The notes beneath the pieces were generated by a model, which saw only the letters and a program-made list of their open reading frames with translations, was not told the DNA's origin and did not search any database. Of a stretch of 64,000 nt of DNA, positions 1 through 64,000 are shown piece after piece; position 1 is the first letter of the stretch; the number at the start of each line of letters is the position of its first letter. Origin of the DNA: Clostridiaceae bacterium M8S5. Lineage in GTDB: Bacteria; Bacillota; Clostridia; Tissierellales; MCWD3. The translations under genes were made by a program, and so were the position numbers. The stretch covers positions 1,240,001-1,304,000 of the forward strand of contig CP118523.1 of NCBI GenBank assembly GCA_029227815.1, read 5' to 3'.

Positions 1-214
1 TTGTGTATCTAAAAATACTAGGTTCTTCAACAAATATCTTTAGCTATTTAAATACAATATAAGTATTGCAAGTCTAGTTTTTCCAAAACAGACTTTAGGG
101 TAAAAATCTGTTCATCTTTAGGTGATTCCAATTTTTCAAGAAAAAAATATATCCAAAAATTCGTTAAAATATACTTGTTTTGAAAACATATAGATATTTT
201 ATAATATATACACG
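1..214. other. Left-edge intergenic sequence, no gene seen
   Basis: This AT-rich stretch has no open frame with a ribosome site and no recognisable RNA. It lies between a gene outside the window and the hairpin at 215-254. It may include the 3' untranslated region of the outside gene, but nothing in it can be assigned. Confidence 0.5.
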
Positions 215-254
215 GAAAAGAGAGCGAAATTTTTAATTATTTCGTTCTCTTTTC
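215..254. terminator. Strong bidirectional hairpin terminator
   Basis: A near-perfect stem pairs GAAAAGAGAGCGAAAT (215-230) with ATTTCGTTCTCTTTTC (239-254) around an 8-base loop; one pair is G-T. A/T-rich arm ends let it act on either strand. It lies beyond the 3' end of the minus-strand YibE/F gene, so it probably ends that transcript and possibly one entering from the left. Confidence 0.7.
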
Positions 255-307
255 AGTTAATAGGGCTTTTTAATTTCCTACAGTCCCATTCATTTTACAA
301 AATAGTA

Positions 308-1384
308 TTAGTTTTTATATAAATAATTATTTTGTGATTTAGTCTTAAAAGCCATATAGGAGGATATCAATGCAGTGAGTGGTATAGTAAGTATTAACCC
401 AATACTTCCACATAAAGCCCTTATAGCCTCAGATGTAATTAGTTCAGTGTTTAGAGCATTTAAAAACGTAGTATCAGACAAAATGAATATAAGTAATAGA
501 GGAAGAAAGCTTCCAACGTAGGCTAGTACAAGTGTATTTATCATAGTAGACATAACATCTTTGCCTACATTTAATCCTGATTGCAATAATTCAATGAAAG
601 GTATACTAGGTGATTTCTTTTTTATTTCAAATACAACTGAGGCTATAGACATACTTACATCCATTATTACACCTATGGTTCCTATTATTACGGCACTAAG
701 AAATAATCCCTTAAAATCTAAATCAAGTCCCATATTTGTAGTCAAAAATCTAGCTTCGTCTTCAACAAGCCCTGATATATGTGACATATTAGTAAATATC
801 ATAGATAGTAACCCAGCACTTAATGTTCCACCAATAGTACCAAGGATAGATACTAGTGTTTTTTTAGTAAAACCTGAAATAAGTAAGAAACTAACAACTA
901 TAATTATAGAGGAGCAAAATATAGCACAAACTACTGAATTATAGCCTCTTATGATATAAGGAATCAACAGCCTAATAATTATAAAACCAGAAAATATTAA
1001 TGCTACTAGAGATCGCAAGCCTTTAAATCTGCCAAATATAATTAATAGTATAATAAATATAATACATAATTTTTTCAAGGAATCTAGTCGGTAAGAGTCC
1101 ACTATTACGCCAGATAACACTCCGTTATTTTTTGATACATCAATTAGTAGCATATCACCTTGATTATAACGTTTATTACTAGCAGAAAAATCAATTATTA
1201 AATGCTTGATAGTTAATGATTTATTTATATAGGGCTTATCCAATATTTTAACATCAAGTGTTTGAGAATCACTTGTTTCATTAGCAATATTAATTATTTT
1301 AGCTTTGTATATACTACTAGAATTAGTAAAACAGCTAGTAGAACATAAGACAAATATAGCAATGATAATAACGACTTTTTTCAT
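308..1384 (-). CDS. YibE/F-like multi-pass membrane protein
   Basis: The 358-residue product has an N-terminal hydrophobic signal or anchor ending in a Ser-Thr-Ser-Cys run that resembles a weak lipobox. An extracytoplasmic region of about 80 residues follows, then about seven membrane segments from residue 105 onward. This layout and the glycine-rich segments near residues 180-250 fit the YibE/F family, whose function is not established. The start is preceded by AGGAGGTGA at good spacing. It is transcribed alone, downstream of MFS exporter A but separated from it by a strong terminator. Family assignment is from overall sequence character; the molecular role is unknown. Confidence 0.75.
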   Translation of the reverse strand: MKKVVIIIAIFVLCSTSCFTNSSSIYKAKIINIANETSDSQTLDVKILDKPYINKSLTIKHLIIDFSASNKRYNQGDMLLIDVSKNNGVLSGVIVDSYRLDSLKKLCIIFIILLIIFGRFKGLRSLVALIFSGFIIIRLLIPYIIRGYNSVVCAIFCSSIIIVVSFLLISGFTKKTLVSILGTIGGTLSAGLLSMIFTNMSHISGLVEDEARFLTTNMGLDLDFKGLFLSAVIIGTIGVIMDVSMSIASVVFEIKKKSPSIPFIELLQSGLNVGKDVMSTMINTLVLAYVGSFLPLLLIFILSDTTFLNALNTELITSEAIRALCGSIGLILTIPLTALISSYMAFKTKSQNNYLYKN

Positions 1385-1513
1385 AAGTTCACCTCCTAGT
1401 AAATATTATGCTTGTACATTTGGAAAAAGAACTATCTTATTATATAAAAAAATATCACAGAGACATTCTTTTTTGCTTAGTAACAATATTGTAAAGAGAA
1501 AATTGCTAATAAT

Positions 1514-1552
1514 AAAAAAGCTATCTTTGACGCTAGCCAAAGATAGCTTTTT
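1514..1552. terminator. Perfect 14-bp-stem terminator
   Basis: AAAAGCTATCTTTG (1516-1529) pairs exactly with CAAAGATAGCTTTT (1538-1551). On the minus strand it ends MFS exporter A. A closely related hairpin follows MFS exporter C at 11465-11501, so the terminator was duplicated with the gene. Confidence 0.85.
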
Positions 1553-1564
1553 GTAGATTATTAA

Positions 1565-2821
1565 CTATGCGTTATGCAATAATTTATTCTTAGATACATA
1601 TATCCCCATAAATACAATGATTATACCAGATATGAATAATAGTATGAAACTATCGACTCTATCAAATAAAAAACCATACAATACAGCACCTATAGGAATT
1701 GCTATATTTGCCATAGTACGTATGATGGCATAAAATCTACCTAAATATTCTTTGGGAGTTTTCTTTTGTATTATAAGTTGAATAGGCATATTAATCATTA
1801 CATTAGTAGCACCATATATAAATAAAACTATATAGTAATAGATACTATAAAATACTTTGCTAAAATTACTAAATACACCCAAAGATGGAATACCAATAAA
1901 GACCGCTATAAAACCTGTGGATATTATGAAAAATCCAAGATTCATACTTATTTTTTTGATTTCTTTTATTCTAGAGAATAACAATGCCATTACTAGCATT
2001 CCAATAGCATAACTAGCTTCTGCAATACCAAATGATTTTGAAGACAAAGATAATTGTCTAACCAATATAAATGGAAAACCTATAATAACTGATATAAAAA
2101 AGAAATTCAACATAGGGCTTATAATCATTATAGAGAAAAGTGCTTTGTTTGATTGTAAGAACGAAAATACCTCTTTCATATCTTTAATAAATGAGATTTT
2201 AGTATTTTTATTTTCGTCATCAACTTTATTAATGTATGCTTTAAAGTCTATAAAACATTCAGATATTGCAGATATTACAAATGATATACCATTTAGAAGT
2301 ATAATATATTTTATATCTAAAAAACCGAAAATAAATCCACCCGCAACAGGACCTAATATACTAGATAATGAGTTAACTGAAGAATTATAAGAGTTTATTT
2401 TTATCAAATTATCCTCATTAACTAAAGTAGGTATAGCAGAACTGATTGTAATACCAAATATCGTATTAAAAGAAGTTAATAATACCGTTGTTATGTAAAT
2501 AGGCAATGGATTGAGATCAGAGAAAAATGTAAATATAAATAATCCTACTAGTAGTAAACCGCTCATCAAATCTGTCAAAACAACTATTTTCTTTTTATCA
2601 AATTTATCTGATATGACTCCAGTAATAGGGCCAAGCAATAATTTAGGGAGAGTATTTAAAGCTAAGTTAAGAGCAAAGCTCATACCTCCAGTTAATTTGA
2701 GCAAATAAAGACCTATGGCAAAGGCATAGACGTTAGTACCAAACATTGACGTAAATTTTCCTGATAGATAGAGAATCATATTTCTATTATCAACTGAATT
2801 TTTTTTCATAGTATACCCCAT
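1565..2821 (-). CDS. MFS exporter A
   Basis: The 418-residue protein has about 12 hydrophobic segments. A DKFDKKK loop after the second one matches MFS motif A. It resembles the MFS_3-type macrolide/siderophore exporters; the substrate is unknown. It is a close paralogue of exporter C (11515-12759) and a more distant one of exporter B (9867-11120). The chosen ATG has an AGGGGGGA ribosome site 6 bases upstream. A second ATG four codons in corresponds to the start of exporter C, and a duplicated 9-base piece (TATACTATG) lies between the two. It is a single-gene unit ended by the terminator at 1514-1552. Confidence 0.85.
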   Translation of the reverse strand: MGYTMKKNSVDNRNMILYLSGKFTSMFGTNVYAFAIGLYLLKLTGGMSFALNLALNTLPKLLLGPITGVISDKFDKKKIVVLTDLMSGLLLVGLFIFTFFSDLNPLPIYITTVLLTSFNTIFGITISSAIPTLVNEDNLIKINSYNSSVNSLSSILGPVAGGFIFGFLDIKYIILLNGISFVISAISECFIDFKAYINKVDDENKNTKISFIKDMKEVFSFLQSNKALFSIMIISPMLNFFFISVIIGFPFILVRQLSLSSKSFGIAEASYAIGMLVMALLFSRIKEIKKISMNLGFFIISTGFIAVFIGIPSLGVFSNFSKVFYSIYYYIVLFIYGATNVMINMPIQLIIQKKTPKEYLGRFYAIIRTMANIAIPIGAVLYGFLFDRVDSFILLFISGIIIVFMGIYVSKNKLLHNA

Positions 2822-3471
2822 AGTATATCCCCCCTGTAAAATAATATATAGACTATAAAGTTACAATTTTAATAGAAGAATTTAACCGTGTAAAAGTTAA
2901 AATAAATTCTGTTTATTTTATTCCGTTAACAAACTAGAACATCAAAAGAAAACAAAGAAACTATATTTGATAATTCCAAACAAAGTACTTTTGTAACTTC
3001 AGAGCAACTTATATATTACCATACTTTATTTACGAATTTTGTCAAAATTGGTAAGGTGAATGTTCATTTTTTATTCTTTTGTTAAATTTTCAAAGCATTT
3101 TTGCAACTTATTAGTTATATAAGGACTTTATATTTGAGCAATGACTGTTTTTATGGTACGATGTTATGGATAATGAAAGAACATATGTCAATGGCATGAT
3201 TTTTGTTATTGAGAGATTTGTAGAGTATTAAGGATTTTATAATATTTCCATGCTTTACTCATATGAATGAAAAAATTTAATATCCATAGAATATGAAGTG
3301 TGTACAAATATAATAGAGACGACAATAGTTCCATAGCATTTAGTGATAACGTACAAAGAAACTTTTATTTCAAATATAGTATAGTTAATTAAGGAAAAGA
3401 GTGATTTTAATATATTAGTAATTAAATAACAGTATTATAGGAGCTAGATATAAAAAGAAAGGAGAATAATA
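2822..3471. other. 650-bp divergent intergenic region
   Basis: This region separates exporter A (minus) from the response regulator (plus) and must hold both promoters. I see no open frame with a ribosome site and no clear hairpin. On the minus strand a TTGTAA-like -35 lies near 2865-2880 upstream of exporter A, but no consensus pair is convincing. Immediately before 3472 is the ribosome site AAAGGAG. Confidence 0.45.
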
Positions 3472-4164
3472 ATGAAAAAAAGAATTCTTGTAGCTGAGGA
3501 TAACTTTGAGATATCAAAAGTAATAAAGCTATACCTTGAAGGAGAAGATTATGAAGTGTTTATCAAAGACAATGGAATCGATGCGCTTTCAGTTATAAAA
3601 GATAACAAAATAGATCTAGCAATTGTTGATATTATGATGCCAAAAATGGATGGCTACGAGCTTACAAGAGAAATTCGAAAAATCAGCAATATTCCAATTA
3701 TTATTTTATCTGCAAAGAATGAGGATAATGATAAAATACTTGGTTTAAATATTGGCGCAGATGATTATATAACAAAACCTTTCAATCCTCTTGAAATTGT
3801 AGCAAGAGTAAATGCTTCTTTAAGAAGGCACTACAAGTTAAGTAGAAATGAAGGAGCTAACGGAGTTTTGAAATTAGGGGAAATGACACTTGATACAAAC
3901 AACTGTAGACTTACCAAAGAAGAAATAGAAATCCCTCTAACTGCTACCGAATATAAAATATTGGTTCTTTTCATGAAAACTCCTGAAAGGATTTTTTCAA
4001 AGGTGCAGATAAGTAAACATATCAATGGCGAATATTTTAAAAACGATGATAATTCTGTAACCGTGCATATATCACATTTGCGTGAAAAAATAGGACTAAA
4101 TAAAAACGGAAAACAATTTATTAAAACTGTGAAAGGCCTAGGATATAAAATTGAAAACAAATAA
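3472..4164 (+). CDS. OmpR-family response regulator
   Basis: The 230-residue protein has a receiver domain at about 1-115: an acidic pair near residue 9, phospho-acceptor Asp53 in VDIMMPKMDG, and the conserved Lys in ITKPF. A winged-helix DNA-binding domain follows at about 130-228, ending in TVKGLGYKIE. It is the regulator partner of the kinase that overlaps its 3' end by 14 bases. The pair resembles VanR/VanS-like systems. Targets are unknown; the exporter and the hydrolase cassettes are neighbours but not proven targets. Confidence 0.93.
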   Translation: MKKRILVAEDNFEISKVIKLYLEGEDYEVFIKDNGIDALSVIKDNKIDLAIVDIMMPKMDGYELTREIRKISNIPIIILSAKNEDNDKILGLNIGADDYITKPFNPLEIVARVNASLRRHYKLSRNEGANGVLKLGEMTLDTNNCRLTKEEIEIPLTATEYKILVLFMKTPERIFSKVQISKHINGEYFKNDDNSVTVHISHLREKIGLNKNGKQFIKTVKGLGYKIENK

Positions 4165-5731
4165 AAAAAGAAGATTGGGTTTTTTTGGCATAATTGTTCG
4201 CAATTTTCTCATGTTTGCGATTACTATATTTATAATGTTTGTTATATTCATAGTTGGTATATTGGTAGTATTTATAAAAAATCCAAACTACCATATTATT
4301 CCTATTGCAAGTGGAAAACAATATATTATAAATGGTGATTATGGATCATTTGACAAAAAGATTCTGGGGGATGATGGATTCTTTATTGTTCTTGATGAAA
4401 ATAATAATAAAATTTACAAAAGCACAGATTTAACAGATTTATACTTGAGTAAAGAACAGATTGAATTAATACCAAATATAAAATTTGAGAATTTTATAAC
4501 TCGAGCTGAATATATAGGTCAAGACAATAAAAAATACATTAGCGTTTTATTTAAAGAGTTAAAGGAAGAAACAAACATAATAGTTGCAACTGTAATAGCA
4601 GATAGTAACTATAACATAATTTTCTCAGATATCTCTAAGCTAAAAAAAGAACAACTTTCTGAATTTGATTTTAACCTTTTAACAGGGAGGTATAAAGGAA
4701 AGTTTAATATTTCTAGATTGACCTATACAGGAAATGATGGAAGAAAATACAATGCTATATTTTGCAGAAATTCTGCAAAGTACTATGAGTTTTTTGATTC
4801 TTTCAAGGATATATCTAAATATATTAGTTACGGATTTATATATATTTTTATTATTGCTTTATTAATTTTCATAATAATTCTTGAGAAGAAAGTAAAAACA
4901 CCATTACAGCTTTTGAGTTCTTCAATAGAAGAATTTGCAGAAGGTAAGTCTAATAAGCCTATAGAATATAAAGGGCCACGAGAATTTGAAGAAATATGTA
5001 AAAACTTTAATTATATGAAAGCAAAGCTTAATAACGCTGAGCAAGAAAAACGAAAGATGCTTGCTGATATTTCTCATGATTTAAAAACTCCAATAACAGT
5101 TATTCAATGTTATGCAAAGGCTGTATTGGATGAAAAGATTAGAAATGAAGAGCAAAGTGAGTACCTTAATACAATTTACAATAAAGCTAATTCTCTTGCA
5201 GAACTTATTAATGCTTTTAGTGAATATAGTAAAATAGAGAGACCGGATTTTTTATTAAAGACTTCTAAAGTAAACATTTGCGAGTTTGCGAGGAATTATT
5301 TAATAGAAAAGTACAATGAACTTGAGTTTCTAGGGTTCAATCTTGATACTGAAATCTGCGATGAAGATGTTTATTGTATAATTGATGAGTTCCAAATGAA
5401 ACGAGTGTTTGAAAATATAATTTCAAATACTGTAAAACATAATCCAAAAGGGACACTAGTCTTATTTTTACTTAAAAAGCTTGATAATAAATGTATTATT
5501 CATATTGGCGACAATGGTTTAGGAATTCCTACTGGACTAAAAGAGAATATATTTAAGCCATTTTCAATGGGCGATTCATCTCGTAGTAGAGGTAAAGGTT
5601 CAGGGCTAGGAATGGCAATAGTAGAGAAGATAATAAAAGCACATGGAGGGACAATTGAGCTTTTAAAGGAGTCGGATGCTGGCTTATCAACAGTATTTGA
5701 AATAACTTTATTGCTTGCAGATAAAGAGTAA
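4151..5731 (+). CDS. VanS-like sensor histidine kinase
   Basis: The 526-residue membrane kinase has one segment at about 11-38, an extracytoplasmic sensor of about 180 residues and a second segment at about 220-245. A HAMP-like linker follows, then an H-box (SHDLKTP near residue 313), an N-box (ISNTVKHNP), and G-boxes DNGLGIP and GSGLGMAI. Translation appears to begin at a TTG inside the end of the response-regulator gene, which implies translational coupling. The sensor region has no recognisable ligand fold. It is a two-gene operon with the preceding regulator. Confidence 0.92.
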   Translation: MKTNKKRRLGFFGIIVRNFLMFAITIFIMFVIFIVGILVVFIKNPNYHIIPIASGKQYIINGDYGSFDKKILGDDGFFIVLDENNNKIYKSTDLTDLYLSKEQIELIPNIKFENFITRAEYIGQDNKKYISVLFKELKEETNIIVATVIADSNYNIIFSDISKLKKEQLSEFDFNLLTGRYKGKFNISRLTYTGNDGRKYNAIFCRNSAKYYEFFDSFKDISKYISYGFIYIFIIALLIFIIILEKKVKTPLQLLSSSIEEFAEGKSNKPIEYKGPREFEEICKNFNYMKAKLNNAEQEKRKMLADISHDLKTPITVIQCYAKAVLDEKIRNEEQSEYLNTIYNKANSLAELINAFSEYSKIERPDFLLKTSKVNICEFARNYLIEKYNELEFLGFNLDTEICDEDVYCIIDEFQMKRVFENIISNTVKHNPKGTLVLFLLKKLDNKCIIHIGDNGLGIPTGLKENIFKPFSMGDSSRSRGKGSGLGMAIVEKIIKAHGGTIELLKESDAGLSTVFEITLLLADKE

Positions 5732-5873
5732 TATCCCTATAGAAATTTATTAAAGATATTAATATCAAAATCAGTATGCTGTTATAATAAAGTTCAAATA
5801 CTTAAAAGTAACTATTAACTTAGGGTATCTAATTCGTTAAATACTAACATTTAGTAATACTTGCTTATAAAAA

Positions 5874-5895
5874 AATGCTAATGTTCTTTAGTATT
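5874..5895. repeat. Left flanking hairpin of repeat copy 1
   Basis: This 22-base sequence begins AATGCTAATGTTCTTTAG and can fold on itself. The same sequence recurs at 6049 on the other side of the ~150-bp repeat, where it ends in a T-run. It looks like one half of a duplicated terminator target. Confidence 0.6.
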
Positions 5896-5896
5896 T

Positions 5897-6046
5897 CAGA
5901 CTGTAGACAAAAGCCCAATTTCTGCGCCCGTGTTAAAATTTCCGTTGCTCACTTACCTCTAAGTAAGCTCTGCTACTCAATTTTAACACGCCTTGAAATT
6001 GAACTCTTACTATAGTCTGTTATCTTGATGACTTTGTCATCAAGAT
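5897..6046 (+). repeat. ~150-bp terminator-associated repeat, copy 1
   Basis: The body (5897-6019) has imperfect terminal inverted repeats, CAGACTGTAG and CTATAGTCTG. It folds into a long imperfect hairpin that includes GTGTTAAAATT pairing with AATTTTAACAC. A separate perfect hairpin at the 3' end (6022-6046) pairs ATCTTGATGAC with GTCATCAAGAT. No protein is encoded. Related copies lie at 7980, 43676 (reverse), 49255 and 51082. The size, terminal inverted repeats and flanking duplications suggest a miniature, non-autonomous mobile element; no matching transposase is in the window. Confidence 0.75.
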
Positions 6047-6048
6047 AA

Positions 6049-6077
6049 AATGCTAATGTTCTTTTAGCATTTTTTAT
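6049..6077 (+). terminator. Terminator, right flank of repeat copy 1
   Basis: AATGCTAA pairs with TTAGCATT around a short loop and is followed by six T. It probably ends the two-component operon. Its sequence is nearly the same as the hairpin at 5874-5895 on the other side of the repeat. Confidence 0.65.
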
Positions 6078-6239
6078 GTTTTTAATAATTTTTAAGGTCC
6101 TGTTTTTTAAAAGTTTTACTTTCCGTATCATAACATACATTAAAAAATCTTAATATACAATTTATAATAATTTAGAGTAAATGATATATTCTTATAATTG
6201 TAAAAGATACAAACAAACATAAGATAATTATACTGAGAG

Positions 6240-6773
6240 GTGTTATATATAAAAACAATATTTATTTTACTAACGAAAACAAATTCTATATTATCAAGAA
6301 CAATAGAGAAAGTTACGGGTGATTGTTATACTCATGTTTCTATTAGTCTTAATAGAGAACTCACACAAATGTACAGTTTCGGTCGTAAAAAAAAGAGCAA
6401 TCCGTTTATTGGAGGATTTGTACATGAAAGTATACAAAATGGTATATATGCACTTAATCAAGAGGCTGAATGTATGCTATTCTCTCTTGATGTAACAGAA
6501 AAAGCATATGAAAATATTAATAATATGATTTGTGATATCCATAGCAATAAAGAGCAATATAAATATAATTTCATCGGTTTATTTAATGTGCTTTTAGGGT
6601 GGAATGTAAGAAGAAAAAAACGTTATTTCTGCTCTGAGTTTGTAACAGAAGTCTTACAATATGCTAATACAATTGAATGGGACAAGCCTCCAGCTCTTAC
6701 AAAACCATCAGATTTTCAAAATATGCCAGAGTTAAGCATTGTGTTTGAAGGTAAATTAAGGCTTGTAGCATAG
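6240..6773 (+). CDS. Permuted papain/NlpC-P60-like hydrolase, copy 1
   Basis: The protein of about 177 residues has the order of a circularly permuted papain-like fold (YiiX/NlpC-P60 relatives): a catalytic-type His32 in YTHVSIS precedes the nucleophile-type Cys131 in RYFCSEF. Such enzymes cleave amide or thioester bonds; the substrate here is unknown. There is no signal peptide, so it is probably intracellular. The start is odd. The ribosome site GAGAGGTG (6235-6242) overlaps the only upstream GTG (6240) but lies 6 bases before an ATA codon (6249), and no other start occurs until internal Met residues. Either GTG or a rare AUA start is used. The C terminus (EGKLRLVA) differs from copy 2 by a one-base indel. 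Confidence 0.8.
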   Translation: MLYIKTIFILLTKTNSILSRTIEKVTGDCYTHVSISLNRELTQMYSFGRKKKSNPFIGGFVHESIQNGIYALNQEAECMLFSLDVTEKAYENINNMICDIHSNKEQYKYNFIGLFNVLLGWNVRRKKRYFCSEFVTEVLQYANTIEWDKPPALTKPSDFQNMPELSIVFEGKLRLVA

Positions 6774-6869
6774 ATTAAGAAATTTTAAGATATAATTTAA
6801 AATGCTTTAATGTGTAATCAATAATATTATTATATATAAAAATAAAATAAAAAAAGGAGACAAGAAATT

Positions 6870-7613
6870 ATGAGAACACTATTATCTAACCCTTATTTTA
6901 GGAGAATATCAAAAAAAGCAGAAGTTAATAATAATAATCCTTCAACATTCGGAGGTATTGCATTAAAAGTAGTTTTATTTTTACTAATAACAGGAGGAGG
7001 GCTGTGTGCCTATATTTACAAACTTGTTCCAGAAAGCTATATGATGTATTCATTGATAGGAGCAGGAGCTACAACAGTAATTACAGCGCTGTTAAATTAT
7101 CTAATCCCAACTTTAACTCCATTATTTGGAACGTTGTATTGTATTGCACAAGGTTTTCTAATAGGCTTTGTTTGCGAGGGTTACTCACAATACTATAATG
7201 GGATTATTCCAATTGCTTTAGGACTTACTTTTATGGTGATTGCTGTAATGCTTTTCCTCTATGCAACAAAAATAATTAAAGTTGGTCAACGTTTTAAAGC
7301 TGTTATAAGTACTTTATTCTTAGCATCAATTGTTGCTGGTGGTATTGTATTTATAAGTTCATTTTTTACAGATACAATTACGTCTATAGTATATGGAAAT
7401 GGTTGGATAGGAATAGGAATTTCCGCAGGTGCATTGTTAATAGCATCACTCAATCTCGTAGTTGATTTTGATAATATTGCGGTTAGTGTTAAAAACAAAT
7501 ATTCAAAGAAATACGAATGGCAACTTGCTTTCGGACTTGTTATGACAGTCATTTATATCTTTATCCGTATGCTTAGACTTGTAGCACAAATTATGGGTAA
7601 ATCTGACGATTAG
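6870..7613 (+). CDS. Bax inhibitor-1/YccA-like membrane protein, copy 1
   Basis: The 247-residue protein has about seven membrane segments after a 30-residue polar N terminus, as in the bacterial Bax inhibitor-1 family. Members that have been studied conduct calcium or are linked to membrane-protease control; the role here is unknown. A conserved-looking acidic patch, VVDFDN, lies near residue 200. The ribosome site is AAAGGAGACA. It follows the hydrolase gene by about 95 bases and is duplicated with it; the protein is identical to copy 2 at 8952-9695. The genes are probably cotranscribed. Confidence 0.85.
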   Translation: MRTLLSNPYFRRISKKAEVNNNNPSTFGGIALKVVLFLLITGGGLCAYIYKLVPESYMMYSLIGAGATTVITALLNYLIPTLTPLFGTLYCIAQGFLIGFVCEGYSQYYNGIIPIALGLTFMVIAVMLFLYATKIIKVGQRFKAVISTLFLASIVAGGIVFISSFFTDTITSIVYGNGWIGIGISAGALLIASLNLVVDFDNIAVSVKNKYSKKYEWQLAFGLVMTVIYIFIRMLRLVAQIMGKSDD

Positions 7614-7642
7614 AATCTTTATTTAATATTAATCTTTAGCTA

Positions 7643-7674
7643 AAGCTGTGAACAACTGACCTTGTTCACAGCTT
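7643..7674 (+). terminator. 13-bp-stem terminator after copy 1
   Basis: AAGCTGTGAACAA pairs perfectly with TTGTTCACAGCTT around a 6-base loop, then a moderately T-rich tail. The same hairpin, with one loop change, follows copy 2 at 9725-9756. Confidence 0.65.
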
Positions 7675-7784
7675 GTTAATATATTAGATTATTTTAAGTA
7701 CATATTAGTAGATGGTAAAATTTGACTAAAGAAAAAAATTAATTATTATAATAAATTACTATCTAAAAAGAATACTAAATGTAG

Positions 7785-7976
7785 TTATAATTCATGCATA
7801 GATTTCCTAAGACAATAATATAATCCAACCATTGACATAATTAATCCCGAAATCAATAGTAAAATCAAGTTATTAACTCTTTCAATAAGAAAACCGTATA
7901 AAATAGCAGAGAGAGGAATCATTCTTGAATTCTTTGATAAATTATGATTTCTCTTTATCTGCTTGAGTAGTTTTCA
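7785..7976 (-). pseudogene. Deleted remnant of MFS exporter B
   Basis: Positions 7785-7923 match the last part of the exporter B gene (9867-10005), including its stop codon. Positions 7924-7976 match an internal part (10476-10528). The 470 bases between are missing, and the copy ends abruptly at the next ~150-bp repeat. There is no start, and the deletion breaks the frame, so it cannot encode a transporter. Confidence 0.9.
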
Positions 7977-7979
7977 ATT

Positions 7980-8129
7980 CAGACCGTAGACAAAAGCCCA
8001 ATTTCTGCGCCCGTGTTAAAATTTCCGTTGCTCACTTACATCTAAGTAAGCTCTGCTACTCAATTTTAACACGCCTTGAAATTAAACTCTTACTATAGTC
8101 TGTTATCTTGATGATTTTGTCATCAATCT
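7980..8129 (+). repeat. ~150-bp terminator-associated repeat, copy 2
   Basis: This is nearly identical to copy 1. The left terminus is CAGACCGTAG and the right is CTATAGTCTG. The 3' accessory hairpin (8105-8129) has lost some pairing (GATGATTTTGTCATC with a changed outer arm). The left flank is the truncated MFS remnant, not a terminator hairpin, which fits generation by tandem duplication rather than a separate insertion. Confidence 0.75.
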
Positions 8130-8130
8130 A

Positions 8131-8157
8131 AAATGCTAATGTTCTTTAGCATTTTTT
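8131..8157 (+). terminator. Terminator after repeat copy 2
   Basis: AAATGCTAA pairs with TTAGCATTT and is followed by T residues. It is equivalent to the hairpin at 6049-6077. Confidence 0.55.
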
Positions 8158-8321
8158 ATGTTTTTAACAATTTTTAAGTTCCTGTTTTTTAAAAGTTTTA
8201 CCTTCTGTATCATAACATACATTAAAAAATCTTAATATACAATTTACAATAATTTAGAGTAAATGATATATTCTTATAATTGTAAAAGATACAAACAAAC
8301 ATAAGATAATTATACTGAGAG

Positions 8322-8861
8322 GTGTTATATATAAAAACAATATTTATTTTACTAACGAAAACAAATTCTATATTATCAAGAACAATAGAGAAAGTTACGG
8401 GTGATTGTTATACTCATGTTGCTATTAGTCTTAATAGAGAACTCACACAAATGTACAGTTTCGGTCGTAAAAAAAAGAGCAATCCGTTTATTGGAGGATT
8501 TGTACATGAAAGCATACAAAATGGTATATATGCACTTAATCAAGAGGCTGAATGTATGCTATTCTCTCTTGATGTAACAGAAAAAGCATATGAAAATATT
8601 AATAATATGATTTGTGATATCCATAGCAATAAAGAGCAATATAAATATAATTTCATCGGTTTATTTAATGTGCTTTTAGGGTGGAATGTAAGAAGAAAAA
8701 AACGTTATTTCTGCTCTGAGTTTGTAACAGAAGTCTTACAATATGCTAATACAATTGAATGGGACAAGCCTCCAGCTCTTACAAAACCTTCGGATTTTCA
8801 AAATATGCCAGAGTTAAGCATTGTGTTTGAAGGTAAAATTAAGGCTTGTAGCATAGATTAA
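8322..8861 (+). CDS. Permuted papain/NlpC-P60-like hydrolase, copy 2
   Basis: This is the duplicate of the 6240 gene, with His32 (YTHVAIS) and Cys131 (RYFCSEF) both kept. It differs by one internal Ser/Val-to-Ala-type change next to the His and by a one-base insertion near the end that changes the C terminus to EGKIKACSID. The unusual start arrangement is identical: GAGAGGTG overlaps a GTG and lies 6 bases before ATA. It is followed by its own Bax inhibitor-1-like gene. Intact catalytic residues in both copies suggest both are functional. Confidence 0.8.
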   Translation: MLYIKTIFILLTKTNSILSRTIEKVTGDCYTHVAISLNRELTQMYSFGRKKKSNPFIGGFVHESIQNGIYALNQEAECMLFSLDVTEKAYENINNMICDIHSNKEQYKYNFIGLFNVLLGWNVRRKKRYFCSEFVTEVLQYANTIEWDKPPALTKPSDFQNMPELSIVFEGKIKACSID

Positions 8862-8951
8862 GAAATTTTAAGATATAATTTAAAATGCTTTAATGTGTAA
8901 TCAATAATATATTATATATAAAAATAAAATAAAAAAAGGAGACAAGAAATT

Positions 8952-9695
8952 ATGAGAACACTATTATCTAACCCTTATTTTAGGAGAATATCAAAAAAAG
9001 CAGAAGTTAATAATAATAATCCTTCAACATTTGGAGGTATTGCATTAAAAGTAGTTTTATTTTTACTAATAACAGGAGGAGGGCTGTGTGCCTATATTTA
9101 CAAACTTGTTCCAGAAAGCTATATGATGTATTCATTGATAGGAGCAGGAGCTACAACAGTAATTACAGCGCTGTTAAATTATCTAATCCCAACTTTAACT
9201 CCATTATTTGGAACGTTGTATTGTATTGCACAAGGTTTTCTAATAGGCTTTGTTTGCGAGGGTTACTCACAATACTATAATGGGATTATTCCAATTGCTT
9301 TAGGACTTACTTTTATGGTGATTGCTGTAATGCTTTTCCTCTATGCAACAAAAATAATTAAAGTTGGTCAACGTTTTAAAGCTGTTATAAGTACTTTATT
9401 CTTAGCATCAATTGTTGCTGGTGGTATTGTATTTATAAGTTCATTTTTTACAGATACAATTACGTCTATAGTATATGGAAATGGTTGGATAGGAATAGGA
9501 ATTTCCGCAGGTGCATTGTTAATAGCATCACTCAATCTCGTAGTTGATTTTGATAATATTGCGGTTAGTGTTAAAAACAAATATTCAAAGAAATACGAAT
9601 GGCAACTTGCTTTCGGACTTGTTATGACAGTCATTTATATCTTTATCCGTATGCTTAGACTTGTAGCACAAATTATGGGTAAATCTGACGATTAG
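8952..9695 (+). CDS. Bax inhibitor-1/YccA-like membrane protein, copy 2
   Basis: The protein is identical in sequence to the copy at 6870-7613, with about seven membrane segments and the same AAAGGAGACA ribosome site. The DNA differs only at a few silent positions (for example TTC/TTT in the STFGG region). Its 3' neighbour, exporter B, is convergent, with the hairpin at 9725-9756 between them. Confidence 0.85.
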   Translation: MRTLLSNPYFRRISKKAEVNNNNPSTFGGIALKVVLFLLITGGGLCAYIYKLVPESYMMYSLIGAGATTVITALLNYLIPTLTPLFGTLYCIAQGFLIGFVCEGYSQYYNGIIPIALGLTFMVIAVMLFLYATKIIKVGQRFKAVISTLFLASIVAGGIVFISSFFTDTITSIVYGNGWIGIGISAGALLIASLNLVVDFDNIAVSVKNKYSKKYEWQLAFGLVMTVIYIFIRMLRLVAQIMGKSDD

Positions 9696-9724
9696 AATCT
9701 TTATTTAATATTAATCTTTAGCTA

Positions 9725-9756
9725 AAGCTGTGAACAACTAACCTTGTTCACAGCTT
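9725..9756 (+). terminator. 13-bp-stem terminator after copy 2
   Basis: AAGCTGTGAACAA pairs with TTGTTCACAGCTT. It is the duplicate of 7643-7674 and lies between convergent genes, so it may act on both strands. Confidence 0.65.
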
Positions 9757-9866
9757 GTTAATATATTAGATTATTTTAAGTACATATTAGTGGATGGTAA
9801 AATTTGACTAAAGAAAAAAATTAATTATTATAATAAATTACTATCTAAAAAGAATACTAAATGTAG

Positions 9867-11120
9867 TTATAATTCATGCATAGATTTCCTAAGACAATAA
9901 TATAATCCAACCATTGACATAATTAATCCCGAAATCAATAGTAAAATCAAGTTATTAACTCTTTCAATAAGAAAACCGTATAAAATAGCAGAGAGAGGAA
10001 TCATTGAACCAGATATAGTTCCAACTATGCCATAGAATTTTCCAAGGTAATCGTTAGGAACTTTTCTTTGTAGTACTAATTGAATAGGCATATTGATAAT
10101 AACCATGAAACAACCTAACATAAAATGTATAACACAGTAAAATATAGTATAATATAGAGCGGTCTTATTAGCTAGAAAACTAGAAGAAGGCAAACCAAGT
10201 AGTGCTATTAAAATACCATTTGAAACCATAGAAATACCAACATAAAGCCCTGGTTTTTTTATATCCTTTATCCTAGAAAATAATAAGGACATTACTAACA
10301 TTCCAATAGCAAAAATAGCTTCTATGCTACCGTATGCCTTTCCAGACATAGACAATTTCCTAATTACTATGAATGGGACACAGATATTTACAGAAACGAA
10401 TATAAAATTTAAAAGCGGAGAAGTTAAGGTCATTATCAATAATGATGTTTGAGATTTTAAGAATCTTAAAACATCCTTGAATTCTTTGATAAATGATGAT
10501 TTCTCTTTATCTGCTTGAGTAGTTTTCATTTTAGCATAAGTTTTAAAGTCTATAAAGCACTCAGATAATGCGGACAAAATAAAGGATATACCGTTAATAA
10601 GTATTATGTATTTAATGTTAAATAAACCGAATAAAAAGCCCCCAGCTAGTGGGCCTATGATGTTAGATAATGAATTGACAGATGAATCATAGGAGTTAAT
10701 CTTAATCAAACTATCGTTACTAACTAATGTTGGAATTGCAGAACTTATTGTTATAAAGAATATAGTATTAAAAGAAGTCAAAAGAACGGTTGTAATATAA
10801 ATAGGTATTGGATTTAAAGTGTTGATAGATGAGTATATATATAATGCTATAAGTAGTATACCGCTTACTAAATCTGTTAAAATAACAATTTTCTTTTTAC
10901 TAAATTTATCAGAGAAAAATCCGGCAATTGGTCCAAGAACTAGTCTAGGTACAGTGTTAAGTGCGAAGTTAATAGAAAAACTAATACCACCTGTGAGTTT
11001 TAGAAGATAAAGACTAATTGCAAAAGTATAGACATTAGTTCCAAACATTGATACGAATTTACCAGATAAATAGAGCATAATATTTCTATTATCTACCGAA
11101 ATTTCGCCAATTTTATCCAT
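9867..11120 (-). CDS. MFS exporter B
   Basis: The protein has 417 residues and about 12 membrane segments, with the motif-A-like DKFSKKK loop. It is paralogous to exporters A and C over its whole length (shared SVDNRN N-terminal motif, LYLSGKF, and YLGKFYG near residue 350). The start is the ATG at 11120, because GAGGAGGT lies just upstream; a longer frame from 11135 would run through the ribosome site. Its 3' part was copied into the remnant at 7785-7976. Substrate unknown; drug or peptide efflux is the family expectation. Confidence 0.85.
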   Translation of the reverse strand: MDKIGEISVDNRNIMLYLSGKFVSMFGTNVYTFAISLYLLKLTGGISFSINFALNTVPRLVLGPIAGFFSDKFSKKKIVILTDLVSGILLIALYIYSSINTLNPIPIYITTVLLTSFNTIFFITISSAIPTLVSNDSLIKINSYDSSVNSLSNIIGPLAGGFLFGLFNIKYIILINGISFILSALSECFIDFKTYAKMKTTQADKEKSSFIKEFKDVLRFLKSQTSLLIMTLTSPLLNFIFVSVNICVPFIVIRKLSMSGKAYGSIEAIFAIGMLVMSLLFSRIKDIKKPGLYVGISMVSNGILIALLGLPSSSFLANKTALYYTIFYCVIHFMLGCFMVIINMPIQLVLQRKVPNDYLGKFYGIVGTISGSMIPLSAILYGFLIERVNNLILLLISGLIMSMVGLYYCLRKSMHEL

Positions 11121-11464
11121 TGAATACCTCCTCAAATATTATGAATTAAATTTTAAAAAGCTTCTTCAATACTAATATAAATGATAAGAAAAAGTAAAGA
11201 ATGTTACAAAAAATTAACAATGTTAATGAAATATGGATATGGCTGTAAAGTGATAAATATTGATAACAGACTTAAAACAATCGATTTTTAATGATTTAGA
11301 TAATTCCTATAACCCGTGATAAGTAATAAGTTAAAAAATTTATTAGCAATCCACAATGTAACCATTTGACAATGAACTATGTATTATACGATTTTTTTAA
11401 CCTAATTTAGAGAAATTATTTTTTAGTAAAGAACATTACTATGAAGTGAAAAAATAACTTTAGT
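11121..11464. other. Intergenic region upstream of exporter B
   Basis: This AT-rich stretch carries the exporter B promoter on the minus strand. Apart from the ribosome site next to the gene I see no clear promoter pair, operator or open frame. Confidence 0.4.
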
Positions 11465-11501
11465 AAAAAGCTATCTTGATTTTAATCAAAGATAGCTTTT
11501 T
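11465..11501. terminator. Terminator of exporter C
   Basis: AAAAAGCTATCTT pairs with AAGATAGCTTTTT with a short central loop. It closely resembles the terminator of exporter A at 1514-1552. Confidence 0.82.
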
Positions 11502-11514
11502 AGGGGATTTATTA

Positions 11515-12759
11515 TTATATTTCATGTAAGGACTTATTCATCAATATAAATATACCTATAAGTGCCATAAGTATTCCAGAGGTGGATAATAGCATGAAAC
11601 TATTGACTCTATCAAATAAGAAACCATATAATATCGCAGCTACAGGAGTTGCTACGTTTGCCATAGTACCTATAATGGCGTAAAATCTACCTAAATATTC
11701 TTTAGGAGTTTTCTTTTGCATTAATAATTGCATTGGCATATTAATCATTATATTAGTACCGCCAAATATAAATAGTACTATGCAGTAATATACAGCATAA
11801 AAGATTATATCTCGATTACCAAACATGCCTGATGCTGGGGCACCAATGAAGACAGCTAATAAACCTGTGAATATTATAAACAAACCAAGATTTAAACCCA
11901 CTTTTTTGACTTCCTTTATTCTAGAAAACAACAATGCCATGACTAACATTCCAATAGCGAAACTAGCTTGCACAGTACCAAATAATTTTGAAGACATGGA
12001 TAATTTTTTAACCAAAATAAATGGAAAACCTATACTAACTGATACGAAAAGAAAATTCAAAATAGGTATTAATAACATTATAGAGAACAGTGCTTTTTGT
12101 GATTGTAAGAATGAAAATACCTCTTTTATATCTTTTATAAATGAGATTTTAGTATCTTTGTTTTCATTAGTATCTTTATTAACGTAAGCTTTAAAATCTA
12201 TAAAACATTCTGATATCGCAGATATAACAAAAGATATTCCATTTAGAAGTATAATATATTTTATATCTAAAAAGCCAAATATTACACCACCAGCAATAGG
12301 ACCTAATATATTTGATAATGAGTTAACTGATGAATCATAAGAGTTAATTTTTATTAGATTATCTTCATTAACTAAAGTAGGTATAGCAGAACCTATAGTG
12401 ATACCAAATATCGTGTTAAATGAAGTCAATAATATTGTTGTTATGTAAATAGGTAATGGATTGAGATCAGAGAAAAATGTAAATATAAATAATCCTACAA
12501 GTAGTAATCCGCTTATCAAATCTGTGAAGACGACTATTTTCTTTTTATCAAATTTATCCGATATGACTCCTGCAATAGGACCAAGTAATAATCTTGGTAT
12601 AGTGTTTAAAGCAAAATTAAGAGCAAAGCTCATACCGCCAGTTAATTTGAGCAAATAAAGACCAATAGAAAAGGCATAAACATTAGTACCAAACATTGAC
12701 GTGAATTTTCCTGATAGATAGAGAATCATATTTCTATTATCAACTGAATTTTTTTTCAT
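11515..12759 (-). CDS. MFS exporter C
   Basis: The 414-residue protein has about 12 membrane segments and the DKFDKKK loop. It is very similar to exporter A through most of its length, so A and C come from a recent duplication. The start codon has an AGGAGG site at 6-7 bases. It is transcribed divergently from iorA, so the 240-base gap at 12760-12999 holds both promoters. Substrate unknown. Confidence 0.86.
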   Translation of the reverse strand: MKKNSVDNRNMILYLSGKFTSMFGTNVYAFSIGLYLLKLTGGMSFALNFALNTIPRLLLGPIAGVISDKFDKKKIVVFTDLISGLLLVGLFIFTFFSDLNPLPIYITTILLTSFNTIFGITIGSAIPTLVNEDNLIKINSYDSSVNSLSNILGPIAGGVIFGFLDIKYIILLNGISFVISAISECFIDFKAYVNKDTNENKDTKISFIKDIKEVFSFLQSQKALFSIMLLIPILNFLFVSVSIGFPFILVKKLSMSSKLFGTVQASFAIGMLVMALLFSRIKEVKKVGLNLGLFIIFTGLLAVFIGAPASGMFGNRDIIFYAVYYCIVLFIFGGTNIMINMPMQLLMQKKTPKEYLGRFYAIIGTMANVATPVAAILYGFLFDRVNSFMLLSTSGILMALIGIFILMNKSLHEI

Positions 12760-12917
12760 TGTAAAACCTCCTGTATAATGATATGCAAATATAGTAATTA
12801 ATATTATTAATAATTACATTTATAATATTAATATAAATTTAATAAAATGTAAATATGTTTTTCATAAAAATATAAAAAATTTAATTTAAACTTCCAATAT
12901 TTTAAATATGTGTTGTG

Positions 12918-12966
12918 TTGAAAAAAATTCACATAATGATATAATATATATTACATGTAATATATA
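12918..12966 (+). promoter_or_regulatory. iorA promoter with overlapping palindromic operator
   Basis: TTGAAA (12918-12923) and TATAAT (12940-12945) are separated by 16 bases. A perfect 22-base palindrome, with right half TGTAATATATA, spans 12945-12966 and so overlaps the -10 end and the likely start of transcription. Its symmetry suits a dimeric repressor; the GntR-family gene at the end of the operon is the natural candidate. The link is inferred. Confidence 0.6.
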
Positions 12967-12999
12967 AAACATATCTGCTTTGAAAAGGGGTGTAGACCA

Positions 13000-14775
13000 T
13001 TGAAAAAATTAATGACAGGAAATGAAGCTATTGCTAGAGGTGTTTATGAAGCTGGTATAACATTTGCTGCTGCTTATCCAGGTACTCCTAGTACGGAGAT
13101 ACTAGAGAATATTGCCTTATATAAGGGAGATATCATGGCTGAGTGGGCTCCGAACGAAAAGGTTGCATTTGAATCAGCACTTGGAGCTTCTATAGCTGGG
13201 GCAAGAGCTTTTGCAAGTATGAAACAAGTAGGGGTTAATGTTGCAGCAGATCCGATGTTCTCGTTTTCTTATACAGGAGTTAATGGAGGATTTGTAATGG
13301 TATCAGCTGATGAACCAGGAATACATTCATCGCAAACAGAACAAGACAATAGATATTACGCAAAGTTTGCAAAGCTAGCAATGTTAGAACCAAGCGACAG
13401 TCAAGAAGCTAAAGAAATGGTTAAAGAGGCTGTAAAAATAAGTGAAGAATTTGACACTATAGCAATGATTAGGATGACTACAAGGATATGTCATAGTAAA
13501 AGTATAGTAAAACTTAATGATAGGGAAGACGTTTCATTAAAAGACTATACCAAAGACATAAACAAATACGCTACTATGCCAGCAATTTCAAAAAAATTGA
13601 GAGTTAAAGTAGAAGAGAGAATGAGAAGATTAGAAAAATTCTCTAATGAAACACCACTTAACTTTATTGAATGGAATGACAAAAAAATAGGGATTATAGC
13701 TTCAGGTGTAGCATATCAATATGCAAAGGAAGTATTTAAAGATACTGTTTCTTATCTAAAGCTAGGATTTACTTATCCGTTACCATTAGAAAAGATTAAA
13801 AATTTTGCTGATGAGGTAGATAAGCTATATGTTATAGAAGAATTAGAGCCATTTATCGAAGAGCAGGTAAAAGCTATGGGAATAGATATAGTAGGTAAGG
13901 ACAAGATACCAAATATAGGAGAACTAAATCCTCATATAATTAGAAAGAATATGTTAGATCAAGAAAATGAAGTCTTAAATATAGAGGCGGATAAATTAGT
14001 ACCAAGACCACCAACACTATGTGCAGGATGTCCTCATAGAGGAATATTCTATGAATTAAGTAAAAAGAAAAACATAATGGTGACAGGCGATATAGGTTGT
14101 TATGGACTTGGTGCATTACCACCACTTAGCTCAGTAGATACAATTATATGTATGGGAGCAAGTGTAAGTGCAGGTCATGGAGCAGCTAAAGTATATAAAA
14201 GCAACAATGCTGATAAAAGAGTAGTTTCTGTAATAGGAGATTCTACGTTTTTCCATTCTGGGCTAACTGGATTATTAGATGTAGCGTATAATCAAAGTAA
14301 TGCTGTAACAGTAATACTTGATAATAGAATAACGGGTATGACTGGACATCAAGATCATCCAGGAACGGGTAGAACAGCTCAGGGTGATGAGACAATAGAG
14401 GCAGATATAGAGGCTATAGTAAAGGCCTTGGGAATAAAACATGTTAAGACAGTAAATCCACTAAGGTTAGATGAGACAAAGGAAGCACTAGATGAGGCTC
14501 TTAATATAGACGAACCATCAGTAGTAATAACAAGATGGCCTTGTGCTCTTAAGAGAAGAACAGAGCCAGAGAAGAAAGAATTCGGAGTTAAATTCGATTT
14601 ATGTATGATAGATAAAGATAAATGTATAGGCTGTAGGAAGTGTCTAAGCACTGGATGTCCAGCGTTATCATTTGATACTGAGGATAAAAAAGCTGTCATC
14701 AATGAACATATGTGTTTAGGCTGTGAGATATGTAAACAGGTTTGTCCTGTAGATGCTATTTCTACTATTAAGTAA
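13000..14775 (+). CDS. iorA: Indolepyruvate:ferredoxin oxidoreductase, alpha subunit
   Basis: The 591-residue subunit oxidatively decarboxylates aryl-2-oxoacids (from Trp, Phe, Tyr) to acyl-CoA with ferredoxin as acceptor. The N-terminal pyrimidine-binding half (GNEAIARG, AYPGTPSTEI) and the TPP-binding half (CAGCPHRG, then GDIGCY and GDSTFFHSG) are intact. Two [4Fe-4S] motifs lie near the C terminus: CIGCRKC...GCP and CLGCEIC..VCP. The start is TTG at 13000, with an AGGGGTG site about 8 bases upstream. It is the first gene of an iorA-iorB-GntR operon. Length and motifs are typical. Confidence 0.96.
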   Translation: MKKLMTGNEAIARGVYEAGITFAAAYPGTPSTEILENIALYKGDIMAEWAPNEKVAFESALGASIAGARAFASMKQVGVNVAADPMFSFSYTGVNGGFVMVSADEPGIHSSQTEQDNRYYAKFAKLAMLEPSDSQEAKEMVKEAVKISEEFDTIAMIRMTTRICHSKSIVKLNDREDVSLKDYTKDINKYATMPAISKKLRVKVEERMRRLEKFSNETPLNFIEWNDKKIGIIASGVAYQYAKEVFKDTVSYLKLGFTYPLPLEKIKNFADEVDKLYVIEELEPFIEEQVKAMGIDIVGKDKIPNIGELNPHIIRKNMLDQENEVLNIEADKLVPRPPTLCAGCPHRGIFYELSKKKNIMVTGDIGCYGLGALPPLSSVDTIICMGASVSAGHGAAKVYKSNNADKRVVSVIGDSTFFHSGLTGLLDVAYNQSNAVTVILDNRITGMTGHQDHPGTGRTAQGDETIEADIEAIVKALGIKHVKTVNPLRLDETKEALDEALNIDEPSVVITRWPCALKRRTEPEKKEFGVKFDLCMIDKDKCIGCRKCLSTGCPALSFDTEDKKAVINEHMCLGCEICKQVCPVDAISTIK

Positions 14776-14789
14776 AGGTGGGTGAAGAT

Positions 14790-15365
14790 ATGGATACTAA
14801 AAGTATATTGTTAGTAGGTGTAGGTGGACAGGGTACTATTCTTGCTAGTAAGATTTTGACTAAAGGGCTTATGAATGCAGATTATGATGTTAAAATGTCA
14901 GAGATACATGGTATGTCCCAAAGAGGTGGGAGTGTTAGCACTCAGGTTAGATATGGAAAAAAGGTTTATTCACCTATTATAGGTTTAGGGGAAGCTGATA
15001 TACTTGTATCATTTGAAGAAATGGAATGTTACAGATGGCTTGAATACCTTAAAAAGAATGGAAGAATAATATTAAATGATTATAGAATAGAGTCAGCACC
15101 AATACTGATTGGGAAAGCAAAATACCCAGAAGGATTAAAGGAAGAAATAGTAGAGAGAGTTAATACTTCACTAGTATTTGACGCTGCTAAAATAGCTAAA
15201 GAACTTGGCAATATTAGAACTATGAATATAGTACTATTAGGAGCATTGATAAAATCAATGGATCTTGATTTCATAGACTGGGAAGATGTAATTAGAACAA
15301 CAGTCAAAGAAAAGTTCGTAGATATAAATATCAGGGCATTAAAGAAAGGTATAGAATTAGTATAA
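14790..15365 (+). CDS. iorB: Indolepyruvate:ferredoxin oxidoreductase, beta subunit
   Basis: The 191-residue gamma-type subunit begins SILLVGVGGQGT, the family's N-terminal nucleotide-fold signature, and contains SEIHGMSQRGG. It pairs with IorA to form the complete enzyme. The ATG at 14790 is chosen because AGGTGGG precedes it at normal spacing; a GTG at 14778 lies inside that site. The iorA stop codon is only 14 bases upstream, so translation is probably coupled. Confidence 0.95.
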   Translation: MDTKSILLVGVGGQGTILASKILTKGLMNADYDVKMSEIHGMSQRGGSVSTQVRYGKKVYSPIIGLGEADILVSFEEMECYRWLEYLKKNGRIILNDYRIESAPILIGKAKYPEGLKEEIVERVNTSLVFDAAKIAKELGNIRTMNIVLLGALIKSMDLDFIDWEDVIRTTVKEKFVDINIRALKKGIELV

Positions 15366-15384
15366 GAAAAATGGATGGTGGGAC

Positions 15385-16041
15385 ATGAGCGAGGAAATTA
15401 TTATAAAAAAATCTCTATCACAACAGATATATTCTGTACTAAAAAAACAGATAATAAGTGGAAAGTTAGAATTAGGAGAGAGATTAAACATAGAGTTAAT
15501 AGCAAAAAAATACAACGTTAGTAGGACACCCATAAGAGAGGCTATCAACAGGCTAAGGCAGGAAGGGTTTATAGAACATATACACAATGTAGGACCTAGT
15601 GTTGTAAAGTTTAAACCAGAGGATGTAGTAGAGTTAGTATATGTCAATCGAGTATTATTCACAGGAATAATAGAACTTATATTTAAAAATAGTGATATAG
15701 ATATACTACTAAAACAATTGAAGGAATGTGTAAATCAGCAAGAACTAGCTCATGAACAAGACGATTTAGAAAAGTTTTTATACTACTCTGTAGAATTCCA
15801 CAGGATATTAATAAAAAATTGTGGAAATAAAAGAATGGAGCAAATAACTCTTATGACGCAAGCTCAGCTTGATATGAGTGTATTAAATTATGTGAAATCA
15901 AAACATAATAAATTAAAGAGCATTAAAGATCATAAAGAGATTTATAATGCTATAGTAGAAAGCGATATAGAAAAAACAATAGAGCTAATGAAAAAACATA
16001 ATGTAGATGCTGAGAACCATTACATTAGCTTGTATGATTAA
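15385..16041 (+). CDS. GntR/FadR-family transcriptional regulator
   Basis: The 218-residue protein has a GntR winged helix at about 8-70 (SQQIYSVLKKQIISGKL, then NVSRTPIREAINRL) and an all-helical FCD-type effector domain after it (EFHRIL and HKEIYNAI, with His residues placed for metal or acid binding). It is the last gene of the ior operon, 19 bases after iorB. It probably regulates this operon through the palindrome at 12945-12966, with an organic acid as effector; that is inference. Confidence 0.9.
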   Translation: MSEEIIIKKSLSQQIYSVLKKQIISGKLELGERLNIELIAKKYNVSRTPIREAINRLRQEGFIEHIHNVGPSVVKFKPEDVVELVYVNRVLFTGIIELIFKNSDIDILLKQLKECVNQQELAHEQDDLEKFLYYSVEFHRILIKNCGNKRMEQITLMTQAQLDMSVLNYVKSKHNKLKSIKDHKEIYNAIVESDIEKTIELMKKHNVDAENHYISLYD

Positions 16042-16046
16042 TTAAT

Positions 16047-16091
16047 AAAGGGGATTATTTAAGAAAAAATTCTTGAGTAATCTCCTTTTTA
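16047..16091 (+). terminator. Terminator of the ior operon
   Basis: A long stem (AAAGGGGATTATTTAAGAA with TTCTTGAGTAATCTCCTTTT, several G-T pairs) closes on AAAA and ends in a T-run. Confidence 0.78.
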
Positions 16092-16154
16092 GTAATAAAA
16101 TAATATAAACTCTAAGTGGGATAAAATAAGTTATAGAATTAGAAAGGTGATATA

Positions 16155-17369
16155 ATGAAACTATACGATATAATAGTTATAGGAGCAGGGCCAGCAGGAT
16201 TGTTTACTGCAATAAATACTAGCAAAGAAAATAATAAAATATTATTACTTGAAAAGAAAAAATCTCCTGCAAAGAAGCTTCTTATATCAGGAAAAGGACA
16301 GTGTAATATAACTCACGAAGGTGATATTAAGGATTTTTTAAATCATTATGGAGATAACTATAGATTTTTAAGAAGTGCTTTATATAACTTTGATAACAAT
16401 AAACTAAAAGAGTTTTTTAATAAGCGAGGAATCCACTTCATAAGTGATGATAATGATAAAGTATTTCCTAAAAGCCTTAAAGCACAGGACATATTAGATG
16501 TATTACTCAATGAATGCAAAACCAGAGGTGTAGATTTAAGGTTAGATAGTGAAGTAACAGATATTAAAAAAGAAGAAGACATATTTTTAGTAAAAAATAA
16601 AAATAAAACATACAAGTCAAGAAAAGTAGTAATAACAACAGGTGGATGCTCATATCAACACACAGGTTCGTCGGGAGATGGATACAAGCTTGCAAAGAAG
16701 CTAGGGCATACTGTTTCGAAAATTTCACCAGCCTTAACACCAGTGTATGTAAAAAATTATGCATTTAGTGACCTAGCAGGGATATCACTAAATATACCTA
16801 TATCTCTTTATAGAGAAAATAAAAAGATTAGAAGCTTTAGAGGCGATTTGTTATTCACGCACAAGAACTTATCAGGCCCAGCAATTATTAATTATTCTAG
16901 ATACATACAAGTCGGAGATACACTTAAGCTTAATTTTATAGGTGTAGGAGAAGATATTTTCAGAAAAGAATTTACTAAAGATGTTACTCAAAATGGACAG
17001 CTATATGTGAAAACTGTATTAAAGAAGTATGATATAGCTAAAAGGCTACTTGAGAGTATATTGAAGATATCAGAAATTAGTGATGACTTGAAGTGTGCTC
17101 AGTTAAGCAAAAAATTGAGAAATAACCTTATTAAGAATTTAGTTTCGTATGAAGCTATAGTTGAAAGATTAGAAGGCTTTAATCTTGCTATGGTGACTAA
17201 AGGTGGTGTTAGTATAAAGGAAGTGAATTCAAAAACAATGCAATCAAAGATAGTAGAAGGGTTGTATTTTGCAGGGGAAGTATTAGATATAGATGGAGAT
17301 ACGGGTGGTTATAACATACAAGCTGCTTTTTCAACTGCAAAACTATTGGCAGATAAATTATTTAAATAA
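16155..17369 (+). CDS. HI0933/YhiN-type FAD-dependent oxidoreductase
   Basis: The 404-residue flavoprotein begins with the FAD-binding VIGAGPAGLF motif at about residue 8. It carries LISGKGQCNITHE, the family motif of the HI0933/BaiN group, TTGGCSYQHTGSSGDGY near residue 160, and GEVLDIDGDTGGYNIQ near the C terminus. Relatives are annotated as NAD(P)/FAD-dependent oxidoreductases; the substrate is usually unknown. Ribosome site AAAGGTGA. The next gene follows by 24 bases, so the two may be cotranscribed. Confidence 0.9.
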   Translation: MKLYDIIVIGAGPAGLFTAINTSKENNKILLLEKKKSPAKKLLISGKGQCNITHEGDIKDFLNHYGDNYRFLRSALYNFDNNKLKEFFNKRGIHFISDDNDKVFPKSLKAQDILDVLLNECKTRGVDLRLDSEVTDIKKEEDIFLVKNKNKTYKSRKVVITTGGCSYQHTGSSGDGYKLAKKLGHTVSKISPALTPVYVKNYAFSDLAGISLNIPISLYRENKKIRSFRGDLLFTHKNLSGPAIINYSRYIQVGDTLKLNFIGVGEDIFRKEFTKDVTQNGQLYVKTVLKKYDIAKRLLESILKISEISDDLKCAQLSKKLRNNLIKNLVSYEAIVERLEGFNLAMVTKGGVSIKEVNSKTMQSKIVEGLYFAGEVLDIDGDTGGYNIQAAFSTAKLLADKLFK

Positions 17370-17393
17370 ACCTACATACGACAGGAGGATATT

Positions 17394-17804
17394 ATGGAGA
17401 ATGATAAATACGTAAGGTTTAATATATTTATTAAGGATATAATACCACAGCAACATTATTTGTCCTTATCTAAGCTAAATAAAATCATAAATACATTTGA
17501 TGATTATAAAGATCATGGAGATATATTTGTGATAAAGTATAAAGACAAGATATTTTCAGTTGATGGACATCATAGGCTTTTTCATATGTCTAATCAAGGA
17601 GTAAGAGAACTAGAGGTTGTCAATGAGATTGCAGATAATGATAACAAGCTATATCAAATACTAGCAGATCAGTCACTTGAAATGGATTTTAAAGATATTA
17701 GAGATTTAGCAGATAGAATCTTGGAGAGTGATGAGGAATATAAGGAAAAATGGGTAGGTAAATGCCAAGGATTATTAAAAGATATCAGGGAAGGTTTGAT
17801 ATAA
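17394..17804 (+). CDS. Small ParB/sulfiredoxin-like domain protein
   Basis: The 136-residue protein carries VDGHHRLFHM near residue 62, the (D/E)GHHR signature of ParB/Srx-like nucleotide-binding folds. Such small proteins occur in diverse roles, including nucleotide-dependent kinases or DNA-linked functions. There is no separate DNA-binding domain, so chromosome partitioning is unlikely. Ribosome site AGGAGG. It follows the flavoprotein gene and is ended by the hairpin at 17832-17875. Function unknown. Confidence 0.7.
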   Translation: MENDKYVRFNIFIKDIIPQQHYLSLSKLNKIINTFDDYKDHGDIFVIKYKDKIFSVDGHHRLFHMSNQGVRELEVVNEIADNDNKLYQILADQSLEMDFKDIRDLADRILESDEEYKEKWVGKCQGLLKDIREGLI

Positions 17805-17831
17805 TTAGCTATATATTATTAAATAAATATA

Positions 17832-17875
17832 AAGATAATGGCTGTTTTATTGCTTTGATACAGACCATTATCTTA
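17832..17875. terminator. Bidirectional terminator
   Basis: AAGATAATGG pairs with CCATTATCTT, extended by CTGT/ACAG, between convergent genes (ParB-like plus, DUF4825-like minus). Confidence 0.7.
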
Positions 17876-17901
17876 TTATAGATCAGTTATAAATATGATT
17901 G

Positions 17902-18459
17902 CTATTGTTTAAAGAATAGTTTATCGAATGTATTAAAGACATAATCTTTATCATGTAACATATTTCTAACTTTTTTGTTCCAAATCTTCTTATCAGTTAT
18001 ATTTTCTAAATCTCCAAAATGCTTTTCTATGTCTTTACGCACAACATTGTAAGTCACTCCAGTGAAGTTATAAACAATTTTGTTAAGGTTATCAATTAAT
18101 GCAAATGAAGCAACCCCATTATATATTAAAGACGATTTTACTTTCTCATCACCAATATTTGATACCGTATCTTTATAATTAACAATAAGTGTTAATTTAT
18201 TAGAAAGTATCTCAAAATCTTTATTTACATCTGCTAATGGTAGATGATAATATAAGTTTATGATATTTGATGCATTTCCCATGTACTTATTTTTGTATTT
18301 TAAGATATAGTTTATATCGTGAGTTGTTGAATTTAGTTGTTCTAACAAATAATTATCTCTATTTTCTCTTTGCTTAGGAATAATTATAAAGTAGACTGTT
18401 ATGAACATTAATAGTCCTATTCCAAGCAATATCAAAATCAACTTGTCTTTTTTATTCAT
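17902..18459 (-). CDS. DUF4825-like membrane-anchored protein
   Basis: The protein of about 185 residues has one N-terminal membrane segment (residues 6-27) and an extracytoplasmic domain. The pattern YMGNASNIINLYYHLPL followed by LIVNYKD resembles DUF4825, a domain found in clostridial proteins of unknown function, often near antisigma or PadR systems. The start at 18459 is chosen because GAAGGTGA precedes it; a frame from 18474 would run through this site. The gene overlaps the upstream HAAS-like gene by 8 bases and is the third gene of the PadR operon. Confidence 0.6.
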   Translation of the reverse strand: MNKKDKLILILLGIGLLMFITVYFIIIPKQRENRDNYLLEQLNSTTHDINYILKYKNKYMGNASNIINLYYHLPLADVNKDFEILSNKLTLIVNYKDTVSNIGDEKVKSSLIYNGVASFALIDNLNKIVYNFTGVTYNVVRKDIEKHFGDLENITDKKIWNKKVRNMLHDKDYVFNTFDKLFFKQ

Positions 18460-19132
18460 AGTTTTCACCTTCATTATATTTTAATAATAAGTTCATATAT
18501 TTATTGATAGCTAGTGGGACAATTATTGAAATAAAGTACATAAGATAGTGCAGTACCACTTGAGCTAATTGATAAGGGCCTGTTATGTTAATAGGCTTTG
18601 AAAAGTATATGTTACTTCCAAAATAAATACCTGTCACAATTGCAATGCTAATCAGAATAAAGATTATCCAAATAATCCATCCGAGTTTTCTTATTTTATG
18701 ATAAAAACTTATATTAATAATTTTTTTTTCATTTATATAAGTTGCATCATTTCTTTGCCTCAATATTAGATAAGAAATTCCAGTTAAAACTATAGCTGTT
18801 ATTATAATTATGTTGACTTTATCTAATAAACGAAATATAGAGAAAGGAATTATAATTATCCAAGCGATAATAAAATATATTAAAATACTTTGTAGCCATT
18901 CTAATCTTACTTTGTTAATATAAACGTTTAAATTATTATCAATAAGATAATCAATAGAATTAATACTTTCTTTAGCATGATTTATAGCTTCAGTTTCGCT
19001 TAATCCTTTTAAAACTAAATCTTCTTTTTTTGCCTGTAGATTACTTAATATCTCTTCTTTAAGTTCGTTAGTATTTGGATGGTGCTTGTATTTTTCAAAC
19101 AAATTGTCTACATGTTTGCTTAGTTCATTCAC
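18452..19132 (-). CDS. HAAS/permease-prefix-like membrane protein
   Basis: The 226-residue protein has an N-terminal helical domain (about 1-65, with LSETEAINHAKESIN) of the HAAS/DUF1700/permease-prefix type that commonly accompanies PadR regulators. Four membrane segments follow (about 82-100, 105-123, 150-172 and 195-215). In other species such proteins act with PadR in sensing membrane or antibiotic stress; the specific role here is unknown. It overlaps padR by 8 bases and the DUF4825-like gene by 8 bases, so the three are tightly coupled. Confidence 0.7.
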   Translation of the reverse strand: MNELSKHVDNLFEKYKHHPNTNELKEEILSNLQAKKEDLVLKGLSETEAINHAKESINSIDYLIDNNLNVYINKVRLEWLQSILIYFIIAWIIIIPFSIFRLLDKVNIIIITAIVLTGISYLILRQRNDATYINEKKIINISFYHKIRKLGWIIWIIFILISIAIVTGIYFGSNIYFSKPINITGPYQLAQVVLHYLMYFISIIVPLAINKYMNLLLKYNEGENYE

Positions 19133-19472
19133 TTATATCATTCCTTTCTATTAAATTAGAGATAATATTTTTAGCTATCTTCCATTCTTGTATTGCATTA
19201 TTACAGTATATTTTGCCTTCTTTTGTAATTTTGTAATATTTTCTTCGGCCTCCTTGGCTCTCATTGCCCCAATAATGATTTATAAATCCTTGCTTTTCAA
19301 GTCGTTTTAGGCTAGTATATAGCGAAGGTTCTTTCAATTCGTATTTACCGTTACTATTAGCATAGATAATTTTTATGATTTCATAGCCGTAACTATCTTG
19401 TTCGATTAAAATACATAATATAATCGTATCAATATGCCCTCTAATTAAATCTCTACTTATTATTTTATCCAT
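19125..19472 (-). CDS. PadR-family transcriptional repressor
   Basis: The protein of about 115 residues has a winged helix (DLIRGHIDTIILCILIEQ, then EPSLYTSLKRLEKQG and GRRKYYKITKEGK) and the short C-terminal helix of the PadR family. The start at 19472 has a TGGAGGT site; the longer frame from 19502 would run through it. It is the first gene of a three-gene operon. A perfect long inverted repeat directly upstream (19491-19537) is the likely autoregulatory operator. Confidence 0.92.
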   Translation of the reverse strand: MDKIISRDLIRGHIDTIILCILIEQDSYGYEIIKIIYANSNGKYELKEPSLYTSLKRLEKQGFINHYWGNESQGGRRKYYKITKEGKIYCNNAIQEWKIAKNIISNLIERNDISE

Positions 19473-19490
19473 AAATTTACCTCCAATAAC

Positions 19491-19537
19491 ATCATAACAC
19501 ATATTACTATGTATGACAATGTAATATGTGTTATGAT
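19491..19537 (-). promoter_or_regulatory. Perfect 17-bp-arm inverted repeat at the padR promoter
   Basis: ATCATAACACATATTAC (19491-19507) is the exact reverse complement of GTAATATGTGTTATGAT (19521-19537), with a 13-base spacer. It lies 18 bases upstream of the padR start codon. PadR repressors bind inverted repeats with ACAT/ATGT cores, which are present here. It is most likely the autoregulatory operator. Confidence 0.75.
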
Positions 19538-19590
19538 ATTATTTTCTTTAATGATGAAGATTTATTGTTATGTAAATGAGAGTAATAGAA

Positions 19591-19654
19591 AAACTCCCTT
19601 AAGTCATAAAAGTTAGAGTCAACTAACCAGCAAATAACTATAATAGGGGAGTTT
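19591..19654 (-). terminator. Branched terminator of the GAF-PucR regulator
   Basis: AAAACTCCC pairs with GGGGAGTTTT over a 45-50-base interior that itself contains AGTTAG/CTAAC. It ends the minus-strand gene at 19659. Confidence 0.55.
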
Positions 19655-19658
19655 TATC

Positions 19659-21485
19659 CTACAACAAATCCAATATCTCAAATGCAATCTGTAACTTTAA
19701 TCTTTGTTTATAATTATCTAGATTTACATCTAAAATCTTCATAATCTTATTTAATCTATAGCTTAAAGTATTACCATGAATATGAAGCAAATCTTTTGTA
19801 TATGTCCAGCTTCCATTGCTTCTGATATAAACTTCAAGTGTTTTCATAAATTCATTTTTTGATACTTTTTTGTAGTTTATTAAGTTACCAAGAGTTCTAT
19901 CAACAAAATCTTTAAGTTCGTCTAAATCATTTGATAATAGAAATTTTTTAATCTCTAAATCCTCATAGAATAAATAGTGAAGAATATTCTTGGTGTTTTT
20001 TGCCATATTTAAAGCTTGAATAGTATTATTATAAGATTGATTAAAATTATCTAAGCATTCGATAATATTGCTAATACCTGCTTTAAGTACTATATTTTCA
20101 TATTTGGATAGGAACATTGAGTTTCTTTCATTATTCAATTCTTCTAAAAATTTTTCAATAATACTTCTATCCTTGCTATCTATTTTATATATTATTATAA
20201 TATTATCATTTTTTATAAAAACTATAGAATTAGAAAAATATTTTTTAGATTTTATAGTTATTATTTTATAGTAATATTTGATAAGTCTAATATATCTTTT
20301 TCTATCATTTTTATCGCGTTTTGAGCAAAGTGCTGATATTTCAAACATTATCATTTGACATTTATAATTAAAATCAAATTTATATTTTTTAAAACATTTG
20401 TTCAGAAATCTCTTATCATTATTGTTTAATAAACTGTCTAGAAAATCTCCTTTAAGTGTTTGCTCTAAATCACTTAGTTCATTAAGTTTTAAGTGCTCTA
20501 AAGCTATTGATGTAATGCATTTTTCAACAGTTATATTATCTAGCTCTGATAAATCATAGTCTTTCGATACAATACAGAGCCATCCGAGTGTATCTAGGTT
20601 AACGATTATTGGATAAAACAAATAATACATTGATAAATTACTGTCATACCAGCGTGTGTCACTACTACTGTTTAAATGGCTATATATGTCTTTTAGATTA
20701 TAGTTTAGTATATCGCAGTTGATATGGTATTCAAAATTAGAACTAGCCATATTGTAGAACAAATCTATAACAAATACATCTTTTTTGATTAGTAGTGAAA
20801 GATCTGCAATCAAATCATCAATACTACAACCGTTTAAAACCATGCTTGAAAATTTATTGTGAAGATATGTTGAATATTTATATTTGTTTTTCTCATCTTC
20901 TAGCATTTTATTATATTTCTCTAATTTTGTTATATTTTGAAGTTCCTTTGTATAGTTTTTTGCATTATTTATAGCAACTGCTGCTTGAGCAGATATCGCT
21001 TCAAGGCAATCAACATCAGCTTTAGTAAACACTGATTGATTTTCGAAGTTATCAATTACTATCACACCAATACACTCATCTCGGTATATCAATGGGCAAC
21101 ATATTGTACTTTTTAACTCTGATTTAGTTTGCAGAGATTCATTTATTAGTAGTTTATTTTCAGGTTTCATATTTGACATGGTCACATTTATATCATAAAT
21201 TTTGGTGAGGAAAACAGTTTCCTTTTGGCTGAATGCTAAACCAGTCATTGATTCTCCAGGAGATAGCCTAATGTTTTGTATGCTCTCATGAAAACCTAGG
21301 TGAAACTTTGGTATTAACACGTCTAAGTCTTTGTCATATAGAAATATAATACCTGTATCACTATTTTGTATAATTTCTAAAGATTTTTTAAGAAGAAAGT
21401 TTAGTATATAATCAATGTCTTGGGTCGAATTAAGTAATTTACTAGCTTCCAAGATAATTCCCAATTTATTAGCGTCGTTTTTCAT
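19659..21485 (-). CDS. GAF-domain, PucR/CdaR-type transcriptional activator
   Basis: The 608-residue regulator has a GAF sensor domain at about 15-170 (GIIFLYDKDLDVL, PGESMTGLAF, CCPLIYRDECIGVIVI), a central region of about 300 residues, and a C-terminal PucR-type helix-turn-helix (DLLHIHGNTLSYRLNKI). The start at 21485 has AAAAGGAGACA upstream; a longer frame from 21569 lacks a site. It is divergent from the M20 amidohydrolase and AbgT transporter, so control of those genes is the simplest inference. The effector is unknown. Confidence 0.85.
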   Translation of the reverse strand: MKNDANKLGIILEASKLLNSTQDIDYILNFLLKKSLEIIQNSDTGIIFLYDKDLDVLIPKFHLGFHESIQNIRLSPGESMTGLAFSQKETVFLTKIYDINVTMSNMKPENKLLINESLQTKSELKSTICCPLIYRDECIGVIVIDNFENQSVFTKADVDCLEAISAQAAVAINNAKNYTKELQNITKLEKYNKMLEDEKNKYKYSTYLHNKFSSMVLNGCSIDDLIADLSLLIKKDVFVIDLFYNMASSNFEYHINCDILNYNLKDIYSHLNSSSDTRWYDSNLSMYYLFYPIIVNLDTLGWLCIVSKDYDLSELDNITVEKCITSIALEHLKLNELSDLEQTLKGDFLDSLLNNNDKRFLNKCFKKYKFDFNYKCQMIMFEISALCSKRDKNDRKRYIRLIKYYYKIITIKSKKYFSNSIVFIKNDNIIIIYKIDSKDRSIIEKFLEELNNERNSMFLSKYENIVLKAGISNIIECLDNFNQSYNNTIQALNMAKNTKNILHYLFYEDLEIKKFLLSNDLDELKDFVDRTLGNLINYKKVSKNEFMKTLEVYIRSNGSWTYTKDLLHIHGNTLSYRLNKIMKILDVNLDNYKQRLKLQIAFEILDLL

Positions 21486-21649
21486 GATTTGATGTCTCCT
21501 TTTTTGAGTAGTAATAGTATTATATACTTTAGCACAATAAAATGCAAAAAAAATTAGTGTTAACAACATAGTATTTGCTATTTTATCTTGTTATAATAAA
21601 TAACTAATACACAGAATTATCTGAAAACAATTAGAAAGGAGGAGTGGCT

Positions 21650-22837
21650 TTGTTACGTGAAAAAATTATAGAAAAATCTAAGGAAATTAGGGAGGAATTA
21701 GTAGCAATAAGAAGAGACATACACTCACATCCAGAAGTAGGATTAAATGAAGTGAGAACATCAGGAGTGGTCATAAAAAAGCTAGAAGAATTAGGGTTGA
21801 AAGTCATAAAAAACATTGGAGAAACTGGAGTTATAGGCATTCTGGAGGGCAAAAAGCCTGGAAAAACAGTTTTATTAAGAGCTGATATGGATTGTTTAGA
21901 GATGACAGAGTTAAATGATGTTGAGTATAAATCTAAGTATGATGGTTTAATGCATGCGTGCGGTCATGATGCTCACACTACATGGTTACTAGGAGCGGCA
22001 ATGATATTATCAGAGTTTAAGGAAGAAATATGCGGTAATATAAAATTCTTATTTCAACCAGCTGAGGAATCATTGGGCGGTGCTGATAGAATGATAAAAC
22101 AAGGAGCTTTAGAAAATCCTAAGGTAGATATAGCTATTGGAGCGCATGTTTGGCCAATAATAAAATCAGGAAGCATAGGTATCAAATATAACTCAATGAT
22201 GGCAGCACCAGATATGTTCAAAATCAAGATATTTGGTAAAGGAGGACATGGTGCAGAACCTCACAACTGTATAGACCCTATTAATATTGGATGTCAAGTA
22301 TATATGGCATTGCAGACAATAATAAGTAGAAAAGTAGATCCAGTAGATTCAGCGGTTCTAAGCGTTACTACATTTAATGCTGGTACAGCTCATAATGTTA
22401 TAGCAGATAGAGTAGAACTCGGAGGAACAGTTAGAACACTCACAAATGAAATGAGAGAGCAAATGCCTATGTGGATAGAAGATATATTGAAGGGTATAAC
22501 TGTTGCAAATGGAGGAACATATGAATTTGAGTATATACCTTACTATCCACCAGTAATAAACAATGATGAGGTACTAGATATTGTAAAAAAAGCTGGTGAA
22601 GCTATACTTGGTGAAGGTAAAGTTGTAGAACTGATAAAACCTACAATGGGTGGAGAAGACTTTTCATATTTTCAGCAGAAAGTACCAGGTGCTTTTTTTG
22701 TAGTTGGAACGTACAATGAGGAGAAGGGGATAGTTAATCCACTACATAATCCAAAATTCAATATAGATGAAGATATACTTCACAAAGCATCAGCAGTTTT
22801 AGCACAATCAGCTATATTATATCTAAACTCGAATTAA
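21650..22837 (+). CDS. M20 metallopeptidase/amidohydrolase
   Basis: The enzyme of about 395 residues is of the HipO/AbgB/N-acetyl-amino-acid type. Metal and catalytic motifs are intact: RADMDCL, HACGHDAHTT, PAEESLGGA, GAHVWP and a final NPLHNPKF. It should hydrolyse an N-acyl or aminobenzoyl amino acid in the cytoplasm. The AbgT-like transporter next door suggests p-aminobenzoyl-glutamate or a dipeptide as substrate; N-acetyl-diaminopimelate is another possibility, since the lysine operon lacks that step. A TTG at 21650 gives 7-base spacing from AAGGAGG; a GTG at 21644 abuts the site. Confidence 0.88.
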   Translation: MLREKIIEKSKEIREELVAIRRDIHSHPEVGLNEVRTSGVVIKKLEELGLKVIKNIGETGVIGILEGKKPGKTVLLRADMDCLEMTELNDVEYKSKYDGLMHACGHDAHTTWLLGAAMILSEFKEEICGNIKFLFQPAEESLGGADRMIKQGALENPKVDIAIGAHVWPIIKSGSIGIKYNSMMAAPDMFKIKIFGKGGHGAEPHNCIDPINIGCQVYMALQTIISRKVDPVDSAVLSVTTFNAGTAHNVIADRVELGGTVRTLTNEMREQMPMWIEDILKGITVANGGTYEFEYIPYYPPVINNDEVLDIVKKAGEAILGEGKVVELIKPTMGGEDFSYFQQKVPGAFFVVGTYNEEKGIVNPLHNPKFNIDEDILHKASAVLAQSAILYLNSN

Positions 22838-22896
22838 TTACTCCTTTTTATTTTAACTGAATTATGTTTATATTCGAGTTGGATGTATTATAAATA

Positions 22897-22925
22897 GAGA
22901 GAGGCGTTATATTATGCCTCTTTCT
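22897..22925 (+). terminator. Hairpin between amidohydrolase and AbgT genes
   Basis: AGAGAGGC pairs with GCCTCTTT around GTTATATTAT. It may end or attenuate transcription between the two genes. Confidence 0.6.
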
Positions 22926-22984
22926 ATGAATAGGTAGAAAATATTTTCTGAAAATTCAAACTATTACACGGAAGAAGGGATACA

Positions 22985-24520
22985 ATGAAAAAAGCAAATG
23001 ATGCTGTAGTAAAAAAGAAACGTGGCTTTGATAAATTCCTAGATTTTATTGAAAAAGCCGGAAATAAGCTTCCAGAGCCATTGACTTTGTTTGTATGGTT
23101 AGCTGGAATCGCAATTTTAATATCATTTATAGGTTCAATATCTGGTTTATCAGCAGTTCATCCAGTTTCAAAGGAGACAATCAAGGTTGTCAATTTGCTT
23201 TCCAAAGAAGGCATACAAAAGATGCTAACAAATGCTGTTGGTAACTTTGCAGGATTTCCACCACTTGGTTTAGTTTTGACATGTATATTAGGTGTTGGTA
23301 TAGCAGAAAAAACTGGACTATTTTCAGCATTACTTAGAAAAACTTTAGGAAATGTCAAAGGTTCAAAAGTAGTTATTATAGTTATATTTACTTCAATAAT
23401 GGCAAATGCAGCAGCTGATACTGGATTTATAGTTATGCCACCACTAGCTGCAATGTTGTTTTTAGCTGTGGGTATGAATCCAATAGTAGGTATGATGGCA
23501 GCATATGCAGCAGTAGCAGGAGGATTTAGTGCTAATCTTATAATTAACTCACTAGATGTACTAGTTGTAGGATTTACTCAAAAGGCAGCGGAAACTGTTG
23601 ACGCAAGCTTCGGTGTTAATCCAGCTTGTAACTGGTATTTCTTAATTGTATCTACATTCATACTTACTTTTGTTGCTACATGGGTTACTGTTAAAATTGT
23701 AGCACCAAGAATGGGTATGAGTACTTACAAGGCAGATAAAGTAGAGAAAGTTACAAAAGAAGAAATAAAGGGGTTAAAGGCAGCAGGTTTAGCATTATTA
23801 GCATTTGTTATAATTATTTTAGCGTTAGCTATACCATCTAATGGGTTATTAAGACATCCAGAGACAGGTTCATTGATAGAATTTACGGCACCTTTGATGA
23901 AAGGGTTAGTACCATTGATTACACTTTTGTTTTTTATACCAGGTTATGTATTTGGGAAGGTTTCGGGTAAGATAAAGAGCGATAAAGACATAGTTACAAT
24001 GCTAGGACAAGCAATGGCAGAGATGGGACCATATATAGTTTTATCATTTGTAATAGCTCAATTTATTAACTATTTTAATTGGTCAAACATGGGTATAATA
24101 ATGGCTATAAAAGGAGCGGACTTCTTGAAAGCAGTAGGTGCACCAACACCTGTATTATTAATACTATTCATAATGATATCTTCGATTATAAATCTTTTTG
24201 TAGGAAGCTGTTCTGCGAAATGGGCGATTTTAAGTCCGATATTTGTACCAATGTTTATGTTCTTAGGTTTCCATCCAGCACTTACTCAAATGGCTTATAG
24301 AATAGGAGATTCCATAACAAACGTTGTAACTCCTTTGTTACCGTACTTTGCGATACTAGTAGCATTTGCTAAGAAGTATGATAAAAACATAGGTATGGGT
24401 ACACTTATAGCAAATATGTTACCATACTCAATAGCATTTTTCTTATTCTGGTCAGCGTTGATAGTAATATGGTATCTATTGGGATTGCCACTTGGACCGG
24501 GATCACCAATAATGTTATAA
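22985..24520 (+). CDS. AbgT-family aminobenzoyl-glutamate/peptide transporter
   Basis: The 511-residue protein has about 12 membrane segments and the family's early motif GNKLPEPLTLFVWLAG and SCSAKWAILSPIFVPM near residue 410. AbgT proteins move p-aminobenzoyl-glutamate inward, or sulfonamides outward, using ion gradients. Pairing with an M20 amidohydrolase matches the abg arrangement of uptake then hydrolysis. GAAGAAGGG precedes the ATG. A hairpin lies between the two genes, so it may have its own promoter. Confidence 0.92.
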   Translation: MKKANDAVVKKKRGFDKFLDFIEKAGNKLPEPLTLFVWLAGIAILISFIGSISGLSAVHPVSKETIKVVNLLSKEGIQKMLTNAVGNFAGFPPLGLVLTCILGVGIAEKTGLFSALLRKTLGNVKGSKVVIIVIFTSIMANAAADTGFIVMPPLAAMLFLAVGMNPIVGMMAAYAAVAGGFSANLIINSLDVLVVGFTQKAAETVDASFGVNPACNWYFLIVSTFILTFVATWVTVKIVAPRMGMSTYKADKVEKVTKEEIKGLKAAGLALLAFVIIILALAIPSNGLLRHPETGSLIEFTAPLMKGLVPLITLLFFIPGYVFGKVSGKIKSDKDIVTMLGQAMAEMGPYIVLSFVIAQFINYFNWSNMGIIMAIKGADFLKAVGAPTPVLLILFIMISSIINLFVGSCSAKWAILSPIFVPMFMFLGFHPALTQMAYRIGDSITNVVTPLLPYFAILVAFAKKYDKNIGMGTLIANMLPYSIAFFLFWSALIVIWYLLGLPLGPGSPIML

Positions 24521-24543
24521 GATTGAATTAAATCATTCTAATT

Positions 24544-24603
24544 ATGCTTCTTTTTTAGCAGATAGCTGAGAAACTGTTTGTTATAGTGAGAAGCATGTTT
24601 TTT
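24544..24603 (+). terminator. Probable terminator after the AbgT gene; rest of gap featureless
   Basis: ATGCTTCT (24544-24551) pairs with AGAAGCAT (24589-24596), followed by G and six T. The remainder of the 345-base gap up to 24864 is AT-rich and carries the next gene's promoter; a TATAAT-like element lies near 24808. Confidence 0.5.
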
Positions 24604-24864
24604 GCCAATAAATTTTAAAGAAAGGGATAGTGATTTAAAGTAAGGTATTACAGTAAGGAGATATTCATTCTAAAAATTTAAGATGAGCATTTAGGGGTGC
24701 TTGAAGAAAACAATTGAATTATAAAATTAATAAAAATATGAATAACAGTAAGAATAACGAAGATTTACTCTAAAAAGTTATTATAAATTGCATAAAATAA
24801 ATATTGTATATAATAACATTAATATATACAATATAAGTAGTATGAAAGAAATAGAGGTGAGGAC

Positions 24865-25977
24865 ATGATAAATAAGGAAAGAGTAATTTACAAGTTCATG
24901 GAATATGTAAAAGTTGATAGTGAAACACTTAATGAAGGTGAATTTTGCAATCTTATAGTAAAAGAATTAACAGAGTTAGGGCTTGAGATTTACACAGATA
25001 AAGCAGGTGAAAAAATAGGATCTAATGGTAACAACATATATGCTTATATGAAGGGTACAAAAGATATAGAACCTTTAATGTTTAGTGCTCATATGGATAC
25101 AGTTAAACCTGGTATAGGTATAGACCCTGTTGTTGAGGGAGGCATTATAACTAGTAAGACAGATACAATACTAGGTGGAGATGATAAATCAGGTATAGTT
25201 GCTGTAATGGAAGCTCTTAGAGTAATAAAAGAAAACAACTTACCTTGTGGGCCTGTTGAAGTTATATTTACTATAAGTGAAGAAGGCGGGTTAAGAGGAT
25301 CGAAAAATTTAGAATACGATAAAGTCAAATCAAAGCAAGCTATAGTATTAGACAGTAGTGGAGATGTAGGGACAATAATTATAAAAGCTCCTGCTCAAAA
25401 TTTGATTAAATTTAAAGTAATAGGTAAGCCAGCTCATGCAGGCATAGCTCCAGAAAAAGGTGTTAGCGCCATCATGGTTGCATCAGAAGCTATTTCTAGC
25501 ATGAAACTTCTAAGAATAGATGATGAAACAACTGCTAATATAGGTAAGTTCAACGGAGGAGTTGCTACAAATATCGTATGCCCAGAGGCTATAATAATTG
25601 CAGAAGTAAGAAGTTTAAATGATGAAAAATTAAAAATTCAAACAGATCATATGGTAAAATGTTTTCAGGATGCAACAAATAAACATGGTGCTACACTTGA
25701 GTGTGAAGTATCTAATAGTTACTATTCATATGATATAAGTAAAGATAATAAGCTAGTAAAAATGGCTACAGATGTATTTAATAGAATAGGGATAAAGCCA
25801 AAGCAGACCTCAACTGGTGGTGGAAGTGATGCTAACATATTCTGTGCTAATGATATAAGCGTGATAAATGTTGCAACAGGCATGGAAAAAGTACATACAT
25901 TACAGGAATACATTAAAGTGCAATCACTAGTCGACATATCAAAATTCGTACTAGAAGTAATGTTAAGACAAAACTAA
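24865..25977 (+). CDS. PepT-like M20 peptidase
   Basis: The 370-residue zinc peptidase is of the tripeptidase-T-like subgroup. Metal and catalytic motifs: SAHMDTV, GGDDKSG, SEEGGLRGS, LDSSGDVG and a late VHTLQEY. It should remove N-terminal residues from short peptides in the cytoplasm. Ribosome site GAGGTGAGG. It is transcribed alone and ended by the hairpin at 25992. With the AbgT region it points to peptide use. Confidence 0.9.
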   Translation: MINKERVIYKFMEYVKVDSETLNEGEFCNLIVKELTELGLEIYTDKAGEKIGSNGNNIYAYMKGTKDIEPLMFSAHMDTVKPGIGIDPVVEGGIITSKTDTILGGDDKSGIVAVMEALRVIKENNLPCGPVEVIFTISEEGGLRGSKNLEYDKVKSKQAIVLDSSGDVGTIIIKAPAQNLIKFKVIGKPAHAGIAPEKGVSAIMVASEAISSMKLLRIDDETTANIGKFNGGVATNIVCPEAIIIAEVRSLNDEKLKIQTDHMVKCFQDATNKHGATLECEVSNSYYSYDISKDNKLVKMATDVFNRIGIKPKQTSTGGGSDANIFCANDISVINVATGMEKVHTLQEYIKVQSLVDISKFVLEVMLRQN

Positions 25978-25991
25978 AATTATAATGAAGT

Positions 25992-26030
25992 GGAAAGTGT
26001 ATCTTTTTAGGAGATATACTTTCTTTTTTT
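25992..26030 (+). terminator. Terminator of the PepT-like gene
   Basis: GGAAAGTGTATCT pairs with AGATATACTTTC (one wobble), followed by eight T. Confidence 0.82.
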
Positions 26031-26046
26031 ATTTTCATTTATAAAT

Positions 26047-26093
26047 AACTGTATCAATTTAAATTAAATGCAAATGATACAAAAGATACAGTT
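26047..26093 (+). promoter_or_regulatory. Candidate upstream activator site for the PTS operon
   Basis: AACTGTATC (26047-26055) and GATACAGTT (26085-26093) are exact inverted repeats with a 29-base spacer. A further GATACA lies at 26076-26081. The position, about 45-90 bases upstream of a sigma-54 promoter, is where a LevR-type activator would bind. Confidence 0.6.
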
Positions 26094-26129
26094 CACAAAA
26101 AATGCTGATAAATACTCAGTTTTAACAGC

Positions 26130-26146
26130 TTGGCATAAAAATTGCT
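26130..26146 (+). promoter_or_regulatory. Sigma-54 (RpoN) promoter
   Basis: TTGGCATAAAAATTGCT has GG (26132-26133) and GC (26144-26145) exactly 10 bases apart and matches the TGGCA-N-TTGC pattern. It is followed by the PTS genes and accompanied by a sigma-54 activator gene in the same locus, so the assignment is well supported. Confidence 0.85.
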
Positions 26147-26184
26147 GTAGTAATATATAAACAATAGAATAAGGAGGGGATTTG

Positions 26185-26496
26185 ATGAAAGTATTAATGG
26201 TATGTTCTGGAGGAATGTCTAGTGCAATTATAGTAAAAGCAATAAAAAAAGAAGCAGATAGTCAAGGTATCAATCTTGATATCAATGCAGTTGGAACAGG
26301 TGTGTTTGAAGATACATTGAAGGCAGATAACTATGATATGGCATTAGTAGCACCACAGGTGAAGCATAGGTTTAAGGATTTTAAAGAAATAGCTGATAAT
26401 CTTAGTGTTCCTATAGAAGTAGTTGTACCCATGGGTTATACACCAATAGGTGCACCTAAAGTATTAAAACAAATCTTAAACACTATAAAAAAATAA
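26185..26496 (+). CDS. PTS lactose/cellobiose-family IIB component
   Basis: The protein of about 103 residues has phosphocysteine Cys7 in VCSGGMSS and the typical IIB-Lac fold sequence (VALVAPQVKHRF). It passes phosphate from IIA to the sugar at IIC. The start at 26185 has AAGGAGGGG 5 bases upstream; a TTG immediately before is less likely. It is the first gene of the sigma-54 operon. Confidence 0.92.
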   Translation: MKVLMVCSGGMSSAIIVKAIKKEADSQGINLDINAVGTGVFEDTLKADNYDMALVAPQVKHRFKDFKEIADNLSVPIEVVVPMGYTPIGAPKVLKQILNTIKK

Positions 26497-26526
26497 AATA
26501 AAACTAAATAAAATGGAGGGTGAAAT

Positions 26527-27789
26527 ATGCAAGGTATAATGAAATGGATAGAAGAGGTATTCATGCCACCTATGGCTAAATTATCAGAGCAGAGGCATTT
26601 GAAAGCAATTAGAGATGGTATTATTTCCACATTATCATTGATAATAGTGGGTAGTTTCTTTTTGATAATTGCTTTTCCCCCTATACCAGCATTGGCTGAT
26701 ATGGTTAAGCCGTATATAGGCGATATACTTATACCTTTTAGAATGACTATGGGCTTGATGTCACTATACGCTGCTTATGGCATGGGATATTCGCTTGCTA
26801 AGTCTTACAAGCTTGATGGTGTATCAGGAGGGGTATTATCATTAGCAGCATTTTTGATGACAGTAATGCCTGTGGCTGTAGAAGCACCAAAGGGAGTTGG
26901 AAGGGCTATTCCTATGGCACCTCTTGGAGGTTCGGGGATGTTTGTTGCAATATTATCGATGATATTTGCTGTAGAGATTTTACGTTTATTTAAAAGCAAA
27001 AACATCACAATCAAGATGCCAGAGCAAGTTCCAGAGTCTGTTGCAAGATCATTTGAAGCTCTATTTCCTGCTATGGCTATAGTTACGATAGTATGGATAG
27101 TTAGAGTTTTACTTAAGTTTGATATAAACTCATTTATAGAATCATTATTAAAACCAGTTGTTAATGTTACTGGAGATTCATTATTGGGTGTTATAGTTCC
27201 AATTTTATTTATTACAGTATTATGGAGTGCAGGTATACATGGTATGTCTGTAATAGGGTCATTAGTTAGACCTATATGGTTAGTTTTACTTGATGAAAAC
27301 GTTGCAGCAGCTGCAGCAGGTAAAGCACTACCTCATATAGCTCCAGAACCTTTTTTCCAATGGTTTATATGGATAGGTGGAGCGGGTGCTACATTAGGTT
27401 TATGTATATTGCTTTGTTTTTCTAAATCTGAATATTTAAAAAGAGTAGGAAGATTTTCAATAATACCAGGTATATTTAATATCAATGAGCCTTTGATGTT
27501 CGGAGCACCTATTGTAATGAATCCTTTATTAGCTATACCATTTATATTAGTCCCTGTTGTTAACGGTATTATAGCGTTTTTAGTAACCAATGCAGGTATA
27601 GTTGAAAAGGTTTCCATAATAGCTCCTTGGACACTTCCAGCTCCTATAGGTGCATTTATGGCAACAGGAGGAGATTATATGGCTATTGTTCTGGCGGTAG
27701 TTAATATTGGGATATCGTTGATTTTATACTACCCGTTCTTTAAAGCATATGAGAAAAAAATGATATTAGAAGAACACCAACAAGCATAA
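26527..27789 (+). CDS. PTS lactose/cellobiose-family IIC permease
   Basis: The 420-residue membrane permease has about ten segments. Family motifs include LWSAGIHGMSVIG near residue 238 and IPGIFNINEPLMFGAPIV near residue 315, which line the sugar site in IIC-Lac proteins. It transports and phosphorylates a beta-linked disaccharide or similar sugar. Ribosome site GGAGGGTG. The nearby MupG-like hydrolase suggests the sugar may come from peptidoglycan. Confidence 0.93.
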   Translation: MQGIMKWIEEVFMPPMAKLSEQRHLKAIRDGIISTLSLIIVGSFFLIIAFPPIPALADMVKPYIGDILIPFRMTMGLMSLYAAYGMGYSLAKSYKLDGVSGGVLSLAAFLMTVMPVAVEAPKGVGRAIPMAPLGGSGMFVAILSMIFAVEILRLFKSKNITIKMPEQVPESVARSFEALFPAMAIVTIVWIVRVLLKFDINSFIESLLKPVVNVTGDSLLGVIVPILFITVLWSAGIHGMSVIGSLVRPIWLVLLDENVAAAAAGKALPHIAPEPFFQWFIWIGGAGATLGLCILLCFSKSEYLKRVGRFSIIPGIFNINEPLMFGAPIVMNPLLAIPFILVPVVNGIIAFLVTNAGIVEKVSIIAPWTLPAPIGAFMATGGDYMAIVLAVVNIGISLILYYPFFKAYEKKMILEEHQQA

Positions 27790-27798
27790 TTTATGGTG

Positions 27799-27828
27799 AG
27801 AGCTGTGTGTTATTTTCAACATAGCTCT
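27799..27828 (+). other. Intercistronic hairpin between IIC and IIA
   Basis: AGAGCTGTGT pairs with ACATAGCTCT (one G-T) across a 10-base loop. No T-run follows, so it is more likely an mRNA processing or stability element than a terminator. Confidence 0.5.
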
Positions 27829-27865
27829 TAGCCAACTTAACTTTATTAAGAGGGAGGCATTATAT

Positions 27866-28186
27866 ATGGAACAGGAGATATTTGAAATTATACTACATGG
27901 CGGAGATGCAAGAGCTTTAGCCTATGAATCATTAAAATTAGCAAAAGAGGGAAAAATAAAAGAAGCAAAAGATAAATTAATAGAATCTCAAAAAGAATTG
28001 GACTTAGCACATAATACCCAGACTAAACTCATTCAACTAGAAGCGGGTGGAAATCAATACAAAATATCTCTATTGTTAATACATGCTCAAGATCAATTAA
28101 TGACTGCAATATGTGAAAAAAGTTTAATAGAGAATATGGTAATGATGTATGAAGAGATAAATCAGATTAAAAAGCAACAAAAATAG
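27866..28186 (+). CDS. PTS lactose/cellobiose-family IIA component
   Basis: The 106-residue helical protein is of the IIA-Lac type. The phosphohistidine candidate is His73 in LLIHAQDQLM. It accepts phosphate from HPr and passes it to IIB. It opens with the typical EIILHGGDARALAYESL helix. Ribosome site AGAGGGAGG. With IIB and IIC this makes a complete sugar transporter. Confidence 0.92.
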   Translation: MEQEIFEIILHGGDARALAYESLKLAKEGKIKEAKDKLIESQKELDLAHNTQTKLIQLEAGGNQYKISLLLIHAQDQLMTAICEKSLIENMVMMYEEINQIKKQQK

Positions 28187-28198
28187 GAGGCGGATATA

Positions 28199-28480
28199 GT
28201 GAATATTCTACTAAAAGCTATTGGTATGTTTATATTAGTTATAGGAGGTGTCAAATTAACACATATTATTAATAGTAGGTATACAGTTAATAGATGGATA
28301 TTAGGTTTTACAGCTCCATTGGTATTGATAATACCTAAGATAATTAGTAAAAACTTGAATTCAGTAGTATGGAATATATTGCAAATCATTTTTTCGCTAC
28401 AATGTATAATGTTTTTCGAAATCACAAGAGAAATGCTAGAAAAGAAGAAATCAATGAGTATCTATAAGAAAGGAAAATAA
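28199..28480 (+). CDS. Small membrane protein in the PTS operon
   Basis: The 93-residue protein has about three hydrophobic stretches (residues 4-24, 33-50 and 55-72) and a lysine-rich C-terminal tail. The start is GTG at 28199 behind AGGAGGCGG, 12 bases after IIA. I do not recognise its family. Its position inside the operon suggests a helper or regulator of the permease; there is no direct evidence. Confidence 0.65.
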   Translation: MNILLKAIGMFILVIGGVKLTHIINSRYTVNRWILGFTAPLVLIIPKIISKNLNSVVWNILQIIFSLQCIMFFEITREMLEKKKSMSIYKKGK

Positions 28481-28555
28481 TGGAAAGCTACACTTGTGCT
28501 ACTTTATAGTATAATTGGTTTTAATGAGAAGCCTTAATATCTAGGAGGTCATATA

Positions 28556-31198
28556 ATGAACTTAGATGTTATATATAAAACGATAAAAGAGTTATGTAGG
28601 TTACAGTTTAGTAATAATGGTAATATATTAGGCGTTACTACTAATGAGTTAGCAAAGTTATTACAGCTACAAAGATCTAATGTATCTAGAGAATTGAGTA
28701 AATTGTATAATGACAATAAGATAAAAAAGAAACAAGGAAAGCCTGTTATGTACTATGTAGATGATACTATAAAGGAGTCGAATGAGGAAAAATGTATCTT
28801 TAAAAGTGTTATAGGTTACAATGGGAGCCTAAAGCATCAAGTTTCTCTTGCTAAAGCAGCAATAGTTTATCCACCAAAAGGTTTGCATACGTTAATATTA
28901 GGAGAAACAGGAGTTGGAAAGTCTTTTTTTGCACAGTGTATGTTCAAATACGCAGTTGAAACAAATAGAATAAAGAACAACAAATTTATAGTATTTAATT
29001 GTGCTGACTATGCTAATAACCCTCATCTGTTGATTTCGCATATTTTTGGAGTGAAGAAGGGAGCTTATACTGGTGCAGATGAGGATAAAACAGGCATAAT
29101 AGAAAAAGCTAGGAATGGAATACTGTTTTTGGATGAAGTCCATAGATTGCAAGCAGAAGGTCAAGAAATGCTATTTACACTTATAGATAAAGGAAAATAT
29201 ACACCACTAGGAAGTACTAGCGAGATACCTATAGAATTAATGATAATATGTGCTACTACCGAAAACATAAATGCATCGTTATTAAGAACATTTACTAGAA
29301 GAATACCAGTTATTATTAATTTGCCAACATTATCAGATAGAGGAAATGATGAAAGATTAAAAATCATAAAGACATTCATAGAGGAAGAAGCTAAAAGGAT
29401 AAAAAAAGAAATAAGTATTGATGAACAGGTACTATCAGCTATGATGAATTATGATTGTAAAAACAATATAGGGCAGTTAAAAAGCGATATACAAATAACT
29501 TGTGCTAAAGCATTTCTAAGGAGTATTGGAGAAGACAATACAGTAAGGTTAATGCTAACTGATTTGAATGAAGAAGCACGCAATGGAATACTTAAGACTA
29601 AAAAAATAATACCTAACAATTGGGGAATAAAAAGTGATGATTTATTAGCTATTAATAAGATAGAGAGGCTAGAGGACAAATATAATGTTTCTCAAAACAT
29701 TTATGATTTTATAGAAAATAGATGTAGTGAGCTTAGTAAAAAAGGCTATGATAACGAATCCATTAAGAATAGATTAACTTATGAATTAGAGGATTTCATC
29801 AATATTTATCTTAAAAACGTTAATACAAACCATGATGATAGTGAAATCAAAAATTTAGTCAATAGTAAGTTATATGAAATGTTAAAAAACTATATGATTT
29901 TAGCAGAATATAAACTTAAAAAAACTATATCAAAAAAAGTATTTTTAGGTTTATTAATACACATCAATATTTTTCTAAATAAAAAAAGAGTTGAAGTAGT
30001 AAATCCTAAAATAGATGAAATAAGGAAAAAATATTCTCAAGAATTTAAGGTGGCTATAAAGCTTGCAGAAAAAATAGAAGAATTATTTGAAATAGATGTG
30101 CCTTTAGGAGAAATAGGCCTTATTACTATGTTTTTTGCAGGAGAAAGAATTAAAGAAAAGAATAAGGTTGCAATATTAGTTGCAATGCATGGAGAAACAA
30201 CAGCGAGTTCAATGGCAAAGGTAGCAAATAATTTATTAGGAGTTAATCATGTAAAAGCTTATGACATGAACTTAAACATTAAGCCACAAACTGCACTCAA
30301 AGAAGTAGAAGAGCTGATAAAAAAAACAGATGAAGGAATGGGAACAATTTTAATTGTGGACATGGGGTCGTTATGTTATTTTGGCAGGATTATAGAGCAG
30401 AGAACTAGAATAAAGGTGAAAACTTTAGATATGGCTTCGACACCTACTGTTATTGAAGCATCCAGAAAGGCTCTAAATTATTGTTCGTTAGATGAAATAA
30501 TAGAGTCAATACATAAAGACAAAAAATATTTAAGTAAAATATTTAATAATCCAGTACAATACAAAAAAGATGTAATTGTTACTGCTTGTTTGACAGGAGA
30601 AGGAACCGCTTTGAAACTTAAGGAGCTATTAGAGCAAAAATATGGATTAGACAAGTATGAGATAATTAATCTAAGTATTGAAGATAAAGAAAACTTTAAA
30701 ATAATAATAAAAGATTTGCAAAGAAAAAACAATATTAAGTTTATAGTATCAGCGTTTAATCCTCATATTGAGGGAATCCAATATATATCTATACAAGATT
30801 TATTTGCAGAGTTCTATGGTTCTGATTTCTTGATAGATAATAAAGATGATAGAGTAAATCGGATAAAGAATGTATTCAGTGAATATATGAATATTTCAAA
30901 TAGTGAATATGTCGTTGATTCATTTATGGAAATATTACTATATATGAGGGATACATTTAACATACAATTAGATGATGAAAAATTTAATGGCTTAATGATG
31001 CATTATGGAAGTTTAATTGAAAAGTTAAAAAACAAAGAAAATACACCTGAATGTAAAAAATTTAGTTTTATAATTAATAGATATGAGCAAAATTTTAACG
31101 CTCTTAAAAACAAATTAGTTCAAATAGATAGCAAAATAGGCGTTGAATTTAAGGATAAAGATATTGCAAACTTGGTGGAGATAATATTTGAAGTATGA
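28556..31198 (+). CDS. LevR-type sigma-54 activator with PTS regulation domains
   Basis: The 880-residue activator has an N-terminal winged helix (about 1-70) and an AAA+ domain with Walker A GETGVGKS (116-123), sigma-54-contact loop GAYTGA (169-174) and Walker B ILFLDEVHR. PRD1 follows (about 440-535), then a IIA-Man-like domain with His545 in AMHGETTAS, a IIB-Gat-like segment with Cys678 in TACLTGEG, and PRD2 (about 785-875). This is the full LevR layout. It should open the sigma-54 promoter at 26130 when the PTS substrate is present. The Tyr in GAYTGA replaces the usual Phe but is found in this subgroup. Confidence 0.94.
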   Translation: MNLDVIYKTIKELCRLQFSNNGNILGVTTNELAKLLQLQRSNVSRELSKLYNDNKIKKKQGKPVMYYVDDTIKESNEEKCIFKSVIGYNGSLKHQVSLAKAAIVYPPKGLHTLILGETGVGKSFFAQCMFKYAVETNRIKNNKFIVFNCADYANNPHLLISHIFGVKKGAYTGADEDKTGIIEKARNGILFLDEVHRLQAEGQEMLFTLIDKGKYTPLGSTSEIPIELMIICATTENINASLLRTFTRRIPVIINLPTLSDRGNDERLKIIKTFIEEEAKRIKKEISIDEQVLSAMMNYDCKNNIGQLKSDIQITCAKAFLRSIGEDNTVRLMLTDLNEEARNGILKTKKIIPNNWGIKSDDLLAINKIERLEDKYNVSQNIYDFIENRCSELSKKGYDNESIKNRLTYELEDFINIYLKNVNTNHDDSEIKNLVNSKLYEMLKNYMILAEYKLKKTISKKVFLGLLIHINIFLNKKRVEVVNPKIDEIRKKYSQEFKVAIKLAEKIEELFEIDVPLGEIGLITMFFAGERIKEKNKVAILVAMHGETTASSMAKVANNLLGVNHVKAYDMNLNIKPQTALKEVEELIKKTDEGMGTILIVDMGSLCYFGRIIEQRTRIKVKTLDMASTPTVIEASRKALNYCSLDEIIESIHKDKKYLSKIFNNPVQYKKDVIVTACLTGEGTALKLKELLEQKYGLDKYEIINLSIEDKENFKIIIKDLQRKNNIKFIVSAFNPHIEGIQYISIQDLFAEFYGSDFLIDNKDDRVNRIKNVFSEYMNISNSEYVVDSFMEILLYMRDTFNIQLDDEKFNGLMMHYGSLIEKLKNKENTPECKKFSFIINRYEQNFNALKNKLVQIDSKIGVEFKDKDIANLVEIIFEV

Positions 31199-31212
31199 GA
31201 GGAGATTTAAAT

Positions 31213-32316
31213 ATGCATAGATTAGGGATATCAGTATATCCAAACCATTCAAAATTAAAAGATAATATAGAATATATAAAAATGGCCGCAAAATATGGAT
31301 TTAGTAGAGTGTTTACTTGTCTACTATCAGTGAATGGTGACAAAGAAGAAATTATAAAAGAGTTCAAAGAAATTATTTCAGTGGCTAATAAAAATAATAT
31401 GAAAGTTATTGCAGATGTAAGTCCTAAAATATTCAGTGAACTAAATATAAGTTATAAAGATTTATCATTTTTTCATGAATTAGGGGCATATGGTGTAAGG
31501 TTGGATTTGGGATTTACAGGAAACGAGGAATCTCTTATGACATTTAATCCATATGGTTTGAAAATAGAAATTAATATGAGTAATGATACATCGTATTTAG
31601 ATAACATAATAAAGTACAAGCCTAATACAGAGAATTTGTTAGGATGTCATAATTTTTATCCACATAGATACTCTGGACTTGAATACAACCATTTTATAAA
31701 ATGTTGCAAGAATTTTAAGAAATACGGCATAACAACCGCTGCTTTTGTAAATTCACCTACAGCAACATTTGGACCTTGGCCTGTAAAAGAAGGATTGTGC
31801 ACTTTGGAAATGCATAGAACTAAAACCCTAAAAGCACAAGTAAAACATCTATTAAACCTTGGATTTATAGACGATATAATAATAGCTAATGCATTTGCAA
31901 GTGAAGATGAGTTAAGAATAATGAACGATATAAACAAAAGCATGATTGAATTAGATGTTGAATTAGTTGATGATATCCCTGATCTTGAAAGAAAAATAGT
32001 AATAGATGAAAATCATTTTAACAGGGGAGATATATCAGAATACATGATTAGATCAACACAAAGTAGAGTAAAATATAGAAATCATACCTTCGAGCCATTT
32101 AATACACCTGATATCAAAAGAGGTGATGTATTAATTGATACATCTTTATATGGACATTATGCAGGTGAGTTACAAATAGCGTTAAAAGATATGGAGAACT
32201 CAGGTAAAACGAATGTTGTTGGAAGAATAGATGAAGATGAGATATTTCTTCTAGATAGTATTGAACCTTGGCAAAAATTTTGTTTTAAATTAAAACAAGC
32301 TGATGTTAGCAAATAA
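31213..32316 (+). CDS. MupG/DUF871-family hydrolase
   Basis: The protein of about 367 residues has an N-terminal TIM barrel (about 1-240, beginning LGISVYPNHS) and a smaller C-terminal beta domain (about 255-360). This is the DUF871 layout; the characterised member MupG is a 6-phospho-N-acetylmuramidase that cleaves MurNAc-6P-GlcNAc. The start at 31213 has GAGAGGAGA upstream; a longer frame from 31195 would read through it. It is the only sugar hydrolase in the PTS operon, so it probably cleaves the phosphorylated disaccharide brought in by IIBCA. Confidence 0.82.
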   Translation: MHRLGISVYPNHSKLKDNIEYIKMAAKYGFSRVFTCLLSVNGDKEEIIKEFKEIISVANKNNMKVIADVSPKIFSELNISYKDLSFFHELGAYGVRLDLGFTGNEESLMTFNPYGLKIEINMSNDTSYLDNIIKYKPNTENLLGCHNFYPHRYSGLEYNHFIKCCKNFKKYGITTAAFVNSPTATFGPWPVKEGLCTLEMHRTKTLKAQVKHLLNLGFIDDIIIANAFASEDELRIMNDINKSMIELDVELVDDIPDLERKIVIDENHFNRGDISEYMIRSTQSRVKYRNHTFEPFNTPDIKRGDVLIDTSLYGHYAGELQIALKDMENSGKTNVVGRIDEDEIFLLDSIEPWQKFCFKLKQADVSK

Positions 32317-32340
32317 GATACTATAATAATTCTAGAGGTA

Positions 32341-32378
32341 GCAGAAAGTATAAATTAAAAAGATATACTTTCTGCTTC
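32341..32378. terminator. 12-bp-stem terminator between convergent genes
   Basis: GCAGAAAGTATA (32341-32352) pairs exactly with TATACTTTCTGC (32364-32375). The right arm lies within the last codons of the minus-strand gene. It can serve both the PTS operon and that gene. Confidence 0.75.
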
Positions 32379-33107
32379 AAGTATTTTTTTGTAGTTTTTA
32401 TTATCGTGAGTATACTTTAAATACGGTTTTAATATAAAATATCCATGATCATCATTTAAAAGAAAATTTACTCTCAAGAGGCACTTTTCATCAGGAAATA
32501 TGGCTACTTTACTATTCAAATAATAATAGTTTATACCATTTTTTGAATAAGCTATGCTTATCTTATCAAACACATCATTTCCAATTATTATATCAGTTAT
32601 ATAAGCTGTTTTATCTGACACATTTTTAATCAAAGCATGATAATTGTCATCCTCTAATATTGCTTTTTCCAGTTGTAGTATTTTTTTAGGAAATAATTCA
32701 ACATGTTTAGTAGGTGAATTATTATTTTTATTTCCTAATATATCAAAGGTCAGATTTTTAGTGTCAAATGTGTATATATCATTATTAATTTGTGTTATGA
32801 AACTGTTATATGTGTATTTGCCAGCAATATCTTCTCTAAACATAAATTGAAGGATATTTTTATAAAGCAGATTAGTTTTAAAACCAAAAAGCGCATTGTC
32901 ATGGTATAAATTTCTAATAGAATAGCTTCCACTATAGGTTTTATCAAGGTTTATTCGTAAATCTACAGTGCTATTTTCATAAGCACAAAAATAGCCTTTT
33001 ATTGGTACTGGCTTATCTACATTTAAATCTTGAGCAGATCTATGAGAACTAAAATAAAATGACAGTAATAATGTAATAAAACACATTAAAATAGTTTTTC
33101 TTTTCAT
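32355..33107 (-). CDS. Exported protein of unknown function
   Basis: The 250-residue protein has an N-terminal signal peptide (KRKTILMCFITLLLSFYF), then a polar, beta-rich region with no recognised domain. There is no lipobox Cys at the cleavage region, so it is probably secreted or retained at the wall. AAGGAGAGA precedes the ATG. It is divergent from the chemoreceptor gene and transcribed alone. Confidence 0.65.
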   Translation of the reverse strand: MKRKTILMCFITLLLSFYFSSHRSAQDLNVDKPVPIKGYFCAYENSTVDLRINLDKTYSGSYSIRNLYHDNALFGFKTNLLYKNILQFMFREDIAGKYTYNSFITQINNDIYTFDTKNLTFDILGNKNNNSPTKHVELFPKKILQLEKAILEDDNYHALIKNVSDKTAYITDIIIGNDVFDKISIAYSKNGINYYYLNSKVAIFPDEKCLLRVNFLLNDDHGYFILKPYLKYTHDNKNYKKILEAESISF

Positions 33108-33282
33108 AATTATCTCTCCTTATTCTATTTATATTTTGCCTGATATTATAAAAATAAAAAGGTATTTTTATAATTAAAATAAGGAAAAATTAGTTTGTTT
33201 TCATTATAAAAGAAAAAAAAGTAAAAAAATCGAAGGAAATCTAACTAAAATGTCAAATTAATTATTATGGAGGAGGGATGTC

Positions 33283-35094
33283 GTGATAAAATATATTTTA
33301 ATAATTATTGTGTTAGTTGAACTTATATATATTATTTATAGTATTATCAAACGTAGAAAATTAAACAAAAGAATAACAAGCTATTTGGATGAAATAACTA
33401 AGGGGAATTATAATGTAAACTTTAAAATTAATAAAGATATTGATAATAGTATGAATAAGATGTTAAAAGCTCAAAAAGATTTAATAAACAATATGAAAAT
33501 ATTGGTTAATAAGAGTTCTATAAATATAGCCAACTGTAACTTTGTAACAGAGGATGTAAGAATAGATATGAAAGAAATTACAGCGCATATTGATCAAGTA
33601 GCGGCAGGAATGCAAAATCAAACTACTAGTATGCTTTCTATTAATTCATTCATAAACAAAGTATACGAGAATTTTTTACTATCAAAAGAACATTTTCAAA
33701 ATGTTATGATAGAGATGAGTAGTACTAAAAATATTATACAAAATAGCACAGATGATATTACAAAATGTTTAGAAAACTTCAATCAATTAGATAAAGAAGT
33801 CAACGAGTATAAAGTACAAGTTGATTTATTAGATGAAAAGGCATCAGAAGTTAATGTGTTTATAAAATCAATAGAAGATTTATCTGAGCAAACAAGCTTA
33901 TTAGCATTAAATGCTGCTATAGAAGCTGCACGAAGTGGAGAACATGGTAGAGGATTTGCTGTAGTCGCAGATGAAATCAAAAAGCTATCAGGACAAACAG
34001 AGGACTTTACATATAAAATCAAAGAACTATTAAGTAATATTAGTACTTCGGCAAATGATATGAAAAAATCCATAGAAGCAGTTGCTAAAAAAATACAAGA
34101 TGATTCTGTAAATTTACAGCAATCAACTAGTTTGCTCGCTAATGCAGTTGATTTGGTAAGTAGTTTAAATGACAATACCAAAGAGTATAATCAAAATCTA
34201 AATGAATTGGTCGGTGAGTTTTCAAGTATTAAAGAAGTAGTAAGCAATCTAACAAGCAATGCAGAAATAATTACTACATCTGCAACAGATATCAATATAT
34301 CTGCACAGGAAGAAATTAAGGACATGAATATTATTAATAAGAGCATAACAGAGGTATCAAAATTTAACAACAAAATGTCAAGAGAGCTAGAGAGTATAGC
34401 AGATGATAGTGATAATGTTATAAATCTAGTAGCAACTCCATATCCACCATTTACATATTATAATGAAGAAACAGGTAAAGTTGTGGGTATAGATATAGAC
34501 ATTATCAAAGAAGTATTTGGTAGACATGAAAAAAAAGTCAATATAATATACAGTGATTGGGACAATGCTTTAAGAATGTTAAAGGAAGGTAAAGCAGACA
34601 TCATAAATGCAATAAGCATAGACGAGGATAGGAAAAAATTAATGGACTTTAGTTTTGCTTATAGAGATGGTGGCGACGATATAATATTAAGTATAAATCA
34701 GGATTTTGATATAAGGACATATAGAGATTTATGTGACCACAGTGTAGGAATTATAGAGGGATATAGTTATAGTAAAGAATTTGATACAGATAATAAAATA
34801 AACAAAGAAGTCAGCCTAAATGAAAAAAATCTATTTAAGAAATTGATAAAAAAGCAAATTGATTGTATTGTGATGAATGAGTATACAGCTAAATTTTACA
34901 TGGAGGCATTTAGCGTATTAGAAGATACAAAGGTACATTCATTTAAGTTCAAAGCAAGTGATTCTAGCGAACACAGATTAGGTATTGTGAAGAAAGACAA
35001 ACTTAATGGTATAGATAAGATATTTGAAAGTGAGTACAAGAGTATGATGAATGATGGTAGCATAAAAGAAATATTGAGAAAATATAATTGTTAA
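33283..35094 (+). CDS. Chemoreceptor-like protein with C-terminal solute-binding domain
   Basis: The 603-residue protein has a single membrane segment at about 4-22 and a helical region at about 60-200. The MCP signalling tip lies at about 200-240 ([32 protein letters not shown]), with a return helix to about 370. A family-3 extracellular solute-binding domain fills about 378-603 ([20 protein letters not shown], then [10 protein letters not shown]). With only one membrane segment the whole body should be on one side; MCP signalling must be cytoplasmic, so the amino-acid-binding fold appears to be cytoplasmic too. GTG start behind GGAGGAGGG. No che genes are nearby. Confidence 0.85.
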
Positions 35095-35872
35095 ATTACA
35101 AGGAGTGCTGGGTTGTGGCACTCCTTTATTTGTTTGATAGATCGTATATTCTACACATTACAGTTTTACTTGCAAGTAACTATGAAGAATCTGAATTAGG
35201 GTCATGTTATGAAGTGTGGGTCATTATTTTTTGTGGGAAGCATTAAAAAACATTATTCTAACTCGGAAAAGCATCTGTTTTTTTGATTGTAAAGATGATA
35301 AAACAGATGCTTCAATGTCGTTTACGAACAATGTTTTTCAGCTTCTAGTAGGTATAATGATTGTTCATTTTTTAGGGCAAGCCTTTGGAGTGTGAAAAAG
35401 ATGCCCATTGAAAAGAATAGTTCATTGGTGAAAGGGAAATCGAAGATAATCTTTTCGGTGCAGTAGAGAAGCTGTTTCCAATAATTTAAGTAGAAGCGAT
35501 GAAGAAACAGCTCCTCAAATTTACCTACAAGAAAAATTTTTCGATTCCCCTAGTTATACTATTGGTTAAAATACAAATAGTAGTTAAGTTGGTTCAACAA
35601 TGATTGTAAAATTAATAAAATTTGTAGTTTCATCAAAGTAAATAAAACAATCAAAATACAAAAGTTGTTTTAAGTAACCATAAGACTCACAGCGATAATC
35701 TAACAATGTAACAAAGAAGCATATCCGTTTTTCTGAAGAAGCGACTTTAGAGGATTTGTTCCTACAACGCTTTTGCTTATATAATTAGGAACAAGTTCTA
35801 TACGGAGTCCGTAAGAAATTAGGATATGCTTCTTATCATCAATAACTATTTATTTTGTCACAATAAAATAAT
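35095..35872. other. 778-bp convergent intergenic region rich in nested hairpins
   Basis: No open frame with a ribosome site is seen. Several strong dyads are: AAGCATCTGTTT (35269-35280) with AAACAGATGCTT (35301-35312); GGGAAATCGAA (35434-35444) with TTCGATTCCC (35540-35549), enclosing AGCTGTTTC (35470) with GAAACAGCT (35504); and AGAAGCATATCC (35715-35726) with GGATATGCTTCT (35822-35833), enclosing TTGTTCCTA with TAGGAACAA. The region lies beyond the 3' ends of both flanking genes. One hairpin may end the leuCDB transcript; the rest is unexplained. Confidence 0.6.
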
Positions 35873-36949
35873 CTACACTAAATTATCAATCACAAGTTGT
35901 CCCATTTCTTGAGTTGAAACAAGAGTATTACCATCACTCATGATATCAGCAGTACGGTATCCTTTATCTAGAACTTTCTGTACAGCAGTCTCTATGCAGT
36001 CAGCTTCCTTGATTAAACCAAAGGAGTATTTAAGCATCATACTTGCAGAAAGAATAGTTGCTAAAGGGTTAGCTATATTTTTTCCAGCAATATCTGGTGC
36101 AGATCCATGACTTGGTTCATATAACCCAAAGTTATAATCAGAAAGACTTGCAGAAGGCAACATACCTATAGAGCCTGTCAATACACTAGCTTCATCTGAT
36201 AATATATCTCCAAACATATTTGAAGTTAGTACTACATCAAATTGATGAGGGTTGCATATTAGTTGCATAGCAGCATTATCTACCAACATGTGTTTTAGCG
36301 TTATATCAGGATATTCTTTTGCCAAATATTCAACAGTTTTTCTCCATAGCCTTGAAGTTTCGAGTACGTTTTGCTTATCTATGCTAGTAACAATTTTATT
36401 TCGCTTTCTAGCTGTTTCAAAAGCTATTCTAGCTATTCTAATTATTTCGGATGTATTGTAGTGTTCAGTATCATAAGCGTATTCAATACCATCCATATTG
36501 TTACATTTACCTTTGTCTCCGAAGTATATTCCACCTGTTAACTCTCTAACTATACAAATGTTAAAGCCATCTTTTATAATTTCATCTTTTAAGGGACAAG
36601 AGTCTTTTAGTGCTGTGTACATATAAGCCGGTCTGATATTTGCAAATAGATTTAATTCTTTTCTAATTTTAAGTAAACCTGCCTCAGGACGTTTATCACC
36701 GTCTACATCGTCCCATTTAGGACCACCAACAGCCCCCAAAAGAACAGCATCACTATTTTTACATAATTCTAGTGTTTCGATTGGTAAAGAACTTTGTTTT
36801 TTATCATATGCTATGCCACCAATTAAAGCTTCAGAAAAGTTAAAATTGTGGTTATATATTTTTCCTATCTTGTTTAATACTTTAACTGCCTCAGTAGTTA
36901 TCTCTGGACCAATTCCATCGCCCGGTAATAAAGCTATATTTAGATTCAA
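35873..36949 (-). CDS. leuB: 3-Isopropylmalate dehydrogenase
   Basis: The 358-residue cytoplasmic enzyme oxidises and decarboxylates 3-isopropylmalate in leucine synthesis. Family motifs: [12 protein letters not shown] at the N terminus, [28 protein letters not shown], and [20 protein letters not shown]. The start is TTG at 36949, with GGAGGT 6 bases upstream. It is the last gene of the leuC-leuD-leuB operon, 11 bases after leuD. Confidence 0.97.
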
Positions 36950-36960
36950 TGTAATACCTC

Positions 36961-37461
36961 CTACAAGATTTGTTTGTTGTTTTTTGATATATGATTTATT
37001 AAACCATCATCGTTTATAATGTTTTGCATAAATTCTGGCAGTGGATTTGTCTGGTATGTTGCATTTTTAGTTAAATTATTAATTATACCAGTATTAAAAT
37101 TAATTTCTATGGTATCGCCATGAGAAATATCATTTACAGCATCTTCACATTCAAAAATAGGTAGACCTATATTATATGAATTTCTATAAAAAATCCTAGC
37201 GAAGCTTGATGCTATTACGCAACATATTCCAGAAGCCTTTATTGCTATTGGGGCATGTTCTCTAGATGAGCCACAACCAAAATTTTGACCACCAACTATT
37301 ATGTCATCACTTTTTACACTTGAAGCAAAAGTTGTATCGATATCTTCCATACAGTATTTAGCCAATTCTTTAGGGTCGCAGGTGCTTAAATATCTTGCAG
37401 GGATTATTACATCAGTATCTATATTATCACCATATTTGAATACATTACCTTTCTTAATCAT
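36961..37461 (-). CDS. leuD: 3-Isopropylmalate dehydratase, small subunit
   Basis: The 166-residue swivel-domain subunit has [16 protein letters not shown] near the start and [10 protein letters not shown] near residue 62, both typical. It joins LeuC to isomerise 2- to 3-isopropylmalate. Its length fits the short, archaeal/clostridial-type LeuD. It starts 10 bases after leuC with an AGGAGGT site. Confidence 0.96.
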
Positions 37462-37471
37462 GAGTAACCTC

Positions 37472-38731
37472 CTATATGTTTTGTGGATTTGTTAGTTTAC
37501 CAGTAATAGCAGAAGCAGCTGCAACAGCAGGACTAGATAAATAAACTTCTGATTTTGGATGTCCCATTCGTCCTACAAAATTACGATTTGTAGTTGCAAC
37601 GGCACGTTCACCCTCAGCTAATATTCCCATATGTCCTCCAAGACAAGGTCCACATGTAGGGGTGCTTACAACCGCACCTGCTTTAATGAATATTTCTATA
37701 AGACCTTCTTTGATAGCTTGTAAATATATGTCTTGAGTAGCAGGGAATATTATAGTCCTAACTTTTTTAGACACTTTTTTACCATCTAATATCTTAGCAG
37801 CAGTTCTAAGATCGCTAATTCTACCGTTAGTACAAGAACCAATAACGACCTGATCTATACTTATATCACCTATTTGGTCAAAAGTATATGTGTTCTCAGG
37901 TAGATGAGGAAAAGCTACTGTAGGTTGTATATCGTTTAAGTTGATGTCATATATACTATCATAAACAGCGTCCTCTTCAGGCTCGAAGATAGTATATTGT
38001 CTATTTGTTCTTTCTTTTATATAATCAAGAGTTACATCGTCTACGATAAATATACCATTTTTAGCTCCAGCTTCAATAGCCATATTGGCAATAGTGAATC
38101 TATCGTCAATACTTAGGTTTTTTATGCCACTGCCTACGAACTCCATTGATTTGTATAAAGCACCAGCAACGCCTATTTTTCCTATGATGCTAAGTATGAC
38201 ATCTTTACCACTTACCCAAGGATTTAAGGTTCCTGTCAAATTGAACTTTATAGCACTAGGAACTTTGAACCAACATTTGCCTGTAGCCATTCCTGCTGCC
38301 ATATCCGTACTACCAATTCCTGTTGAAAAAGCACCCAAAGCACCATAGGTACATGTGTGTGAGTCTGCACCGATTATTACTTCGCCGGGAAGTGCTAGAC
38401 CTTTTTCTGGAATAAGAGCATGTTCAATTCCCATTTCACCTATTTCAAAATAGTTTGTAATAGATTTATCGTTAGCAAATTCTCTTACCATTTTACATTG
38501 AGTTGCTGTTTGTATATCTTTATTTGGAGTAAAGTGATCAGGTACTATTGCTACTTTATCTTTATCGAATACTTTAGTAATATTCATTCTTTTAAACTCG
38601 TTTATAGCAACGGGTGTAGTTATATCGTTACCCAATACCAAATCTAAATCAGCTTGTATAAATTGACCAGATTTGACATGTGATAAATTAGCATGTTTTG
38701 CAAGTATTTTCTGTGTCATTGTCATTGGCAT
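37472..38731 (-). CDS. leuC: 3-Isopropylmalate dehydratase, large subunit
   Basis: The 419-residue iron-sulfur subunit is of the short LeuC2/HacA type. [22 protein letters not shown] and [11 protein letters not shown] supply the three cluster cysteines. It is the first gene of the leuCDB operon, behind an AGGAGG site and directly downstream of a leucine-type T-box leader. Confidence 0.96.
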
Positions 38732-38765
38732 AATTATTCCTCCTAAAATCTATTAATCTATATAA

Positions 38766-39030
38766 CAAAAAAATCCTTGAATAAAATTCAAGGACGAGCA
38801 GAGCACGCGGTACCACCTTAATTGCGTCATAAAGACACCTCTTAGCGTTGTAAAATAAAGCTTTGTAACGGAGCCAACCGTTATTCTCTAATTTCGGGTT
38901 TCAAGAATACTGCTCAAGAGTGAGTATATTTTGTAGGTAGTATCGGTTTTCAGCAAATACCGACTCTCTGTAACTTACCATGGTAAAATAGTGTCTCTGT
39001 CATAGCATTGTATTTAATTTCGTGCATTAA
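38766..39030 (-). promoter_or_regulatory. Leucine T-box leader of leuCDB
   Basis: Read on the minus strand, the leader has the T-box core AAGGTGGTACCGCG (38806-38819), a specifier-like region with the candidate CUC Leu codon (complement of 38922-38924) in CTCACTCTTGAGC, and a terminator TCCTTGAAT/ATTCAAGGA followed by seven T. Uncharged tRNA-Leu should stabilise the antiterminator and switch the operon on. Confidence 0.92.
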
Positions 39031-39061
39031 AGCGTTTAGTGTGTGTGATTAATTATTCATG

Positions 39062-39091
39062 ATTATAACAATGTATTGTATGTAATGTCAA
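39062..39091 (-). promoter_or_regulatory. Promoter of leuCDB
   Basis: On the minus strand TTGACA (39086-39091) and TATAAT (39062-39067) are separated by 18 bases. They lie just upstream of the T-box leader. Confidence 0.75.
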
Positions 39092-39301
39092 TATAAATTT
39101 TAAAAATATTTTAAATCTTCGATTATAAACTAGATAAGTCTTGTTGATTTCGATAGTCTTATTTATTTTTACAAAAATAGGAAAATATGCTAAAATAAAT
39201 TAGATGTAAAAATTTACAAAAAAGGAGATGATAAATAATTTAAATTATATTTTACACAAATAAAAGATGATTTTTACAAATAAAAACTAGGAGGAAAAAT
39301 G

Positions 39302-40918
39302 ATGAAAAAAGTTACTGGAATTTTAAGCATTTTCTTTGTTTTGCTGATGATAATAAATTTAGCAAATGTCAATGCTATGGGGGAAGATGCTAATGATGTA
39401 CTAGTATCTATAAAAGCAAAAATTAATGAAGGTACAAATGAATTAAAAACTGTCCAGTCTAATGATAATGCGATATCTTATATTGAGGACTCTGAAGGCA
39501 ATATTTATGGGCCAGAAGACTTTTGTTTTTCTGATGATAAAGTGCATATACTAGATACTTCAGGAAAGAAAGTATTATCATTTGAAAATGGTAAAATAGT
39601 TAATAGCTTTTCATATTCAGACGAAAAATTGAATATAACAAAGATAGCAAGTAACAAGGATAGTTTGTTTATGTTAGATACCAAAAATAATATAATAGTT
39701 GAGTATGATAGTAGTAATAATATATTAAAAAAACAAATCAATGAATCGTTAGTTGCGTCTGTAATAGATTTCAAAGCTATAAATGATAATTTGTATATAA
39801 CTTTGGCAGAAGGTAAAAATGGGAGAACCTATAAAATTAATAATATAGAATCAGAACTATTGGGAATTATTGACTCATTTGAAGGAAGGATATTTGATGA
39901 AAATACACACTACAAAACTCAGCTAATACCAGAAGAGGGTAAAGATATTGGACATAGCTGTAAAGTAACTATAGAAGATGTGACTAAAAATGAAATCAAC
40001 GAAGTTACACTTAACTCTAAGCATTGGATTGTAGGAGCTCAATATCTAGGAAAAGATAAAAATAACAATATAATTATAAAGTTGATAGAAATGTCCGAGG
40101 ATACTAATTACTATACAATTGTTGAAGAAACGATTAGAACCATTGATGCAGATGGCAATACTATTGGTATATCTGTAGTTGTTGATGAGCATAAGGATAT
40201 AGTTAATGATATAAAGAGCTATGGGGAGAATTTATACAAGATTTATAACTTAAAAGATAAAATAGAAATAAGAATAGAAAAAAGTCCTTATACTAGCAAT
40301 TATACTTCTAATTTAAAAAGTATCGCTCAAGCTAAAGAAATAAAAAATGATAATATTTTTAAAGCATCATCAATTTCAAGAAGTACAATTATGAGAAATG
40401 CTAAAAAGTATCATTCATCTTTTTCATGGATGTGTACAGATAAAAATTTGAAGCCTCTAACTAATTGGCAAAAACCAAGATATGTTTCTAGCGCTGGGAG
40501 TTATAAATATATGCCTTATTGTTGGGGCGGATTCAATACACCAAGTCAATATAAAAGTGGTATGACAGCAGGAGGTAGAGTAGGAAATATAAACACTTCC
40601 ACTTCAGGACATGTTTACAATACCTATGGTGTAGATTGTTCGGGGTATGTATCTAGATGTTGGGGATTGACGTCAAAACACTCAACAAGAACATTACCTA
40701 ACGTAGCTACAGTTATAAGCAAATCAAGTCTAAAAATTGGAGATGCATTGAATAAGGCTGGCTCACATGTTGTATTATATGAAAAAATGGATTCTTATGG
40801 AAGCTATGTATTATACGAAGCTACGAAGCTAAATGGTTACGATAAGGTATCACATACAACAAGAAGTGCAAGTAATTTGTCAGCTTATAAAGCATTAAAA
40901 TACAAAAATGTGCAGTAG
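39302..40918 (+). CDS. Exported protein with C-terminal NlpC/P60-like domain
   Basis: The protein of about 538 residues has a signal peptide (residues 1-27) and a large N-terminal region of about 330 residues with repeated beta-strand pairs resembling a propeller (DDKVHILDTSGKKVLSF, SLFMLDTKNNIIVEYD). A C-terminal papain-like domain has Cys446 in GVDCSGYVSRCWG and His489 in GSHVVLYE. It probably acts on peptidoglycan stem peptides at the wall. The ATG at 39302 is chosen for 7-base spacing from AGGAGG; an ATG one codon earlier also exists. It lies between the two leucine units but has its own terminator. Confidence 0.8.
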   Translation: MKKVTGILSIFFVLLMIINLANVNAMGEDANDVLVSIKAKINEGTNELKTVQSNDNAISYIEDSEGNIYGPEDFCFSDDKVHILDTSGKKVLSFENGKIVNSFSYSDEKLNITKIASNKDSLFMLDTKNNIIVEYDSSNNILKKQINESLVASVIDFKAINDNLYITLAEGKNGRTYKINNIESELLGIIDSFEGRIFDENTHYKTQLIPEEGKDIGHSCKVTIEDVTKNEINEVTLNSKHWIVGAQYLGKDKNNNIIIKLIEMSEDTNYYTIVEETIRTIDADGNTIGISVVVDEHKDIVNDIKSYGENLYKIYNLKDKIEIRIEKSPYTSNYTSNLKSIAQAKEIKNDNIFKASSISRSTIMRNAKKYHSSFSWMCTDKNLKPLTNWQKPRYVSSAGSYKYMPYCWGGFNTPSQYKSGMTAGGRVGNINTSTSGHVYNTYGVDCSGYVSRCWGLTSKHSTRTLPNVATVISKSSLKIGDALNKAGSHVVLYEKMDSYGSYVLYEATKLNGYDKVSHTTRSASNLSAYKALKYKNVQ

Positions 40919-40993
40919 AATATTTTAAGACTATTAGGGAAATATAGTTTTGTACTGGGTGTTAAATCAGTTATTGTTAAAAAATTTACCAAA

Positions 40994-41038
40994 GATACGA
41001 GTTTAAGCTAAAAGCTTAAATTCGTATCCATTTTTTTA
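40994..41038 (+). terminator. Terminator of the NlpC/P60-like gene
   Basis: GATACGAGTTTAAGCT pairs with AGCTTAAATTCGTATC (one wobble) around AAA, followed by seven T. Confidence 0.88.
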
Positions 41039-41151
41039 ATTATCTGTGACTTTACATATTGATATAAGACAATAATATAATCCAAAAAAGGATTAATAAA
41101 AGGCATATTATTTACAAAATTTGTTTATTATTTATAGAGGAGGTAGTAAAT

Positions 41152-41667
41152 ATGATAAAAAATAAAATTATACTTATAGTTATGTTAATAGCAATATTGT
41201 TATTAGTAGCATGTGGTAAAAATGAAAACTTCATAGGAAAGACAGGTATTGTAATTAAAGAAGATTTGAAGGTTGACTTAAAAGATAAAGATCCGGAGAG
41301 TATGGATCTATCAGGGGTAGTCAGTTTAAATGATTTATTGTTAGTTTTAGATCAAAAAGATGATTATTTTAAAGTAATTGTACCTTATGGTGATATTCCA
41401 AGACCTATAGGTTATGTCCCAAAAGATGCTTTAAGCTTTGATGAAAAAGCTTTGAAAAACGGTAATCAAGGAGAACTAAACAATGTTAATATTTATGATA
41501 GTAAAGATGGAAAAGTTATAGGAACAAAAGACGGAGTAGGATATATAGAAGAGAGAAGTGGTGAATGGGCATTATTTGAACTTCCAGGTGGAGAAGAACC
41601 ATTTTGGGTGAAATTAAGCGATATAAGCTTTGATTTAAGTTCGCAATATCCAAAGAAAGAGCAATAA
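41152..41667 (+). CDS. Small lipoprotein, possible SH3-like repeats
   Basis: The 171-residue lipoprotein precursor has membrane segment IILIVMLIAILLLVAC with lipobox LVAC and Cys at residue 21. The mature part has two short repeats of a strand-turn-strand pattern (VVSLNDLLLVLDQKDDYFKV; GYIEERSGEWALFEL) that suggest SH3-like folds. Ribosome site GGAGGTAG. Its function is unknown; proximity to the NlpC/P60-like gene suggests a wall role. Confidence 0.7.
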   Translation: MIKNKIILIVMLIAILLLVACGKNENFIGKTGIVIKEDLKVDLKDKDPESMDLSGVVSLNDLLLVLDQKDDYFKVIVPYGDIPRPIGYVPKDALSFDEKALKNGNQGELNNVNIYDSKDGKVIGTKDGVGYIEERSGEWALFELPGGEEPFWVKLSDISFDLSSQYPKKEQ

Positions 41668-41678
41668 ATATACATTTT

Positions 41679-41702
41679 GAAGGAGAATTTAGTGTCTCCT
41701 TC
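41679..41702 (+). terminator. Hairpin after the lipoprotein gene
   Basis: GAAGGAGA pairs exactly with TCTCCTTC around an 8-base loop; the tail is moderately T-rich. Confidence 0.55.
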
Positions 41703-41775
41703 CTTTAAATTAATAGCATATTTTATTTTAACACAGCATTTTGATAAAGTATTCTTGAGCAAAGTGAAAAAAGTA

Positions 41776-41804
41776 TTGACATAAATATATTTGTCTGATA
41801 GAAT
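41776..41804 (+). promoter_or_regulatory. Promoter of leuA
   Basis: TTGACA (41776-41781) and TAGAAT (41799-41804) are separated by 17 bases, immediately upstream of the leuA T-box leader. Confidence 0.75.
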
Positions 41805-41821
41805 CCAATATAATATAACAA

Positions 41822-42078
41822 AAGCTGTGACGGAGAGCGTGTTTGAATATTGTAATCGAAGAGAGTCAATGGTTGGTGCAAATTGATATTGCGAGTAAAC
41901 ACTACTCACTCTTGAGCTGAGGTTCTGAAAATAATAGTAAGAGCTATCTGGTTCACCGACATTATAGGTGGAAAGTTTCGATGAAACTTTATTAAGAGGT
42001 TTTTGTATTTATGCAAAAACTATTAAGGTGGTACCGCGGGAATATTTACTCGTCCTTTTATTAGGGCGAGTTTTTTTA
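41822..42078 (+). promoter_or_regulatory. Leucine T-box leader of leuA
   Basis: The T-box core AAGGTGGTACCGCG lies at 42025-42038 and the candidate CUC Leu specifier at 41905-41907, in CTACTCACTCTTGAGC. The terminator ACTCGTCCT/AGGGCGAGT (42048-42071) is followed by seven T. The specifier region matches that of the leuCDB leader, so the two units respond to the same tRNA. Confidence 0.94.
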
Positions 42079-42136
42079 TTTAATTAAAGTGTATAGTGTG
42101 AAGATGATTAATAATACAAAAATAAAGGTGATAACG

Positions 42137-43636
42137 ATGATAAAGATATTTGATACTACTTTGCGAGATGGTGAGCAGTCTCCGGGATGCAGTATGAATT
42201 TATATGAAAAAATACAGATGGCTAAACAGTTAGAAAGTCTAGGGGTAGATATAATAGAGGCTGGTTTTGCAATAGCTTCAAAAGGGGACTTTGAGGCTGT
42301 CAGAGAGATTGCAAAGACAGTAAGAAACTGTACCATCGCTAGTTTGGCTAGAGCTGTTAAAAAAGATATTGATTATGCATGGGAAGCCGTCAAATATGCA
42401 AAAAAACCAAGAATACACACATTTATAGCAACATCAGATATACACATGAAATACAAACTAAAGATGCAACCAGAAGAAGTTATCAAAAAAGCTGTGGAAA
42501 TGGTGAAATACGCAAAAAAATATTGTGAAGACGTTGAATTTTCAGCAGAAGATGCAACCAGAAGTAATCCATTGTTTTTAGCTAAAATTTATCAGGAAGT
42601 AATAAATGCTGGTGCAACAGTTATTAATATACCAGATACCGTAGGATACATTATGCCACATGAATACTATAATTTTATTAAAACTATAACTTCAAATATG
42701 TCCAATGCAGATAAAGCAGATATATCGGTTCACTGCCATGATGATTTAGGTATGGCTGTAGCAAATACGCTTTCAGCCATTAAGGCAGGTGCCACGCAGT
42801 TTGAATGTACAATAAATGGTATAGGAGAAAGAGCAGGAAATGCGGCGTTAGAAGAAGTAGTTATGGCACTGAAGACTAGAAAAGATTATTTCAATCAAAC
42901 CTGTTATATAGATACCACGCAAATAATGAGGACTAGTAAACTTTTAAGCACTATTACAGGAGTACAAGTTCAGCCTAATAAATCGATCGTAGGAGACAAT
43001 GCATTTGCTCATGAATCTGGTATACATCAACATGGAGTACTTGAAGAAAAAAGCACATATGAAATTATGACACCAGAATCTGTAGGACTTAACAAAAACA
43101 AAATGGTATTAGGAAAGCATTCTGGGAAACACGCTTTCAAAGATCGAGTAAAGAGTTTAGGGTATGATTTATCTGAAGAAATTATAGTTAAGTTGTTTAA
43201 ACAGTTTAAGGATTTAGCAGACAAAAAGAAGAATGTATTTGACAAAGACATAGAAGCATTAATATCAGGCAAAACAATAAAAATACCTAGTGTTTATACA
43301 CTAAATAGATTTGTTATAAATAGTGGTAATACAATATCATCAACAGCTACTATAGCATTAGAAAAAGATTCTATAACTATTGAAGACTCAGCTATGGGAG
43401 ATGGACCTGTAGATGCTGCATTTAAAGCTTTAGAAAAATTAGTCTCTATGGATCTAGTTTTAGAAAATTATAGTCTTAATTCTATAACAGAAGGGAAAGA
43501 TGCTCAAGGGGAAGCAATAATAAAGCTAAGACATAATTCTAAAATATATACAGGAAGAGGTTTAAGTACCGATATTGTAGAAGCTAGTATTAAAGCGTAT
43601 ATAGCAGCTGTTAATAAAGTAATGTTTGATATTTAA
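42137..43636 (+). CDS. leuA: 2-Isopropylmalate synthase
   Basis: The protein of about 499 residues has an N-terminal TIM barrel with [12 protein letters not shown] and metal-binding [14 protein letters not shown], and a C-terminal LeuA dimerisation/feedback domain (about 370-499). It condenses acetyl-CoA with 2-oxoisovalerate, the first step of leucine synthesis. The start at 42137 has AAAGGTGA upstream; a longer frame from 42089 lies partly in the leader. Citramalate synthase is a close relative, but the leucine T-box and leuCDB favour leuA. Confidence 0.93.
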
Positions 43637-43644
43637 CTAAAATG

Positions 43645-43673
43645 GATAAGGTTGTCATGTAAGACAACCTTAT
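43645..43673 (+). terminator. leuA terminator hairpin, left copy
   Basis: AAGGTTGTC pairs with GACAACCTT around ATGTAA, nine bases downstream of the leuA stop codon. The same sequence recurs at 43825 beyond the ~150-bp repeat. Confidence 0.65.
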
Positions 43674-43675
43674 TA

Positions 43676-43824
43676 GGTTGATGACAAAGTCATCAAGATA
43701 ACAGACTATAGTAGAAGTACAAGTTCAAGGCGTGTTAAAATTTGAGTAGCAGAGCTTACTTAGAGGTAAGTGAGCAACGGAAATTTTAATAACAACGCAG
43801 AAATTGGGCTTTTGTCTACAGTCT
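43676..43824 (-). repeat. ~150-bp terminator-associated repeat, copy 3 (reverse)
   Basis: In reverse orientation this has the same parts as copy 1: accessory hairpin TTGATGAC/GTCATCAA (43678-43697), terminus CAGACTATAG (43702) and terminus CTACAGTCTG (ending 43825). It is flanked on both sides by the leuA terminator hairpin, as 28-base direct repeats that differ at one base. This is the clearest insertion-with-duplication in the window. Confidence 0.8.
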
Positions 43825-43854
43825 GATAAGGTTGTCATGTAAAACAACCTTAAT
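43825..43854 (+). repeat. leuA terminator hairpin, right copy
   Basis: This begins GATAAGGTTGTCATGTAA and matches 43645-43672 at 27 of 28 bases; the single change weakens one stem pair. It appears to be a target-site duplication caused by repeat copy 3. Confidence 0.75.
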
Positions 43855-43926
43855 TAGATTTGCTTAGAAAGATGGATTTTTAATAACAAAGGATATATAA
43901 TGTATATATAGTTATAATATCATTTA

Positions 43927-44955
43927 ATGAGGGGAGGAATTATTATTAATGAAAGAGTTAAAGATTTAATGAATAAGTTTCCTATTGTTGATGCGCATTA
44001 TGATATATTAGTAGACGTGACTAAAAAGAGAGCACAGGGGAAGACTAAAGTCATAGAAAGAGAGTATTTAAACGAATTTAGAGAAAGTGGAGTTAATATA
44101 ATAGTATGTTCTATTTTTTTAGATAGCATATACGTTCCAGAGATGGCTCTTAGACAAGCGTTAAACCAAATTAATGCATTATATTTAGAGATAGAAGAAT
44201 CTCCAGAAGATTTGATGCTATGTAGGAGCTATGATGATATTACAAAGGCTTTAGACAACAATAAAATAGGGTTTTTGTTATCATTTGAAGGGGTAGAGCC
44301 ATTAGGAAACGATATAAATTTACTTAAAATATTCTATGAATTAGGAGTAAGATTAGTAGGTCTTGTATGGAGCAGAAGAAACTATGCTGGGGACGGAAGT
44401 AGCTTTACTACCGATCATAGAGGGACAGGTTCTGGGTTAACAGAGTTTGGGAAAGAGCTTGTAAAAAGAGCAGAAAAATTAGGGATGATAATAGATGTCA
44501 GCCACTTAAACGATGAAGGTTTTTGGGATGTCATGAAGATAGCAAAGAATCCGGTCATAGCTTCTCATTCAAATTGTAGAGAACTGTGTAAGCAGATGAG
44601 AAATTTAAGAGATGAGCAAATACAAAGCTTAGCTTCAACTGGTGGCGTTATAGGTATGAATACATGTAGTAAATTTGTATCTAACAAAGAAGAAGACAAG
44701 AATTACAAGACACTAGTAAATCATATAGATTACATAGTGAAACTCATAGGAATAGAGTATGTTGGTTTTGGATTTGATTTTTGTGATTTTTTAAGAGAAA
44801 ATAAAAAAAGTGAAGTATTTGATGTACTAGATTCATATAAAGAATTACCTCTGTTTGTGGAGGAATTAGTTAATAGAGGCTATTCAGATGAAGATATTAA
44901 GAAAATAGTTGGAGATAATTTCCTGAATGTATTTAAAAAAGTATTGAATAAATAG
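43927..44955 (+). CDS. M19-family membrane dipeptidase-like peptidase
   Basis: The 342-residue cytoplasmic enzyme has the renal-dipeptidase metal motifs: VDAHYDI near residue 22, SFEGVEPLG, IDVSHLND and ASHSNCREL. It should hydrolyse dipeptides, possibly with D-residues. The start is uncertain. The frame's ATG at 43927 is followed, not preceded, by GGGGAGGA (43930-43937), and the codons at correct distance are ATT. Either ATG is used with a weak site, or a non-AUG codon near 43945, or the ATG at 43969. It is transcribed alone, downstream of repeat copy 3. Confidence 0.88.
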   Translation: MRGGIIINERVKDLMNKFPIVDAHYDILVDVTKKRAQGKTKVIEREYLNEFRESGVNIIVCSIFLDSIYVPEMALRQALNQINALYLEIEESPEDLMLCRSYDDITKALDNNKIGFLLSFEGVEPLGNDINLLKIFYELGVRLVGLVWSRRNYAGDGSSFTTDHRGTGSGLTEFGKELVKRAEKLGMIIDVSHLNDEGFWDVMKIAKNPVIASHSNCRELCKQMRNLRDEQIQSLASTGGVIGMNTCSKFVSNKEEDKNYKTLVNHIDYIVKLIGIEYVGFGFDFCDFLRENKKSEVFDVLDSYKELPLFVEELVNRGYSDEDIKKIVGDNFLNVFKKVLNK

Positions 44956-45107
44956 AATAATCGTCGTCTTGTAAGATTAAACTAATCACATAATTTCACA
45001 TATTAATTGTGTACTTAATTAAAAAAATATATGATAAAATAATAAAAAAAGGGTGGGTCAAACTAATTGAAACATCCTTTTCTATGTAATATGTGTGAGG
45101 TGAAACT

Positions 45108-45758
45108 ATGTATAGAATAAATTTATTAGAAGATGAAAAGAATCTCAATGATTTACTGACATTTCATTTGCAAAACGAAGGGTGGCAAATACAGTCATTT
45201 ATCCGAGGGTTAGATGCGTTAGAGCATATAAACGATGATGTTGATCTATGGGTCTTAGATATCATGGTTCCTGATTTGGATGGCTATGCTTTAATAAAAA
45301 AAATAAAAGAAGTTAAAGATGTACCAGTGATTTTTATATCTGCTAGAGATAAAGATATAGATAGAGTAATTGGTCTTGAATATGGTAGCGATGATTACAT
45401 AACTAAGCCATTTTTGCCAAGAGAACTCATATTGAGAATAGAGAAGTTGTTATCAAGAAATACTTCAAAGGATATAATAAATGTAAACGGATGTTACACT
45501 CTTGATAAAAAGAGAAGAGAATTATTATTAGATAACGAGGTCATAGTGCTTACGTCAAAAGAGTTTGATTTAGTACAAGTCATGATAGACTCACCTAGAA
45601 AGGCTTTTTCTAGAGATGATTTATTAAACAATGTATGGGGTGATGACTATTTTGGAAGCGAAAGAGTTGTTGATGATTTAGTCAGGAGGATTAGAAAGAA
45701 ATTGCCAAATTTAAAGATAGAAACAGTATATGGTTATGGGTATAGGTGGATTGAATGA
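45108..45758 (+). CDS. OmpR-family response regulator
   Basis: The 216-residue protein has a receiver domain with acidic LLEDE at 6-10, phospho-acceptor Asp51 in VLDIMVPDLDG and Lys in ITKPF. The winged-helix domain ends ETVYGYGYRWIE. Ribosome site GTGAGGTGA. Its stop codon overlaps the start of the kinase gene (ATGA), so the two are cotranslated. Targets unknown. Confidence 0.93.
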   Translation: MYRINLLEDEKNLNDLLTFHLQNEGWQIQSFIRGLDALEHINDDVDLWVLDIMVPDLDGYALIKKIKEVKDVPVIFISARDKDIDRVIGLEYGSDDYITKPFLPRELILRIEKLLSRNTSKDIINVNGCYTLDKKRRELLLDNEVIVLTSKEFDLVQVMIDSPRKAFSRDDLLNNVWGDDYFGSERVVDDLVRRIRKKLPNLKIETVYGYGYRWIE

Positions 45759-47170
45759 AGCGCAAATCATTGTTTAAAAAATATATAATGTGGTCTTTGA
45801 TAATAATATTTTCCTTATTATTATTGCTAATCAGTATAACTTATAAGAGTATTAAAGATTTTTTTACAGATGAGACATACAATACAATAGAATACGCACA
45901 AAATTTAAGAACGGATACAATAAAAAAGAGATTGGATGCTAACGAAGATTTTCATATAACAGACGAAATAATAAATCAAAATTTTCGAGCAGTGGGTCAT
46001 ATAATATTAGTATATGATGAGAGTAAAAACGAGATTCGTGCTTTCACAAATAGCTTATCTTCAATAAATAAAGATGTTCTAAAGAAAAATATAATAGAAA
46101 TAAACATGAATAATTATAATAAAAAAAGGTATGTTCAAACTATTCAGGGGAAGAAGCTATACTACGTAATAAAAAAGATTGATTCTAAATTTGTGGCTAG
46201 AAAAGTATTTAACTTAAAAAAAGGAATATTAGGGCAAAGAGATCCTGCCAGAGTAAGTGGATATCTGTTATCATATATGTGGGAAACATACTCAAATGAA
46301 TTAACTAGAAATATTTTTAGTCAATTCATTATAGTTGTATTTTCTTTTGTGATAATTATATTAGTTACATCATATATCATGATAAAAAAAATATCTCGCA
46401 GATTTAAAAAACTGGAAGTAGATGTTGCAAACATAGCTCAAATGAAGTTAGATAAACCTATAGTAGTCGAGGAGGATGATGAAATAGGTAGACTAAGCCG
46501 AAGTATAGATAAAATGAGGATTCAATTGAAAAAGCATGACGAAGATTTGAGGAATTATTTCCATAGTATTTCACACGAGTTAAAGACTCCAATTATGATA
46601 ATAAAGGGATATACTGATTCGATACTTTGCAAGAAATATCCTAAAGGAAATTTGGATAGTTCACTATATGTAATAGATGAAGAGATAGATAGGCTAGATA
46701 CTATGGTTAAAAATATATTATATCTTAATAAAATTGATTTTATATCAAAAGGTTATTCCAGCAAAGATAAAGTTGATGTTGTGAAATTGATATACAATGT
46801 ATCAGAAAGATTTAAGAATCTTGATCATTCTATAAAATGGCAATTAGATTTGCCAGATTTTTATACTGTAAGAGGGCAACAAGAACAATGGGAATCAATT
46901 CTTAATAATCTATTAGACAATCAAGTGAGATATGCAGATAAAAAAATAAAGATATCAATAGTAGATGAAAATATACAAATAAGTAATGATGGAGAACATA
47001 TGAGTCCAAGAATTTTAGAAAAGTTATTTAATCCATTTCACAAAGGTGAAAAAGGAAGCACAGGGCTGGGGCTATATATTGTAAAGAGACTGCTGAACTT
47101 AAATAAATATGATATTATAGCTAGAAATGAAGAAGTAGGAGTAATTTTTTGTATAAAAGATATAAGTTAA
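45755..47170 (+). CDS. Sensor histidine kinase
   Basis: The 471-residue membrane kinase has segments at about 11-31 and 187-210 with a sensor region of about 150 residues between. HAMP follows (about 212-265), then H-box SISHELKTP, N-box NNLLDNQVRYA, and G-boxes SNDGEHM and GSTGLGLYI. The N-box carries Gln in place of a more usual residue (DNQVR), a modest oddity. It pairs with the preceding regulator. Confidence 0.93.
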   Translation: MKRKSLFKKYIMWSLIIIFSLLLLLISITYKSIKDFFTDETYNTIEYAQNLRTDTIKKRLDANEDFHITDEIINQNFRAVGHIILVYDESKNEIRAFTNSLSSINKDVLKKNIIEINMNNYNKKRYVQTIQGKKLYYVIKKIDSKFVARKVFNLKKGILGQRDPARVSGYLLSYMWETYSNELTRNIFSQFIIVVFSFVIIILVTSYIMIKKISRRFKKLEVDVANIAQMKLDKPIVVEEDDEIGRLSRSIDKMRIQLKKHDEDLRNYFHSISHELKTPIMIIKGYTDSILCKKYPKGNLDSSLYVIDEEIDRLDTMVKNILYLNKIDFISKGYSSKDKVDVVKLIYNVSERFKNLDHSIKWQLDLPDFYTVRGQQEQWESILNNLLDNQVRYADKKIKISIVDENIQISNDGEHMSPRILEKLFNPFHKGEKGSTGLGLYIVKRLLNLNKYDIIARNEEVGVIFCIKDIS

Positions 47171-47233
47171 TTTTTATTATTGGTATTACAATAGTAAACT
47201 TTATGTGAATATAAATGAATAAATAGCTTAAAT

Positions 47234-47268
47234 AGAGAACTACCTTAGGTTAAAGGCAGTTCTCTTTA
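47234..47268 (+). terminator. Terminator of the second two-component operon
   Basis: AGAGAACTACC pairs with GGCAGTTCTCT (one mismatch) and is followed by a T-rich tail. It lies between convergent genes. Confidence 0.75.
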
Positions 47269-47289
47269 TTTAGCTACGATGATATGTAA

Positions 47290-47496
47290 CTAATCATCAA
47301 TCTTATACGTGAAAGGATATACATCTTCAGCTGTCTTATCTAGTTTATTTGCAAATGCTTTAGCGTCTATTTCTTCTACAGTGTTTCCATCTTTATAAAC
47401 CTTCATATTCCAAACTTCACCATCTTCTTTTACAAGCAAATCTGCTTTATAGGTTGAGCCATCATCAAATGTTACACTTCCTTTTTTCCAAGGCAT
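47290..47496 (-). CDS. Small acidic conserved-type protein, unknown
   Basis: The protein of about 68 residues begins MPWKKGSVTFDDGSTYKADL and reads as a compact beta-rich domain. It has no signal or membrane segment. The start at 47496 has AAAGGAGA about 8 bases upstream; the longer frame from 47514 would read through that site. It is transcribed alone, divergent from the MATE gene. Function unknown. Confidence 0.7.
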   Translation of the reverse strand: MPWKKGSVTFDDGSTYKADLLVKEDGEVWNMKVYKDGNTVEEIDAKAFANKLDKTAEDVYPFTYKIDD

Positions 47497-47639
47497 ATAC
47501 ATTTCTCCTTTCATTTAGTTATAGTAATATTTTTATCAAATTTATAAAAAAAATACATATTATCACATACTAAATAATGCTTGCTTTTACGTCGTATAAT
47601 TTGGTATATTAATTCTAAGACACACAAAAAGGAGAGAAC

Positions 47640-49001
47640 ATGTTTAATAAAAATAATATAAGAGAAGTACTAAAACTCTCCCTGCCAGCTGTAGGAGAAA
47701 TGATACTATATATGCTGATATGGGTATTTGATACTATGATGGTAGGTAATTATGGAGGAAAAGTTAGTGTAACAGCAGTTGGACTTACATCTGAAATTAT
47801 ATATACATTTATAAATATACTAATCGCTATGGGCATAAGTGTTGGAATTACATCATTAGTTGCAAGAGAATTGGGAGCAAAAAACAAGCAAAAAGCTGAA
47901 GAATACGCTAGTTTAGGGTTTGTATGTACAATTGCTATTGCTTTAATAGTTTCACTTATATTCTTTATATTTCCATCGCAGATATTGACAATGGCAAAAG
48001 CAAAAGGGAAAGTTCTATTCTATGGCGCAAGATATATGAGGATTTGTTCTATAGGTACTTTTTTTAATATGGCTCAGACTTCAATAAACGCTGTTTTAAG
48101 AGGTAGTGGAAATACGAAGACACCACTTAAAATATCTATAGTAGTAAATGTAGTTAATATAACTTTAGACTGGGTGTTGATATACGGGAAATTTGGTTTA
48201 CCAGAGCTGGGAGTATCAGGAGCTGCTATAGCTACTACTACGGCAAATATATGCGGTATGGCATTAGCTCTTAGTTATACAATGAAATCAGGATATATCA
48301 AACCAAAACTTAAATATATAAAAAACTATAGTGTTAAAAGATTAAAAGGACTTATAAATCTATCTATACCATCAGCACTTCAAGAAGGTGCATTTAGCAT
48401 AAGTAGGTTAATTAATATATTTATGATTATGTTATTAGGAGATGCGTCTTTTTCAGCAAATCAAATAACTACTACAATAGAATCACTTTCGTATATGCCG
48501 GGGTGGGGATTTGCTGTAGCAGCAACAACATTAGTTGGTAATAAGGTTGGTGCTAAAGATTATAAAAAGGCAAGAGAATACATGAATATATGTCTGCTAT
48601 TTGGAACAGGTATAATGGCATTGTTAGCAGTAGTGTTCTTACTTTTCCCAAATCAATTAATAGCCTTGTTTATAAAAGATTCTGAAACACAGACTATATC
48701 TTTAGGAGCATCATGTTTAGTTATAGCATCTATTGAGCAGATACCAATAGCTATATCCATGATAATAGGTGGAGGGTTAAAAGGAAGTGGAGATACTAAA
48801 AGTCCGTTCATAGTATCTGTTATATCAAACTGGGCATTCAGATTGCCAATGATGTATTATTTTATATATGTAAATAGAAAGCCAGTAACATATGCATGGA
48901 GAATAGCAGCTGTTCAATGGTTTATAGATGCAATATTACTTCTTATTATATATAAGCGAAGGACAAATGAATGGAAGAATCTAGAGAAAAAGTTCAATTA
49001 A
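47640..49001 (+). CDS. MATE-family multidrug exporter
   Basis: The 453-residue protein has two homologous six-segment halves with family motifs (ISVGITSLVARELGA; FAVAATTLVGNKVGA) and AVLRGSGNTKTP/GLKGSGDTKSP in equivalent places. It should expel cationic drugs using a sodium or proton gradient. Ribosome site AAAGGAGAG. It is followed directly by the promoter of the exporter D leader. Confidence 0.93.
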   Translation: MFNKNNIREVLKLSLPAVGEMILYMLIWVFDTMMVGNYGGKVSVTAVGLTSEIIYTFINILIAMGISVGITSLVARELGAKNKQKAEEYASLGFVCTIAIALIVSLIFFIFPSQILTMAKAKGKVLFYGARYMRICSIGTFFNMAQTSINAVLRGSGNTKTPLKISIVVNVVNITLDWVLIYGKFGLPELGVSGAAIATTTANICGMALALSYTMKSGYIKPKLKYIKNYSVKRLKGLINLSIPSALQEGAFSISRLINIFMIMLLGDASFSANQITTTIESLSYMPGWGFAVAATTLVGNKVGAKDYKKAREYMNICLLFGTGIMALLAVVFLLFPNQLIALFIKDSETQTISLGASCLVIASIEQIPIAISMIIGGGLKGSGDTKSPFIVSVISNWAFRLPMMYYFIYVNRKPVTYAWRIAAVQWFIDAILLLIIYKRRTNEWKNLEKKFN

Positions 49002-49004
49002 CAT

Positions 49005-49033
49005 TTGACATCATAGATGGAATATAATAGAAT
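49005..49033 (+). promoter_or_regulatory. Promoter of the exporter D cassette
   Basis: TTGACA (49005-49010) and TAGAAT (49028-49033) are 17 bases apart. The same arrangement occurs upstream of exporters E (50834) and F (52724). Confidence 0.75.
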
Positions 49034-49075
49034 TTAATAGTGATAAATTATATAATCATAAGGGAGGTCGTTAAA

Positions 49076-49162
49076 ATGAAAAAAATAAATAATAATGCCA
49101 ATGTTAACACTACAATTTTTAATAAATATATAATAACGGCCAGTGCAGTTTATTCTATATAA
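49076..49162 (+). CDS. 28-codon leader peptide of exporter D
   Basis: The small ORF starts at ATG with an AGGGAGGTCG ribosome site. It reads MKKINNNANVNTTIF, then NKYIITASAVYSI and stop. A second copy of the same length, with conservative changes, precedes exporter E (50906-50992). It lies between a promoter and a terminator-like hairpin (49185-49217), the usual layout of a ribosome-mediated attenuator. The SD segment GGTCGTT can pair with AACGGCC near the end of the ORF (one wobble). Its role is inferred to be regulatory. Confidence 0.75.
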   Translation: MKKINNNANVNTTIFNKYIITASAVYSI

Positions 49163-49184
49163 TTTATCCGAAAAATTGTTTATT

Positions 49185-49217
49185 AGACCACAGGTTGTAT
49201 AGCTTGTGGTCTTTATT
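49185..49217 (+). terminator. Candidate attenuator of exporter D
   Basis: AGACCACA pairs with TGTGGTCT, followed by a T-rich tail, 22 bases after the leader stop codon. The equivalent hairpin before exporter E has changed loop-side bases but retains stem pairing. Confidence 0.7.
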
Positions 49218-49254
49218 ATTTAAAGTAGAGATGTCTGGGGGATGGGGCATCTCT

Positions 49255-49397
49255 CTGACTGTAGACAAAAGTCCAATTTCTGAGTTGTCGTTAAATTTCC
49301 GTTGCTCACTTACCTCTAAGTAAGCTCTGTTACTCAATTTTAACACGCCTTAAATTGAACTCTTACTAAGTTTTCTATCTAGATGACTTTGTCATCT
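49255..49397 (+). repeat. ~150-bp terminator-associated repeat, copy 4
   Basis: The left terminus CTGACTGTAG and much of the body match copy 1. The right part is more diverged (AAGTTTTCT in place of the usual inverted end), and the accessory hairpin AGATGAC/GTCATCT (49381-49397) is followed by a T-run. A hairpin AGAGATG/CATCTCT (49227-49254) lies immediately to the left. It probably shares one insertion event with copy 5 and was duplicated with the exporter cassette. Confidence 0.7.
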
Positions 49398-49420
49398 ATT
49401 TTTTTAAAAGGAGGAATAAT

Positions 49421-49480
49421 ATGTTAAAAACAAGAACAGAAACAAAAACTATAAATTTAGAAGAGAAGCAATTTACGTGA
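49421..49480 (+). CDS. 19-codon ORF before exporter D
   Basis: ATG at 49421 follows AAAAGGAGGAA and opens MLKTRTETKTINLEEKQFT, then TGA. A 19-codon homologue precedes exporter E (51280-51339), with the same ending QFT-TGA. The strong ribosome site and length conservation in two cassettes support translation. It may be a second leader peptide acting on exporter translation. Confidence 0.6.
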   Translation: MLKTRTETKTINLEEKQFT

Positions 49481-49527
49481 GCTAGGAAAAGTGACAATCT
49501 GACAAAAGAAAAAGGAGCGACTTAATT

Positions 49528-50793
49528 ATGGGTATAGTAAAAAAGATATTTAAACCATATATGGGGTTACCTAAAGCTGTATATGTAATATTTATTTCAA
49601 AAATAGTAAATGCTATGGGAGCATTTGTAATTCCATTATTGACATTAATACTAACAAAGAAAATAGGGCTAGCTGAAGATGATGCTGGATTTTATATCGC
49701 GTTGCTTGGATTTATATACATGCCAGCAGCACTAATCGGAGGCAAGATAGCGGATAGTTTTGGAAGAAAAAAAGTAATAGTGATATTTGGTACATTAGGA
49801 GCAGCTTGTTATTTTTTATGTAGCACTATAGAAACTAGTATAACTACAGTATTTTTGATAGGAGGGGCGTCATTTTTTTTCGGAATTGCTGGACCAGCAC
49901 ATGATGCACTTATTGCAGATATAACAACTCCTGAAAATAGAGAAGGAGCATACTCACTTTCATATTTGGGGCACAATATGGGGTATGCATTAGGACCTGC
50001 TATAGGAGGATTGTTATTTGAGAATCATTTTAGATGGGTATTTATAGGCGATGCAGTAACTGCCATATTAGCTATAAGTTTAGTTTTAATATTTGTTAAG
50101 GATACTTTGTCACAATCTAAAGAAGAGGTATTTGATGAAAATAGAACTATGGAAAAGCATGTAAATGGGTCGGTTATTAAAGTATTATTAGATAGACCAA
50201 TATTAATATTCTATGCTATTATAATGTTTGGATATTCATTTGTGCGTTCTGAGTGGAGTTTCTTAGTACCGCTACATACCGAAGCAAATTATGCTAATAG
50301 TGGAGCAAAATTGTTTGGTTATATAGCAAGTTTTAATGGAGCTGTAGTAATGCTTTTTACAGCAACTGTAACAGCTTTATTAGTTAAAACGAAAATCAAT
50401 AATATAAGAAAGATAGCTATAGGTGGAGTGTTTCATGCACTAGGATTAGGTATGTTGGGATTTTTCAGTAATAAAACAGCTTTTTTTGTATCTATGTTTA
50501 TATTTACAATAGGAGAGATTATTGTTGTTGTTTCAGCATCTCCATTTATAATGAACCATACGCCAGCTTCACATAGAGGAAGAGTAGGAGCCTTACTACC
50601 TACGATAATTGGATTTGGACATGTATTAGGGCCACTTATAACTGGGAAAATACTTCAAGTTGCATCAATAGAAACTATGTGGAAAATAGTACTTGTAATC
50701 ATGCTTATATTCTCATATTTTATGATTTTATTAGAGAAAAACGAAGGGAGATTAGGAGGAAAAGTAAAGCAAAGACAACAAATTAATGCGTAG
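49528..50793 (+). CDS. MFS exporter D, possibly TetA(P)-like
   Basis: The 421-residue protein has about 12 membrane segments with motif A as GGKIADSFGRKK near residue 72, and GPAIGGLLFEN near residue 152 (motif C region). It is a close paralogue of exporter E and more distant from F, and is unrelated in detail to exporters A-C. From memory the N-terminal layout (FKPYMGLP, NAMGAF, LTLILTKKIGL) recalls clostridial tetracycline exporter TetA(P), which is controlled by attenuation; this is unverified. A leader peptide, attenuator and second small ORF lie upstream. Confidence 0.85.
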   Translation: MGIVKKIFKPYMGLPKAVYVIFISKIVNAMGAFVIPLLTLILTKKIGLAEDDAGFYIALLGFIYMPAALIGGKIADSFGRKKVIVIFGTLGAACYFLCSTIETSITTVFLIGGASFFFGIAGPAHDALIADITTPENREGAYSLSYLGHNMGYALGPAIGGLLFENHFRWVFIGDAVTAILAISLVLIFVKDTLSQSKEEVFDENRTMEKHVNGSVIKVLLDRPILIFYAIIMFGYSFVRSEWSFLVPLHTEANYANSGAKLFGYIASFNGAVVMLFTATVTALLVKTKINNIRKIAIGGVFHALGLGMLGFFSNKTAFFVSMFIFTIGEIIVVVSASPFIMNHTPASHRGRVGALLPTIIGFGHVLGPLITGKILQVASIETMWKIVLVIMLIFSYFMILLEKNEGRLGGKVKQRQQINA

Positions 50794-50833
50794 AATCAAA
50801 AAATGAAAAAATACAGAAAATTATAATTATTAT

Positions 50834-50862
50834 TTGACATCATACTTACAATATAATAAAAT
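50834..50862 (+). promoter_or_regulatory. Promoter of the exporter E cassette
   Basis: TTGACA (50834-50839) and TAAAAT (50857-50862) are 17 bases apart. Confidence 0.72.
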
Positions 50863-50905
50863 TTATGGTGATGGATTATATAAATACATAAGGGAGGTCG
50901 TTATA

Positions 50906-50992
50906 ATGAAAAAAATAAATAATAATGCTAATATAAACATTACAATTTTAAATAAATATATAATAACGACCAGTGTAGTTTATTCTATATGA
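50906..50992 (+). CDS. 28-codon leader peptide of exporter E
   Basis: The ATG follows AGGGAGGTCG and opens MKKINNNANINITILN, then KYIITTSVVYSI and stop. It has the same length and most residues of the exporter D leader; the stop changes from TAA to TGA. Conservation of the peptide, not just the DNA, supports translation. The SD part GGTCGTT pairs exactly with AACGACC near the ORF end. Confidence 0.75.
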   Translation: MKKINNNANINITILNKYIITTSVVYSI

Positions 50993-51014
50993 TTTATCCA
51001 TAAAATAGCATATA

Positions 51015-51049
51015 AGACCACAGGTTGTATTAACCCGTGGTCTTTATTT
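51015..51049 (+). terminator. Candidate attenuator of exporter E
   Basis: AGACCAC (51015-51021) pairs with GTGGTCT (51037-51043), with inner GGTT/AACC, followed by a T-run. It is the homologue of 49185-49217. Confidence 0.75.
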
Positions 51050-51057
51050 TTTTGAAA

Positions 51058-51080
51058 GAGAGATGTCTGGGGCATCTCTC
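51058..51080 (+). repeat. Left flanking hairpin of repeat copy 5
   Basis: GAGAGATG pairs with CATCTCTC, directly before repeat copy 5. A related but diverged hairpin (AGATATATGCC with GGCATCTATCT, 51232-51256), followed by eight T, lies on the other side. Confidence 0.6.
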
Positions 51081-51081
51081 T

Positions 51082-51225
51082 CAGACTGTAGAAAAAAGCC
51101 CAATTTCTGCGTTGTTGTTAAAATTTCCGTTGCTCACTTACCTCTAAGTAAGCTCTGCTACTCAATTTTAACAGCCCTCGACTTGAACTTTTACCACAGT
51201 CTGCTATCTAGATGACTTTGTCATC
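51082..51225 (+). repeat. ~150-bp terminator-associated repeat, copy 5
   Basis: The termini are CAGACTGTAG and CCACAGTCTG. The core with GTTAAAATT/AATTTTAAC and the accessory hairpin GATGAC/GTCATC (51211-51225) are present. It occupies the same place in the exporter E cassette as copy 4 does in D. Confidence 0.75.
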
Positions 51226-51231
51226 ATCTAT

Positions 51232-51264
51232 AGATATATGCCTAGGGCATCTATCTTTTTTTTG
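51232..51264 (+). terminator. Terminator, right flank of repeat copy 5
   Basis: AGATATATGCC pairs with GGCATCTATCT (one mismatch) around TAG and is followed by eight T. It resembles the hairpin at 51058-51080. Confidence 0.7.
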
Positions 51265-51279
51265 AAGGAGGTATAAATT

Positions 51280-51339
51280 ATGTTAAAACTAAGAACAGAA
51301 TCAAAAATTACAAATCTAGAAGAGAATCAATTTACGTGA
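51280..51339 (+). CDS. 19-codon ORF before exporter E
   Basis: ATG at 51280 follows AAGGAGGTA and opens MLKLRTESKITNLEENQFT, then TGA. It is the homologue of 49421-49480 with several substitutions but the same length and ending. Confidence 0.6.
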   Translation: MLKLRTESKITNLEENQFT

Positions 51340-51386
51340 ACTAGAGAAATAACAATCTCACAAAAGAAAAAGGGGCGATTTTAATC

Positions 51387-52646
51387 ATGAGCATAGTAAA
51401 AAAGATATTTAAACCATATATAGGATTACCTAGACCAATATATGTAATATTTATTGCAAGAATAGTAAATGCAATGGGTGCATTTATATTTCCATTATTA
51501 GCATTGATACTAACAAAGAAAATTGGATTAGTAGAAGATGAGGCAGGATTATATGTATCACTACTTGGATTTGTAGTTATACCTGCAGCGTTAATTGGTG
51601 GGAAACTAGCAGATAGCTTTGGAAGGAAAAAAATTATAGTGATATTTGACTTATTAGGTTCAGTTTGTTATTTGTTATGCAGTGCTGTAGAGACTAGTAT
51701 GGTAACAGTATACCTAATAGGAGGAGCCTCATTCTTATTTGGAATTGCTGGGCCAGCACATGATGCATTACTTGCAGATATAACAACTCCTGAAAATAGA
51801 GAGGGAGCATATTCACTTTCATATTTGGGATTTAATATAGGATTTGCATTGGGGCCTGCAATAGGAGGATTATTATTTGAAAACTACTTTAAATGGATAT
51901 TTATTGGAGATGCAGTGACAGCTGTGCTAGCTACGAGCTTAATTTTAATTTTTGTAAAAGATACCCTATCAAAAGCTAAAGAAGAGAAATTCGATGAAAA
52001 TAGAGCTATGGAAAAGCATGTTGAAGGATCTGTTTTTAAAGTACTATTAGATAGACCGATACTAGTGTTGTACGCTCTTATAATGTTTGGATATTCATTT
52101 GTATACTCTGAGTGGTGGTTTTTAGTGCCATTACACACTGAAGCAAACTATGTTGGTAATGGGGCAAAATTGTATGGTTATTTAGCTAGTTTTAATGGAA
52201 TTGTAGTTGTGTTACTTACAGCAGTTGTAACAGCTTTATTAACTAAAATGAAAATCCACAATATTAGAAAAATAGCTATAGGTGGAGTGCTTTATGCGCT
52301 AGGATTAGGTATGTTGGGATTCTACAGTAATAAGATAGCGTTTTTTGTAGCTATATTCATATTTACAATAGGAGAAATAGTAGTTACTGTTTCCTCATCT
52401 CCGTTTATTATGAATCATACACCAGCTTCGCATAGAGGAAGAGTTGGAGCCTTGCTACCTACTATAATTGGTATTGGAAGTGTACTAGGACCACTTGCAA
52501 CTGGAAAAATACTACAAATAACTACTATAGAAGTTATGTGGAAAATAATACTTGTAATGATGCTTATGTTTTCATATTTTATGGTTTTGTTACAGAAAAA
52601 CGAAGTGAAATTAGGAGGAAAAGTTGAACAAAGCCAAGATGATTAA
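51387..52646 (+). CDS. MFS exporter E, possibly TetA(P)-like
   Basis: The 419-residue protein is closely similar to exporter D throughout, with motif A GGKLADSFGRKK. The gene and its regulatory leader are offset by about 1.86 kb from those of D, showing tandem duplication of the whole cassette. The proteins and leaders have diverged, so the duplication is not very recent. Ribosome site AAAAGGGGCG. Substrate unknown. Confidence 0.85.
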   Translation: MSIVKKIFKPYIGLPRPIYVIFIARIVNAMGAFIFPLLALILTKKIGLVEDEAGLYVSLLGFVVIPAALIGGKLADSFGRKKIIVIFDLLGSVCYLLCSAVETSMVTVYLIGGASFLFGIAGPAHDALLADITTPENREGAYSLSYLGFNIGFALGPAIGGLLFENYFKWIFIGDAVTAVLATSLILIFVKDTLSKAKEEKFDENRAMEKHVEGSVFKVLLDRPILVLYALIMFGYSFVYSEWWFLVPLHTEANYVGNGAKLYGYLASFNGIVVVLLTAVVTALLTKMKIHNIRKIAIGGVLYALGLGMLGFYSNKIAFFVAIFIFTIGEIVVTVSSSPFIMNHTPASHRGRVGALLPTIIGIGSVLGPLATGKILQITTIEVMWKIILVMMLMFSYFMVLLQKNEVKLGGKVEQSQDD

Positions 52647-52672
52647 TTGAATAAATATAAGAAGATTTGAAT

Positions 52673-52710
52673 AAAAGCTAGATTGGAGTGATTGCAATCT
52701 TGCTTTTTTT
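52673..52710 (+). terminator. Terminator of exporter E
   Basis: AAAGCTAGATTG pairs with CAATCTTGCTTT (one mismatch) and is followed by T residues. Confidence 0.78.
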
Positions 52711-52723
52711 AAGCACTATGCAT

Positions 52724-52752
52724 TTGACATATATATAGCTGTAGAATATAAT
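52724..52752 (+). promoter_or_regulatory. Promoter of exporter F
   Basis: TTGACA (52724-52729) and TATAAT (52747-52752) match consensus exactly with a 17-base spacer. Confidence 0.85.
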
Positions 52753-52773
52753 AAAAATGTTGCACTTACAAAG

Positions 52774-52824
52774 ATGAAGATTGCACGCAATTTATTAGCA
52801 ATATATGAACATAATATTATATAG
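52774..52824 (+). CDS. Possible 16-codon leader ORF of exporter F
   Basis: ATG at 52774 opens MKIARNLLAIYEHNII and stops at TAG. There is no good ribosome site. A hairpin TATAGTAA/TTACTATA follows at about 52819-52848 and overlaps its stop. It is included because exporters D and E have leader ORFs; support is weak. Confidence 0.25.
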   Translation: MKIARNLLAIYEHNII

Positions 52825-52874
52825 TAAGCCCATAAATAAATTACTATAATGTAATAGATATTAAGGAGAACAAA

Positions 52875-52889
52875 ATGAATGAGATATAA
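52875..52889 (+). CDS. Possible 4-codon ORF overlapping the exporter F start
   Basis: ATG at 52875 lies 6 bases after AAGGAG, ideal spacing, but reads only MNEI then TAA. The exporter F ATG (52879), in another frame, has 10-base spacing. Ribosomes may start on the mini-ORF and reach the exporter by re-initiation, or simply use 52879. Confidence 0.3.
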   Translation: MNEI

Positions 52890-54132
52890 AATAAAGCAAA
52901 TAAAAAGAATATATGGTCATTTTCATAGAGATATTTACATAGTATTTTTCGCTAAACTCATAAATTCCCTAGGAGCCTTTGTGTTTCCATTACTTACATT
53001 GATACTTACTAAAAAATTGGGTTTATCAAAAAAAGAGACAGGTATATGGATAGCAGCCGCAGGGATAATATATGCAATGGCAAGTATTTTGGGAGGCAAA
53101 TTAGCGGACAATTTTGGTAGAAAAAAGATAATAGTGATATTTAATATGCTTGGAGCATCTGTGTACATAATCTGTGGTTTAATGCCCGAGAGCTTTGAGT
53201 TGATATATCTGATAATGGCAGCTTGTGTATTAATGATTGTTGCCGATCCCGCACTGAATGCATTAGTAGCAGATATTACTAAGCCCAGTGAAAGAGAAGG
53301 TGCTTACTCGCTGATATACTTGGGTTCTAATGTTGGATATGCTATAGGACCAGCTATAGCTGGGATGTTATTTGAAAATCACTTGAATTTGATATTTATT
53401 GGAGATGCAGTTACAGCAATAATTTCTACATTATTACTACTTATATTTGTAAAGGAGTCTATAAATAAAACAGAAGATGAACATATAAGTAGAGAAAAAG
53501 AAAAACGTGTTGAAGGTTCATTAAAAAGTGTATTACTAGATAGAAAGATACTAATATATTTTTCGTTAGTGTTATTTGGATATTATTTCGTATACTCACA
53601 ATGGGGATTCTTAGTTCCTTTACATATGGAAAATTTATATCCAGGACATGGAGCGAGTTTCTTTGGGAAATTAACTATAATAAATGGACTTACAGTTATT
53701 GTTGCAACACCGTTAATAACATCATATTTCAGAGGAATAAGCAATCTTTTGAAGATATTTTTTGCAGGGTTGCTGTATGTGGTAGGATTTGGAACATTTG
53801 CATTTGTTGATTTCAAGCTAGGGTTTTTGATACTAGTTGTGATAATAACACTTGGAGAAGTAACCATTACCACTAACTGTATGCCGTTTATAGCTAGTCA
53901 TTCACCAGCTTCGCATAGAGGTAGAATAAACTCAGTTATACCAATTATAATGGGAGCTGGATATGTAATAGGACCATTTGTAATGGGATGGTTTGTAAAA
54001 TACAAATCTTTTGCAAGTGCATGGAAATTCATAGGTATATTTATGTTTATATTTGCATCTTTAATGTTGTGGCTTGAAATATTAGAGAGAAAGAAACGTA
54101 AGAAAAATAGAAAAACTAGAAAGGATGTCTAA
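52879..54132 (+). CDS. MFS exporter F
   Basis: The 417-residue protein has about 12 membrane segments with motif A GGKLADNFGRKK and a lysine/arginine-rich C-terminal tail. It is paralogous to D and E but more diverged, and lacks their 28-codon leader and repeat. It has its own consensus promoter at 52724. Substrate unknown; an efflux role is the family expectation. Confidence 0.84.
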   Translation: MRYKIKQIKRIYGHFHRDIYIVFFAKLINSLGAFVFPLLTLILTKKLGLSKKETGIWIAAAGIIYAMASILGGKLADNFGRKKIIVIFNMLGASVYIICGLMPESFELIYLIMAACVLMIVADPALNALVADITKPSEREGAYSLIYLGSNVGYAIGPAIAGMLFENHLNLIFIGDAVTAIISTLLLLIFVKESINKTEDEHISREKEKRVEGSLKSVLLDRKILIYFSLVLFGYYFVYSQWGFLVPLHMENLYPGHGASFFGKLTIINGLTVIVATPLITSYFRGISNLLKIFFAGLLYVVGFGTFAFVDFKLGFLILVVIITLGEVTITTNCMPFIASHSPASHRGRINSVIPIIMGAGYVIGPFVMGWFVKYKSFASAWKFIGIFMFIFASLMLWLEILERKKRKKNRKTRKDV

Positions 54133-54319
54133 ACGATATCCTTTTACTAATTAATTAGCAGTGGTTTAAAAATCATATTTTGGTTATAAATAATAATACA
54201 AGGTGGCTATAAATTTCTTGAAATATAGCGAAATATAGAATAACATATAATTACAGATATTCAACTAAAGCAACACTGTGATAACAACATTTTAAGGTAT
54301 AACAAAAGGAGAATGAGAT

Positions 54320-55492
54320 ATGATAAATAGAGTTGTATGGATAGTATTAGATAGTGTAGGGATAGGAGCACTTCCAGATGCAGATAAATATGGTGATGTA
54401 GGGAGTAATACATTAGGAAATATATCAAAAGACATGGGTGGATTGAAGCTTTATAATATGCAAAAACTAGGTCTTGGTAATATTGATGATATAGTTGGAG
54501 TAGATAGTATAGAAAGACCTATTGGTTGTTATGGAAGATTAATGGAAAAATCAAATGGAAAGGATACAACTACAGGCCATTGGGAAATGTGTGGTATATA
54601 TATGGAAAATCCATTCCCGACATATCCAGATGGATTTCCAGATGATTTAGTTAAGCAGTATGAGAGATTGATTAACGCTAAAATATTAGGAAATAAACCT
54701 GCTTCAGGAACAGCTATTATAGAAGAATTAGGAGAGGAACACATGAAGACAGGGTACCCTATAGTATATACTTCTGCAGATAGTGTATTTCAAATAGCGG
54801 CTCATGAAGATGTCATACCTTTAGAAAGATTATATGAAATATGTCAAGTAGCAAGGGATTTACTAAAAGATGAGCACGCGGTTGCTAGAGTGATAGCTAG
54901 ACCTTTTACAGGAAAAGTAGGGGAGTTTGTAAGAACAGCAAACAGAAGAGATTTTTCATTGAAGCCATTTCATACAATACTACTCGATGAACTTAAGGTT
55001 AGTGGCTATGATGTTAAAGCAGTCGGTAAGATAGAAGATATTTTCCTAGGACAAGGAATTACAGATGCAGTTCATACAAAATCAAATATGGATGGTGTAG
55101 ACAAGACAATAGATTATATTAAACAAGATAGTAAAGGTTTAATTTTTACTAATCTTGTTGATTTTGATATGAAGTGGGGTCATAGAAACGATGTAAAGGG
55201 ATATGCTAAAGGATTAGAGGATTTTGATATTAGATTAAAAGATATAATGAATAGTTTGAAGGATGATGACATATTATTTATTACTGCTGACCATGGATGT
55301 GATCCTACATTCCCTGGTACAAATCACACTAGAGAGTATGTTCCGTTCTTAGCTTATGGCAAGCAGTTAAAAGAAAACGTAAACTTAGGCACTAGAAAGT
55401 CATTTGCTGATATAGGTCAAACTGTAGCAGAAATCTTTGGTGTTAATAAAATAAAACACGGAGAAAGCTTTTTGAAACTAATAACTAAATAG
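54320..55492 (+). CDS. deoB: Phosphopentomutase
   Basis: The 390-residue enzyme interconverts (deoxy)ribose 1- and 5-phosphate in nucleoside breakdown. Alkaline-phosphatase-superfamily metal motifs: [41 protein letters not shown]. Ribosome site AAAAGGAGA. It is followed by a nucleoside phosphorylase gene 13 bases on, which supplies its substrate. Confidence 0.97.
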
Positions 55493-55505
55493 AGGTGATT
55501 TAGTC

Positions 55506-56831
55506 ATGAGAATGTATGATATTATAATGAAAAAGAGAAATGGAGGAGAACTATCAAAAGAAGAAATAGAGTTTTTTATTAATGAATATACAGTAGGAAA
55601 TATACCAGATTATCAAGTTTCTGCTTTGATGATGGCAGTTTATTTTCAGAAGATGAACGATAGAGAAACTTCATATTTGACAAGAGCTATGATAAATAGC
55701 GGAGAAATTATTGACTTATCACCAATTAACGGTATAAAAGTAGACAAACACAGTACAGGTGGAGTTGGAGATACTACTACTATGGTAGTTGGACCAATAG
55801 TAGCATCATTAGGAGTGCCTGTAGCAAAAATGTCTGGAAGAGGACTAGGGCATACAGGAGGTACAATAGACAAATTAGAATCATTCAAAGGTTTCAAAGT
55901 AGATATGACTATAGATAAATTTATAAATAATGTCAATACAATTGGTATTGCAGTTGGAGGACAGACTGCTAATTTAGCACCAGCGGACAAAAAACTATAT
56001 TCACTGAGAGATGTAACAGCTACGGTTGACAATGTATCATTAATAGCTAGTAGTATAATGAGTAAAAAAATAGCCTCAGGTGCTGACGCTATAGTTCTTG
56101 ATGTAAAAGCAGGTAGTGGGGCATTTATGAAAAATGACGATAGTGCCTTCGAGCTTGGAAAAACTATGGTTGATATAGGCAGTAGATTAGATAGAAATAC
56201 GATAGCAATAATATCAGATATGGATCAACCATTAGGAAATGCTATAGGTAATATACTTGAGGTCAAAGAGGCAATATTAACACTTAAAGGGCAAGGGCCT
56301 GAAGATTTGACTAATTTAAGTAAGAAGATTAGCACATATATGTTGTTACTAAGTGGTGTTGCTGATGATGTAGAGGAAGCAGAAAGATTAATAGATAATG
56401 CTATAGAGTCAGGAGATGCGATTAGAAAACTCAGAGAGTTTGTAAAAGCTCAAGGTGGAGATGTTAGATGCATAGATGATATAGAATTATTTGATAAATC
56501 AAAATATGCTTTAGAAGTTAGAACTGACAGTTGTGGTTATATTGAAAAAATAAAAGCAGACGATATAGGAATAGCAGCATTGATATTAGGAGCAGGAAGA
56601 GAAACTAAAGAATCAGTAGTTGATTTAGCTGTAGGAATATACCTAGAAAAGAAAATAGGGGATAAGGTAGAAGCTGGTGATATTATTGCAACTATCCATG
56701 CAAATTGTATGGACAAAGCAAAAGAAGCAGAAAAAATGATACTTAATGCGTACACAATATCTGATAATAAAGTAGTGCCAGATAAGCTCATAAAAGGAGT
56801 AGTCACAAAAGATGGAATAAGGAAAATGTAA
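55506..56831 (+). CDS. pdp: Pyrimidine-nucleoside phosphorylase
   Basis: The 441-residue enzyme is of the thymidine/pyrimidine-nucleoside phosphorylase family. KHSTGGVGDTTTMV binds phosphate, and SGRGLGHTGGTIDKLES is the family signature; a C-terminal alpha/beta domain follows from about residue 345. It releases bases and pentose 1-phosphate, the substrate of DeoB. GAGGTGA site. It completes a two-gene salvage operon. Confidence 0.95.
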   Translation: MRMYDIIMKKRNGGELSKEEIEFFINEYTVGNIPDYQVSALMMAVYFQKMNDRETSYLTRAMINSGEIIDLSPINGIKVDKHSTGGVGDTTTMVVGPIVASLGVPVAKMSGRGLGHTGGTIDKLESFKGFKVDMTIDKFINNVNTIGIAVGGQTANLAPADKKLYSLRDVTATVDNVSLIASSIMSKKIASGADAIVLDVKAGSGAFMKNDDSAFELGKTMVDIGSRLDRNTIAIISDMDQPLGNAIGNILEVKEAILTLKGQGPEDLTNLSKKISTYMLLLSGVADDVEEAERLIDNAIESGDAIRKLREFVKAQGGDVRCIDDIELFDKSKYALEVRTDSCGYIEKIKADDIGIAALILGAGRETKESVVDLAVGIYLEKKIGDKVEAGDIIATIHANCMDKAKEAEKMILNAYTISDNKVVPDKLIKGVVTKDGIRKM

Positions 56832-56907
56832 AATAAACAAGAAAATTTAAAATATATGTTGACATTTAGAAACAATATTGTTATAGTGTATTAAACGAAT
56901 TGAATAT

Positions 56908-57063
56908 TAATGTGTAACGGAGGCCGCAGGAATTATTAGTATTGCATTAGCAAGAAAGGAATTACTGCCGAAACATACTAGATATGTTGGGACTATGTTG
57001 AACAAATATAGTACTGTCTATTGTTGGTTACCCAGTCTACAATAGGAGTGCTGTTTCACATTA
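56908..57063 (+). promoter_or_regulatory. Lysine riboswitch (L-box) upstream of lysC
   Basis: Outer stem P1 pairs TAATGTG (56908-56914) with CACATTA (57057-57063). GGAGGCCGCA and ACTGCCGAA are in L-box-like positions, and internal stems include AACATA/TATGTT and CTATTGT (57018-57024) with ACAATAG (57039-57045). The first gene downstream is aspartokinase and the whole operon makes lysine, which agrees. Some positions look non-standard, so a covariance-model check would be needed to define it. Confidence 0.82.
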
Positions 57064-57092
57064 GGGTAAGAGAAATGATTTATGCGTGCATG

Positions 57093-57127
57093 AAGTTTAG
57101 AGTTCTTTTACTCTGGACTTTTTTTTA
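57093..57127 (+). terminator. Riboswitch-controlled terminator
   Basis: AAGTTTAGAGT pairs with ACTCTGGACTT (one wobble) and is followed by eight T. It lies between the riboswitch and lysC, as in transcriptional lysine riboswitches. I see nothing else in the 370-base gap between pdp and lysC. Confidence 0.82.
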
Positions 57128-57204
57128 TACATAAAATAACACTTTATAAAATAATAGTACGATATTTGATTCGTAAAGTTAAAGCGATAAAGCGAGGTGA
57201 AGTG

Positions 57205-58410
57205 TTGAATAGAGTAGTTATGAAATACGGAGGAACGTCCGTAAAAAATATAGACAATATTAAGAAAGTTGCGAAAATAATTGCAAAAAGAAAAGAACAA
57301 GGAAAGAATGTTGTAGTAGTAGTATCTGCGATGGGAAATACAACAGATAATCTTATAGATATGGCTAAACAGATTTCAAAAGATAAGATGAACACAAGAG
57401 AATTAGATATGCTTATATCTACAGGAGAGCAACAATCAATAGCACTTTTATCTATGGCAATAGAAGCAGAGGGATATAAAGCTATATCACTTACAGGGTT
57501 CCAAGCTGATATCAAAACAACAGGAGTGCATACTAAAAATACTATAAAAGATATTAATACTGCGAAACTAGAAAAATATTTAGACCAAGGTTGTATAGTT
57601 GTAGTTGCTGGGTTCCAAGGAGTAAACGAATCAGGAGATATTACAACACTAGGAAGAGGAGGTTCAGATACTACTGCTGTAGCTTTAGCAGCTATGCTAG
57701 ATTGTTCATGTGAGATATATACTGACGTTGATGGTGTATATACAATAGATCCAAGGGTGTATAAAAATGCTAGAAAGCTAGATGTGATATCTTACGAAGA
57801 AATGATGCAAATGTCAAGCTTAGGAGCTGGAGTATTAGAGACTAGAGCTGTTCAATTAGGCAAACAATATGGTGTACCAATAATGGTCGCCCTAAATACA
57901 GGGATGATAAGAGGAACATATATAAAGGAGTTGAAAAAGATGGAAGAGAGAGGAGTAACAGGTCTATCTATGGCAAAAGGTGTATTGATGATAACAGTAG
58001 ATAACATAAATTATAGCCCAGTAGATATATCTCATCTATTTAAACTATTAGCAACAGAAAAAGTAAACATAGATATGATAAGTCAAAATTCTCAAAAAGA
58101 CGGTTTAGTGAGTGTATCATTTACTGCTGATGATGAGGATAAATATATAGTAGAAAAAGTTCTAAATAAATATTGTGCAGAAATTAAAAGTGCTGAATAT
58201 ACTATAGAAGAAGATATAGTCAAAATTTCTTTAGTTGGTATGGGGATGATGAATCAATCAGGTGTAGCCTCAAGAATATTTGGTGTTTATGCAGATAGTA
58301 ATATTGATTTTAAATTAGTTACAACGTCAGAAATAAGCGTATCGTATGCAATAAATAAAAAAGATACAATGACGATAGTAAACAATTTAGCTAGAGAATT
58401 TAATTTATAA
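57205..58410 (+). CDS. lysC: Aspartokinase, lysine-regulated operon
   Basis: The protein of about 402 residues has MKYGGTSV at the N terminus, TLGRGGSDTTA at about 158, TDVDGVYTIDPR, and two ACT-type domains (about 255-402) for feedback. It phosphorylates aspartate. The frame opens at 57166 but GAGGTGA (57194-57200) favours the TTG at 57205; an ATG at 57220 is the alternative. It is the first gene behind the lysine riboswitch. Confidence 0.94.
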   Translation: MNRVVMKYGGTSVKNIDNIKKVAKIIAKRKEQGKNVVVVVSAMGNTTDNLIDMAKQISKDKMNTRELDMLISTGEQQSIALLSMAIEAEGYKAISLTGFQADIKTTGVHTKNTIKDINTAKLEKYLDQGCIVVVAGFQGVNESGDITTLGRGGSDTTAVALAAMLDCSCEIYTDVDGVYTIDPRVYKNARKLDVISYEEMMQMSSLGAGVLETRAVQLGKQYGVPIMVALNTGMIRGTYIKELKKMEERGVTGLSMAKGVLMITVDNINYSPVDISHLFKLLATEKVNIDMISQNSQKDGLVSVSFTADDEDKYIVEKVLNKYCAEIKSAEYTIEEDIVKISLVGMGMMNQSGVASRIFGVYADSNIDFKLVTTSEISVSYAINKKDTMTIVNNLAREFNL

Positions 58411-58437
58411 AAAATATTATAGTTTGGAGGAGTTAAT

Positions 58438-59427
58438 ATGAAAGTAAATATTGCTATAGTTGGCGCAACAGGAATGGTTGGTAGGACTTTTATAAAAGTT
58501 TTAGAGGAAATGAAGTTTCCAATAAAGAATATTTATTTCTTTGCATCTGCAAAGTCAAAGGGTACTAAGGTTACATTTAATTCACAGGAATACGAAGTAG
58601 AGGAACTTACAGAGGAATCATTTGATAGAAATATAGATATTGCACTATTTTCAGCTGGAGGAGAAATAAGTAAAAAATTTGCACCTATAGCAAAGAGTAA
58701 AGGTGCCATAGTGATAGACAACAGTAGTGCATGGAGAATGAATGAAGAGGTACCACTAATAGTTCCAGAAGTTAATCCACAAGATATAAATTGGAACAAT
58801 GGAATAATAGCTAATCCAAATTGTTCAACAATACAATGTATGCAACCGCTAAAGTTATTAAAAGATAGATATGGCATTAAAAGAATAGTTTATTCAACAT
58901 ATCAAGCAGTATCAGGTTCAGGAATAGGTGGGCTTAAAGATTTAGAGAATGGTATAAAAGGTGAGAAAAATACAAAGTACCCTCATCAAATAGCTTACAA
59001 TTGTATACCTCATGTTGATGTATTTCTTGAAAATGGATATACAAAAGAAGAAATAAAAATGATAAACGAAACGAGAAAAATACTAGGAGATCAAGATATA
59101 AAAATAACCTCAACAGCAGTTAGAGTTCCAGTAAAATACGGACACTGTGTATCAATAAATGTAGAATTAGAAAAAAGTTTTGATATAGAAGAAGTTAAAG
59201 CTATTTATAGAGAGTCGGAAGGTATAATATTGCAAGATGATGTAAGTAATAATGTTTATCCAATGCCACTCACAATCGAAGGGACAGATGAAGTTTATAT
59301 CGGTAGAATAAGAAGAGATTATAGTGTAGATAATGGATTAAACTTGTGGGTTTGTGCAGATAACGCAAGAAAAGGAGCAGCTACAAATGCAGTACAGATA
59401 GCACAGCTCTTATTAGATAAACTATAG
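58438..59427 (+). CDS. asd: Aspartate-semialdehyde dehydrogenase
   Basis: The 329-residue NADPH enzyme reduces aspartyl phosphate. VGATGMVGRTF binds the cofactor, NPNCSTIQ near residue 125 holds the catalytic Cys, and RVPVKYGHC is conserved. Ribosome site TGGAGGAG. It lies between lysC and dapA in a six-gene operon. Confidence 0.97.
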   Translation: MKVNIAIVGATGMVGRTFIKVLEEMKFPIKNIYFFASAKSKGTKVTFNSQEYEVEELTEESFDRNIDIALFSAGGEISKKFAPIAKSKGAIVIDNSSAWRMNEEVPLIVPEVNPQDINWNNGIIANPNCSTIQCMQPLKLLKDRYGIKRIVYSTYQAVSGSGIGGLKDLENGIKGEKNTKYPHQIAYNCIPHVDVFLENGYTKEEIKMINETRKILGDQDIKITSTAVRVPVKYGHCVSINVELEKSFDIEEVKAIYRESEGIILQDDVSNNVYPMPLTIEGTDEVYIGRIRRDYSVDNGLNLWVCADNARKGAATNAVQIAQLLLDKL

Positions 59428-59439
59428 GAGGAAGATAAA

Positions 59440-60324
59440 ATGAGTATATTCAGAGGATCAGGGGTAGCTCTAGTTACCCCTTTTAAAAAAGATGGTAGTG
59501 TAAACTATGATAAATATAAAGAACTAATAGAGTATCATATTGAGAATAATACAGATGCAATCATAACTGTTGGAACGACAGGAGAAGCTTCTACACTGAC
59601 AGATGAAGAACACAGAGAAGTCATTAGATTTACAGTAAAAGTTGTAAATAAAAGAATACCTGTCATAGCTGGTACTGGTAGTAATGATACGAGTTATAGT
59701 ATAGAGTTAAGTAAATACAGTGAGGAAGTTGGTGTTGATGGACTTTTAATAGTTACACCATATTATAATAAAACGACACAAAAAGGTTTAATAAATCATT
59801 TCACAGCTATAGCTGATAGTGTAAATATACCTATTATACTTTACAATGTTCCTTCTAGAACAGGTATGAATATATCTATAGACACAGTAGTAGAATTATC
59901 AAAGCACAAAAACATACAAGCTATAAAAGAAGCAAGTGGTGATATTAGCTATGTAACAGAGATTGCAAGATTATGTGATGATAACTTTGATATATATTCA
60001 GGCAATGATGATATTATAGTTCCTATAATGTCTATAGGCGGAAGTGGAGTAATATCTGTAGTAGCCAATATATTGCCAAACGAAACACATAACTTGGTAC
60101 ATGAATATTTAGATGGAAATACAGTCAAGGCTAGAGAAATACAGTTAAAGCTTAACGGTCTAATAAATTCATTATTCATAGAGACTAATCCAATACCAGT
60201 CAAAACGGCGATGAATCTATTAGATATGGAAGTTGGAGAACTTAGAGCTCCACTATATGAAATGCAAGAAGAAAACGTGGAAATATTAGTAAATCAAATG
60301 AGAAAACTAAAAATGGAGGTATGA
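59440..60324 (+). CDS. dapA: 4-Hydroxy-tetrahydrodipicolinate synthase
   Basis: The 294-residue TIM barrel condenses aspartate semialdehyde with pyruvate. GTTGEASTL near residue 43, YNVPSRTG (Tyr for proton relay) and IKEASGD (Schiff-base Lys near residue 161) are intact. AGGAGGAAG precedes the ATG; dapB begins 2 bases after its stop codon. Confidence 0.97.
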
Positions 60325-60325
60325 T

Positions 60326-61105
60326 ATGATTAGAGTTGCTATAAACGGTTTTGCTGGAAAAATGGGACAAGTTGTATACCAAAAATTAAAAAGTTATAAA
60401 GATATTATCATAATAGCTGGCATAGATAGAAATAATAATCTTATACATCATAACGAAATTCCAGTATATACACAAGTTGACGATATAATAGACGGTATAG
60501 ATGTAATAATTGATTTCTCAAGTAGAGAGTGCTTAAAAGAACTAATAGCTTACGGAGTAGAAAATAGTGTAGGACTAGTGATAGCAACGACAGGATTAAC
60601 TAACGAAGATAAGTTAGAAATACATGAAGCTTCAAAGCACATACCTATATTTAAAGCTTCAAATACATCAACAGGAGTAAATATACTGTTAGAGGTTCTA
60701 AAAACAACTGTACGTGCACTAAGTGATAGTTTTGATATTGAAATAGTAGAAAAGCATCATAATCAAAAGCTTGATGCCCCTAGTGGAACAGCATTTATGT
60801 TAGCTAATCAGATAAATAGCACATTAGATGATACTATGGAATTGGTATATGGAAGAGAGGGCAATAATGCCAAAAGAAATGCTAAAGAAATAGGGATACA
60901 TGCTGTAAGAGGAGGAACCATAGCAGGTGAGCATACTGTAATATTCGCAGGAGAAGACGAGATATTGGAATTCAAGCATATAGCATTATCAAAGAAGATA
61001 TTTGCAAGTGGAGCAATAGATGCAGCAAGATTTATAGCTACAAAACAAAACGGACTATACGATATGAGAGATGTATTAAATTACAAAAGGGAAGGTGAAA
61101 TGTAG
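60326..61105 (+). CDS. dapB: 4-Hydroxy-tetrahydrodipicolinate reductase
   Basis: The 259-residue NAD(P)H enzyme has GFAGKMGQ at the N terminus, and [15 protein letters not shown] near residue 145 is the family's catalytic signature. It makes tetrahydrodipicolinate. Its TAG stop shares a base with the GTG of the next gene, so translation is coupled. Confidence 0.96.
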
Positions 61106-61815
61106 TGAGTGAAAAAATGACAGATCCTTACGAGATAGCTAGATTTATAAAGGATGCAAAGAAAACAACACCAGTTAAGGTATATATTAAAGGAGAGCTA
61201 GAAAATATAGAGCTTAATAATTATAAATATTTTGGAGATAGCAAGTCAGGTGTTTTGTTTGGTGAATACGAATTAGTAAACGATGTACTAAGCAACAATG
61301 AAAAGTATATATCTGATTATCACATTGAGCATGATAGGAGAAATTCAGCAATTCCTATACTAGATACAAAACACATACATGCTCGAATAGAACCAGGTGC
61401 AGTAATTAGAGACAGAGTTGAGATAGGTAAAAACGCAGTTATAATGATGGGAGCAGTTATAAACATAGGTGCAGAGATTGGTGAAGGCACTATGATAGAT
61501 ATGAATGCTGTACTTGGAGCTAGGGCAACAGTAGGAAAAAATGCTCATATAGGGGCAGGAGCAGTAATAGCAGGTGTGTTAGAGCCACCTAGTAAGACAC
61601 CAGTAATAATTGAAGATGAAGTATTAGTTGGTGCTAATGCTGTGGTATTAGAAGGTGTGAAAATCGGAAAAGGTGCAGTAGTTGCAGCTGGTTCAGTAGT
61701 TACAGAGGATGTGCCATCAGGAGTGGTGGTTGCAGGTATGCCAGCAAGGATAATTAAAGAAAAGGATGAAAAAACAGCAGATAAAGTAAAGATACTGAGT
61801 GATTTAAGAGAGTAA
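61105..61815 (+). CDS. dapH: Tetrahydrodipicolinate N-acetyltransferase
   Basis: The 236-residue protein has an N-terminal helical domain (about 1-90) and a left-handed hexapeptide-repeat helix (about 95-215, for example [18 protein letters not shown]-type turns). This is the DapH layout, which acetylates tetrahydrodipicolinate with acetyl-CoA and sets the acetylated DAP route. GTG start overlapping the dapB stop. Confidence 0.93.
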
Positions 61816-61827
61816 GGGGGAAAGGTA

Positions 61828-63018
61828 GTGAATCTACTAAAGCAGGACAAAGAGTATATACTTAATCTTTATAATAGATTAGATATAGAAATAGAGCGAG
61901 GCCATGGAGTTTACTTATATGACAAAGATGGAAATAAATACTTAGATATGTATAGTGGGATATCTGTTAATAATTTAGGACATTTAGGAGATGAACTGGC
62001 GCAGATTATATATGAGCAAGCCAAAAAATATACTCATTTGTCTAACTATTTTGCTAATGAGCCCTCAGTGAATTTAGCAAAATTATTAGTAGAGAATACT
62101 TTTGCCTCAAAGGTGTTTTTTACTAACTCAGGCACTGAGGCAAACGAAGCAGCTATAAAGCTTGTTAGAAAATATGGTAAGAACAAAAGTAAAACAAAAA
62201 ACATCATACTTACTGCAAAAAATTCATTTCATGGTAGGACATGCGGTAGTTTATCGCTTACAGCTAGAGATAGATACAAAACTGATTTTTTGCCTTTACT
62301 TCCTAGAGTTGAAAATTTTGAGTATAATAATTTAGAGAGCTTAAAATCATTAGTAAATGAAGATGTATGTGGTCTATTTATTGAAACCATACAGGGAGAA
62401 GGCGGAATAATAAAGGCTTCAAATGAATTTATGAAACTTATTATGCAGTTATCACAGGAACATGATTTTCTAGTAGTTATAGATGATATACAAGCAGGTA
62501 TAGGTAGAACAGGAGAGTTCTTATCTTGTGACGAATACGCAGTAAAACCTCATATTGTTACACTTGCTAAATCAATAGGGGGCGGATTACCACTTGGCGC
62601 AATGCTTGTAAGTAGTGAAGTAGAAAATATATTAAAACCCGGAGATCATGGTAGTACATTTGGAGGAAATCCAGTATCATGTACTGCAGGAGAATATATA
62701 GTAAGAAATATTGCAGATAAAGAATTTTTAGCTTCAATAAAGATGAAAGGAAATAAAATAATAAATGCATTTAAAGATATGAAGTCTGACTATCCAGACA
62801 TTATAAAGGATATCAGAGGTAGCGGGTTAATGATAGGAATAGATGTGGGTAAATATGCACATGATATCAAAGAAAGAGCTAAAAAGAAAAATTTACTGAT
62901 AAATATTACAAATGATACTGTTATAAGGCTTTTACCATCCTTAAAAATAGAAGATAATGATATAAATGTATTCTTGAATATAATAAGAAATATAATGAAT
63001 GAGATAAAAGATCACTAA
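61828..63018 (+). CDS. Class-III aminotransferase, probably N-acetyl-DAP/acetylornithine type
   Basis: The 396-residue PLP enzyme has TNSGTEANEAAIKL, FHGRTCGSLS, VVIDDIQAGIGRTG and the Schiff-base Lys in TLAKSIGGGLPLGAM. By sequence it belongs to the acetylornithine aminotransferase group; by position at the end of the lysine operon it probably forms N-acetyl-diaminopimelate, the step after DapH. It could serve arginine synthesis too. GTG start at 61828 with AGGGGGAAAGG upstream. No deacetylase gene follows. Confidence 0.85.
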   Translation: MNLLKQDKEYILNLYNRLDIEIERGHGVYLYDKDGNKYLDMYSGISVNNLGHLGDELAQIIYEQAKKYTHLSNYFANEPSVNLAKLLVENTFASKVFFTNSGTEANEAAIKLVRKYGKNKSKTKNIILTAKNSFHGRTCGSLSLTARDRYKTDFLPLLPRVENFEYNNLESLKSLVNEDVCGLFIETIQGEGGIIKASNEFMKLIMQLSQEHDFLVVIDDIQAGIGRTGEFLSCDEYAVKPHIVTLAKSIGGGLPLGAMLVSSEVENILKPGDHGSTFGGNPVSCTAGEYIVRNIADKEFLASIKMKGNKIINAFKDMKSDYPDIIKDIRGSGLMIGIDVGKYAHDIKERAKKKNLLINITNDTVIRLLPSLKIEDNDINVFLNIIRNIMNEIKDH

Positions 63019-63039
63019 ATATAGTTTTAGTGATTTTTT
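63011..63039 (+). terminator. Terminator of the lysine operon
   Basis: ATCACTAAA pairs with TTTAGTGAT and is followed by T residues. The left arm overlaps the stop codon of the aminotransferase gene. Confidence 0.78.
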
Positions 63040-63114
63040 ATGCAATTAAAAGGTGATTTATCAAATTAATAGAACTATATAATATACACAAAAACTATAA
63101 TACAGGTGGAAAAT

Positions 63115-64000
63115 ATGCAGAATTTAAAAAAGATGATTACGATTGGAGCAATAATCTCCATAGGAGCATTGTTTTATGTAAACTTTTTTGTAGACGGTTT
63201 TATTATTACATTATCTATAGTTCTTTTACCATTATTATTATATAAATACAAAGACTTAAATCCAATTTTAACCTGCATGGTTACCGCTGTTGCTTCTCCA
63301 TTATTTAGATCAATAGTTATGTTACTAAATATCCAAAATTTAAATAAGGTAATAATCATGGTATCACCCGATATTGTATTTTACATAGCTTATGGTTTTT
63401 TGTTTTATTTCTTTTGTCATAAAAATAGAAAAGATTTGACTAAGTTTGCTATAGGTATTTTTATGAGCGACTTTTTAGCAAATTTATCAGAAGTAAGTGT
63501 TAGAACCAAAATAATAGGGCTAGAAGGAAAAGTAGTAAAAGGCTTAATCTTAATAGCAACAGTTAGGTGTGTATTAGTTTTAATTATCATAGTTTTACTA
63601 AAAAGATATAAATCATTTCTAATTAAACAAGAACATGAAGAAAGATACAAAAAACTGATGTTATTAATATCAAATTTCAAGAGTGAAATATATTTTATGA
63701 GAAAAAATATGGACAATATTGAAAATGTCACTAAAAAAACATTCAAGTCTTATAAGTATGCATGTGAAAATAGTTCAAAAGTCAAGTTACAAGCAATGTT
63801 ACTAGACATTTCCAAGGATATACATGAAATAAAAAAAGATTATATTAGAGTGATTAGTGGCTTAGAACTGTTGTTTGGAGATAAGTTTGAAAAACAGAAG
63901 ATATATTTAAAAGATATGATTAATATATTAGTAATAAATACAAAAGAATTTTTAGAAGCAGAAAATTTGAATGTAGATTTAAATGTGAGCATAAAATGTG
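63115..64000 (+). CDS. Membrane sensor-kinase-like protein, cut by the window end
   Basis: The frame is open from ATG 63115 to the end of the window (295 codons seen). About five or six hydrophobic segments in residues 1-165 begin MQNLKKMITIGAIISIGAL. A cytoplasmic helical region follows with FKSEIYFMRKNMDNI and later KDMINILVINTKEFLEAENL, which resembles the start of a GHKL ATPase domain. This suggests a LytS-like sensor kinase, but no catalytic motif is within view. AGGTGG lies upstream. The 3' end is missing. Confidence 0.6.
   Translation, partial: MQNLKKMITIGAIISIGALFYVNFFVDGFIITLSIVLLPLLLYKYKDLNPILTCMVTAVASPLFRSIVMLLNIQNLNKVIIMVSPDIVFYIAYGFLFYFFCHKNRKDLTKFAIGIFMSDFLANLSEVSVRTKIIGLEGKVVKGLILIATVRCVLVLIIIVLLKRYKSFLIKQEHEERYKKLMLLISNFKSEIYFMRKNMDNIENVTKKTFKSYKYACENSSKVKLQAMLLDISKDIHEIKKDYIRVISGLELLFGDKFEKQKIYLKDMINILVINTKEFLEAENLNVDLNVSIKC

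Follow-up and report, generated by a model that had tools for sequence, protein, structure and literature searches.

The window analysed here is a stretch of 64,000 nucleotides (G000:C1:1240001–1304000) within a 4.68 Mb genome, from a family for which the search set contains just two genomes. Two MFS exporter genes, D and E, each follow a leader region (Table 1). The exporters are 79% identical paralogues and a third MFS paralogue is found after E at 52879–54132. This third gene has a perfect TTGACA-17-TATAAT promoter (region 52724–52879) and no leader of the D/E kind. Just upstream of the MFS array (45108–49001) lie an OmpR-type response regulator, a sensor kinase and a MATE exporter, and elsewhere in the window there are two T-box leaders and a lysine riboswitch (38787–39012 on the minus strand, 41818–42060 and 56910–57061). 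Against named Tet efflux models D and E score at best 79–81 bits, with a curated cut-off of 475; as the scores are far under all Tet cut-offs, an assignment as named tetracycline exporters was dropped. NorA and LmrP are distantly related proteins of known structure. A search of plasmid records for kin of D and E returned only distant MFS relatives of at most 35% identity.

Table 1. Features of the two exporter leaders and the genes that they precede (window coordinates).
Feature	Position	Strand	Remarks
Leader D promoter	49005–49033	+	TTGACA-17-TAGAAT
Segment 1 of D	49065–49072	+	Shine-Dalgarno region AGGTCGTT; SD GGGAGG at 49062–49067
D leader ORF	49076–49162	+	28 codons
Segment 2 of D	49135–49141	+	AACGGCC, within the ORF; partner is segment 1 or segment 3
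Attenuator terminator T1 of D	49185–49221	+	Segments 3 and 4, then U run
Dispersed intergenic repeat copy	49247–49401	+	Outside the D switch
D second hairpin-T structure	49380–49405	+	5' of the 19-codon ORF; sequence unrelated to T1
D 19-codon ORF	49421–49480	+	No sign of protein-level selection
MFS exporter D	49528–50793	+	PF07690
Leader E promoter	50834–50862	+	TTGACA-17-TAAAAT
Segment 1 of E	50895–50902	+	Shine-Dalgarno region AGGTCGTT; SD GGGAGG at 50892–50897
E leader ORF	50906–50992	+	28 codons
Segment 2 of E	50965–50971	+	AACGACC
Attenuator terminator T1 of E	51015–51051	+	Segments 3 and 4, then U run
Dispersed intergenic repeat copy	51080–51229	+	Outside the E switch; approximate ends
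E second hairpin-T structure	51232–51263	+	Sequence unrelated to T1
E 19-codon ORF	51280–51339	+
MFS exporter E	51387–52646	+	PF07690

The promoter, the 28-codon ORF with a strong ribosome site and the 19-codon ORF that an earlier note on this DNA had described before each exporter are all present in both leaders, which have a mean column identity of 87%. The note had also called the terminators covarying. Hairpin-U terminators are indeed present in both leaders, with the hairpins at 49185–49212 and 51015–51043, but D and E show no covariation: the 5' arms are identical, while in the 3' arm one G-U pair is replaced by G-C and one A-U pair by an A-C mismatch. True covariation of the terminator appears only across relatives.

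The short peptides look conserved between D and E because the DNA itself is conserved. For the 28-codon ORF dS is 0.12 and dN 0.08, and for the 19-codon ORF these values are 0.09 and 0.14, against 0.60 and 0.13 for the exporter genes. The resulting dN/dS ratios of 0.7 and 1.5, which derive from few changes, give no clear sign of selection at the protein level, and the peptide conservation claimed in the earlier note thus mirrors nucleotide conservation. Gene conversion can be another source of the low dS.

A repeat of ∼150 bp, previously regarded as an element of each cassette, turns out to be a scattered genome repeat that adjoins the device. With the query used here it has 49 matches in the genome, and all 29 copies examined (partly overlapping) are intergenic, sometimes in tandem. 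The five core copies in the window are at 5942, 8025, the 20226 region (minus; 43755), 49299 and 51127. The repeat is highly structured and ∼130–150 bp long, with tandem copies spaced by about 177 bp. At the same place the sister genome G001 carries another dispersed repeat family, with over 100 matches. Its genome-wide intergenic scatter and the different repeat in G001 led us to drop the repeat as a component of the switch.

Orthologues of the MFS genes have similar leaders upstream in G001 (exporter identity 66%), G246 (60%), a Clostridium MAG (54%) and the more diverged G015 (49%). These leaders contain AAGGAGGTCGTTNNAATG, an ORF of 26–32 codons, a copy of AACGACC near the ORF end and a terminator. 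An exact pattern that includes the AACGACC motif (segment 2, see below) was too strict and gave no matches in 391 genomes of the class. A pattern restricted to the Shine-Dalgarno region gave 18 matches, seven with a short ORF and five of them real leaders, and is not specific because the match count roughly equals that of the reversed control; it revealed the leader ahead of tiny-ORF operons in three genomes from a different genus. Eight leaders served to build a covariance model (R1), which was run over the order. Since the matches are mostly plain terminators, a match was kept only if it had the Shine-Dalgarno region, the ORF, segment 2 and the terminator together. The further members found in the order mostly stand directly before BmrC-like ABC exporters. 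A second model (R2), made from trimmed sequences and fitting full-length leaders poorly, picked up leaders in other parts of the class, upstream of ABC exporters, a GNAT acetyltransferase, a GyrI-like protein and tiny ORFs. E-values that come from the short calibrations are rough. A sample of the phylum yielded no convincing member beyond the class.

The tiny-ORF operons headed by the attenuator (L081 1860–2800, L083 1790–2240 and, on the reverse strand downstream of the leader, L159) comprise 3–8 ORFs of about 20–60 codons, each with a strong ribosome site. In L083 and L084 an ORF for a SpoU/TrmH-like rRNA methyltransferase comes after the tiny ORFs.

Nineteen leaders were aligned with their variable spacers trimmed and with segment 2 as the anchor; direct alignment of full leaders placed this segment wrongly. 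Four segments emerge. Segment 1 is the Shine-Dalgarno region, with the sequence AGGUCGUU, AGGUCGUG or AGGUCGUA. Segment 2, for example AACGACC or CACGACC, is complementary to segment 1 and is located 57–82 nt past it and 22–31 nt before the end of the ORF in all leaders. The ORFs have 21–32 codons and the terminator, the arms of which are segments 3 and 4, is found 7–32 nt past the stop codon. Segment 2 can pair either with segment 1 or, alternatively, with segment 3.

Outside these four segments there is no conservation across the leaders, which excludes an aptamer. The leaders also have no credible match in Rfam, at the gathering threshold or at E 1, and a T-box or known riboswitch was dropped on this ground. 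A reading in which the leader senses a metabolite, a protein or amino-acid starvation instead of translation-blocking drugs, through a riboswitch, a protein-bound or an Asn-codon attenuator, could draw on the Asn-rich leaders of D and E (six of the 28 codons in D). Asn codons are not a family feature, however, and the genes downstream are exporters and resistance-like genes. Together with the Rfam result, this makes such sensing very unlikely.

The three pairings are well preserved when counted over the 19 sequences, which are not independent events. Helix 1:2 is 98% paired and its outer, last pair varies between U-A, G-C and A-U. Helix 3:4 reaches 97% pairing and four of its pairs covary; the alternative helix 2:3 reaches 92%, with two covarying pairs. 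Slid controls give 22–48%. The pairs that change in helix 2:3 shift jointly with the terminator (CCUAUG:CAUAGG:CUAUG versus CCUGCG:CGCAGG:CUGCG), and the terminator (3:4) and the overlapping, mutually exclusive antiterminator (2:3) both covary. The GC-rich leader of G015 uses different letters for the same three kinds of pairing. Because the alignment is anchored on segment 2, leaders that had been found without segment 2 were tested individually: the middle region was shuffled with dinucleotides kept and joint 1:2 and 2:3 pairing was scored. Joint pairing exceeds that of the shuffles in each case (p values of 0.002–0.016, combined about 1e-10), with p = 0.016 for D and p = 0.004 for E. The single-helix p values of D are only 0.05–0.06; its helix 1:2 includes a G-U pair and is not the minimum in the lone fold of D. 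With the start masked and the 3' arm of the terminator not yet made, helix 2:3 is the predicted fold in E, G157, G159, G160 and G015.

A strong Shine-Dalgarno sequence followed by an ORF is present in 19 of 19 leaders, from which translation is predicted. In every leader the first in-frame stop is located 22–31 nt past segment 2, a placement seen in 1–4% of shuffles; the leader ORF is therefore real and its end is positioned relative to segment 2. This stop placement bears on the possibility that there is no regulation at all, and that constitutive terminators and chance short ORFs were simply copied when the exporter was duplicated. The likeness of D and E alone proves little here, since they are 79% identical paralogues. 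The occurrence of the same design before unrelated genes in several families, with both alternative structures covarying, likewise argues against this possibility, which we regard as extremely improbable.

The encoded peptides are not conserved across the 19 leaders and even homologous leaders encode different ones. Segment 2 is read in frame 2 in six leaders, frame 1 in ten and frame 0 in three, giving for example I-T-A-S, A-R-P-M and N-D-L-R, respectively. The only peptide resemblance noticed is that some MFS leaders share a loose Leu-Ile-Lys stretch. Judged from these comparisons, what is conserved is the RNA and not the peptide, and the sensor is likely to be the position of the ribosome near the leader start rather than the peptide sequence. 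An arrest-peptide attenuator, as in erm or cat, would have the drug stall the ribosome at a defined codon via the nascent peptide and throw the switch there. The D and E peptides are alike, and several MFS leaders share the loose [NT]-L-I-K at residues 9–17 or so. Within the family, however, the peptides are unrelated whereas the RNA motif persists across three reading frames, and dN in the ORF is not clearly below dS. We reject this mechanism as the main reading because the peptides are not conserved, and consider it unlikely. Of the stalling attenuation suggested in the earlier note, ribosome-mediated transcription attenuation thus stands on comparative evidence, and the new arrest-peptide family does not.

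We propose, with a probability of roughly 0.78, that each leader acts as a transcription attenuator gated by ribosomes, in which three pairings exclude one another: 1:2 as anti-antiterminator, 2:3 as antiterminator and 3:4 as terminator. Ribosome-mediated transcription attenuation of the exporters as such is strongly supported by the sequence comparisons. In a leader free of ribosomes, helices 1:2 and 3:4 would form and transcription would stop. During normal translation a ribosome would cover segment 2 while 3:4 forms, with the same outcome. A ribosome held at or near the start codon would mask segment 1 and leave segment 2 free to capture segment 3, and the polymerase would continue into the exporter gene. 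From the spacing, a ribosome stalled within about the first ten codons should leave segment 2 untouched, but segment 1 should be masked as well only if the stall lies close to the start, by the held ribosome or by another queuing behind it. The inducer would probably be an antibiotic that targets the ribosome and halts initiation or early elongation; readthrough of the leader, drug induction, the kind of drug and the exporter substrate are what we infer. The attenuator model leaves the bypass of the second hairpin-T structure of D and E unexplained, and some of the leaders in relatives head tiny-ORF operons rather than resistance genes.

All 17 leaders outside the window have a further hairpin behind T1, mostly with a similar stem and a U tail of its own. 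The 3' arm of T1 is more complementary to the 5' arm of its own T2 than to that of the T2 in other leaders, with means of −11.7 and −9.0 kcal/mol, respectively (permutation p = 5e-5, uncorrected for kinship). Near-identical tandem stems, such as CCATAGG..CCTATGG twice, are seen in L125, L126, L127, L133, L094, L108, L104 and L109. D and E have no matching T2 and carry the other hairpin-T structures of Table 1 instead. The second layer suggests either a relay, with the opening of T1 carried over to T2, or a simple duplication of terminators. As a tentative extension, which we consider possible and somewhat doubtful, the leaders may represent an undescribed RNA class of clostridia in which the Shine-Dalgarno sequence of the leader itself serves to sense ribosomes and the on-signal is relayed down tandem terminators (off 1:2, 3:4, 5:6; on 2:3, 4:5), with reuse ahead of unrelated resistance genes and tiny-peptide operons.

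Attenuation of a similar logic has been shown experimentally for bmrB, vmlR and cplR (PMC4191407, PMC9226507, PMC10201436). Expression of bmrCD is induced by lincomycin, erythromycin and chloramphenicol, but not by kanamycin or gentamicin, and the response requires translation of bmrB, a 162 bp ORF in which all three structures lie within nucleotides 60–162 of the coding region (PMC4191407). The D/E leaders have in common with Bacillus subtilis bmrB-bmrCD a translated leader ORF, a terminator, antiterminator and anti-antiterminator, and a multidrug exporter downstream, and many of their relatives, like bmrB, sit before BmrC-like ABC exporters. They differ in that the terminator comes after an ORF of 21–32 codons, the anti-antiterminator is built from the Shine-Dalgarno sequence and the D/E exporters are MFS and not ABC proteins. 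Compared by published layout, they are not members of the bmrB type because the bmrB structures are all inside the coding region. In one relative (L133 2540–2730, in G021) a BmrC-like ABC exporter is preceded by a leader ORF of 60 codons, two terminators and another short ORF, a layout that is intermediate between the D/E type and bmrB.

For vmlR of B. subtilis and cplR of Clostridioides, lincosamides and pleuromutilins act via arrest at the start of the uORF (PMC9226507, PMC10201436). Their switch between anti-antiterminator, antiterminator and terminator is uORF-dependent, as proposed here. In contrast to the 21–32-codon ORFs and the MFS or ABC exporter genes of D/E-type leaders, their uORFs are conserved and have three codons (MIN, MR[I/M]), with ABCF protection proteins encoded downstream; the uORF lies inside the anti-antiterminator hairpin and the cplR terminator also hides the SD of the main gene. 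By layout the D/E-type leaders thus fall outside the vmlR type too. The tetA(P), erm, cat and mef/msrD leaders (named in the earlier note or reviewed in PMC5418344) share a short leader ORF that controls a resistance gene, but in most of them arrest depends on the particular drug and peptide, and several act on translation, whereas the D/E-type peptide is not conserved (tetA(P) being compared by description only). The pairings predict a mode of action like that of the bmrB, vmlR and cplR attenuators, but with an anti-antiterminator made from the Shine-Dalgarno sequence. Among the open-access papers searched, we found no description of such a leader.

Through the proposed switch many clostridia would couple drug export to ribosome blockage, and what it seems to sense is the site at which the ribosome is held, not one particular drug or peptide. 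Its searchable RNA signature may lead to unrecognised inducible resistance genes, including the tiny-peptide operons, and it would offer a clean system for how transcription reads a block at the start of translation.
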